A stretch of 39,282 nucleotides of DNA from Oscillospiraceae bacterium (GTDB lineage Bacteria > Bacillota > Clostridia > Oscillospirales > CAG-272): the NCBI GenBank assembly GCA_015064555.1, contig SVRZ01000022.1:1-39282 (forward strand), given 5' to 3'. This document shows, piece after piece, positions 1-39,282 of this stretch (position 1 is its first letter; every line of letters begins with the position of its first letter). The notes beneath the pieces are model-generated. The model was not told the origin of the DNA and ran no database searches. It saw only the letters and a program-made list of their open reading frames with translations. The position numbers were made by a program, and so were the translations under genes.

Positions 1-79
1 CGTTTCTTGATTATTCTTATGCCTTCCGCTAAAATGTATTCAGGCGAGAGCCAATATACAAAAGGAAGGTTAAAGAATA

Positions 80-724
80 ATGGAAAAGAAAAACAGCAGA
101 TTGTTTTGGGTAGGAGTGGGCTTGCTTTGGGTATTTGTATTATGGACGGTGCTTGTTTGCTTCATTGACGTTCGGGCGATCGGTCCCCGAGAATCAAGCG
201 TGGGCTTTGCTACGCTGAACGGCTATGTTCACAATCTTACGGGAGTAAATATGTCCCTGTATGTGATCACGGATTGGCTTGGTCTTGTTCCGATTGGCGT
301 TGCATTCGGGTTTACCGTTCTCGGCCTTGTGCAATGGATCAAAAGAAAAAGCCTATTGAAAGTTGACCGAAGCATCCTTACACTCGGCGGATTTTACATC
401 ATTGTAATGGCGGTATATATCCTCTTTGAAATAGTTGTTATCAATTACAGACCGACACTCATAGACGGATATTTGGAAGCTTCATATCCTTCATCAACAA
501 CTATGCTTGTGATGTGTGTGATGCCTACGGCAATGATGCAGCTTCGTACCCGTATTAAAAACGACTTGTTCAGACGATGTGTAATGCTTACAATTACCGT
601 GTTTATTACCTTTATGGTTATAGGCAGACTTGTGTCGGGCGTACATTGGATCAGCGATATCATCGGCGGTGCTTTGTTTAGCACAGCGATTGTGTTGATG
701 TATTATCGGACTTCAAAGCTATAA
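80..724 (+). CDS. PAP2-family membrane phosphatase-like protein
   Basis: 214-residue integral membrane protein of the PAP2 (phosphatidic acid phosphatase type 2) superfamily, which hydrolyses lipid phosphates or pyrophosphates at the membrane. Several hydrophobic segments are visible (about residues 10-30, 65-85, 100-122, 142-155, 168-182, 195-207). Of the three signature motifs, C1 ends in RP (R124-P125), C3 is complete (R183, then H189 and D193 in GVHWISD), but the C2 motif normally written PSGH reads PSST (137-140), so its histidine is replaced by threonine. Activity may therefore differ from classical PAP2 enzymes. The start is supported by AAGGAAGG about 11 bases upstream. Substrate unknown. 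Confidence 0.8.
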   Translation: MEKKNSRLFWVGVGLLWVFVLWTVLVCFIDVRAIGPRESSVGFATLNGYVHNLTGVNMSLYVITDWLGLVPIGVAFGFTVLGLVQWIKRKSLLKVDRSILTLGGFYIIVMAVYILFEIVVINYRPTLIDGYLEASYPSSTTMLVMCVMPTAMMQLRTRIKNDLFRRCVMLTITVFITFMVIGRLVSGVHWISDIIGGALFSTAIVLMYYRTSKL

Positions 725-770
725 AAACAAAATGATGGCGGTTCAATTTACAAAAACCCCGCCGTCCATA

Positions 771-1028
771 TAATCAAACGACGCGAGTCGACAAGCTCGC
801 TTGTCAGCGAGTGAGTGAAGATTGCTCTGCGAGCGTTTTGCGAAAAGCAAAACATAGTGCGTAGCACAACCTCGATAGAGGTGAAGCTCGCGAGGAGTAT
901 AACCAAATGAAGTGAGGCGACGAATTCATTCGTCAGCGAGCGAGTGCAGATTGCTCTGCGAACGTTTTGCGGAAAGCGAAACAAAGTGCATAGCACCATA
1001 TCGCAAGATATGAAATTCGCATAGAGTA
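771..1028. repeat. Hairpin array A: two tandem 129-bp copies with covarying stems
   Basis: Non-coding gap between the PAP2 and lipoprotein genes. Copy 1 (771-899) and copy 2 (900-1028) align at a constant 129-bp offset without indels. Each contains a chain of short hairpins: 790-805 / 919-934 (6 bp, 4-nt loop), 835-853 / 964-982 (7 bp, 5-nt loop), GTGC-GCAC near 858-868 / 987-996, and 869-882 / 998-1011 (5 bp, 4-nt loop). Where the copies differ, both arms usually change together and pairing is kept. Copy 2 runs straight into the promoter of the next gene. Function unknown. Confidence 0.75.
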
Positions 1029-1057
1029 TTTACTTTTTGCCGTTTTTATGGTATAAT
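1029..1057 (+). promoter_or_regulatory. Sigma-A type promoter of the lipoprotein gene
   Basis: TTTACT (1029-1034), 17-bp spacer, TATAAT (1052-1057). Transcription should start near 1064, leaving a leader of about 57 nt before the lipoprotein start at 1121. Confidence 0.7.
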
Positions 1058-1120
1058 CTAACCAATCAATCAGCTTGAATTTGACGGAGACACAAACAAA
1101 AAATTTAAAGGAGAATATAT

Positions 1121-1528
1121 ATGAAAAAGTGCCGTTTTTTGTTTATACTTATACTTACGCTCTCTGTTCTCTGCGGTTGCGGAGGATACGTCAAGAGCTA
1201 TTCCGCAACCATTTTGATCACCTCCTGCTACGGCGATGAAGCGAGTATGGAATTTGATAGCTTCAAAGGAACGTATAATTTCAAATTAAAGCGGGACGGC
1301 GCCGCCGAGCATACGCTTGATATTGATGCAAGTCTTGCCGAGGGTGAGATTAATATTTACGTCGGAGTTGGCGGTGAAAAGGAGCTGCTTCTCACGGTAA
1401 AAGGCGGCGAATCCTATGATGAAACGATTGCGCTCGATGCTAAATACGATAACGAAAAAACGGTCTACGTGATTCTCGAATCGGAAGGCAAGTGCCTGGA
1501 TGGCGATTTCGAGTTTGAGTACAATTGA
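1121..1528 (+). CDS. Small predicted lipoprotein
   Basis: 135 residues with a type II signal peptide: basic MKK start, hydrophobic core and a lipobox LCGC whose cysteine at about residue 20 would be lipidated. The mature part is acidic and probably beta-rich (alternating stretches such as SATILITS and EINIYVGVG), with no recognisable catalytic motif. It should be anchored on the outer face of the cytoplasmic membrane. Start fixed by AAAGGAG about 7 bases upstream and its own promoter at 1029-1057. I do not recognise the family. Confidence 0.75.
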   Translation: MKKCRFLFILILTLSVLCGCGGYVKSYSATILITSCYGDEASMEFDSFKGTYNFKLKRDGAAEHTLDIDASLAEGEINIYVGVGGEKELLLTVKGGESYDETIALDAKYDNEKTVYVILESEGKCLDGDFEFEYN

Positions 1529-1558
1529 TTTTAAAATCTATCTTTGATTCAAAAGCTA

Positions 1559-1587
1559 TTTACATACGGTCGGTTTTGTGGTACAAT
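1559..1587 (+). promoter_or_regulatory. Promoter of the zinc ribbon-tag-Nudix cluster
   Basis: TTTACA (1559-1564), 17-bp spacer, TACAAT (1582-1587), upstream of the start at 1650. The three genes that follow are packed with a 1-nt overlap and a 5-nt gap and are likely one transcript. Confidence 0.6.
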
Positions 1588-1649
1588 ATTATCGGCAGAG
1601 CATACTGAATGAAAGATCAATTACCGCCGCGGCAGAAAAGAGGAGCACT

Positions 1650-1874
1650 ATGAAAAACACAGGTACTTGCCCAAAATGTAAATCAAACGATATAGTAAGA
1701 ATTGACGGCTACGTAGGTCCTTACGGCTCGGGAAATAACGTTATTGTCGGAAGAACCATCTTTTCCACAGTCAACGTGAACAGATACATATGCTGCAGCT
1801 GCGGCTTCACCGAGGAGTGGATAGATGCCGAGGATATTGCGTCTATTGCGGAAAGCAAGCGCGCAAAGCGATAA
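1650..1874 (+). CDS. Small zinc-ribbon protein
   Basis: 74-residue cytoplasmic protein with two CxxC knuckles: CPKC near the N-terminus (residues 7-10) and CCSCG about 43 residues later, spacing typical of a zinc ribbon. Between them lies a Gly/Asn-rich hairpin (YVGPYGSGNNV). Such proteins are common next to stress or repair genes; the role is not known. I start it at 1650 rather than at an earlier in-frame GTG (1578) because GAGGAG lies just upstream of this ATG and the first cysteine knuckle follows directly. Its stop overlaps the start of the next gene (TAATG), which suggests translational coupling. Confidence 0.7.
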   Translation: MKNTGTCPKCKSNDIVRIDGYVGPYGSGNNVIVGRTIFSTVNVNRYICCSCGFTEEWIDAEDIASIAESKRAKR

Positions 1875-2456
1875 TGCCGATGCAGATCACAACGTCAGGC
1901 GGCAAAAGACGGTGCAGATGGTGCAACGAAAAAAAACGAGAGGTATATCAACTATCACGATAATGAATGGTGTATACCTCGCTTTGACGATGCTTATCTA
2001 TATGAAATGCTCATACTGGAATCTTTCCAGGCAGGGCTTTCATGGGAATGCGTGTTAAATAAAAGGGATGCCTTTCGCAAGGCATATGATAATTTTGATA
2101 TCGATGCGGTATGTGCCTATGACGAGCCGAAGATCGATGAGCTCATCGGCAATCGGGATATCATCCGCAACAGATTGAAGATACGCGCGAGCATATGCAA
2201 CAGCCGTATTTTCAAGACGATAGCAGCCGAGTTCGGCTCTTTTTATAGTTATCTGCGCCTTTTCTGGGACGGAAATACTATCTACGACTGCGAAAGCACG
2301 AAAAGCCTGCTCTCGGATGCCATATCCAAGGATCTTAAGCGGCGCGGTATGACCTTTGTTGGCTCGACGATAATATATTCATATTTACAGGCGATAGGAA
2401 TCATCTATTCTCATGACAAAGACTGCTATCTATATAAAAACTCTACACGGGGGTAG
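1874..2456 (+). pseudogene. tag: DNA-3-methyladenine glycosylase I, frameshifted
   Basis: Reads as TagI, the base-excision repair glycosylase that removes 3-methyladenine. The start ATG at 1874 overlaps the previous stop. After RCRWCN the frame breaks in a run of eight A (1929-1936); with seven A it continues as NERYINYHDNEW and then FQAGLSW, FVGST and the HxxxC zinc ligands (SHDKDC) in the 2007-2456 frame. All family landmarks are present: N-terminal zinc cysteine, HDxEW, catalytic-region ExFQAGLSW, RNRLKI, FVGST and the C-terminal His/Cys pair. Only one base stands between this and an intact gene of about 193 codons. It is a sequencing or assembly indel, a recent pseudogene, or a product recovered by slippage on the A8 tract. 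Confidence 0.8.
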
Positions 2457-2461
2457 ATCTT

Positions 2462-2995
2462 ATGCTTAAAATTGAAGAGCTCATGCTTCATCTCGAGGAC
2501 AACGAGTGGCGGCTCGAATACACAGACCACAAAAGAGAGGTCGTAAGAGCTATCGTTTTTGATGATGAGGGATATTACTATTTCGTGCGCGCCGAGCGCG
2601 ATGATGACTTTGGCAGAGCGACGCTTATCGAAACCTCGGGCGGCGGCGTTGAGCCGGGGGAATGCCTTGAGGCGGCTATACGCAGAGAGCTCAAAGAAGA
2701 GCTTGGTGCAGAGATTGAAACAATCTGCAAGATCGGCATAGTTGATGATTTTTACAACCTTATACACCGCAATAATGTAAACAATTATTATCTTTGTAAG
2801 GCTATTTCATTTGGGAATAAAAATTTGACCGAGGATGAAATAAATGCATTTCATCTCTCAACACTGCGACTTTGCTACGAGGATGCAGTTGCCGAATACG
2901 AGAGGCGCACCGACACTCCACTTGGCAGACTTATAGCAAACCGCGAATTGCCAATATTGCATAAAGCCAAAGAAATTATTGAGTCAATTAAATAA
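2462..2995 (+). CDS. Nudix hydrolase
   Basis: 177-residue protein with a perfect Nudix box: G61, E67, then REL, EE and G82 in the order GX5EX7REUXEEXGU. Nudix enzymes hydrolyse nucleoside diphosphates linked to another moiety, using metal bound by the REXXEE glutamates. The N-terminal 25 residues and the helical C-terminal tail (about 140-177) give no hint of substrate. It follows the tag gene by 5 nt, so it is probably cotranscribed with a base-repair enzyme, consistent with nucleotide-pool cleaning, though this is only inference from context. Confidence 0.85.
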   Translation: MLKIEELMLHLEDNEWRLEYTDHKREVVRAIVFDDEGYYYFVRAERDDDFGRATLIETSGGGVEPGECLEAAIRRELKEELGAEIETICKIGIVDDFYNLIHRNNVNNYYLCKAISFGNKNLTEDEINAFHLSTLRLCYEDAVAEYERRTDTPLGRLIANRELPILHKAKEIIESIK

Positions 2996-3008
2996 ATCCT
3001 TTATACTA

Positions 3009-3037
3009 TTTACTTTTCATTCATAATATGCTATAAT
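3009..3037 (+). promoter_or_regulatory. Promoter of the small membrane protein / YbjQ pair
   Basis: TTTACT (3009-3014), 17-bp spacer, TATAAT (3032-3037), 24 nt before the start at 3061. An AGGAGG ribosome site is at 3046-3051. Confidence 0.7.
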
Positions 3038-3060
3038 AACGCCATAGGAGGTATGCTTAT

Positions 3061-3279
3061 ATGAAAGATAAAAAGATGATAGCACCGATTCTAATTGCGG
3101 TCATTATGGTTCTCTACTATGTCATTTATTTCGGACTGCTGATTTCGGTTCTCTCGGGAGTATGGAAATATCTTTCAGGTATATTGCCGCTCCTCTTATC
3201 CGGCGCGACGATTGCCGTTTGCATCGAAAGAATAAATGAAATAAAGAAAGGTGAAGAAGATGATCTTAGTAAATACTGA
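3061..3279 (+). CDS. Small two-span membrane protein
   Basis: 72 residues: a basic start (MKDKK), two hydrophobic segments (about 8-30 and 38-55) and a charged C-terminal tail. Preceded by AGGAGG and a good promoter. The C-terminal codons overlap the start of the YbjQ-like gene by 20 bp in another frame, so the two are probably translated from one message. No recognised family; it may be a membrane partner of the YbjQ-like protein. Confidence 0.65.
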   Translation: MKDKKMIAPILIAVIMVLYYVIYFGLLISVLSGVWKYLSGILPLLLSGATIAVCIERINEIKKGEEDDLSKY

Positions 3280-3577
3280 TTATATCAGCGGAAAGAAGCT
3301 TGAAACACTTTCCCTCGTAAAGGGAAGCACTATTCAATCCAAGCATATCGGAAAGGACATTATGCAGAGCTTTAAGACTCTTGTAGGCGGAGAGCTCAAG
3401 GCATACAACGATATGATGAACGAGGCTCGCGCTCTTGCTACCAAGAGAATGGTTGCAGAGGCTGAAGCGCTCGGAGCCGATGCGATAGTTAATATCCGCT
3501 ATGCGTCTGCCGCCGTTATGCAGGGAGCTGCAGAGGTTATTGTTTACGGTACTGCAGTAAAATTTGTAACAGAATAA
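3260..3577 (+). CDS. YbjQ/UPF0145 family protein
   Basis: 105 residues matching the UPF0145 (YbjQ) family along its length: ILVNTDYISGKK at the start, LVKGSTIQSKHIGKDI, VGGELKAYNDMM, LGADAIVNIRY and a GAAEVIVYGTAV end. These proteins form small oligomeric beta-alpha rings of unsettled function and are sometimes described as heavy-metal-binding domains. The ATG at 3260 is chosen over an in-frame GTG at 3251 because GAAAGG lies about 8 bases upstream of it and because family members start at this position. Confidence 0.85.
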   Translation: MILVNTDYISGKKLETLSLVKGSTIQSKHIGKDIMQSFKTLVGGELKAYNDMMNEARALATKRMVAEAEALGADAIVNIRYASAAVMQGAAEVIVYGTAVKFVTE

Positions 3578-3645
3578 TATTTCACAAATAATGGGCATCC
3601 TTAAAGAATATTTTATAAAGAAAAAGTAAAATAACAGGTATTATT

Positions 3646-4317
3646 ATGACTTTAAAATTGTTTTTCTCTGCAATTATAAAATTTTTACTCGGAGTACTCC
3701 TGGTAGGAGCTTTGATTTTTCTTCCCGCGGGTACCCTGAGCTTCACCAACGGTTGGATCTTTATGGGTATTCTTTTCATTCCTATGTTCTGCGCGGGCGT
3801 AGCAATGATGATCAAGGATCCCGCACTTCTCGAAAGAAGGCTTGAAGCAAAGGAAACGCGCTCCGCGCAGGACACCGTTATTAAGCTCTCGGGGCTTATG
3901 TTCATTATCGGATTTGTGATAGCAGGGCTTGATTACCGCTTCGCCTGGCTTCCCTTGCCTATCGGCTTTACTATCGGCGGCGCTGTAGCATTTATCATCG
4001 CATATATTCTCTATGCGGAGGTTCTGAGAGAAAACACCTATCTTTCAAGGACTATTAAGGTCGAAGAAGGACAAAAGGTCATCGACACGGGAATGTATGC
4101 AGTGGTGCGCCATCCTATGTATGCCGTTACCCTTCTGCTTTTCATCTCCATGCCGTTTGTGCTAGGCTCGCTTATAGCACTCCCTGTTTTTCTTTTTTAT
4201 CCTTTTATTATCGCAAAAAGGATAACCGACGAGGAAAAGCTTCTTGTACAGGAGCTACACGGGTACGAGGAATATCGCAAGAAGGTAAAATACCGCCTGA
4301 TCCCATTCATATGGTAA
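3646..4317 (+). CDS. Isoprenylcysteine carboxyl methyltransferase-like membrane protein
   Basis: 223-residue polytopic membrane protein of the ICMT/PEMT-like family. Four to five hydrophobic segments precede the conserved C-terminal region: TGMYAVVRHPMY (149-159), then a hydrophobic stretch, then RITDEEKLL and GYEEYRKKVKYRLIP (207-220), which form the S-adenosylmethionine site in ICMT relatives. The bacterial substrate is unknown; no prenylated protein is expected, so lipid or small-molecule methylation is likely. It is separated from the convergent RT gene by a strong bidirectional terminator. Confidence 0.8.
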   Translation: MTLKLFFSAIIKFLLGVLLVGALIFLPAGTLSFTNGWIFMGILFIPMFCAGVAMMIKDPALLERRLEAKETRSAQDTVIKLSGLMFIIGFVIAGLDYRFAWLPLPIGFTIGGAVAFIIAYILYAEVLRENTYLSRTIKVEEGQKVIDTGMYAVVRHPMYAVTLLLFISMPFVLGSLIALPVFLFYPFIIAKRITDEEKLLVQELHGYEEYRKKVKYRLIPFIW

Positions 4318-4320
4318 AAC

Positions 4321-4370
4321 AAAATACCGAGCTTTCCCTTACGACTGTCCGTAGGAAAGCTCGGTATTTT
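4321..4370. terminator. Bidirectional intrinsic terminator
   Basis: A 17-bp perfect stem (4321-4337 with 4354-4370) with A4 on one side and T4 on the other, between the convergent methyltransferase-like gene and the reverse transcriptase gene. Confidence 0.9.
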
Positions 4371-4422
4371 ATCGGTTTGCAGAGGATCAAATCGAAAAGC
4401 TATATGTATGATAATTCTTCGA

Positions 4423-5649
4423 TCAGGTCTGTACGTATTTTGTATCCTCGGACTCCTTGAACTTGTAGTACTCGTTTACAAGGCTTCGGAAGCCGTAGGA
4501 TTTTATAGTCGGATATCTCAATCGGTAATTTGTTTTTCCGTGCCTGCCCGTGTAGATATAACGGATGCAATTTATTGCATACTCGTCAATAATATGCAGA
4601 CTTTTTGCCGTATTGATAGACGGAAAATACCAAAGACTCCAGGTGATATCGTTATGCCTCGGGTTATCGTAAAGCTTGCGGTTGAATATCCTGATAAATG
4701 CCTTTACCGCGCCCTCGGGGCGCGCATTTTTGCGGCATCTCCAGCGAACGAGTGAGCGAGCCTTTCTGCGCATCTTTCCTTTTATCTTTTCCAGCGAAAC
4801 GGTAGAGATATCGACCTCTTTGCCGGTTATCGAGAAGCCTAAGAATTCCCACGGCTCGCCGGGCGAGGTGCGAAACTCCTTCTTCTCATTTACGGTAAGA
4901 AGATTATCTGCAAGGTGCTTCTTTATGAGTGCCTCGGATGCATCGATCTCTTCCTTTGTTTTTGCAAAGGTGATTATATCGTCCGAATATCTGGCATAGG
5001 TGAGCCCCTTTTCATAGAACAGACGGTCAAGGTCGGCAAGATATACGTTAGCAAGGAAGCCCGAGATAGGTACACCTGCCATTATTCCCTTTCTGCACTC
5101 GATGATCTCGCCCTCAAATCTGGCACGGGGCTCACGCAATACGCGCTCTATAAATTTAAGCGTGCGCGAGTCGTCTGCAAGGGCGGCAGCTGCCTTTTTC
5201 AAAACGCTGTCGGTATCTATCGAATTAAAATAGTCATGAATATCCACCTTGTAGCTGTAAAGCGAGCCGATATCGCGCCTCGACAGTATCTTGCGGATAG
5301 CCTGCTTTACGCCTATACGCTGACGGAAGGAATAAAGATTTGGTGTGAAAAGATAATCGTATTTTCTCGAGAGCATATATGCTAGAAGCTTGAATACATA
5401 ATTTTCGGCACGCGGAAAGACGAATACCTTTCGCTTCTTTCCTGTGCTTTTTTTATTAAGCTCCACGAGCGCAGGCAATGAAATATCTTCACCCGAATAT
5501 ATAGCCTCGGCAACTCTCATATAACGGCGCGAATCTATGAATGCGCGCAATTCGCGCTCCTCATATTCAAAGAAATGGCCTCCGTTTTTCTTGTATTCGT
5601 AAAATTCCTCCCATGCCTTCGGGTCGGAAATTCTGTCTAAAAGACTCAT
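4423..5649 (-). CDS. Stand-alone reverse transcriptase
   Basis: 408 residues with the ordered RT motifs: fingers region KKRKVFVFPRAENYVFKLLA (71-90), PNLYSFR (103-109), first catalytic aspartate D136 in YKVDIHDYFNSID, MAGVPISGFLANVYLADLD (190-208), catalytic box YSDD (221-224) and EFLGF (268-272). A further 130 residues carry a conserved-looking thumb or RNA-binding segment (about 334-397: WYFPSI, IRYIYTGRHGKTNYR, GFRSLVNEYY). There is no endonuclease, maturase zinc finger or protease, and no group II intron boundary was seen, so this is not an ordinary mobile intron. The catalytic residues look intact. It lies downstream of a structured RNA in the same orientation, as in retrons and defence-associated RTs. 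I cannot assign it to a named group. The start has AAAAAGG 11 bases upstream. Confidence 0.9.
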   Translation of the reverse strand: MSLLDRISDPKAWEEFYEYKKNGGHFFEYEERELRAFIDSRRYMRVAEAIYSGEDISLPALVELNKKSTGKKRKVFVFPRAENYVFKLLAYMLSRKYDYLFTPNLYSFRQRIGVKQAIRKILSRRDIGSLYSYKVDIHDYFNSIDTDSVLKKAAAALADDSRTLKFIERVLREPRARFEGEIIECRKGIMAGVPISGFLANVYLADLDRLFYEKGLTYARYSDDIITFAKTKEEIDASEALIKKHLADNLLTVNEKKEFRTSPGEPWEFLGFSITGKEVDISTVSLEKIKGKMRRKARSLVRWRCRKNARPEGAVKAFIRIFNRKLYDNPRHNDITWSLWYFPSINTAKSLHIIDEYAINCIRYIYTGRHGKTNYRLRYPTIKSYGFRSLVNEYYKFKESEDTKYVQT

Positions 5650-5710
5650 TTTAAAAATTACCTTTTTAAAAAGTTGATTTCTTCCTATATTAAATGTATA
5701 GAGAGATTTC

Positions 5711-5743
5711 GCTTATATATAGATTTTCAGTTTATATATAAGC
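5711..5743 (-). other. Hairpin in the RT leader
   Basis: An AT-rich inverted repeat, 5711-5720 with 5734-5743 (10 bp, extendable by one or two pairs), lies 60 nt before the RT start codon on the minus strand. It is not followed by a clear U-run and could protect or regulate the RT message. Confidence 0.5.
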
Positions 5744-5749
5744 AATTCA

Positions 5750-5774
5750 AGGTCGGGTGACAAGCACCCGACCT
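5750..5774 (-). other. Perfect GC-rich hairpin between the ncRNA and RT
   Basis: AGGTCGGGTG (5750-5759) pairs perfectly with 5765-5774 around a 5-nt loop. It directly follows the 3' arm of the ncRNA closing stem. Without a U-tract on the minus strand it is a poor intrinsic terminator, so it may mark the 3' end of the RNA or act as a processing or attenuation stem. Confidence 0.55.
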
Positions 5775-5779
5775 CTTAT

Positions 5780-5967
5780 ATATCAAGGCGACGGAAACGG
5801 CTTAAACACCGAATATGAAATTATTTATGATTTATGGAATAAATCTTAAATAATTTCTTATTCGGTAGTGTACAAGGCTGCACATAGGGACACCGTCTGC
5901 AAGGCACTAATACTCCCTATGCTTCCCCCTTCGCAGACGCATATAATGCATTCCATCGCCTCAACAT
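5780..5967 (-). ncRNA. Structured RNA upstream of the reverse transcriptase
   Basis: Read on the minus strand, the 406-nt gap between metA and the RT gene folds as follows. A closing stem pairs 5951-5967 with 5780-5796: a 10-bp core (5951-5960 with 5787-5796, one G-U) plus 7 outer pairs with several G-U. Inside are two interlocked stems, 5933-5939 with 5894-5900 (7 bp) and 5914-5921 with 5883-5890 (8 bp), an H-type pseudoknot. Then comes a 26-bp hairpin, 5808-5835 with 5839-5866, broken only by two A-A mismatches and closed by a 3-nt loop. The order (5' closing arm, compact msr-like part, long msd-like hairpin, 3' closing arm, RT gene) matches retrons. No convincing promoter was seen, so it may be made from metYA read-through. 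Confidence 0.65.
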
Positions 5968-5983
5968 CCGTGATGTGAAAGGT

Positions 5984-6016
5984 CGGCATTATGTTTTTTT
6001 GCAAACAAACATGCCG
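5984..6016 (-). other. Hairpin just after metA
   Basis: CGGCAT/ATGCCG arms (5984-5989 with 6011-6016), with further A/T pairing inside, lie about 40 nt after the metA stop. It may end or stabilise the metYA message but lacks a U-run on that strand. It could also be the 5' edge of the ncRNA. Confidence 0.4.
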
Positions 6017-6055
6017 TTTTAGAAACATTTATTTACATAATCGAGATTATTTGCT

Positions 6056-7009
6056 TTATTTTGCCGATTTAGGTTTTGAAGATCTGGGCTTTTTCGCCAC
6101 CGCACTTATATCATACGGCGTGGTCTGGTATACGAAATAATTGAGCCAATTCGAGAACAGAAGATTCGCGTGTGCTCTCCAGCTCACGTTCGGCGCACGC
6201 CTCGGATCATCGGATGGGAAATAATTTTTCGGCACGGCGATAGGTTTTCCGAGAGCGATATCGCGAAGATATTCCTGCTTTAGGGTATCGGCATCGTACT
6301 CGCTGTGACCGGTGATAAATATCTGCCTTTTCTTTTTATGCATAACGGCATAGACACCGCAATCGGGGCTTGATGCCAGGACCTTGAGCTCGGGATTTGC
6401 CTCTATCTCGGCGCGGTCCACCGTGGTATGGCGCGACTGAGGAACCATAAAGGTATCGTCGAAGCCGCGGAAAAGCATAGATCTTTTATAATCCACCCTG
6501 TGCTCAAAGACACCGAAAAGCTTGGAATCAAGCATCTGCTTTCCTATACCGAAGTGGTAGTACAGTCCCGCCTGAGCACCCCAGCATATATGGAGCGTGC
6601 TGTGCGCATGAGTCTTTGACCATTCCATTATTTCGGTAAGCTCCTGCCAATACTCGACCTCCTCAAACGGAAGATGCTCAACCGGCGCACCTGTGATTAT
6701 AAGTCCGTCATAATTGTTATCGCGCACATCATCAAAGGTTTTATAGAATGAAAGAAGATGATCCTCCGAAACGTGAGTCGCCGTATGGCTTTTGGTGTGG
6801 ATAAGCTCAAGCTCCACCTGCAGAGGCGAGTTTCCGAGCAGGCGGCTGAATTGAGTTTCGGTTTCTATCTTCTTCGGCATGAGGTTGAGAAGGAGTATCT
6901 TAAGAGGTCTTATATCCTGAGAAATAGCCCTCTTCTCGGTCATAACAAATATATTCTCATCTGCCAGGGTTTTTACGGCAGGGAGATCGTTTGGTATCTT
7001 GATAGGCAT
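6056..7009 (-). CDS. metA: Homoserine O-acetyltransferase (MetA family)
   Basis: 317 residues, full length for MetA. The nucleophile is C142 in [17 protein letters not shown], and the GHSEYD motif near residue 244 supplies the His/Glu partners. Residue 111 is glutamate (TGAPVEHL); in characterised MetA proteins Glu at this position specifies acetyl-CoA and Gly succinyl-CoA, so this enzyme should make O-acetyl-L-homoserine. That fits its partner metY, whose stop codon is 1 nt upstream of this start, so the two are translated as an operon in the order metY-metA. Cytoplasmic step of methionine synthesis. Confidence 0.95.
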
Positions 7010-7010
7010 A

Positions 7011-8306
7011 TCAGTTACCTGCCTTTACTGCTTCCAGTGCCTCGGAAATATCGGCTATAAGATCCTCATAGTTCTCTATACCGCAGGAGAAGCGAACGAG
7101 ATCCGCAGGAATACCTGCAGCCGAAAGCTCCTCGTCACTCATTTGACGGTGAGTAGAGCTCGCAGGATGCAGACAACAGGAACGAGCATCTGCAACGTGG
7201 GTTTCTATTGCGGCGATCTTAAGCGACTTCATAAATTTTTCCGCCGCCGCTCTGCCGCCTTTAACGCCAAAGCTTACGACACCGCAGGTGCCCTTCGGCA
7301 TATATTTTTCGACAAGAGGATAATACTTACTCGACTCAAGACCGGGGTAATTTACCCATGCTATCATCTCGTGTGTCTCGAGGAATTCCGCAACCTTCAT
7401 AGCATTAAGACAATGCCTATCCATACGGACGTGAAGGCTCTCAAGACCGAGGTTCAGAAGATATGCGCTCTGAGGCGCGGGGGTGCTTCCGAAATCGCGC
7501 ATAAGCTGAGCCGTAGCCTTATAGATGAACGCACCCTCCTTGCCGAATTTCTCGGCATAGGTTATTCCGTGATAGCTCTCATCGGGAGTGCAAAGTCCGG
7601 GGAACTTCTCCTTGTGAGCCATCCAATCAAAGTTGCCCGAATCGACGATGCAGCCGCCTACGGCAGAGCCGTGACCGTCCATATACTTTGTGGTAGAATG
7701 GGTTACTATATCCGCACCGAATTCGATAGGACGGCAATTTACGGGGGTTGCAAAGGTGTTGTCAATGATGAACGGAACACCCTTCTCATGAGCTACAGAT
7801 GCGAATTTCTCTATGTCTATAACTGTGAGCGCGGGATTTGCAATAGTCTCACCAAAGAGAGCCTTGGTATTCGGTCTGAATGCCGCGCGTATCTCATCCT
7901 CAGTGGAATCCGGGCTGATAAAGGTGAAATCTATGCCCATTTTCTTCATAGTTACCGAGAATAGGTTGAAGGTGCCTCCGTATATGCTCGCGGATGATAC
8001 AACGTGATCGCCGGCATTTGCGATGTTAAATATCGCAAAGAAGTTTGCCGCCTGACCCGAGGAAAGGAGCATCGCCGCGCTTCCGCCCTCAAGGGCACAG
8101 ATTTTTGCGGCTACCGCATCGCAGGTGGGGTTCTGGAGTCTTGAATAGAAATATCCCGATGCCTCGAGGTCAAAGAGTTTTCCCATATCCTCACTGGTTG
8201 CATATTTGAAGGTCGTGCTTTGAATTATAGGTATCTGACGGGGCTCTCCGTTTCCCGGGGTGTGTCCCGCCTGGACGCATTTTGTTTCTATTTTATAGTT
8301 TTTCAT
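7011..8306 (-). CDS. metY: O-acetylhomoserine sulfhydrylase
   Basis: 431-residue PLP enzyme of the Cys/Met metabolism family. It replaces the acetyl group of O-acetylhomoserine with sulfide to give homocysteine. The PLP lysine is K207 in [20 protein letters not shown] (82-90), YSRLQNPT (54-61) and D182 in IIDNTFATP are also family landmarks, and length is standard. First gene of metYA. Only 84 nt separate it from the upstream gene, so no S-box riboswitch fits there. No strong ribosome site is visible before the ATG at 8306 (only AGAAAG). Confidence 0.95.
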
Positions 8307-8329
8307 ATGTTTATTATTCTTTCTTATAG

Positions 8330-8369
8330 AGAGGCTGTGTTCTTCGGATATCCTCAGGCTACAGCCTCT
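8330..8369. other. Inverted repeat between the SGNH protein gene and metY
   Basis: AGAGGCTGT (8330-8338) pairs with 8361-8369 around a 22-nt loop that itself contains a short palindrome (AGGATATCC-like). It could terminate the upstream SGNH gene, but no U-run follows on the minus strand. Confidence 0.4.
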
Positions 8370-8390
8370 GCAATCATCGCCATGGGGAAA

Positions 8391-11300
8391 TTAATAGGTT
8401 ATTCCAAGCGCAGCGAGCTTTGCTGCATAAGCATCTGCATCGGCAGACTTTACGGTCAGTCTGATATCGTAAAACTTTGCACCGAAATAGCTTGCGCCTA
8501 TGTTAAGATGCTGACGTGTAGTTGCAAACGAGGTAAACTTCTTAACAAGAGTTCCGTTGATATAGAAGTACGCCTCATTGTCTGTTACTGCAAGTGTCCA
8601 CTCCAGAGTATTAGTGGAGGACGCATCGAATTTGAAGGTAAGTGAGCCCGACTGGGTTTCATTTTTATGACCGTTATTCTCCTCCCAGCCGACACCGTAG
8701 GTCTTATCCGAATTGCTATCCCACAGAAGGAATCTGTACGCTTCGTTAAATCTCCACTGTAAGTGCGCATTATTTCCAAGCTGAGTTACGTCAAGCTTAC
8801 CCGAAATAACGTAATCTGCCGTGATATCCGCGCCGTTGTACTTGATGTACTTGGAATTTGAAAGAACGGCGGCACTCGAATACTGAAGCTCGAAATCATC
8901 GATCTTTATATCGGTAGAGGTATCCGTACCGTTATCTTCTTCGCCATCATCGGGGGTGGTTGCACCGCCTTCACCGAAGCCGTATCCTGCGATAGCATCT
9001 GTATAGCCCTCGGAATCCTCGCTCTTAACGATAAGCTCGATATCGTAGAGCACGGCATTCATCTGAAGGGCGCCTATATTGAAGTATTGGAGCAGGGGAG
9101 CATCGAACTTATGCATAAGCTCTCCGTTTATATACCAATAAGCCGCACCGTCATTGACTATAATAGCCCAATCAAGCGAAAGACCGTTATTGGCATCAAA
9201 GAAGTGAGTAGCACCGCTCTTGTCGCTTACAGAGCCTCCTCCGATATAGCCTGCACCGAATATGCCATCATTACTCTGATCCCAGAGAAGGAATCTGTAA
9301 TCCGAGCTGAATCTGAACTGAAGGTGTGCGTTATTCTTGTATACTGCAGTTACAGTAAGCTTTCCTCCGATGAAGTAATCACCTTTAAGCGCGTTTCCGC
9401 TTGCATCAGTGAAGGTTCTGCCGCTTGCGTTGATATTTTCGCTCTCACCGTACTTCTGGATGGTGACGCTCATCTTGTTGCTTCTGTTTGCATTAAGAGT
9501 TGCTCTTATGAGATCGTATGCCGCAAGAGTCGGGTGAGAAAGGTCGGTCGAGAGGTACATGCTCTGATCGATAGTACCGTCTGCCTTTATGAATATAGAA
9601 TTTGTATCAAGGAATGTGAGCCAATCCTTTGATTCCGCAAGAGCCTTCATAGCCGCAGTAACTGCAGGTGCCTTGACGGTAGAGGAATTGTAATATGCAC
9701 TGCCCTCGGTATATCCGTTCTTCTTAGGCTCAACACCCATAAAGTATATCTTCGCTCCGGGAAGCTTTGCGTGATATTCCTCCAGAAGCGCGGTTATTCT
9801 CGCAATAAGCTCATCTGTGGTAAGAGGTCCGTGATGCACGTCATTGAAGCCGATGTGCACAACTATCTCAGAGGGCTGCATGGGATATACAAGACGCTCG
9901 GAAACTATCTCAAGATCGTCTATCTGAGACTGGGATATACCCATGAGGAACGCCTTTTCTCCCGCGAAGTCCTGATAGAAGTCCTTCCAGAAGGGAGGCT
10001 CGGACATCTGATATCCGTCGAAGTAGGAGTCTCCGACGAAGATAAGTCCGCCTTTATTCTCGTCCTTGATTATATTCTGCTCGTAGTACTGAACCTTATT
10101 CTCTACATTTATACCTCCGGTATAAGTAGATACCTTGACGGTGCAGGTTGCGGTATGATACTCGGTTTTCGCGGTAACGGTTACCGTAATCTCCGAGGAG
10201 AAGTTACCCTTTGCGAATATCTTTCCGTTCTCGATAAATACGTTCGCATTATCGACGGTATATGTAACGTCGAGGAAGGAGTATCTCGGATTAGAGAATA
10301 CAGGTCTTATATCCTTGCCGGCATAGTTCGAATAGATCGATCCGGGTGCGGAGATCGACATCGTACCGTGATCCGAATTGAACTTTACTCTCTCTCTGTT
10401 GAGCATATCTCTTACAAGATCGTATGCCTCGAGGGTCGGGTGGGAGAGGTCGGTCGAGAGGTACATGCTCTTATTGACAGTACCGTCTGCCTTTACGAAT
10501 ATCGAATTGGTCTCCAGGAATACGAGCCAATCGTTTGCCTCTGCAAGAGCCTTCATTGCCGCGGTAACGGCGGGAGCCTTGACGGTAGAGGAATTGTAAT
10601 ACTGGTCTGTCGAGCTATATCCGTTCTTCTTAGGCTCAACACCCATAAAGTAGATCTTTGCCAGAGGGAGCTTTGCGTGATATTCCTGCAGAAGTGCGGT
10701 TATTCTTGCAATAAGCTCGTCTGTGGTAAGAGGTCCGTGATGCACGTCGTTGAAGCCTATATGTACAACTATCTCAGAGGGCTGCATCGGATATACAAGA
10801 CGCTCGGAAACCATCTCAAGATCGTCTATCTGTGAGGATGAGATACCCATAAGGAATGCCTTTTCTCCCGCGAAGTCCTGATAGAAGTCCTTCCAGAAGG
10901 GAGGCTCGGTCATCTTGTAACCGTCAAAGTAGGAGTCTCCGACGAAGATAAGTCCGCCCTTATTCTCGTCCTTGATTATATTCTGCTCGTAGTACTGAAC
11001 CTTTGTTTCTGCATTTACGCCGCCATTGTAGGTGGATACCTTAACGGTAGCAGTCTGCTCATGATACTCGGTCTTTGCGGTAACGGTCACGTTAACGTCG
11101 CTTGTAAAGGTTCCCTTGGCAAATATTTTTCCGTTTTCAACGAATACGTTCGGATGGCTGACGGTATAAGTAACAGGGCCGTTGTACCAGGACTCGCTGA
11201 ATGTTACGGATATTTCCTTGCCGGAATAGTTTGTGTATATTACAGAGGGGGCATTCAAGGTCATAGTACCGAAATCCTCCGGCTTGGGTACGTAATTAGG

Positions 11301-12134
11301 ATCTTCTTCTCCGCACTTGGTGCACTCGCCGCGTACGAAGTCATGCTCGCAGGGAGGTACGTAGTTCGGATCATCCTCTCCACACTTGGTGCACTCACCG
11401 TTTACAAATTCGTGCTCACAGGGAGGTACGTAGTTGGGATCATCCTCTCCGCACTTGGTGCACTCACCGTTTACAAATTCGTGCTCACAGGGAGGTACGT
11501 AGTTCGGATCATCCTCTCCGCACTTGGTGCACTCGCCGTTTACAAATTCGTGCTCACAGGGAGGTACGTAGTTCGGATCGTCCTCTCCGCACTTGGTGCA
11601 CTCACCGTTTACAAATTCGTGCTCGCAGGGAGGTACGTAGTTCGGATCATCCTCTCCGCACTTGGTGCACTCACCGTTTACAAATTCGTGCTCACAGGGA
11701 GGTACGTAGTTTGGATCGTCCTCTCCGCACTTGGTGCACTCACCGTTTACGAAGGTGTGCTCACAGGTAACATCGGAGGAACCGGAAGGAGTAACAGATA
11801 CATTGAATACAGTGCTCACTTTGCCACAAGTAGCTGTAACCTTTGTTATGGTTGCCGCTACGTTAGCGGTAAGCAGACCGTTTTCATCAATGCTGATGGA
11901 ATCGCCCGAATAGGTGTACTCTATAGGAAGAACGTTTTCCTTTCCGAGAGATGTTACGGTAATTTCGGTCTTGAGCTGGTAGGTTTTTCCGCACTCAACA
12001 CTAATATCGTCCATCGTGAGCTCTACGGACCCGCCAAGAAGTCCTGCGATAGGCTCAGGAAGCGCGCACGCGCTGAGCGACATAAGAAGAGAGACGATAA
12101 TGAAAAAAGATAATATCAATGCCGATTTTTTCAT
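8391..12134 (-). CDS. Large lipoprotein with C-H-C-C repeats and two SGNH hydrolase modules
   Basis: 1247 residues. A lipobox LSAC puts the lipid on C23. Then: an Ig-like region (about 37-117); seven 23-residue repeats, residues 124-284, of the form CEHxFVNGECTKCGEDDPNYVPP (one His and three Cys each, zinc-knuckle-like); two copies of an Ig-like plus SGNH/GDSL hydrolase module about 302 residues apart; and two C-terminal concanavalin-like/LamG-like sheets (about 905-1075 and 1085-1247) with matching RFLLWD and WYINGxLM/FYINGTLV motifs. Both SGNH copies keep GDS (Ser), GFND and the DLSH Asp/His pair, so both should be active esterases. Anchored outside the membrane; probably a glycan or ester-cutting surface enzyme. 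RBS AAGGAGG and promoter at 12166-12194. Confidence 0.85.
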   Translation of the reverse strand: MKKSALILSFFIIVSLLMSLSACALPEPIAGLLGGSVELTMDDISVECGKTYQLKTEITVTSLGKENVLPIEYTYSGDSISIDENGLLTANVAATITKVTATCGKVSTVFNVSVTPSGSSDVTCEHTFVNGECTKCGEDDPNYVPPCEHEFVNGECTKCGEDDPNYVPPCEHEFVNGECTKCGEDDPNYVPPCEHEFVNGECTKCGEDDPNYVPPCEHEFVNGECTKCGEDDPNYVPPCEHEFVNGECTKCGEDDPNYVPPCEHDFVRGECTKCGEEDPNYVPKPEDFGTMTLNAPSVIYTNYSGKEISVTFSESWYNGPVTYTVSHPNVFVENGKIFAKGTFTSDVNVTVTAKTEYHEQTATVKVSTYNGGVNAETKVQYYEQNIIKDENKGGLIFVGDSYFDGYKMTEPPFWKDFYQDFAGEKAFLMGISSSQIDDLEMVSERLVYPMQPSEIVVHIGFNDVHHGPLTTDELIARITALLQEYHAKLPLAKIYFMGVEPKKNGYSSTDQYYNSSTVKAPAVTAAMKALAEANDWLVFLETNSIFVKADGTVNKSMYLSTDLSHPTLEAYDLVRDMLNRERVKFNSDHGTMSISAPGSIYSNYAGKDIRPVFSNPRYSFLDVTYTVDNANVFIENGKIFAKGNFSSEITVTVTAKTEYHTATCTVKVSTYTGGINVENKVQYYEQNIIKDENKGGLIFVGDSYFDGYQMSEPPFWKDFYQDFAGEKAFLMGISQSQIDDLEIVSERLVYPMQPSEIVVHIGFNDVHHGPLTTDELIARITALLEEYHAKLPGAKIYFMGVEPKKNGYTEGSAYYNSSTVKAPAVTAAMKALAESKDWLTFLDTNSIFIKADGTIDQSMYLSTDLSHPTLAAYDLIRATLNANRSNKMSVTIQKYGESENINASGRTFTDASGNALKGDYFIGGKLTVTAVYKNNAHLQFRFSSDYRFLLWDQSNDGIFGAGYIGGGSVSDKSGATHFFDANNGLSLDWAIIVNDGAAYWYINGELMHKFDAPLLQYFNIGALQMNAVLYDIELIVKSEDSEGYTDAIAGYGFGEGGATTPDDGEEDNGTDTSTDIKIDDFELQYSSAAVLSNSKYIKYNGADITADYVISGKLDVTQLGNNAHLQWRFNEAYRFLLWDSNSDKTYGVGWEENNGHKNETQSGSLTFKFDASSTNTLEWTLAVTDNEAYFYINGTLVKKFTSFATTRQHLNIGASYFGAKFYDIRLTVKSADADAYAAKLAALGITY
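11283..11765 (-). repeat. Seven tandem 69-bp repeats
   Basis: Seven copies of a 69-bp unit encode the CEHxF...CTKCG...NYVPP repeats (residues 124-284 of the SGNH lipoprotein). The central copies differ mainly at third codon positions. The first and last copies are the most diverged, as expected for expansion by recombination inside the array. Confidence 0.9.
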
Positions 12135-12165
12135 AAAATCCTCCTTAAAATATTAAGTTAAAATA

Positions 12166-12194
12166 ATTTTAGCACACGTGAAGTAAAAAATCAA
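12166..12194 (-). promoter_or_regulatory. Promoter of the SGNH lipoprotein gene
   Basis: Minus strand: TTGATT (12194-12189), 17-bp spacer, TAAAAT (12171-12166), about 35 nt ahead of the start codon at 12134. Confidence 0.65.
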
Positions 12195-12272
12195 TAGAAT
12201 TTTATAAAACAATCGGTGCTTTTTGTGTAAAATGCGAAAATTCCCCCAAAAAGATATTTTTTTCAATCCCTA

Positions 12273-12301
12273 TTGCAAATAGCAGAGCGTTATGCTAGAA
12301 T
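12273..12301 (+). promoter_or_regulatory. Promoter of the membrane protein / glycyl radical enzyme cluster
   Basis: TTGCAA (12273-12278), 17-bp spacer, TAGAAT (12296-12301), divergent from the SGNH gene and followed by AGGAG before the ATG at 12332. Confidence 0.6.
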
Positions 12302-12331
12302 AATAGCAGTACTAACCAGGAGAACAAAAGG

Positions 12332-12907
12332 ATGAAAAACGTTTATCTTTTCTGCACTAAAATCGCCGTGTATCTCACCGAGCTGCCGGTTCTTATACTT
12401 TTGTGGACCGCTATGAGATATAATGACAGGTCGGAGGAGGTATTCAAGCTCTATCCGCTTATATTTATTCTCTCATTCGCCGTCATATTTATTTTAGTCT
12501 ACTTTTTCCGAATGATATCGGTAAGCCGCGATGAAATAAGATATCTCGGTATTTTTTCTTCAAGAGACAGCGCGCTTATAACCGAGGGGAAAACGCTCGT
12601 TGTTAAGCTTCTGAAGCACCGCAAAATCCGCATCGAGCTTTATGATGATGCCGCAAGAGAGCCTGCATTCGAATGGATGAAGGCTGAGGATGCCGTTCAC
12701 AGAGACGTTTGCGTATTTCGCGGAAAGGCGCTGGGGGGCAGCGCAAGTGCTATCGACATTCTTGCACTTTTCTCGGTTCCGCACGACACGGCGAAAAGAA
12801 TCGCCGCGGGCGACGCGGAATATGAGGATGAAAACCTCTCTGTAGTCTCAGAAAAAGGAAACGGATCAACCGAATTCAAAATCAAATTCAAAACCACATT
12901 AATTTAA
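12332..12907 (+). CDS. Two-span membrane protein of unknown function
   Basis: 191 residues. Two hydrophobic segments (about 8-27 and 42-62) form a hairpin in the membrane, followed by a 125-residue soluble, charged C-terminal part that should be cytoplasmic. No family recognised. It shares strand and a 36-nt gap with the glycyl radical enzyme gene and may be in the same transcript, but nothing in its sequence points to a role in that pathway. Confidence 0.65.
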   Translation: MKNVYLFCTKIAVYLTELPVLILLWTAMRYNDRSEEVFKLYPLIFILSFAVIFILVYFFRMISVSRDEIRYLGIFSSRDSALITEGKTLVVKLLKHRKIRIELYDDAAREPAFEWMKAEDAVHRDVCVFRGKALGGSASAIDILALFSVPHDTAKRIAAGDAEYEDENLSVVSEKGNGSTEFKIKFKTTLI

Positions 12908-12943
12908 GTATTCACGCTTTTTTCTCAATGAAAGGACACAAAA

Positions 12944-14923
12944 ATGAACACAACACTTTACAATTTTTATATTCAAGATCGTTCATACAGAGAAACATAC
13001 AGAAAAACTATCGACAGAGATCTCGCACACGAATTCAGCGAAGCAGGACTTTCCGACGAGGAAAGAGTATGCCGCAGATTTGAAATTCTCTGCGAAGCTG
13101 AGGAAGCGCATATACACGATTTCGAAAAGATCGTGATGCTCAGAACTGTAAAAAATATTCCCGATTGCTTCACCGAGGAGGAATGGCAGGAGCGCAGAGA
13201 AAGAGGATTTATCCACGAGAACGGATACGTCTCAAACCTCTGCCCCAACTACGCACGCGTCATATCCTCAGGTCTTCTATCCTGCCTTGAGGGCGCGGAT
13301 GAATATCGCACAAGAGTGATAAATGCTATTATTTCGCTTACCGATAAATATCTTGCGGCTGCAAAAACGGCAGAGAGAAGCGACCTTGTTGAGATCTTCA
13401 CGCAGATACCGCGATACGGCGCACGCAATTTCCGCGAGGCACTTCAGTTCTTCCGTATATTGCACTTTGCGCTTTGGCTTGAGGGTGATTATCATAACAC
13501 GGTAGGCCGCTTTGATCGTTTTATGTATCCTTATTTCAAGGCGGATATGGATGCCGGAGTCTATGACGAGGACTCGGCACTTGAGCTTATTGAGGACTTC
13601 TTCATTTCATTCAACAAGGATTCGGATCTCTACTTTGGTCAGCAGCAGGGCGACAACGGTCAGAGTCTTGTGCTCGGCGGTATAGATGAGAGTGGCAAGG
13701 ACTGCTATAATCTTCTTTCTAAGCTTTGCCTGAGGGCATCAATGAATTTAAAGGTCATAGATCCTAAGATAAACCTCCGCGTCAGCAAATCGACTCCGCT
13801 CTCGGTGTATGAGGAGTGCACGAACCTCACCAAGGCGGGGCTCGGATTCCCTCAGTATTCAAACGACGACGTTGTTATACCCGCACTCGAAAAGCTCGGC
13901 TACAGCCACGAGGATGCAGTTAATTACGTTGTTGCCGCCTGCTGGGAATTCATCATCCCCGGATGCGGTAACGATATCCCGAACATCTGTGCTCTGAATC
14001 TTCCTATGATAACCGATGCCGCAATAAGAGAGACTATACCGACGGCAAAAGACTTCGACGAGGTTCTTTTTGCGGTAAGAGATAAGATATTTGACGAATG
14101 CGAGGCTATGATAAAGCAGGTGAACCGGGGTGTTCTTGTCGCTCCTTCGCCCTTTATGGATATTCTCCGTGACGGCAAAAAGTATAACAATTTTGGCATA
14201 CACGGATGCGGTATAGCGGCTGCAACAGATGCCCTCTACTCGGTGAAGCAGCATATATTCGACAACAAGGACGTAACCCCTGAGGCGCTTATCGAGGCAC
14301 TCGATACCAACTTTGAAAATGCCCCGGAGCTCTTACATCTGCTCCGCTATGAGACACCCAAGATGGGACAGGGCAGAAGACTTGTTGATATGCTTGCGGG
14401 CTTCATAATGGATGATTTTGCCGATGCGCTCAAGGGACACAAAAATACCGCAGGCGGCAGATTCAGAGCCGGCACGGGTACTGCAATGTTCTATCTTTGG
14501 CATGCTTCAGAGCTCGGCGCAACGGCAGACGGAAGGCGCGCAGGCGAGCCCTTCGGAGCAAACTTCTCTCCCTCTCTGTATATAAAGACTCAAGGACCGC
14601 TTTCGGTAATCGACTCGTTTACCTCTAATAAAATGGCGAAGGTGATGAACGGAGGTCCCCTAACTCTTGAATTTGACAGTGCTATCTTCAACGGCAAGGA
14701 CAGTCTTCGCAAGGTTGCATCGCTTGTCAAATACTTCATCGAACGCGGCGGGCATCAGCTTCAGCTCAACTCTGTGTCGCTTGAGGCTATGAAGGCGGCG
14801 CAGGAAAATCCCGAGCTTTACAAGAACCTTGTGGTAAGAATATGGGGATGGTCTGCATACTTCGTTGAGCTTGATAAGGAATTCCAGGATCACGTTATGA
14901 TGCGTCGGGAGCACACGGTTTAA
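12944..14923 (+). CDS. Glycyl radical enzyme of unknown substrate
   Basis: 659-residue member of the pyruvate formate-lyase/glycyl radical superfamily. The C-terminal radical loop is RIWGWSAYF with the radical glycine at G635. The thiyl cysteine should be C333 in AACWEF, with E335 where many family members have the catalytic base (GCxE). ATADGRRAGEPFG (526-538) is the usual pre-loop motif. Two features are uncommon: CWE instead of GCVE, and WGW in place of the usual SGY/AGY around the glycine. At 659 residues it is about 100 or more shorter than PFL, CutC or the diol dehydratases, mostly at the N-terminus. The activase gene overlaps its stop codon. The reaction cannot be named from sequence. 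Confidence 0.85.
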   Translation: MNTTLYNFYIQDRSYRETYRKTIDRDLAHEFSEAGLSDEERVCRRFEILCEAEEAHIHDFEKIVMLRTVKNIPDCFTEEEWQERRERGFIHENGYVSNLCPNYARVISSGLLSCLEGADEYRTRVINAIISLTDKYLAAAKTAERSDLVEIFTQIPRYGARNFREALQFFRILHFALWLEGDYHNTVGRFDRFMYPYFKADMDAGVYDEDSALELIEDFFISFNKDSDLYFGQQQGDNGQSLVLGGIDESGKDCYNLLSKLCLRASMNLKVIDPKINLRVSKSTPLSVYEECTNLTKAGLGFPQYSNDDVVIPALEKLGYSHEDAVNYVVAACWEFIIPGCGNDIPNICALNLPMITDAAIRETIPTAKDFDEVLFAVRDKIFDECEAMIKQVNRGVLVAPSPFMDILRDGKKYNNFGIHGCGIAAATDALYSVKQHIFDNKDVTPEALIEALDTNFENAPELLHLLRYETPKMGQGRRLVDMLAGFIMDDFADALKGHKNTAGGRFRAGTGTAMFYLWHASELGATADGRRAGEPFGANFSPSLYIKTQGPLSVIDSFTSNKMAKVMNGGPLTLEFDSAIFNGKDSLRKVASLVKYFIERGGHQLQLNSVSLEAMKAAQENPELYKNLVVRIWGWSAYFVELDKEFQDHVMMRREHTV

Positions 14924-15747
14924 TGGATGGGATCATCTTTGATATAAAGGAATTTGCAGTCCATGACGGAGACGGAGTGCGTACAACTGTATTTATGAAG
15001 GGTTGCCCCCTCAGGTGCGCATGGTGCCACAATCCCGAAGGGCTCTCCCCCTCCCCTGAGCTCTACATAAAGCACAGTCGCTGTCTGAAATGCGGTCTTT
15101 GCCTCCGCGGATGCAATCATCCGGACTGCAAGCCGTATTCGCGGTGCTTACACGTTTGCCCCTCAGATCTCGTTTCGGTGGTAGGCAAGAGCTATTCCGC
15201 AAGCGCGCTTGCCCGTATACTCCTTGAAAAAGCCGATGCACTTAATGCACTCGGAGGCGGCGTTACCATCTCCGGCGGCGAGCCGCTTATGCAACCGCAA
15301 TTTGTCCGAGAGCTACTCTCAATGCTAAAAGGAAAGCTTAACAGGTGCATTGAAACGTCCGGATATGCCACAAATTCGGTCTTTCGCTCGGTGGCAAAGG
15401 AATGCGATAAGATCATCATGGATATCAAGATAGTCGACAAAAATATGCACAAAATGTACACACAAGTTGACAACACGAGGATAATAGAGAATCTGAAGTG
15501 GCTGAAGTCATCAGGCATACCTCATATATTCAGAACTCCGCTTATCCCCGGAATTACCGATACTCCTGAAAATCTTTCAGCTATTTCCGAGCTGATAGGA
15601 AATGACGAAATAGAGCTATTGCCCTATAATACACTAGCGGCGGCAAAATACGAAAGTGTCGGTAGAAGCTTTACTTTTGAATATGATCCTTCCGCTTTAA
15701 AGGCTCCGGATCTCACTATATTCAAGAATGCGACAATAAGAAAATAA
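14923..15747 (+). CDS. Glycyl radical enzyme activase (radical SAM)
   Basis: 274 residues. The radical SAM cluster motif CPLRCAWC gives C28, C32 and C35 (CxxxCxxC). A ferredoxin-like insert with C54, C57, C60, C64 and further cysteines at 69, 75 and 79 could bind auxiliary iron-sulfur clusters, as in the non-PFL type of activases. GGGVTISGGEP follows at about residue 110. It would abstract hydrogen from G635 of the upstream enzyme using SAM. The ATG at 14923 overlaps the TAA of that gene, so expression is coupled. A strong terminator follows. Confidence 0.92.
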   Translation: MDGIIFDIKEFAVHDGDGVRTTVFMKGCPLRCAWCHNPEGLSPSPELYIKHSRCLKCGLCLRGCNHPDCKPYSRCLHVCPSDLVSVVGKSYSASALARILLEKADALNALGGGVTISGGEPLMQPQFVRELLSMLKGKLNRCIETSGYATNSVFRSVAKECDKIIMDIKIVDKNMHKMYTQVDNTRIIENLKWLKSSGIPHIFRTPLIPGITDTPENLSAISELIGNDEIELLPYNTLAAAKYESVGRSFTFEYDPSALKAPDLTIFKNATIRK

Positions 15748-15782
15748 TATTCTTTTATTGGATAATACAATTTAAAACACAT

Positions 15783-15832
15783 AAAAAGGCATGCTCAAGC
15801 TCTTCTGAGAACTTGGGCATGCCCTTTTTTTT
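15783..15832. terminator. Bidirectional intrinsic terminator
   Basis: A long stem 15788-15803 with 15808-15823 (two mismatches) is flanked by A5 on the left and T8 on the right. It ends both the activase transcript and the convergent giant surface protein gene. Confidence 0.9.
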
Positions 15833-15868
15833 GGGGATCAATGATCCTTATAGTTTAACTCTGATAGA

Positions 15869-18800
15869 TCAGATAAACGTTTTTGCTTCGCCGCCTGCAA
15901 GGGTGATCATCTTGATAGCCTGGAGTGAGAACTTATCAGCTTCCACAGTAAGGCGTTTGGTCATTGTTCCCTTTGCGAGAACCTTGATCCTACCGACCTT
16001 AGGACCGATAATGTGCTTCTTCTTCAGCGACTCAAGATTTACAACCTCACCGTCCTCGAAGTTCTTGCAGATGTCATCGATATTAATCTCGACCATCTTA
16101 CCTGTTCTGGTTATCCTGATAACCTTAACAGCCTTGGCTGCTACGGCATCGGTAACAATCTCATCCGCATGCTTAGCATCGGTAAATACAGGCTCTGCCA
16201 CAATCTCTTCGACGGGTTCTTCGACGGGTGCTTCTTCAACTACCGTTTCTTCGACAGGAGTCTCTTCAACAACCGCTTCTTCAACAGGAGTCTCTTCGAC
16301 AACTGCTTCTTCAACGGGAGTTTCTTCAACAACTGCTTCTTCAACAGGAGTCTCTTCGACTACCATCTCTTCAACAGGAGTCTCTTCGACAACCGCTTCT
16401 TCAACAGGAGTCTCTTCAACAACTGCTTCTTCAACGGGAGTCTCTTCGACAACTGCTTCTTCAACAGGAGTCTCTTCGACAACTACCTCTTCAACAGGAG
16501 TCTCTTCAACAACTGCTTCTTCGACAGGAGTCTCTTCAACAACTGCTTCTTCAACAGGAGTCTCTTCGACAACTACCTCTTCAACAGGAGTCTCTTCAAC
16601 TACCATCTCTTCAACGGGAGTCTCTTCAACAACTGCTTCTTCGACAGGAGTCTCTTCGACTACCATCTCTTCAACGGGAGTCTCTTCAACTACCATCTCT
16701 TCAACGGGAGTCTCTTCAACTACCATCTCTTCAACGGGAGTCTCTTCGACAACTACCTCTTCAACAGGAGTCTCTTCGACAACTGCTTCTTCAACAGGAG
16801 TCTCTTCGACAACTGCTTCTTCAACAGGAGTCTCTTCGACAACTGCTTCTTCAACAGGAGTCTCTTCAACAACTGCTTCTTCGACAGGAGTCTCTTCAAC
16901 AACTGCTTCTTCAACAGGAGTCTCTTCGACAACTACCTCTTCAACGGGAGTCTCTTCGACAACTGCCTCTTCAACGGGAGTCTCTTCGACAACTACCTCT
17001 TCAACAGGAGTCTCTTCGACAACTACCTCTTCAACAGGAGTCTCTTCGACAACCGCTTCTTCAACGGGAGTCTCTTCGACAACCGCTTCTTCAACAGGAG
17101 TCTCTTCGACTACCATCTCTTCAACGGGAGTCTCTTCGACAACCGCTTCTTCAACAGGAGTCTCTTCAACAACCGCTTCTTCAACGGGAGTTTCTTCGAC
17201 AACTGCTTCTTCGACAGGAGTTTCTTCTACAGGAGCTTCCTGTTTATGGCTATCGATAAGCGAATCGACATCTTCCTCACGGAGGATGGTGGATGCATCG
17301 AGCTTAACACCGGCGGGAAGAATTATCTTCATCAGTCCGCGCTTTGCAAGCTCGGCATTAGTTTCATAGTCCTTATGGTAATCAACCTCAGGCATCTTGC
17401 CCTGGGCGATACTCATAGTCTTCATAAGCTCATCGATAAGCTCAAGAGCATACTTGAGAGCTCTTGCACTCCTTACCTTCATAAGCATAGGAAGATGAGC
17501 AAGCTTGGGATCGCCGGATACATCATTAAAGTGATACTTATTGACGTTGTATTCCGCAGGGTTAAGAGCAAGATTCAAGGTCAAGGTCTTGCCCTTGATA
17601 TTGACTCTCACAAGCTGATTTCTTCCCTTGGAGAAGGTTTCATAGTTCCAGCTTGTTCTGGACTTAACCGACTTGTAGGAAAGGATACGATTCTTGATCG
17701 CGGAATAGTAGTCCTGAATCTCGGCATCGGACTGAATAAGTCTTGACATGAACGAGCTTCTGTATCTGATGAGAACTACGTTTCCTTCCACCGTGATGGT
17801 ATCATCAGAAGAAATCTTAGGAACAATAGCTTCCTTGGTCTCGGTGTCTGCAGCTTCGGTAGCAACAGGCTCTTCGGCTACTTCCTCGGGAACAACTTCC
17901 TCAACAGTTTCCTTCTCTACAGGAGCTTCAACATCATCGTGGTCATAGAGGAATACCTCCTCGCGACCTGCGGTTACACCGTTCTCGCCGTTGATAAGCT
18001 TACCAACATCTGCCTCTCTGATGTCAAGCTCGCCGTCAATGGTAACGCCGGCAGGAAGAATAACCTTCACTAAGCCGCGCTTTGCAAGGCTTGCGTTGGT
18101 TTCATAAGGCATATGGTAATCAACTGCAGGAATCTCTCCCTGTTCAATTCCAAGTGCGCTCATGGCGTCACTGATAAGCTCGAGCGCATACTTAAGCGCT
18201 CTGTCGCTCTTGACCTTTATGAGCATAGGAAGCTTTTCAAACTTGGGATTATCAGAAAGATCGGTGAAGTGGTATTTTGTACCTTCATATTCCTTGGGAT
18301 CAAGCGCAAGATTCAGAGTGAGAGCCTTGCCCTTCAGATTCAGCTTTACGCACTGAGTTCTTCCCTTTGTGAATATTTCATAGTTCCAGCTTGTTCTGGA
18401 TTTAACTCCCTTATAAGAGAGAATGTAATTTTTAATGGTTGTGTAGTAGGTCTGCAGATTATCACCCGACTGGATAAGTCTTGAGGTGAAGGAGCTTCTG
18501 TAATGAACATATACTACCTCGCCATCAACAAGAACGCTATCTTCTTCGTTTGCGGCGATAACAGGTACCTCTGCTACAGGTTCCTCAACGACGGGTTCCT
18601 CTGCAACAGGTTCCTCTGCAACAGGTTCCTCAACGACGGGCTCCTCTGCTACAGGCTCCTCTACAACAGGCTCCTCTACAACAGGCTCCTCTGCAACAGG
18701 TTCCTCTACAACAGGCTCCTCTACAACAGGCTCCTCTGCGACAGGCTCCTCAACGACGGGTTCCTCAACGACGGGCTCCTCTGCAACGGGTTCCTCAACG

Positions 18801-20695
18801 ACAGGCTCCTCTTCTACAACAGGTTCCTCAACGACAGGTTCCTCTACAACAGGCTCCTCTGCGACGGGTTCCTCTACAACAGGCTCCTCTGCAACGGGTT
18901 CCTCTGCAACGGGTTCCTCTACAACAGGTTCCTCTGCAACGGGTTCCTCAACAACAGGCTCCTCTACAACAGGCTCCTCTGCGACAGGCTCCTCAACGAC
19001 GGGTTCCTCTGCAACAGGTTCCTCAACGACGGGTTCCTCTACAACAGGCTCCTCTGCAACGGGTTCCTCAACGACAGGCTCCTCTTCTACAACAGGCTCC
19101 TCTGCAACGGGTTCCTCTACAACAGGTTCCTCTACAACAGGTTCCTCTGCAACGGGCTCCTCAACGATAGGCTCCTCTTCTACAACAGGTTCCTCTGCAA
19201 CGGGTTCCTCTGCAACGGGTTCCTCAACGACAGGCTCCTCAACGATAGGCTCCTCAACGATAGGCTCCTCTTCTACAACAGGTTCCTCAACGACAGGCTC
19301 CTCAACAACGGGCTCCTCGACGACAGGTTCTTCTACTACAACTTCAACAGTCTCGGTAGAATCTTCCTCTATATCGGAATTTTCAGCAAGATTATCGTTA
19401 TTTTTGGGAGATTCTGCGTCTGCTGAACTTACTGTGGAAACATTGTCTGCAGCCTCTCCCAAAGTAGGGGTGGTGTTGGTCGGAGCTCCTTCTGACACAT
19501 TAGATTTTGCGATGGGTTCTGACGCGGAATAAGTATCGGGTGTGTAGTCCTCCGCTCCCGTTGTATCGGGAGTGGTGGGCTTTTTGGGCTCCTCAGTCTT
19601 GGGAGCGGTAGGCTTAAGAGCATCTGCCTCAGGAGTCCTGGGAGCTCTCTTATTACCCCTCTTGATGATGATTATGATAAGTATTGCGCCGATAAGAATG
19701 AGAGCAATAAGTATGATAAGAATTACCAGCCAGTTGCTCGAATCCTTGATCTCTGCAATAGCATATACGGAGAAGTGATCGGTCTCGAAGCAGATCTTTC
19801 CGCCATCGATGTAAGACTCGATAAGAACAGGATCTCCGCTCTCGGGAATGTAGTAAATAGCAAGATCTGCATCAGCATATTTCTCGGGGATAACTAACGT
19901 AACCTTGAACGTACCGTGAGAACCGTCGAAGGTGATACCGGGATAAGAGATATCGTATGCAGCGATTATCTTACCCTTCTTGCCTTCCTCAACGAAGTCC
20001 TTAAGATTGTACTTCTTGTAATCTTCATATTTGTCGGTTACGGTAGGAGTAGCAGTTTCGGGAAGCTTGTTAGGACCTATGGTAACGATATCATCCTCGT
20101 AGCCGTCGTTAGTATTTTCATCGGGCTTAACGTAGTTAGGATCATTCTCACCGCACTTGGTGCACTTGCCGTCTACGTAGTTATGATCGCAGGGAGGTAC
20201 GGGAACGTCATGTCCGCAATCATCGCACTTGCCGTTTGCATCTGTATCGGTGTGATTGGGCTTAGCCTCGATAGCATTCTTTTCGCACTCGGTGCACTTA
20301 ACTGCCGTGGTGCAATCGCCATCGTCTTCACCTGCAGTATGAGAAGCCTTTGCCTCAGTAGTTACTGCGTTACATACCGAACAGGTAATTGCAGTGGTGC
20401 AATCGCCATCATCGGCATTGGGAATGTGATCCTTGGTGAGCTTACCTGCACCGGTCTTCCAGGACTCAAAGTCGGTAATGGGAGTGGTGCAAGCTTCATC
20501 CTCGAAGAGGTTGTTACAGCCGGAGCACTTATAGTAATCCTTCCAGCCGGGAGTAGAACAGGTTGCTTCCTGTCCGAGCTGCTTCTGACCGTTCGAGCAG
20601 GTGGTGTGACCGAGTGCAGGAGTGATTACGTATTCACAAACGGTACACTTTACAGGATCATGCTCGGTTGCGGCATCTCTGTCGGGAGTATGAGG
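15869..20695 (-). CDS. Giant surface protein, C-terminal part (TM anchor, EPV repeats, uL15-like domain)
   Basis: Open frame of 1608 codons that continues the 20650-24789 gene after a one-base frameshift. It contains no ATG, GTG or TTG for its first 399 codons (20695 to 19499), so it is not an independent gene. In order: cysteine/histidine modules (CTVC, CSGC, CSVC, CTEC, CDDC, CTKC), a beta domain, one membrane span (about 19662-19736, NWLVILIILIALILIG) followed by basic KRGNKR, then a cytoplasmic tail: an acidic EEPVVEEPVA block (about 18550-19345), two copies of a ~150-residue domain (VYVHYRSSFTSRLIQS ... LKYALELI), a block of 10-residue VEETPVEEAV repeats, and a C-terminal domain resembling the end of ribosomal protein uL15 (VNLESLKKK, LTVEADKFS, AGG). 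Confidence 0.8.
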   Translation of the reverse strand, partial: PHTPDRDAATEHDPVKCTVCEYVITPALGHTTCSNGQKQLGQEATCSTPGWKDYYKCSGCNNLFEDEACTTPITDFESWKTGAGKLTKDHIPNADDGDCTTAITCSVCNAVTTEAKASHTAGEDDGDCTTAVKCTECEKNAIEAKPNHTDTDANGKCDDCGHDVPVPPCDHNYVDGKCTKCGENDPNYVKPDENTNDGYEDDIVTIGPNKLPETATPTVTDKYEDYKKYNLKDFVEEGKKGKIIAAYDISYPGITFDGSHGTFKVTLVIPEKYADADLAIYYIPESGDPVLIESYIDGGKICFETDHFSVYAIAEIKDSSNWLVILIILIALILIGAILIIIIIKRGNKRAPRTPEADALKPTAPKTEEPKKPTTPDTTGAEDYTPDTYSASEPIAKSNVSEGAPTNTTPTLGEAADNVSTVSSADAESPKNNDNLAENSDIEEDSTETVEVVVEEPVVEEPVVEEPVVEEPVVEEEPIVEEPIVEEPVVEEPVAEEPVAEEPVVEEEPIVEEPVAEEPVVEEPVVEEPVAEEPVVEEEPVVEEPVAEEPVVEEPVVEEPVAEEPVVEEPVAEEPVVEEPVVEEPVAEEPVVEEPVAEEPVAEEPVVEEPVAEEPVVEEPVVEEPVVEEEPVVEEPVAEEPVVEEPVVEEPVAEEPVVEEPVVEEPVAEEPVVEEPVVEEPVAEEPVVEEPVAEEPVAEEPVVEEPVAEVPVIAANEEDSVLVDGEVVYVHYRSSFTSRLIQSGDNLQTYYTTIKNYILSYKGVKSRTSWNYEIFTKGRTQCVKLNLKGKALTLNLALDPKEYEGTKYHFTDLSDNPKFEKLPMLIKVKSDRALKYALELISDAMSALGIEQGEIPAVDYHMPYETNASLAKRGLVKVILPAGVTIDGELDIREADVGKLINGENGVTAGREEVFLYDHDDVEAPVEKETVEEVVPEEVAEEPVATEAADTETKEAIVPKISSDDTITVEGNVVLIRYRSSFMSRLIQSDAEIQDYYSAIKNRILSYKSVKSRTSWNYETFSKGRNQLVRVNIKGKTLTLNLALNPAEYNVNKYHFNDVSGDPKLAHLPMLMKVRSARALKYALELIDELMKTMSIAQGKMPEVDYHKDYETNAELAKRGLMKIILPAGVKLDASTILREEDVDSLIDSHKQEAPVEETPVEEAVVEETPVEEAVVEETPVEEAVVEETPVEEMVVEETPVEEAVVEETPVEEAVVEETPVEEVVVEETPVEEVVVEETPVEEAVVEETPVEEVVVEETPVEEAVVEETPVEEAVVEETPVEEAVVEETPVEEAVVEETPVEEAVVEETPVEEVVVEETPVEEMVVEETPVEEMVVEETPVEEMVVEETPVEEAVVEETPVEEMVVEETPVEEVVVEETPVEEAVVEETPVEEAVVEETPVEEVVVEETPVEEAVVEETPVEEAVVEETPVEEAVVEETPVEEMVVEETPVEEAVVEETPVEEAVVEETPVEEAVVEETPVEETVVEEAPVEEPVEEIVAEPVFTDAKHADEIVTDAVAAKAVKVIRITRTGKMVEINIDDICKNFEDGEVVNLESLKKKHIIGPKVGRIKVLAKGTMTKRLTVEADKFSLQAIKMITLAGGEAKTFI
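15872..16110 (-). other. uL15-like C-terminal domain
   Basis: The last ~80 residues of the giant protein contain DGEVVNLESLKKKHII, IKVLAKGTMTKRLTVEAD and KFSLQAIKMITLAGG, the pattern of the ribosomal protein uL15 C-terminal region. This is a part of the CDS above, not a separate gene, and would lie on the cytoplasmic side of the membrane. Confidence 0.6.
16205..17245 (-). repeat. About 34 tandem 30-bp repeats
   Basis: A 30-bp unit encoding VEETPVEEAV or a close variant (AVVEE, VVVEE, MVVEE) is repeated about 34 times. Variation is almost confined to one codon (GCA/GCG, GTA, ATG) and silent positions, so the array is young or kept uniform by recombination. Confidence 0.9.
18550..19345 (-). 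repeat. Acidic EEPVVEEPVA repeat block
   Basis: About fifty 15-bp units (EEPVV, EEPVA, EEPIV), with an occasional extra Glu, encode the stretch just inside the membrane anchor. It is expected to form an extended, highly negative, proline-broken rod or disordered tether. Confidence 0.88.
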
Positions 20696-23600
20696 CTAAG
20701 AGTGTCGTGATACTCACATCCAACTCTCTGGCACTCATGATAATGTCCGTCCTCGACACCCGTCCATGCGATTGCCATATCGTGATTATCGGGATCAATT
20801 GCAATTGTAAGATCTACGATTTCGGTTTTGCCGTCTGCCTCGAAATGCTTATGGCAAACATCACAATCCTGGTGCGCCTTGGTACCGGTCGCAACACAGG
20901 TTGCTGCAACCTCTTCCTTCCATGCATTTGCAGAGAAGGTATGGTCGCCCATAATATCGCTTACCCACGTCTCGGTGGTGCTTGCAATATTACAATGCTC
21001 GCAAAGGTAATAGAACTGCTTGCCGGTCTGGCAATCGCCGGTACCTTCTACGTAGTAGCTGAGGTTGGTATCCTTCTTTACGAAGTTATGCTCGCATTCA
21101 GGATCGGCAGGCTCTATAATTTTCCATTCAAGGTCTGCAAGAGCACTGTTGATAAGCTTATAATTATCTTTGTCATATGCAAGAGTAAAGGTAGCGGTGT
21201 ATTCGCCAATCGCAGATGCCGAATTGTTTGTGTAATTTGCAACGACACCTTCAGGAAGATTCTCTATCTCAACGGTGAATACTGTTCCGTTATGCTGTAC
21301 GAAGGGAGCAGAATAATTCCACTTAGCAGCAATCATATCGATGGGTGCTTTGTTTATTACCCAGGTGAGAGTATACTCGGTCTGTCCATCAAGCGTGTAG
21401 TTAGCATTAACGGGAGTAAGGGTTGCTACAGCGGCATAGCCTGCTTCGTTTGCAAGCGTTGCCTTGTTGTTATCATAACTAACGGTGACATTTGCGGGAA
21501 CACCTACAAGAAGAACGGTCTTATCGGTCTTGTCATAGGTGAATGCGCCGTTATAATCCCAGGTGATACCCGAAAGAGTTATAGTCTGGGGAGCAATAGT
21601 CCAAGAAGTAGATGTCGCAGGACCACCCGTTACAGAATAGTTAGAGCTATAGCTGTAAGTCGCGGTATAATTAGCGGCGTCGGTACCGACGTTACCGGAT
21701 ACTGCAAGGTTAAAGTCCGCAGGAAGAGTGGGCAGGTTCTTAAGCTCTACCTTCTGCTCTTCTCCGTTATAGGTCAGTGCTACATCGGTCCACGAAACAC
21801 CGGTGAAGTCAACAGTCTTAGGAAGGATTTCCCAAGTAAGTGCTGCGGGAGTATTGATAACCTCAACGTTACCGCCCTCGTCATCGTATTCGAGGCTGTA
21901 GGTAGCGGTAAGCTTAGTAACATTGGTTGCCTTATTGTTCGCATAGGTAACAGTACCAACAAAGCCTGCGGGAAGATTTTCAAGCTCTACCTTCTGCTCT
22001 TCTCCGTTATAGGTCAGTGTACCGGTACTCCACACAACATCCTTGAAGTCGATCTTGAGAGTTTCGATATTCCATGCCTCGGTAAGAGTAACGGTACCGT
22101 CCTCATCAGCGCCCTCAAGAGCATAGTTCGAAGTTGTGGAAAGAACTGCCTTGATCACATAGTTGCCTGCATTTCCCTGAGAGTCACCCTCGTACTCAAC
22201 GGTAACGTTCTCGGGAAGGTTTACAAGCTTGGGAAGATACTTAACGCCCTTTGCATAGGTGAATACAAGCCGATCCCAGCTTACATTATCAAGACCGATG
22301 GTTTCGGGATTAATTACCCAGTTCTGCGCCTCGGGAGCATTCTTTACCTCGATATTCGCTTCATCATAGGTAAGAGTGTAGCTTGCGGTATAATTACCTG
22401 CATTGGTAGCAGTGTTACCGGAATATACAACGCTGACATACTCGTCAGGAAGATTCTCAAGCACTACCTCGTGCTTGGTTCCGTTATAAGTGAAAGCGCC
22501 GGTATAGTTCCACTTAACGCCAAGCTCGCTGAAATCGAGAACCATCTTGTTAATGGTTACGTTAGTAGAAACGGTAACAGTCTTGCCCCAAGCGGTAACC
22601 TCGCAGGTGTATACGCCGCTGGAAGCAACAGTCGCATCAGTGATGGTGTAGGTTGCAGCGGTTGCACCTTCAATGGCCTTACCGTCCTTGTACCACTGAT
22701 AAGTGAAGGAGGGATTGCCGGTGGAAGAAACGGTTGCACTGAGAGTGTAATCCGCACCGGGGAGATAATTCTCGTTGATATCCTCGGAAGGAGCTACCCA
22801 GAACTCGCCCTTGGGATAAAGAACGATATCGCACTCGGGCATTACGGTAACAGTATTGCCGTTTGCATCTACCCATTCAACAGGCTTTCCGTTCTCGTCA
22901 AGCACCTCATTGCCAAAGTATGCAACGTTGCCTCCTACGGGAAGGAATCCGTCAAGATGAACGGTAGTATCGTTAAGCATATACGTAACTCTGTATATGT
23001 CAAGGAACTTAACGGTAAGCTCAGCCGAGATGTTCATTTCCTCTCTGCCGATAACTCCGGATACGAAATCTGCAAGATACTCGTAATCGGAAGGAAGAAG
23101 GTTCTTGAGAACGTTTACGATGTTGAAGTTTGCGTCCTCCTTCGCGTGGAAGACACCATTGCCCTCATATACGTCGAATATGGTGTTATCCATAAACTTA
23201 TCGGGAATCTTGGATGCACCGATAAGAACGAGCTTCTTAGCTTTATTGTAAAGGCCCTCAAACTCCTTTACCTTGTTAATGATCTGATCCTCGGTGTACT
23301 TGCTGAAGTCGAAGTACTCGCCGAAGTGTCTTTCAAGGAAGTCGCTGTTAAGAAGTCCGTCAAAATCAATAGCCTCAAGCACGGTGATGATCTCGTCAAA
23401 GGTAAGCTCGCTTACGAATGCTTCGATATCAGCGCCGTCCTTAGAGAATACTCTGAATGCCTTGTGCTTGATATACTCGGGAACCTTGTCGGTCGCAATA
23501 GCCTTATTGATAGCTCTGTTGAGTATGGATGCGAACTCATCGGGGATGAGAAGCTCAACGGAATATGTACCGTCTTCCTTTATCTCAACGTCGATATGAC

Positions 23601-24789
23601 TCTCGACTATGGACATAAGGGTTCTGATCTCGGAGCAATCGCCCTCAAGACCGAGATTTACTCTGATATCAAACGTACCGAATGCGAAATCAAGAGAAAC
23701 GTCATAAGAGAAGAGCTTCTCAAAATCTTCATCGGTGTAATCCTTCATTTCCGCAGGTCTGGGAAGTGCAAGGACAAGAGCCTTTATTGCGCTGAGATTT
23801 ACGGAAGCACCCTCCTCAAAGGAGAAGACCTCGAGCATCTCGGTGCCTGCAATGTTATCCTTAACGGAAACACTGTTGAAGGCTTTGATGAAGTTAAGAA
23901 TAGTTTCCTTATTAAGAGCGAAGCCGCCGTTCTGCTGAACGCTTACAACATTTTCTTCGATCTTGCTGTTAACATTTGCCTTAACGCCAAACTCACCCTC
24001 GGTAACCTTCTTGGTTTCCTCTGTGAGCGCTGCCTTTACTTCATCGGGGGTTGCGTCCTCGGCGATCTCGGGTACAACAACGGTACCCTCTTCGATTTCC
24101 TTTGCGTAAAGCTTCTCAAACTCCTCAACGCTGTCTACGGTATAAACCGCATCAATAACGTCGGGAAGGATGTTATCAACTACGTCAAGGATCTCCTCCT
24201 TGACACTATCGGTAAGCTCATCTGCTCCGATATACTCGTCGATACCCTTCTGGAGAATAAGGTCGAAGCCTCCGTTCTGGACAGACTCGATCTTTTCCTT
24301 GATGAACACCTTGTCATCAATGTCAAGCTCTTCAAGGCTGTCTGCCTGGAAGTATGACTTAAGGAATTTTTCAAGAAGGCTGTCTGCCATAGAGGAAATG
24401 TCTTTTCCATTTCCTTCATCTGCAGCAAGCGTGAACACCATTTCGGACGCTGTTTCGTTGAATACAACATCTCCGAGGATAGTATCCATAGCATACTGCG
24501 TAACCAGGGCGATTACCTGATCCTTAAGCGCAATTACATCACTCTTGGTGATCTCCTTGTACTTCGCATAATCTGTCTTGATGCGAATGTCAAGCTGCGC
24601 GGGATTTCCGCCCTTGGGTGAGGTATACTCGAAAGTATACCACGCGGTGTCGAACTCTTTCGTGACGTCGGATGAGCCGCTAGCGGGTTCGTTAGCAGCG
24701 AATGCGGTTACAGCAAGAGTGCTGAACAGCATCACGACGACCATCAGGAGAGCAACTACCACTCTGGATTGCCAGCTGATTTTTTTCAT
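20650..24789 (-). CDS. Giant surface protein, N-terminal part (signal peptide, ectodomain, Ig and MBG-like repeats)
   Basis: 1379 codons as read; the last ~14 are out of frame after a shift near 20695. Signal peptide 1-31 (ending AVTAFA). Residues 32-660: a mixed helical ectodomain with no recognised family. Then an Ig-like domain (about 690-770; YQWYKDG, SGVYTCEV) and six MBG/YDG-like repeats of about 80 residues (each begins like KWNYTGAFTYNG, contains VxLENLP and ends in a W-x-I strand). Then a C-H-rich module (CEHNF, CEHC, CDVC) to HDTLS. With the downstream frame the protein would be about 2,970 residues, secreted N-out and anchored by one span. RBS GAGGTGAAG and a strong promoter at 24874-24902. 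Confidence 0.85.
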   Translation of the reverse strand: MKKISWQSRVVVALLMVVVMLFSTLAVTAFAANEPASGSSDVTKEFDTAWYTFEYTSPKGGNPAQLDIRIKTDYAKYKEITKSDVIALKDQVIALVTQYAMDTILGDVVFNETASEMVFTLAADEGNGKDISSMADSLLEKFLKSYFQADSLEELDIDDKVFIKEKIESVQNGGFDLILQKGIDEYIGADELTDSVKEEILDVVDNILPDVIDAVYTVDSVEEFEKLYAKEIEEGTVVVPEIAEDATPDEVKAALTEETKKVTEGEFGVKANVNSKIEENVVSVQQNGGFALNKETILNFIKAFNSVSVKDNIAGTEMLEVFSFEEGASVNLSAIKALVLALPRPAEMKDYTDEDFEKLFSYDVSLDFAFGTFDIRVNLGLEGDCSEIRTLMSIVESHIDVEIKEDGTYSVELLIPDEFASILNRAINKAIATDKVPEYIKHKAFRVFSKDGADIEAFVSELTFDEIITVLEAIDFDGLLNSDFLERHFGEYFDFSKYTEDQIINKVKEFEGLYNKAKKLVLIGASKIPDKFMDNTIFDVYEGNGVFHAKEDANFNIVNVLKNLLPSDYEYLADFVSGVIGREEMNISAELTVKFLDIYRVTYMLNDTTVHLDGFLPVGGNVAYFGNEVLDENGKPVEWVDANGNTVTVMPECDIVLYPKGEFWVAPSEDINENYLPGADYTLSATVSSTGNPSFTYQWYKDGKAIEGATAATYTITDATVASSGVYTCEVTAWGKTVTVSTNVTINKMVLDFSELGVKWNYTGAFTYNGTKHEVVLENLPDEYVSVVYSGNTATNAGNYTASYTLTYDEANIEVKNAPEAQNWVINPETIGLDNVSWDRLVFTYAKGVKYLPKLVNLPENVTVEYEGDSQGNAGNYVIKAVLSTTSNYALEGADEDGTVTLTEAWNIETLKIDFKDVVWSTGTLTYNGEEQKVELENLPAGFVGTVTYANNKATNVTKLTATYSLEYDDEGGNVEVINTPAALTWEILPKTVDFTGVSWTDVALTYNGEEQKVELKNLPTLPADFNLAVSGNVGTDAANYTATYSYSSNYSVTGGPATSTSWTIAPQTITLSGITWDYNGAFTYDKTDKTVLLVGVPANVTVSYDNNKATLANEAGYAAVATLTPVNANYTLDGQTEYTLTWVINKAPIDMIAAKWNYSAPFVQHNGTVFTVEIENLPEGVVANYTNNSASAIGEYTATFTLAYDKDNYKLINSALADLEWKIIEPADPECEHNFVKKDTNLSYYVEGTGDCQTGKQFYYLCEHCNIASTTETWVSDIMGDHTFSANAWKEEVAATCVATGTKAHQDCDVCHKHFEADGKTEIVDLTIAIDPDNHDMAIAWTGVEDGHYHECQRVGCEYHDTLSLILPTEMPQPSMIL

Positions 24790-24873
24790 CTCTTCACCTC
24801 ATTGTATTTTCGCAGACGAGCATCTCACAACACGCCTACGAATATTTTTAAGTATTTTCATACTATTGTCCAT

Positions 24874-24902
24874 AGTATAACATCTTTTTTTGGCAAAATC
24901 AA
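24874..24902 (-). promoter_or_regulatory. Promoter of the giant surface protein gene
   Basis: Minus strand: TTGATT (24902-24897), 17-bp spacer, TATACT (24879-24874). It leaves a leader of about 78 nt before the ATG at 24789. The rest of 24790-25219 holds only this promoter and the terminator at 25130-25186; I see nothing else between. Confidence 0.75.
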
Positions 24903-25129
24903 TAGGTTTTAGCAAATTTATACACGCGCGTTAGCATATTTTTTACAAAAAACGACACGCATATGGGGGTAAGTGCTTTTTTGAGTAAAAGTTTTTTTGA
25001 TTTTTTTCGTATTTCGGGCCTATCCGTGGGATTTTCAGGCATTTTTCGCCCCTCCTTGCACAAGTTTACACGCCATTATATTTATGCATTTGCGGCATTA
25101 TGCGTGTCAAATGTATATTCATACTCTGT

Positions 25130-25186
25130 AAAAAATAAAAGGAGGGATGCCCGGAACGCATTCTTTTGCATCCGGAGCAATCCCCC
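25130..25186 (-). terminator. Intrinsic terminator of the 25220-28387 gene
   Basis: Minus strand: a long GC-rich imperfect stem (25168-25186 with 25141-25159) followed by a T-rich tail (25140-25130), 34 nt after the stop codon. Confidence 0.8.
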
Positions 25187-25219
25187 GCTTTACGTAATAT
25201 TATACTTATCGTTTTTTAA

Positions 25220-28200
25220 TCAGAAGCGCCTCGCCCTGATTATTAAAACTACAATTATGAGGAACATAGCAATCGCTATCGCAGCCGCTGCTATAGCAAC
25301 GTTCTTAACGGGATCGTCCTTTTTCTCGACCTCATCCGGCTCTTCTATGCCGCCCTGAAGGTCCTCCGGAAGCTCTTCCTTATCGAATTCCGCCTCGAAT
25401 GTCGCATCGCCTGTGGCAAATTCGGGAACCGAAGGAGACCAGCCCTTGAAGGTATAAGAATATTTCTCGTCATTTCCCTTCTTGGGATCGGCGGGAATGG
25501 TTATCTTATCTCCGTGCATGAGCTCAAGACGGGAAACCGTCTTTCCGTCCGCTACAAAGGTTATCGTGTGGGTTATATATTTTGCCTGCACCGCTACACG
25601 AACATCACTGTCTCCGACCGTGAAGCTGCCCTTTGAGGATACCTTAAGCTCGTTTCCGTTCATATCGGTGACTATAAGTCGCTCAAGTTCAACACCCTCC
25701 TTGAGGGTAACTGTAATTTGAATCCTTTCGCCCGGCTCGGCGGTATCGCTGCTGAGAGTTACGGTAGCAAGCTCGGATTCAACCGTGTAAATATGCTGCA
25801 CCTGTTTGAGGGTATAGCTCTTTCCGAGCGTCATGCTGAAGCTTATTGAATTCTCATTGAGGGTATGGCGGATCTGAGAGGTGCTTCCGTTCTCGGAGAA
25901 TACCGCCGACGCAGGATTATTCAGTCTTGCGGGAAGGACAACGTCGGGCGAAACCAAAGTCTCACAAATGCTGCCATCCGCAGTCTTGAGCGATGAAGTG
26001 TATTTGTAAAGCGTAGATCCGTTTGTCGAGCAGGAGAGCCAAAGCTCATCCACACCGGCACCGTGCATAGCTATAACATCGGCAAAGTTGAATGAAAGGC
26101 TGCCAAATCTTGTGTTGATAACAAGCGCACGGGTGCCTGCTATACGGGCAAGAATACCGGAGAGATCTGCCTTTACCGAGGAATATCCGCTCTCGGAAAG
26201 ATCGCATATAACGGTTGAGCCGTCATCAGTGATAATCGCGCCATTATCCCCGTCATACGTCAGTATATAGTTTTCCGCAAAAACAGCCTCGTAGCGAACG
26301 TCCTCAAGAAGCTCGGTAACAGGCTTGTTCCATCCTGTGAATACGTAATACTTGCTTAACGTTTCGGGCTTTTCGGTCTTGTAGGGACAAACGGGTACCT
26401 CTCCCGATATAAGCCTATCGGTATATTCCTTGCCGTTTATAACCCAGGTTACGTTGTAATATGCGGGCTGACGCTCGTATCTCGGCTCGAGAACCACGCT
26501 TTCGGTTATCGGCTTCGAAAGATCGAATCTTTCAGCCTCTGCTATTCTCTGCCCTCTTACCTGCCAACCGGAAAGCTTGAACTCGCCCTCCGCGCTCTCA
26601 TAATAGTCATCCGGCATAACGCCATCGTATAAAACCCGTGTTCCCGAATCTATCGTGACATCGTAAAGAGGCTCACCGCTCTCGGATACAAAGCTTACCA
26701 GAACCTGCTCTATTCCGACGGTTTTGACAACGCTTGTGTGTAGCTTGTGAATATATGGCTCTGCCACAAGTGTGCGCGCGGTGGCGGAGGCACTTATGAA
26801 TTCTGCCCTCTCCGCATCATCCGAACCATCATATATCTCTTTGGCATAAGCATTAGCAGTAGTGGGAAGCACAGGCTCCTCAACCGCTACGGGCTCGGTT
26901 CCGGGAGAAGCTATCTCCACGGGAGCGACAGGGAGCGCAGGCTTCACAGGGAAGGTTGGCTCCTTGACCTCGGTCGGCTTTACAGGCTCATTCATCTCGG
27001 AGGGGTATCCCGTCGCAAGAGGTGTCGAGGTATTATCGTCATTGAAGTATTCCTTGTTCTCAAGGATCTGAGTTATCGTTTTGCCGTCTATTTTCCAGGT
27101 GGAATTGTATGCTATCTTTTTGTTGCCGTAATTTTTGAGTTCTCCGTCGATCAGCGCGTTGGATACAAGGGCAAGCTGAGCAACGAGAATTATGTATTTG
27201 CGCTTTTTATCATCCTCTCCGTTTGAGAAGAAGCCCATTGCCATTCTTACCATTGAATTCTCATAAAGCTTATCAAGGCACTGGGTAAGCTGAAGGAAAT
27301 AAGTGCAGAAATCCGAATAATTCTGAGCATAATAGCTGTAGCGCTCACGCTCGGTCTCATACGAATAGTAGGTGTTCATAAGCTCGCGGACCTTGTTGGT
27401 GGCAACGCGCGCATTGTTAACGACTGCCCGATCAACTCCGAGCTTAGTGACTATTTCTCCGACGGAATCGAGAACCTGGTCAACCGTACCGCCGTTTACC
27501 GCCGCAAAAATAGTTCTGTCATCTGTCATTTTGACCTTTACCAGCTCAATTGCGCTGAGCTGCTTTCTGACCTTCTCCATCTCGGCAATATATGCCTGAT
27601 ATTTTACAAGATCGCCGTCATATGCCGCATCGGCCTTCAGATACTCCAGATAAAGGTTGTATGCAGTGTTATACTCTGCAAGCTTTGCCTCATATCCGTT
27701 ATACTCGGCAAGATCCTTCTCATACTCGGCATACTCGCCGAGATACTTGTTATACTTTACAAGGGCATCATCGTAAATGCGCTTTGCAACCACGTACTCG
27801 TTGTAAAGCTTAAGCTTCTTCGAGTAATCGTCCATCGACTTTGCATAGTCGCAGGTGTCGAAATAGAGATTGACCACAGAATTCATGTCTTCAACCGATA
27901 TCTCTGCAGTCGCCTCATATCTGACCGTTACGGCGGCGGAGTCGGCATCCGCTACCTCGAAGGTACACTCACCGTTGACAAGAGGCTTCGAAACAGAATC
28001 GAGCTCCGCCGTGACGGGCACCCAGACAAATTTCTTGCCGTTAGCCGCCGTGTAGGAATATTCGGCAGCGGAAAGCTTTATTCCTCCCGTTATCTCGGTT
28101 ACGGTCACCTTATCGGTGGTTATTATGTCGTTATATACAAGCTCAATACTCGTGAATGACTCAAGAAACGCCTTTTCCTTCTCGCCAAGCTCATCTCCGA

Positions 28201-28387
28201 GATATGCCGCGAGAAGCTCGGGGGAGGAAAGGACGATATTGCTTTCCGAGCCAACGTGACTGTAATCATATCGGTTATCTGCTTCCACAGGAGATGATGC
28301 CGCGAAAGCCGACACTCCAAATCCAAAAAGCGTTACCACTGTCATTAAGGCGGCGATAACTGCCGTCGTTTTCCTAGATCTGATCAT
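25220..28387 (-). CDS. Large surface protein with Tyr-rich coiled coil, InlB-like repeats and C-terminal anchor
   Basis: 1055 residues. Signal peptide about 1-30 (VSAFAASS). About 185-290 is a tyrosine-rich helical rod of irregular heptads (YNKYLGEYAEYEKDLAEYNGYEAK-like), then more helix to about 470. A Pro/Val linker (EPVKPTEVKEPTFPVKP) leads to beta domains, two of which resemble InlB-type B repeats (YVFTGWNKPVTEL...VRYEAVF near 690; YTFKGWSPSVPEF...ATFEAEF near 1000). A C-terminal hydrophobic span (about 1030-1050) ends in RARRF, a stop-transfer signal. The protein should be exposed on the cell surface with a short cytoplasmic end; adhesion or stalk function is inference. RBS AAGGAG. No clear promoter in the short gap before mnmM. 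Confidence 0.82.
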   Translation of the reverse strand: MIRSRKTTAVIAALMTVVTLFGFGVSAFAASSPVEADNRYDYSHVGSESNIVLSSPELLAAYLGDELGEKEKAFLESFTSIELVYNDIITTDKVTVTEITGGIKLSAAEYSYTAANGKKFVWVPVTAELDSVSKPLVNGECTFEVADADSAAVTVRYEATAEISVEDMNSVVNLYFDTCDYAKSMDDYSKKLKLYNEYVVAKRIYDDALVKYNKYLGEYAEYEKDLAEYNGYEAKLAEYNTAYNLYLEYLKADAAYDGDLVKYQAYIAEMEKVRKQLSAIELVKVKMTDDRTIFAAVNGGTVDQVLDSVGEIVTKLGVDRAVVNNARVATNKVRELMNTYYSYETERERYSYYAQNYSDFCTYFLQLTQCLDKLYENSMVRMAMGFFSNGEDDKKRKYIILVAQLALVSNALIDGELKNYGNKKIAYNSTWKIDGKTITQILENKEYFNDDNTSTPLATGYPSEMNEPVKPTEVKEPTFPVKPALPVAPVEIASPGTEPVAVEEPVLPTTANAYAKEIYDGSDDAERAEFISASATARTLVAEPYIHKLHTSVVKTVGIEQVLVSFVSESGEPLYDVTIDSGTRVLYDGVMPDDYYESAEGEFKLSGWQVRGQRIAEAERFDLSKPITESVVLEPRYERQPAYYNVTWVINGKEYTDRLISGEVPVCPYKTEKPETLSKYYVFTGWNKPVTELLEDVRYEAVFAENYILTYDGDNGAIITDDGSTVICDLSESGYSSVKADLSGILARIAGTRALVINTRFGSLSFNFADVIAMHGAGVDELWLSCSTNGSTLYKYTSSLKTADGSICETLVSPDVVLPARLNNPASAVFSENGSTSQIRHTLNENSISFSMTLGKSYTLKQVQHIYTVESELATVTLSSDTAEPGERIQITVTLKEGVELERLIVTDMNGNELKVSSKGSFTVGDSDVRVAVQAKYITHTITFVADGKTVSRLELMHGDKITIPADPKKGNDEKYSYTFKGWSPSVPEFATGDATFEAEFDKEELPEDLQGGIEEPDEVEKKDDPVKNVAIAAAAIAIAMFLIIVVLIIRARRF

Positions 28388-28415
28388 TAAAACTCTCCTT
28401 ATTATTATATTTATA

Positions 28416-28985
28416 CTACTTTATTTTCGGCGATTTTTCGACAAGGAAAAAGTAAGGCGATGTCGGCGAATTGAGTATTTTGAATTCGGAGGCGCAAATT
28501 CTGAATCGGGACAGTCCCGAAAAATATTCACGCAGCATATCTCCCTCAAGTGCGCCCTCCTCATGGCCGGGATAAATTGCGATTATAAGAACACCGTCCG
28601 GCTGTAAAAGCTCTATCGCCGCCTCTACTGCGGGCATAGTGGTCTCTCTCATTGTAGTGACACCCTTTCTGCCGCTCCTCGGCAGGTATCCCAGATTGAA
28701 CATCCCTGCCTTTATAGGCTCGTTCACAAACTCCTTGACTCTGTGATGCGAGGCGCATATAAGAGTATAGTTTTCGGGGGCTTGATTCGCCGTAAGATGC
28801 GCACGCGTCGATACTAACGCATCCTCCTGTATGTCAAAGGCATATACTCTGCCGCTCTTACCGACAGTCTTTGAGAGAAAAAGCGTATCGTTTCCGTTTC
28901 CCATCGTAAAATCCACTGCAACATCTCCTTCTCCGAGATGCTCAAGGATAAAGTGCTTATGAAGTCCTGTAAGATCTACCATCAT
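28416..28985 (-). CDS. mnmM: tRNA 5-aminomethyl-2-thiouridine methyltransferase (MnmM/YtqB)
   Basis: 189-residue class I SAM-dependent methyltransferase. The SAM-binding motif DFTMGNGNDTLFL (25-37), acidic D51 in YAFDIQ and the family-specific FNLGYLPRSGRKGVTT (about 96-111) match the YtqB group, since renamed MnmM, which methylates the wobble uridine side chain of certain tRNAs in Bacillota. The start overlaps the rqcH stop (ATGATG; a second ATG one codon later is also possible), so the two are an operon. Confidence 0.85.
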   Translation of the reverse strand: MMVDLTGLHKHFILEHLGEGDVAVDFTMGNGNDTLFLSKTVGKSGRVYAFDIQEDALVSTRAHLTANQAPENYTLICASHHRVKEFVNEPIKAGMFNLGYLPRSGRKGVTTMRETTMPAVEAAIELLQPDGVLIIAIYPGHEEGALEGDMLREYFSGLSRFRICASEFKILNSPTSPYFFLVEKSPKIK

Positions 28986-30736
28986 TTTTCTCCAAGGCTA
29001 CCCGTTCCTATTTCGCGAATAGGCTTTACGTATGCCGTATAGTTGGTTTTATAGGTTACAAACCCCGGCTTTGAGCCCGCGGGCTTCTTGATATTCTTGA
29101 CACGGGTATAGTCTACCGCAACAAGATCTGCCGTCGCACTCGAATATCCCGCTGCTATTGCCGCCGCCTCGGTATAGTCCCTGTCGGTCGGCTCTGTGCC
29201 GTTGGTAACCAATATCACGTGCGAGCCCGGAATATCCTTCACGTGGAACCATATATCGTCCTTCGCCGCCTCCTTCATAGTAAGACGGTCGTTCTGGATA
29301 TTATTTCTGCCAACGTATAGAGTCAGTCCATCGGTAGTTTTCATGCTCAGTGGCTTGGATCTTGATTGCTTCGGCGGCTTATAGCCTCTCATCCTGGAGG
29401 CATATCCCGCGCCGTAAAGCTCATCCCGGATATCCGATATATCCTGCTCGGTCTCGGCGGAATCCAGGAATGCCTGAACACTTTCCAGATAAAGTAGCTC
29501 TGACTCCCAGAGGCTGATCTGCTCTGTGAGCACGGTCTTAGCCGTTTTACTTTTGTTGTAAAGCTTATACATCCGCTGTGCATTTGCCGCGGCAGAGAGC
29601 CTCGGATCAAGCGGAACGGTTATTTCAGGGCATTCGCTATCGTAATAATCGATCGCAACAAGGCTTTCGTCACCTCGCTTGATTCTGTAAATATTAGAGG
29701 TTATGAGGTCGCCCGCACGCTTGTAGCTCTCCCCCTTTTCACTATTGGCAAGTGCCTCGCGCTGGATAGCGAGCTTCTTTTCGGTGCGTGCACGCGCCGC
29801 CGAGAGCAATACGCGCACATCATGCGCGCGTTGATTTATCTTTTCGAGCCTATCCTTCTCAGCAAAGTAGAGATCAAAGAGCTCGCGGAAGGTGGGAAAG
29901 CTCTTATAGGTAACGTAATCGCCGAGGTAGGTTATCGGCATATAGGAATAATCTATCGGCTTTCCACTCTTATCAATTGCCACGGTAGGGGTGTATTCCT
30001 CGTTTATAAGCAAAAACTGCCATGCTTCGACCGCGCGGTAAAGCGCATCGCGGTCTATATTGCACACGGGTACGTCTACATCACCTGTCGCGCGGTAGAC
30101 CAGCTCGTGAGCTATCTGCGTAGCTATGCCCGAATATGTTGATGTTATGAATTTTTCGCCGCTCTTCTCGGGCGGAAAGGCCGATAGGTGTGCAAAGAAC
30201 GCATCACGGTCTATGAGCTTAGGATCCAGCTTATCGGGCATTGCGGGAGCCTGATACTTAAGACCGGGTAGCACCTGGCGTATCATGCTTGCCGAGAAGT
30301 CTATTATTTTGAGTGCGGATATTATCTTCTCGTCGCCATCCAGAAGGATGAAATTTGCATACTTTCCCATTATTTCGCATACTATCTTCATCTCGGTTGG
30401 AAAGCCCATCTCATCATAGCCCGAAACGGTAAGCTTTGCAATACGGTCAAAGCCCGGCTGCTCAACGCCTACTATCCTCGCGCCGAGCAAACGCTTACGA
30501 AGAAACATGCAGAACATCGGTGCTTTAAGCGGATTTTCCTTCGCCTTGTCAGTAAGCTGAAGGCGCGGCGCATTCGGCCCCACGTTAAAAAGCAGACGTG
30601 AAGATGACCTGCCATGATGAATGACCATGTCTATTTCATCATTTGCAGGCTGCAGTATCTTTTCAATTTTAGCCTCAGGAAATTCGGCGGTAAACTCGGA
30701 AAGAACCGCCCTCATCATACACGCGTCAAATGCCAT
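28982..30736 (-). CDS. rqcH: Ribosome quality control protein RqcH (NFACT family)
   Basis: 584 residues, full length. The N-terminal NFACT-N domain has MAFDACMMRAVLSEF, a conserved patch NVGPNAPRL and PMFCMFLRKRL; the middle is a long coiled coil (about 290-440); the NFACT-R domain carries DDIWFHVKDIPGSHVIL (about 485-500). In Bacillota this protein binds obstructed 50S subunits and recruits tRNA-Ala to add C-terminal alanine tails. Older annotations call it fibronectin-binding protein A. Heads an operon with mnmM. Confidence 0.93.
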   Translation of the reverse strand: MAFDACMMRAVLSEFTAEFPEAKIEKILQPANDEIDMVIHHGRSSSRLLFNVGPNAPRLQLTDKAKENPLKAPMFCMFLRKRLLGARIVGVEQPGFDRIAKLTVSGYDEMGFPTEMKIVCEIMGKYANFILLDGDEKIISALKIIDFSASMIRQVLPGLKYQAPAMPDKLDPKLIDRDAFFAHLSAFPPEKSGEKFITSTYSGIATQIAHELVYRATGDVDVPVCNIDRDALYRAVEAWQFLLINEEYTPTVAIDKSGKPIDYSYMPITYLGDYVTYKSFPTFRELFDLYFAEKDRLEKINQRAHDVRVLLSAARARTEKKLAIQREALANSEKGESYKRAGDLITSNIYRIKRGDESLVAIDYYDSECPEITVPLDPRLSAAANAQRMYKLYNKSKTAKTVLTEQISLWESELLYLESVQAFLDSAETEQDISDIRDELYGAGYASRMRGYKPPKQSRSKPLSMKTTDGLTLYVGRNNIQNDRLTMKEAAKDDIWFHVKDIPGSHVILVTNGTEPTDRDYTEAAAIAAGYSSATADLVAVDYTRVKNIKKPAGSKPGFVTYKTNYTAYVKPIREIGTGSLGEK

Positions 30737-30787
30737 TCATTCTGCCTTTCTGCCTTCTTCGCGCTCGCGCAAAATAATTCTTAGTAT

Positions 30788-30817
30788 AGTTTAGCATAAT
30801 AGATACATGTATGTCAA
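30788..30817 (-). promoter_or_regulatory. Promoter of rqcH-mnmM
   Basis: Minus strand: TTGACA (30817-30812), 18-bp spacer, TAAACT (30793-30788), about 50 nt before the start codon. Confidence 0.6.
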
Positions 30818-30912
30818 GTGAATTTTGTTAAAAATGCTTGCTCGATTTTCTTTACCCGCGCACCTCTGTATCAAAACAAAAACGCTTCAGCCGAAGGTGT
30901 ACGTAACCCCGA

Positions 30913-31008
30913 GAGGCTGAGCCATCAAGAATTCGCGGAAATTATATTTTTTGCTGATATTTTCATCTTTTCGTTTTGATTTTGTTGAATTCTTAATGAC
31001 TCAGCCTC
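30913..31008. repeat. 22-bp inverted repeat with AT-rich centre
   Basis: Arms 30913-30934 and 30987-31008 match in 20 of 22 positions as reverse complements and are separated by 52 AT-rich bases. It lies in the gap between rqcH and the 31063-31782 gene, which otherwise holds only the rqcH promoter. It could be a terminator with a large loop or a small MITE-like remnant. A 14-bp segment of the right arm recurs with one change at 37939-37952. Confidence 0.6.
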
Positions 31009-31062
31009 ATTTTATTGCCGCGGAAATAATGCGCGCTTCTGCGAGAGGAAGGTCAATAGCTA

Positions 31063-31782
31063 TCAGAGTTTATGCCAGAGCGGCTCGCATAGGCAGAAGA
31101 GAGAGATTCCGAATGCCGAGGACGTGCATGCGGTCGGTACTCCGTCGTATAAGACGGTGATATTGGACGCTCCGCCTCTTGAAGCGAGGAATGTATATGC
31201 CGCCGCTATTGCACTCGAATCGCGTACAGAGGTACAGCCGCTAAACGGAAGAGATCGCATAAGATATCCGTCCGCAGAAGGCGAAAGGACAAGCAGTGCG
31301 CGTATATCGGAAGGCAACGGCACACCAAGACGAATCCGCGGGAGAATAAGATCCGCGTCAAAATTCTCGGAATTATCGCACTCAAGCGCCGCATAAGTGC
31401 CCGTAGCCGTTCCAATCAGTCCTAGATTTATAGTGATATTCCGATCAGAATACGGCATTTGTGAGCACAATAGTTTACATTTATTGTGATTTATCCCGAT
31501 ATTCGACACATTAGGCGGAAGTGATATTTGTTTTACACTGTTACCGATCTTCACCTCATATTCGCCACTCGGCATGCCTCTTACGCCTGCCATATACAGC
31601 GAAGCGGCATACATAAGATCGGGAATATAAAACCCGTTTTCAAAAAACGGGATAAGGTCATAGTCATATAGCGTGTCATTTTTCACGAAGACTCTGCACC
31701 CCTCCGATGTCGGATAGGGGGTAGAACTATCGGTAGAGAAGAAAAATCGCTCACATGGACTCCGTATTTCATATAAAGACAT
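31063..31782 (-). CDS. Uncharacterised protein
   Basis: 239 residues, no signal peptide or membrane span. The C-terminal third (DSSAIAAAYTFLASRG, ITVLYDGV) faintly recalls the second half of diaminopimelate epimerase-fold proteins, but the catalytic cysteine motifs of that family are not evident, so I leave the function open. It lies downstream of cca on the same strand, 80 nt away, with a 9-bp hairpin between them. Confidence 0.6.
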   Translation of the reverse strand: MSLYEIRSPCERFFFSTDSSTPYPTSEGCRVFVKNDTLYDYDLIPFFENGFYIPDLMYAASLYMAGVRGMPSGEYEVKIGNSVKQISLPPNVSNIGINHNKCKLLCSQMPYSDRNITINLGLIGTATGTYAALECDNSENFDADLILPRIRLGVPLPSDIRALLVLSPSADGYLMRSLPFSGCTSVRDSSAIAAAYTFLASRGGASNITVLYDGVPTACTSSAFGISLFCLCEPLWHKL

Positions 31783-31813
31783 AGCTTTTCCCCAAAACCG
31801 TTATATATTTTTC

Positions 31814-31848
31814 AGAGGGCATCCGATCGCAAGACCGCTATGCCCTCT
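31814..31848. other. Hairpin between cca and the downstream gene
   Basis: AGAGGGCAT (31814-31822) pairs with 31840-31848 around a 17-nt loop. There is no proper U-run on the minus strand, so termination after cca is likely partial at best. Confidence 0.45.
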
Positions 31849-31862
31849 TACATTATATGAAA

Positions 31863-33050
31863 TTAAAGAAGTTCTTGAGCACGTAAAAGGAGCTCGTCGG
31901 TATCGTTTCTGATATTTCCCTGAGCTACCTCAAGAAGAAGCGCATAGAGCAGCTTACCTATCCCTTCGCCCCTGACTCCCATTGCCATAAGCTCTCTGCC
32001 GCCTATAGAAAGATCGGATATTTTTCTGGGGATCGGTGAGGAAACAAGCGAGAGCATTCTCAGGTAAGTTTGCTTATCGGTGATACCCACTGCAGCCGAT
32101 ATCTCTGCGCCGTCAAGGCTTATCTCATCTCCGTTATCCACAAGATATCGCTTCAGCTCATTATCGCTTGGATTTGGACTGTATATAAGGTTTTTCAACA
32201 CGGATGCGCCCTTAGTACGCGTTTTCGACTCCATTTTAAGCCTGTGTGAAGCATTTTCAAACCCCTCTAGACCGATAGATGCAAACATACACAGCTGCCG
32301 ATTTTCCACACTCAGCTTGTCAAAGCTATCCCTGTCAGGAAGGCTGACGTCGGAAAGCTCGGGCAGAAATATGGATATAACATCTCTGTATTCTTCTATT
32401 ACGTAATACGCGTTTTTGCCCCCCAGAAGCTTTTTCCATTCGCTATAGATGCGCTCTGCGGATACCTTAAGAAGCCCGGGTGCAAGCTCGCGGAGCGCAT
32501 CTGCGGTGCTCTTCTCTATCCCGAATCCGAGGACCGAGGAAAAGCGAATGCACCTGAGAATGCGGAGAGCATCCTCGGTAAAGCGAAGACGCGCTTCCCC
32601 CACCGCGCGAAGGATACCGTGCTCAAGGTCGTCTATGCCTGAGAAGGCATCGACAAGACCAACTCTATCATTATACGCCATAGCATTGACCGTGAAATCA
32701 CGCCTGGCAAGATCATCTCTGAGGTTTTTTGTATAAGAAACCGACACGGGATGGCGGCTATCGGCATATTCTCCGTCTATGCGATAGGTCGTTACCTCAT
32801 ACGGCTCGCCCGATTCTATGACCGTCACAGTACCGTGGCGGATCCCCGTATCTACAGTTTTTTTAAAGAGACGCTTAACCTCCTCCGGCTCTGCATTTGT
32901 GGTTATATCAAAATCGCCCGGCAGCCTGCCAAGAAGCGAATCACGCACGCATCCTCCAACTATAAAGGCCTCGTATCCGGCATCGTAAAGCTTGTTTATT
33001 AAGTCTGTGGCGGCAGACGGAATATTTATTTTTATATTTTTAGCTTCCAT
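31863..33050 (-). CDS. cca: CCA tRNA nucleotidyltransferase
   Basis: 395 residues of the class II CCA-adding/poly(A) polymerase family. GGCVRD (32-37) and the metal-binding DFD (46-48) form the nucleotidyltransferase core; RRDFTVNAMAYN and EDALRILRCIRF follow as expected. It repairs or adds the 3' CCA of tRNAs. The two tRNA genes in this window already encode CCA, so here it would mainly repair ends. Its C-terminal region lacks an HD hydrolase motif. Confidence 0.93.
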   Translation of the reverse strand: MEAKNIKINIPSAATDLINKLYDAGYEAFIVGGCVRDSLLGRLPGDFDITTNAEPEEVKRLFKKTVDTGIRHGTVTVIESGEPYEVTTYRIDGEYADSRHPVSVSYTKNLRDDLARRDFTVNAMAYNDRVGLVDAFSGIDDLEHGILRAVGEARLRFTEDALRILRCIRFSSVLGFGIEKSTADALRELAPGLLKVSAERIYSEWKKLLGGKNAYYVIEEYRDVISIFLPELSDVSLPDRDSFDKLSVENRQLCMFASIGLEGFENASHRLKMESKTRTKGASVLKNLIYSPNPSDNELKRYLVDNGDEISLDGAEISAAVGITDKQTYLRMLSLVSSPIPRKISDLSIGGRELMAMGVRGEGIGKLLYALLLEVAQGNIRNDTDELLLRAQELL

Positions 33051-33091
33051 ACAGTGCCCCTTCTCTTTTAAAAGTATCCCTTTACAATGCT

Positions 33092-33120
33092 ATAATATCA
33101 TACTTTTTCGGTTTTGTAAA
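33092..33120 (-). promoter_or_regulatory. Promoter of cca
   Basis: Minus strand: TTTACA (33120-33115), 17-bp spacer, TATTAT (33097-33092), divergent from and 22 bp away from the promoter of the CE15-like gene. Confidence 0.7.
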
Positions 33121-33141
33121 GAATTAATTTATGACAAGGTG

Positions 33142-33170
33142 TTGACATTTTTCAAACATAGGATTATAAT
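33142..33170 (+). promoter_or_regulatory. Consensus promoter of the CE15-like gene
   Basis: TTGACA (33142-33147), exactly 17 bp, TATAAT (33165-33170): a perfect housekeeping sigma-factor consensus. Transcription would begin near 33177, just ahead of GGAGG (33187-33191). Confidence 0.9.
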
Positions 33171-33199
33171 TAACAAAAAAGCTTTTGGAGGATACCCAA

Positions 33200-34291
33200 A
33201 TGAACGTAAAAGCAAGACTTAATGAGCTTAACGTGCCCGACGTGCTCTGCCCGTTTGGCAAGAAGATAACCACCGCAAAAGAATTCGAGGAAATAAAACC
33301 AAAGATACAGAAGCTTCTTTGCCGCGAGGAATACGGTTTCATTCCTCCCGCACCCGAAAAGATATGGGTAGAAAATATAGAAAAAGGCAAGGCGTTTGCC
33401 GCCGGCAAGTCGACACTCACAAAGCATATGATGCACGCGGTCGTAAACGGACGTGAGCTGAGCTTTGCTTTCACCTCCAATATTCCAACGAAGGCAAGCG
33501 GAAGGATGCCCGCATTCATACATATCAACTTCAGAGATCTTATTCCCGATCAGTATCAGCCCACAGAGGAGATCATCGATCGCGGATATGCGGTATACAC
33601 CGTCTGCTATCAGGACGTTTCTACCGATAACGGAGATTTCAATAACAACTGCGCTCCGATCCTCTGCCCCGACAGAACCGATCCCCATGCGCCCGGAAAG
33701 ATCGCTATGTGGGCTTGGGCGGCTATGCGCGTTATCGACTACGCGCTTGAAAACGAAAAAATCGATCCCGAGGCTATCGCAGTTATAGGTCATTCAAGAC
33801 TTGGAAAAACAGCGCTACTCACCGCGGCATTTGACGAAAGAGTAAGCTTTGTTTGCGTTAATAATTCGGGTGCATCGGGTGATGCGCTTTCGCGCGGAAA
33901 GGTCGGCGAGAGCATAAAGGATATTACAAACAGATTCCCCTTCTGGTTCTGCCCGAAATATCTGGAATATGCAGACAGAGAAAATGACCTTCCCTTCGAC
34001 CAGCACTTCCTCCTCTCTCTCGTAGCACCGCGCACTATCATTCTCGGCACTGCCGATGAGGATCAGTGGGCAGATCCGCATAGCGAATATCTTGCGCTTA
34101 CTCTTACAAATCCCGTTTACGCTCTTTACGGTAAGCGCGGCTTCGTCTTTCCTGATGAGATACCCCAAGCGCCCTTCGTGCTCCACGAGGGTGATGCCTG
34201 TGCATTCCATACAAGACTCGGTCTGCATTATCTTTCGAGAACCGACTGGAACATATATATGGATTATATTGATTCAAAGCTCGGTCGTTAA
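33200..34291 (+). CDS. CE15-like alpha/beta hydrolase (glucuronoyl esterase family)
   Basis: 363 residues. The nucleophile serine is S199 in GHSRLGK, which matches the G-x-S-R-x-G-K signature of carbohydrate esterase family 15. NNSGASGDALSRGKVGE (221-237), LPFDQHFLLSLVAPR (264-278) and a late His in the HEGDACAFH region complete the expected pattern. Known CE15 enzymes cut ester bonds between lignin or sugars and glucuronic acid; here no signal peptide is present, so it would act inside the cell on imported oligosaccharides. I start at 33200, not the in-frame ATG at 33185, because GGAGG at 33187-33191 is correctly spaced and the predicted transcript start is near 33177. Confidence 0.8.
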   Translation: MNVKARLNELNVPDVLCPFGKKITTAKEFEEIKPKIQKLLCREEYGFIPPAPEKIWVENIEKGKAFAAGKSTLTKHMMHAVVNGRELSFAFTSNIPTKASGRMPAFIHINFRDLIPDQYQPTEEIIDRGYAVYTVCYQDVSTDNGDFNNNCAPILCPDRTDPHAPGKIAMWAWAAMRVIDYALENEKIDPEAIAVIGHSRLGKTALLTAAFDERVSFVCVNNSGASGDALSRGKVGESIKDITNRFPFWFCPKYLEYADRENDLPFDQHFLLSLVAPRTIILGTADEDQWADPHSEYLALTLTNPVYALYGKRGFVFPDEIPQAPFVLHEGDACAFHTRLGLHYLSRTDWNIYMDYIDSKLGR

Positions 34292-34336
34292 AGATATTCC
34301 GTACAATTTGCTACCAATTGTTTACATAATCAAGAA

Positions 34337-34378
34337 CCGCAAGCGGTGTGCATCAAAAATGGTGCGCACCGCTTGCGG
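34337..34378. terminator. Hairpin between convergent genes
   Basis: A 15-bp stem (34337-34351 with 34364-34378, one G-U) with a 12-nt loop, between the CE15-like gene and the convergent zinc protein gene. The U-run is weak on both sides. Confidence 0.55.
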
Positions 34379-34399
34379 CTGTAAAATGTGACGGTCGTG

Positions 34400-34672
34400 T
34401 TACTTTTTATCCATCACCTTAGCGCATATCTCACATCTCCCAAGCTCATCGAGCGCCAGAGGCTTCATAGTTCTTCTCAGCTCATCGCGCATAGCTCGGT
34501 GCTCAAGATCTATAAGCTTCTTATCTTCTCTGACAAAGCCATCCTCTTCAATAGATGGGTTGTAGCCCTGAGTCCCGCAGAGGACACAGGTATTTATATG
34601 CTTTTTGGTTGCGGGGTTCCAGCTTTCTATGAAAAAGGACTTACCGCGCTTTGTAAATTTACTGTGTGACAT
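34400..34672 (-). CDS. Small zinc-binding protein
   Basis: 90 residues with two CxxC pairs, CVLC near residue 30 and CEIC near residue 81, separated by a basic helical stretch; together they could hold one zinc. Family unknown; cytoplasmic. The ATG at 34672 is preferred over one four codons earlier because GGAG lies 7 bases before it. Possibly cotranscribed with the nucleotidyltransferase upstream (54-nt gap). Confidence 0.65.
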   Translation of the reverse strand: MSHSKFTKRGKSFFIESWNPATKKHINTCVLCGTQGYNPSIEEDGFVREDKKLIDLEHRAMRDELRRTMKPLALDELGRCEICAKVMDKK

Positions 34673-34725
34673 ATTATTCTCCATTGATTTATTTTTAATT
34701 ATGCGTTGAAGATCGATGCTAAGTA

Positions 34726-35487
34726 TTAATTCTCCGGCGTAAGGAAGGAAAGGAAGACCTCATTAAGCTCCTCCCAGCTCTGCGGTCTCTCGGAAGGCAT
34801 AAGAGCTATCTCTTCCTCAACGCTATGCATCATTTCAAGAAGATGATCGTTTATCTTTTTTATGCATTTTCCTTCGGTTATTTCAGGGGTGCCGGTTTTG
34901 ATGTGAAGAAGCCTATCGACATCAGGTCTCAGCTTCTCATCAAGATGCTTTTCCATAAGGATACTGAATTCCATCGGCGGCGGTGTTCCCTCCGAGAGTA
35001 TCCATTTGCAAGCCAAGAGAGGGCGCAGAACGTAAAAATACTTTTTGTAACGGACGGTATCGCCCATCAGGTATTCCTTGTAGTTACTCCTCGCGGTATT
35101 GAGATAATGGTAAAGTCCTGATTTTGATACAAAATATTGGTCGACAAGAGAGGAAAACTTTTTCCACTCATCCGTCGTTTTATAGACGATAGGCGAAGCA
35201 TTCCACTCAAAGAGGGTGGGATTTGATTTATGCATCAGGATCAGCGCCTTCCTGATGTCCCAGCCATTGATATCAAGGGTATCATCAAGCTGCCATTCTA
35301 TTACATCTCTTGTCCTATCCAGACGAAGGTAGTATTCTAACGGACGGACGTAAATAAATCGCACGTCATAATCACTGTCCGGCGAGGCAAAGCCCCAGGC
35401 ACGACTCCCCGATTCGATACAATGCAATATTTTTACATTTTCCCGTTCTTCTATTTCCCGGAGCTTCTCGAGTATTATTTCCTTCAT
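34726..35487 (-). CDS. RlaP-like nucleotidyltransferase
   Basis: 253 residues of the minimal nucleotidyltransferase (DNA polymerase beta-like) fold. The active-site signature is HCIESGSRAWGF followed by DSDYD, with the two aspartates expected to bind metal. Length and the downstream FIYVRPLEYYL agree with the RlaP/YcgL group, proposed to take part in RNA repair, but the substrate is not established. Start at 35487 chosen for GGAGGTGG just upstream; the longer in-frame reading to 35565 overlaps the promoter. Confidence 0.82.
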   Translation of the reverse strand: MKEIILEKLREIEERENVKILHCIESGSRAWGFASPDSDYDVRFIYVRPLEYYLRLDRTRDVIEWQLDDTLDINGWDIRKALILMHKSNPTLFEWNASPIVYKTTDEWKKFSSLVDQYFVSKSGLYHYLNTARSNYKEYLMGDTVRYKKYFYVLRPLLACKWILSEGTPPPMEFSILMEKHLDEKLRPDVDRLLHIKTGTPEITEGKCIKKINDHLLEMMHSVEEEIALMPSERPQSWEELNEVFLSFLTPEN

Positions 35488-35536
35488 ACAAACCACCTCC
35501 ATCGAAAATTTCATCTTGCTCTTACCTTTTATATTA

Positions 35537-35565
35537 ATTATAGCACTGTTTTTCGCATTTTTCAA
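35537..35565 (-). promoter_or_regulatory. Promoter of the RlaP-like gene
   Basis: Minus strand: TTGAAA (35565-35560), 17-bp spacer, TATAAT (35542-35537), about 50 nt before the start at 35487. Confidence 0.8.
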
Positions 35566-35645
35566 TCAAAATTTTACATTAAAAAGGGGCGAAAAAGCCA
35601 CATTTTGAAGTTTTAAAAATAAAAAAAGATTTTTTAAAAAAGGTA

Positions 35646-35674
35646 TTGACAAACCCATTTCAATCTGCTATAAT
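35646..35674 (+). promoter_or_regulatory. Consensus promoter of the tRNA-Thr/tRNA-Tyr operon
   Basis: TTGACA (35646-35651), 17-bp spacer, TATAAT (35669-35674), 16 nt before the first tRNA. Confidence 0.92.
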
Positions 35675-35689
35675 ATTAACGTTCCGAAT

Positions 35690-35764
35690 GCTGGTGTGGC
35701 TCAATGGCAGAGCAGCTGATTTGTAATCAGCAGGTTGATGGTTCGACTCCGTTCACCAGCTCCA
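35690..35764 (+). tRNA. tRNA-Thr (anticodon TGT)
   Basis: Cloverleaf visible: acceptor GCTGGTG with CACCAGC, D arm GCTC/GAGC, anticodon stem GCTGA/TCAGC with loop TTTGTAA (anticodon TGT), T arm with TTCGACT loop, discriminator T and encoded CCA (35762-35764). Confidence 0.95.
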
Positions 35765-35799
35765 TGAGAGTTCCGGTATTCGACTGAACTCTTTAATTT

Positions 35800-35884
35800 G
35801 GGGGAATTCCCGAGCGGCCAAAGGGGGCAGACTGTAAATCTGTTGTCACTGACTTCGCTGGTCCGAATCCAGCTTCCCCCACCA
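35800..35884 (+). tRNA. tRNA-Tyr (anticodon GTA)
   Basis: Class II tRNA: acceptor GGGGGAA with TTCCCCC, anticodon stem CAGA/TCTG with loop CTGTAAA (anticodon GTA), a long variable arm as usual for bacterial Tyr, and encoded CCA. Transcribed with tRNA-Thr. Confidence 0.95.
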
Positions 35885-35887
35885 AAA

Positions 35888-35917
35888 AAGTCGTATCATT
35901 TTGATACGACTTTTTTT
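35888..35917 (+). terminator. Terminator of the tRNA operon
   Basis: An 11-bp perfect stem (35888-35898 with 35902-35912) and a 3-nt loop, merging into T7. Confidence 0.92.
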
Positions 35918-35919
35918 AT

Positions 35920-36113
35920 CCATTACGGAGTAATGGCATATCATCACCGCACGAAGTGTGGTGGATATCATCAAAAAGAGCGAGAAAATCGCTCTTTTTT
36001 GCATATCATCACGCTTTAGCGTGTATAAAAACTCCGTAATGATGATATACAATGCTCCGCATTGATGATATACCGCAATAAATTGCGGATGATATACACT
36101 TTCTGCGAAAGTG
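35920..36113. repeat. Hairpin array B with mirror-image linkers
   Basis: Seven or more short hairpins, each different: 35920-35936, 35946-35962, 35973-35999, 36011-36022, 36051-36063, 36073-36088, 36097-36113. In the left half they are separated by linkers containing ATATCATC (35938-35945, 35965-35972, 36003-36010). In the right half the linker is GATGATATAC (36041-36050, 36064-36073, 36088-36097), the reverse complement of the left core. ATTACGGAGT (35922-35931) is also inverted at 36031-36040. Non-coding; no ORF or known RNA family seen. Confidence 0.8.
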
Positions 36114-36154
36114 ATTAAAGTTACAGCCCCTTTTTTTATCCGTAAAAGTACTAA

Positions 36155-36200
36155 TCGTTCACTTTATACCCCTTTCGTTCAATTTATGGGGTATCGTTCA
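36155..36200 (+). promoter_or_regulatory. Three direct repeats at 20-bp spacing
   Basis: TCGTTC at 36155, 36175 and 36195, each followed by an A/T-rich segment (ACTTT, CAATTT, AATTT), two helical turns apart and all on the same face of DNA. ATACCCC (36166-36172) is also inverted at 36189-36195. They end 27 bp before the -35 box at 36227, the usual place for an activator site. Confidence 0.55.
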
Positions 36201-36226
36201 ATTTGTGATTCGGTTAAATAAATTCT

Positions 36227-36254
36227 TGATTTCGGTTCGATTATGTGTTATAAT
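36227..36254 (+). promoter_or_regulatory. Promoter of the 36297 lipoprotein gene
   Basis: TTGATT (36227-36232), 16-bp spacer, TATAAT (36249-36254), followed by AAGGAGG at 36282-36288. Confidence 0.75.
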
Positions 36255-36296
36255 AAACTCACCGATAAATAAGAATTTGACAAGGAGGCTATTTCT

Positions 36297-37100
36297 ATGA
36301 AAAAGAAGCTACATATGATAGGTTCCGTTCTATTGCTCTTTGCAGTGCTTATATCTTGTACTAGTTGTTTGGGTTATGCAACTAGATTGCCAAATGACAC
36401 TTACGATAAGGTAAGCAAGGTTTTGTTTGGCGTTGACGAAACCGAATATGTTTTAGCATACAAGGATTCTATCGACGATTTTGTTGTGGTGGTTGAGAAC
36501 ACGCTCGACAGTGGCAAAATTGATACAGCCAATGCTTTTGGTCAAGTAAAGATGCCTTGTGATGATTCCGCCGTAGAATATAACAAGGAATCGTGCGAGC
36601 TTTGGTTTGAATTATTGATTGAAAACGGAAAATACAAAAAGCTCTTCTTTACGATGAACAAAAACGATATTCAAACAATTTGGATTTATGCCACGACAAC
36701 GGATAGCTACGACGATGGCGGATTTTTGGAATACTATCTTTGCGATTGCAAGAAACTTGTAGAATTAGCCACACAGTATGCTAAAAGCATAAAAGGAATT
36801 GATGGCGCAACAAGAATTGAAGCCACCAAGTACGATATGGGTGAAGAGATAGGCTCGGTTACAATTACGGAAGAAGAAAGCGTTAAGCATATCGTTGATA
36901 ATCTTAATTCTCTTAAGCTCAAGGAACTGAAATACAATGAACTTACTGCGATTGAATATGAGTTAACCTTCTACAATACGGATGGAGAAATAATGAAAAC
37001 TATCTCCATTACTTTAAATGAATGGATTGACTACGGTTCTTTGCACTCTGTTGTAAGCGGAAATCTTGACATAGAATATATTGCAAGATTGTTTAAGTAA
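36297..37100 (+). CDS. Predicted lipoprotein
   Basis: 267 residues. N-terminal MKKK, hydrophobic core and LISC lipobox with the lipidated cysteine at about residue 21 (a second candidate is C24). The mature protein is acidic, with no membrane span and no family I recognise. It would sit on the outer membrane face. Codon use is more A/T-rich than that of the housekeeping genes, and it lies between two hairpin-rich gaps, so it may be an accessory gene. Good ribosome site and promoter, with possible activator repeats upstream. Confidence 0.75.
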   Translation: MKKKLHMIGSVLLLFAVLISCTSCLGYATRLPNDTYDKVSKVLFGVDETEYVLAYKDSIDDFVVVVENTLDSGKIDTANAFGQVKMPCDDSAVEYNKESCELWFELLIENGKYKKLFFTMNKNDIQTIWIYATTTDSYDDGGFLEYYLCDCKKLVELATQYAKSIKGIDGATRIEATKYDMGEEIGSVTITEEESVKHIVDNLNSLKLKELKYNELTAIEYELTFYNTDGEIMKTISITLNEWIDYGSLHSVVSGNLDIEYIARLFK

Positions 37101-37213
37101 TCCAATTCCAAATTATCTAACTAAAAAATGGGCGCAACCCCTTGCAGGAAAATGCACCCATAACTCTAAAATTTGCACCCATAATAAAATGGTATCAAAA
37201 TTTTAGATTACTC

Positions 37214-37444
37214 ATTCCAAGATCTTATCAAAGTTTCCGCGGTATCTTGCGTAACGCGGACAACCGTACTTCAACTCTCTACCAAGCCTGCGAATCCGCT
37301 CTCATTTACCCCGCGTAGCAATACCCAGCTTCCCACGTGTCTTTTGACACGGTTTGTTTGTTTTGGTAGCGGAAGCTGTCGGCACCGCGAGCGCGAAGCG
37401 CTAGCTGTGCCGCATACCGCCGCTTATTCCAAAATCTTATCAAA
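37214..37444. repeat. 19-bp direct repeats bracketing 193 bp
   Basis: Copies at 37214-37232 and 37426-37444 match in 18 of 19 bases. Between them lies a GC-richer segment with a strong hairpin near 37380-37412 (CGGCAC with GTGCCG, inner AGCGC with GCGCT). The 363-bp gap 37101-37463 has no gene; it also carries two TGCACCCATA repeats near 37155 and 37187. Confidence 0.55.
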
Positions 37445-37463
37445 TTAACAGAAAGGAATAACC

Positions 37464-37862
37464 ATGAAAAATATATACAACCTTTTCAACGAGTTAAAAT
37501 CTTCTGCTCCGCGGGACTGGTTTATGCGCAATATTGGTCTTGTGAAATTTTCTTTTAACAACAGGAATTACGAAATCTTATTTACCAGAAAAAAGGCTAA
37601 TATGTATACTTATGTTTACTGCAGTGATACAACTATCGAGCTTGAACAGCATTCAATTCTTTCGCGAATCTTCAAGTGTCTTGCCCCAAAGCGAGAGCCT
37701 TTGATCAGTATCGCTCCGACGGAAGGAGTTGTACGAATAGTTCTCATATCCGGAAAGCCCGGCAAAATTAAAATTGATAAAGAATCGAAATTCAGATCAT
37801 TTGACGATTACGACGAAGGATACGTAAACGTAATCTCGGAGTCGGATTTTAAAAAGATTTAG
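37464..37862 (+). CDS. Uncharacterised 132-residue protein
   Basis: Cytoplasmic by sequence (no signal or span), preceded by GAAAGGA and followed by a good terminator, so it is probably a real gene. The first half is basic and aromatic (NNRNYEILFTRKKANMYTYVY) and the end acidic. I recognise no family. The second 19-bp direct repeat lies just ahead of its ribosome site. Confidence 0.6.
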   Translation: MKNIYNLFNELKSSAPRDWFMRNIGLVKFSFNNRNYEILFTRKKANMYTYVYCSDTTIELEQHSILSRIFKCLAPKREPLISIAPTEGVVRIVLISGKPGKIKIDKESKFRSFDDYDEGYVNVISESDFKKI

Positions 37863-37887
37863 TAACAGAAATATTAGTAATATTAAA

Positions 37888-37925
37888 GCGGAGATACCTG
37901 TTAAAAGCATCTCCGCTCTTTTTTT
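37888..37925 (+). terminator. Intrinsic terminator
   Basis: GCGGAGAT (37888-37895) pairs with 37909-37916; a T-rich tail follows, 26 nt after the stop of the 37464 gene. Confidence 0.85.
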
Positions 37926-37955
37926 CCTGTTTTCCCTGAATGACTCATCCTCGAG

Positions 37956-38675
37956 TCATATGCCGGAAACAGGCTGGATCCATTGTAATAACCGCAGCAA
38001 ATTGCAAGAGGAATTTTTCAGCCAGCGGTCAAAATCGATCGTTATTCCATCCTTATTTATATACTTCGTGTAATCTAGCACATATTTGAGTGCTCCCGGT
38101 TCTGCGGAAATTGCCCTGTATAGTATGCTTACTTCTGCGCCGTGTGTCTGGCGCTTATTTTCCGGCTTGCCGTCGAGCTCGTACCTTCTCAGCTTGTCCA
38201 CACTGCTGCAAAGCTTAAATTCATTCGTGAAGCTATCGCTGAGCACGTCCTCGAGATATTCTCTGTGATACACCGCGAATTTTGGACTGAAGCGAGAAAG
38301 ATTACAATTATTCCATTTTTCCGAAGCGTATTCCAGCGCATAAAGTGCCATAGCCTCGCAAACGATCTCCTCAAACCAGGAAAGTGTCACTTTTTTATCC
38401 TTTTTCACTTGATACATAGCATAATGACACATTTCATGAGCTAATTGAAAGATCGTCTTAGACCAGAGCGAGGTTCTTGAAAGATGCAATCTGATACGTA
38501 ACGGCGATGAGTATATAAATCTCGGGCAAGGCGCATCCGGATCATTGTAGACCTCACAGCGCTCGTGATGCATCACGTCTTTTCCAAAGATCGCCTCGAA
38601 CTTTTCCAAGAGGAAAAATAAAATTTCCCTGGTATCCTCATAGCCTTTATCTTCTTTAACGGTCCATTTTCCCAT
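37956..38675 (-). CDS. Putative HExxH zinc metalloprotein
   Basis: 239 residues. FQLAHEMCHYAMY gives the zincin signature H80-E81-x-x-H84, and WFEEIVCEAMALY about 20 residues later offers a third glutamate ligand, the arrangement of gluzincin-type peptidases. No signal peptide, so a cytoplasmic role. The C-terminal 100 residues show no known domain. Convergent with the 37464 gene; a small TGACTC/GAGTCA hairpin (about 37940-37957) lies at its 3' end. Confidence 0.75.
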   Translation of the reverse strand: MGKWTVKEDKGYEDTREILFFLLEKFEAIFGKDVMHHERCEVYNDPDAPCPRFIYSSPLRIRLHLSRTSLWSKTIFQLAHEMCHYAMYQVKKDKKVTLSWFEEIVCEAMALYALEYASEKWNNCNLSRFSPKFAVYHREYLEDVLSDSFTNEFKLCSSVDKLRRYELDGKPENKRQTHGAEVSILYRAISAEPGALKYVLDYTKYINKDGITIDFDRWLKNSSCNLLRLLQWIQPVSGI

Positions 38676-38711
38676 AGTTGCAGATCCTCCTTATAAAGCC
38701 TTTACTTCATA

Positions 38712-38740
38712 AGTATATCACACACGGCGAAAAAAGTCAA
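38712..38740 (-). promoter_or_regulatory. Promoter of the HExxH gene
   Basis: Minus strand: TTGACT (38740-38735), 17-bp spacer, TATACT (38717-38712), about 37 nt before the start codon. Confidence 0.75.
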
Positions 38741-38875
38741 GTTATGGGAAGGCGACACGCTTATCGCAGAATTCGAAAAATATCGCCAAGTGCGACTATC
38801 GCACGAGACCGCTCGCGAATAGGCTTGAACTAAGCCCAAGCTCTCATTAGAAACAAAAAAGAGCAGGAGTAAAAT

Positions 38876-39282
38876 GCGTGTTATCCTTAACGGAGAACAC
38901 GCAATGAATTGCAACCTCGCGCTTGCGTGAATTGAAAGACAAGCTTTCATGAATTGCCTGCGGCATGAATTGTGCCTAACGGCACATTGGTTGCAATTCA
39001 ATTCATGGAGCGAAGCGAGAATTCATGGCAAAGCCAATTCATGATGCGTTAGCATCAATTCATTCACAGAAAACAAACAGGGCAAGATATGCGTGTTATC
39101 CTTAACGGAGAACACGCAATGAATTGCAACCTCGCGCTTGCGTGAATTGAAAGACAAGCTTTCATGAATTGCCTGCGGCATGAATTGTGCCTAACGGCAC
39201 ATTGGTTGCAATTCAATTCATGGAGCGAAGCGAGAATTCATGGCAAAGCCAATTCATGATGCGTTAGCATCAATTCATTCAC
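38876..39282. repeat. Hairpin array C: two identical 192-bp copies with mirror-image linkers
   Basis: Copy 1 (38876-39067) and copy 2 (39091-39282, at the window edge) look identical over 192 bp and are 215 bp apart; the 23-bp spacer resembles the sequence before copy 1. Each copy starts with a 10-bp hairpin (38876-38902) and then has hairpins 38934-38948, 38956-38964, 38972-38985, 39027-39035 and 39043-39056. Left-half linkers are ATGAATTG or a one-base variant (38904, 38927, 38949, 38965); right-half linkers are the exact reverse complement CAATTCAT or a variant (38999, 39019, 39035, 39056). No coding potential seen. Confidence 0.85.

Follow-up and report, generated by a model that had tools for sequence, protein, structure and literature searches.

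A UG26 reverse transcriptase and its RT-5 noncoding RNA: a covarying pseudoknotted fold and a candidate template loop

A reverse transcriptase gene and a structured RNA on one strand

The window, by which we mean the whole 39,282-nucleotide stretch of DNA analyzed here, carries on its minus strand an open reading frame (ORF) for a reverse transcriptase (RT) and, 5' of it, a structured noncoding RNA (ncRNA). The two, and the elements of the RNA, are as follows.

4423..5649, minus strand: ORF of the UG26 RT, 408 amino acids, with a single YSDD at residue 221
5780..5967, minus strand: ncRNA of the RT-5 type, recognized by an Rfam RF03026 match at 5837-5942, by model R1, and by its fold
5951..5967, minus strand: 5' strand of the closing stem P1 (17 bp); 11 of the 12 modeled P1 pairs show double changes
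5780..5796, minus strand: 3' strand of P1, from pairing and covariation
5939..5949, minus strand: small hairpin P1b, from folding and covariation (helix 2); one base of its final pair is also claimed by the pseudoknot
5933..5939, minus strand: 5' strand of the pseudoknot, CGUCUGC; 98.9% of cells paired, with covariation
5894..5900, minus strand: 3' strand of the pseudoknot, GCAGACG, in the P2c loop; covariation
5915..5923, minus strand: 5' strand of P2; covariation
5882..5889, minus strand: 3' strand of P2; covariation
5872..5883, minus strand: GU-N8-GU at fixed spacing (candidate template T1), present in 112 of 114 distinct RNAs; P2b includes its middle part
5807..5867, minus strand: P3, extended to a long hairpin in the fold of the window RNA
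5795..5807, minus strand: candidate template loop GUUU-AAGCC-GUUU, an A-B-A' pattern with a period of 9, between P3 and P1, a position as in DRT10

The RT matched the PADLOC profile RT_UG26 over residues 1-399 with 539.6 bits (E 9.4e-163), followed by a general RT model (2.3e-37) and RT_UG27 (3.2e-31). The other named UG families in PADLOC (UG27, UG17, DRT9, UG4, DRT3a, and DRT2) scored from 107 to 78 bits, the best of them at 106.7 bits, far lower than the full-length UG26 match; the UG17 and UG28 profiles gave 102 and 93 bits, respectively. RVT_1 is the sole Pfam domain. A previous sequence-only reading of this DNA had described an intact RT with a YSDD box and a conserved C-terminal extension, and both descriptions proved accurate. 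The ORF at 5649..4423 has its YSDD at residue 221, the YxDD box and the catalytic residues are present in 100 of the 100 proteins of alignment A4, and in the C-terminal extension Y357 (100/100), Y379 (99), G386 (99), L390 (97), and V391 (97) are conserved in the same alignment. Y357 and Y379 are possible protein primers; S389, conserved in 79/100, is a less likely one. By its profile match, the RT is a member of UG26, a little-studied family of the UG/DRT RTs, and the profile scores, the cis-encoded RNA, and the classification of these enzymes indicate that it probably belongs to Class 2.

Retron RTs are marked by region X (NAxxH) and a VTG motif. The absence of region X had already been remarked upon from the letters; neither motif occurs in the window protein, and the best retron model reached 60.5 bits against a cutoff of 235, on which grounds the retron reading was rejected. 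The same reading had seen no group II intron features, in agreement with the results here: Pfam detects only RVT_1, the NCBIfam group II model gives 110.9 bits against a cutoff of 300 (about the score of UG27 in PADLOC), and the Rfam scan contained no intron RNA. The solved structures nearest in sequence are group II RTs (8.8e-18), then DRT2 (9e-10) and DRT9 (1.6e-4), and group II models and structures score as well as or above the best cross-matching UG profiles. The group II reading was also ruled out by a tree of 24 proteins, which included three UG17 RTs, two group II RTs, one unassigned RT, and three viral RTs. In this tree the window RT groups with those of loci L031 and L029 (support 100/97) within UG26 plus the three viral RTs (support 100/99), separate from the UG17, group II, and unassigned RTs; it thus lies outside the ordinary maturases as sampled by the two group II RTs. 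Long branches were flagged in this tree, and it places UG26 no closer to UG17 than to group II.

A single-sequence fold of the window RNA has an energy of -76.2 kcal/mol, compared with -44.1 (standard deviation, 4.15) for 200 dinucleotide shuffles (z -7.7), and 0 of the 200 shuffles was as good. Rfam RF03026 (RT-5) matches positions 5942-5837 with 47.7 bits, barely above the gathering score of 45.7; the match covers 106 nt, and its printed structure line, in which some positions are unprinted, contains neither P1 nor the pseudoknot. Model R1, from whose building the window RNA was excluded, matches at 5970-5827 (E 5e-10, 54.6 bits). By these matches, the window RNA is a member of Rfam RT-5. 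The 17-bp closing stem proposed from the letters was found exactly at 5967-5951 and 5796-5780, as was the pseudoknot, with CGUCUGC at 5939-5933 paired with GCAGACG at 5900-5894 and P2 formed by 5923-5915 and 5889-5882. The proposal of a new class of RT-ncRNA system did not survive: the RT (UG26) and the RNA (RT-5) have each been catalogued, so that the locus is a member of a known UG/DRT kind rather than a new class.

By eye, the gap between RNA and RT (5719-5776, minus strand) holds two further hairpin-like inverted repeats, GGTCGGGTG..CACCCGACC and GCTTATATATA..TATATATAAGC, the first of which is possibly a terminator. Elsewhere in the window, a 1209-amino-acid ORF (15869-19498, minus strand) has a ribosomal L15/L27A-like domain at residues 1137-1205, preceded by a long repeat region of the ETPVEEVVV type, and other parts match extensin and histone-like profiles. 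ORFs of 1379 (20650-24789, minus strand) and 1229 (20668-24357, plus strand) amino acids overlap almost totally on opposite strands; only the former has Pfam matches (Ig domains), so the latter is probably no gene. A glycyl-radical enzyme lies beside a radical-SAM protein, probably its activase (12944-15747, plus strand).

Conservation of the RNA fold and of an upstream partner gene

When 395 genomes from the window's family were searched with the UG26 profile, 92 gave matches (any RT, E 0.001), with 32 matches above 470 bits; the other genomes of the window's genus listed in this search had no match or weak ones, presumably to other RTs (G344, G352). Stricter searches, each counting the window's genome, were positive in 15 of 391 genomes of the class, 11 of 394 of the order, and 2 of 398 of the phylum. 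A scan of GTDB genomes found at least 542 relatives, of which the best 80 loci were kept; the titles of these 80 are mostly Clostridia, Lachnospiraceae, Ruminococcus, Oscillospiraceae, and the like, with one Bacteroidaceae metagenome-assembled genome (L086). Phage and plasmid records contained no match at E 1e-30; at 1e-7, 651 plasmid records matched, the 40 listed being for the most part group II RTs.

Homologous RTs carry the RNA upstream. Of the first 30 loci, 28 gave an Rfam RT-5 match; the others are L006, where DNA 5' of the RT is lacking, and L029, whose RNA Rfam missed but R1 caught. R1 was trained on 34 RNAs. It detects the RNA in 97 of the 100 RT loci searched, a count that includes the 34 training loci (L053, L089, and L094 are missed), and in 22 of 23 later loci, none of which was used in building it (L120 is missed). 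The stems proposed for the window are therefore present upstream of homologous RTs. Excluded from the set were loci with proteins identical to others (L034, L040, L047, L054, L065, and L099) and loci lacking upstream DNA (L006, L087, L105, and L114). The set of 119 RNAs reduces to 114 distinct ones; alignment A3 retains one spurious second match, in L069 (27.9 bits).

The fold is supported by covariation in 96 distinct aligned RNAs, in which 94.8% of pair cells are standard pairs and 719 cells show double changes, compared with 174 after shuffling, in an alignment fitted to the modeled structure. The pseudoknot stands outside the model; pairing holds in 98.9% of its cells, double changes occur in 32 (5.3 after shuffling), and sliding its strands abolishes the pairing signal. 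Covariation thus supports each helix and also the pseudoknot that the model lacks. With the UG26 assignment, these results uphold the sequence-only reading in its view of a DRT-like RT-ncRNA system with a genuine pseudoknot. In the consensus, P1 is followed by the 3-bp hairpin P1b, the first pseudoknot strand, P2b/P2/P2c (whose terminal loop holds the second pseudoknot strand), P3, a short loop, the 3' strand of P1, and often a U run. The long hairpin reported earlier is present at 5867-5807, but it is peculiar to the window's branch: most relatives have a short hairpin as P3, and the long form is seen in the window and in L031 and L029, the RNAs of its two nearest relatives.

Several loci depart from this arrangement. 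In L036, L045, and L104 the RT-5 RNA lies about 0.7 to 0.8 kb upstream of the RT start, with room for another gene. L089, L110, and L120 have UG26 RTs, and R1 finds no RNA in the DNA fetched; the DNA just 5' of their RTs encodes a protein with, by eye, a similar end, near GDQCAITNIRIKDS. R1 gave no match in L110 to L114, of which L114 has no DNA 5' of the RT and L111 only 236 bases. Four loci are on viral contigs, with RTs 34 to 40% identical to the window's and no R1 match; among them, the IMG/VR contigs L111, L112, and L113 (34 to 36% identical) form a firm clade that joins UG26 beside L017 with weak support (83/75).

A protein gene lies just 5' of the RNA on the same strand in 93 of the 118 RNAs with enough upstream DNA. 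The protein has about 150 to 215 residues (most 160 to 190), its gene ends a median of 9 nt from the modeled RNA (range, -9 to 199), and most members have conserved LVVELM, YLRFY, and GWWNTR stretches in the C-terminal half. Two members tested gave no Pfam match; our impression is of a nuclease-like fold. The partner is associated with the RT: in 146 genomes of the family (E 1e-10) it was found in 9, and all 9 carry an adjoining UG26 on the same contig, with the RT split over contigs or frames in two (G065 and G086). The same search found no partner gene in the window's genome. Among the family genomes up to G145, all assumed to belong to the 146, ten have UG26 below 1e-50, and the window's is the one without a partner. 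The partner is absent from the window, L031, and L029, as well as from L033, L050, and L130, which are near in the tree, and present in L035 and L042 of the same larger tree group. The window's branch either lost it or never had it.

The RT of the window is flanked by metA, an O-acetylhomoserine sulfhydrylase gene, and an ICMT-like gene, and ten neighbor proteins from five partner-less relatives gave seven housekeeping-type Pfam matches and three without any. The neighbors examined are thus housekeeping or unassigned genes and do not amount to a defense island; that argument was dropped, and location lends no support to a role in defense. In a comparison of insertion sites, metA was found in 12 of 12 genomes of the same genus and the window's ICMT gene in none within the fetched flank, so this comparison yields no clean empty site.

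A candidate template loop and its alternatives

As described in passages of the DRT10 preprint, the DRT10 template lies after the last stem-loop and before the closing strand, and an A-B-A' repeat lets the cDNA realign (PMC12632851); loop templates are likewise described in passages on DRT9 and DRT3a (PMC12483538, PMC13174585). By folding and eye, the loop past the last hairpin reads UAA-UAAUG-UAA and UCAA-CGGUAC-UCAA in two DRT10 loci (L116 and L142), and a third (L143) has no clear A-B-A' pattern. At the same place, most UG26 RNAs have a loop, NUUUAANNNN, that is some ten bases long and precedes the UUC of P1, and the conserved part of this P3-P1 loop is UUUAA (94 of 114 RNAs) or a close form. 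Direct repeats are seen in the loop in the window (GUUU-AAGCC-GUUU), L010 (GAUUU-AAC-GAUUU), L015 (GGUUUU-AAC-GGUUUU), L088 (CUUU-AACGC-CUUU), L130 (CUGUU-AAAUU-CUGUU), and L042 (UUUC-AAAGCCA-UUUC); in L031 and L029, the two nearest relatives of the window, only the U's are shared.

The loop holds a direct repeat of at least 4 nt in 44 of 114 RNAs, compared with 33.6 expected from swapping halves between RNAs (P 0.005) and 19.6 from shuffling letters; in the other 70 the repeat is 3 nt or shorter, and in 29 of these it is below 3. The letter before the U run is the same on both sides in 57 of the 109 RNAs with a usable letter pair (5 have none), versus 43.2 by swaps (P 0.002). Swaps within protein clusters, for which 89 RNAs remained after those without a letter pair or with an RT outside alignment A4 were dropped, gave P values of 0.0002 to 0.015 for letter agreement (46/89) and 0.006 to 0.07 for repeat length. 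Letter agreement was 39/77 (P 0.011) after removal of RNAs more than 85% alike, 19/40 versus 15.9 (P 0.18) at 75%, 6/21 versus 7.6 (P 0.83) at 70%, and 4/15 versus 5.0 (P 0.79) at 65%; in an earlier test, with 97 RNAs, P was 0.02, rising to 0.38 once RNAs more than 70% alike were taken out. The choice of statistic followed inspection of the data, 14 loop segments were anchored or corrected by hand, and 22 more were typed in. The U's of the 3' repeat copy are also required for P1 pairing. The direct repeat in the P3-P1 loop is thus suggestive, its support being lost once close relatives are removed. The predicted cDNA repeats, complementary to this loop, are GGCTTAAAC for the window, GTTAAATC for the L010 type, and AATTTAACAG for L130.

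We consider the chances about even that the locus is a two-part UG26 system, a UG/DRT RT with its RT-5 ncRNA, in which a loop of the RNA templates repeat cDNA for phage defense. The RNA, in which P1 encloses the small hairpin, the pseudoknotted P2, and the last hairpin P3, would be bound by the RT, as its relatives suggest. The RT would copy the short single-stranded P3-P1 loop, P3 setting the 5' boundary of copying, and the direct repeat at both loop ends would allow the nascent cDNA to step back and be elongated once more, producing tandem repeats; in the window, the repeat product would be the complement of GUUUAAGCC. We infer an antiphage function for this repeat cDNA from kinship alone. 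In most relatives examined, the conserved protein encoded upstream would be a third part, probably an effector or regulator of the cDNA. A further proposal, in which UG26 would be a bacterial telomerase-like repeat adder whose single small RNA unites a covarying pseudoknot, a boundary hairpin, and a template loop equipped with a repeat for realignment, is tentative, and we lean somewhat against it. If true, DRT10 would be joined by another family that adds repeats in this way; SLATT would be replaced by a new partner protein, and the window's branch would work without any known partner protein.

Other readings of the same RNA have to be weighed against copying of the P3-P1 loop. In one of them, the RNA is no template and acts only as a cofactor or as the regulatory leader of the mRNA for the RT. 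This would fit its position directly upstream of the RT on the same strand and the terminator-like U run that often follows P1, but an extra 0.6 kb or so parts RNA from RT in L036, L045, and L104, and, according to passages of the DRT3 preprint (PMC13174585), RNAs of this kind serve as templates in the Class 2 systems studied to date; we think this reading unlikely. Conservation of UUUAA, or a close form, in the loop could also mean that the RT slips on its UUU as template and makes poly-dA or A-rich DNA, given that the DRT9 template is described, in parts of the source, as a conserved U tract of its ncRNA (PMC12483538). The UG26 loop mostly has three U's and then AA, and its flanking letters covary somewhat, for which a pure U template would have no need, and we regard this reading as quite unlikely.

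A different template within the same system, and the chief competitor of the P3-P1 loop as the site, is offered by T1, the GU-N8-GU just 3' of P2; here the P2b strand GGACC would compete from within the RNA and peel the cDNA off. The ten-base distance between the two GUs is kept in 112 of 114 distinct RNAs. This second conserved direct repeat counts against the P3-P1 loop, and P2, directly 5', could be a boundary. However, the segment between the GUs pairs and covaries with GGACC (GAACC:GGUUU, GGAUC:GAUCC, and GGGCG:CGCCC) and is thus a helix in the folded RNA, which weakens T1 as a template; in addition, the first GU is paired in P2, and the letters after GU show little identity covariation (P 0.015 to 0.64). 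We judge T1 distinctly improbable. Copying of the RNA in full or over a long stretch, by a rolling circle or in an msd-like manner as in DRT2 or retrons, would make a copied part of the long P3 of the window, L031, and L029, but P3 is short in most relatives and the window protein lacks the retron motifs, so that this reading seems to us highly improbable. The variable bulge that separates P2 from P2c was dropped by eye as a template site, as it tolerates large insertions (e.g., in L012, L070, and L084).

Place among known systems

UG26 and RT-5 form one system, which is new as far as the literature searched goes; the UG/Abi survey and the paper defining RT-5 lie outside that literature, so the link may already be in print. 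The conserved upstream partner is new within the same limits, as is the candidate template loop with its direct repeat, itself suggestive. Searches for RT-5 RNA with reverse transcriptase, and for RT-5 with RT-1, found nothing. For UG26, they found one relevant paper, which in the passages concerned lists it only among the RTs of cold-seep viruses, and no worked-out template, product, or partner; UG26 is absent from the main text of the DRT10 preprint (PMC12632851) and from passages of that on DRT3 (PMC13174585). The present results give bench groups a well-supported RNA fold, a predicted template and repeat unit for each system, candidate primers, and a co-occurring partner. If repeat addition is confirmed, this would suggest that telomerase-like synthesis is widespread among UG/DRT RTs and would provide a pseudoknotted bacterial RNA for comparison with telomerase RNA.

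DRT10 (UG17), as described in passages of its preprint, resembles UG26 in pairing a UG RT with an ncRNA encoded in cis (about 140 nt) and in having a closing stem, several hairpins, an A-B-A' loop past the last hairpin (suggestive in UG26), and a small accessory gene in the operon (PMC12632851). It differs in its RT family (102 bits for UG17 versus 540 for UG26 on the window RT), which forms a separate clade in the tree, in its accessory protein, which is SLATT in DRT10 and one without a Pfam match (two members tested) in the UG26 relatives of the window, and in its gene order, RNA-SLATT-RT in DRT10 and accessory-RNA-RT in UG26. R1 gave no match in the DRT10 locus L116. Membership of the window in DRT10 was rejected on the UG17 score of only 102 bits and the lack of a partner gene at the locus. 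DRT9 (UG28) is similar to UG26 in combining an RT with a structured ncRNA that has conserved U's in the presumed template, as far as passages of its description go (PMC12483538). It differs in that UG28 gives 93 bits on the window RT and in its long U tract, which is absent from the UG26 RNA. The core of telomerase RNA unites a template, a boundary element, and a pseudoknot in one molecule. The UG26 RNA, with its pseudoknot, candidate template, and putative boundary hairpin, would resemble it in these elements and differs from it in size and topology.
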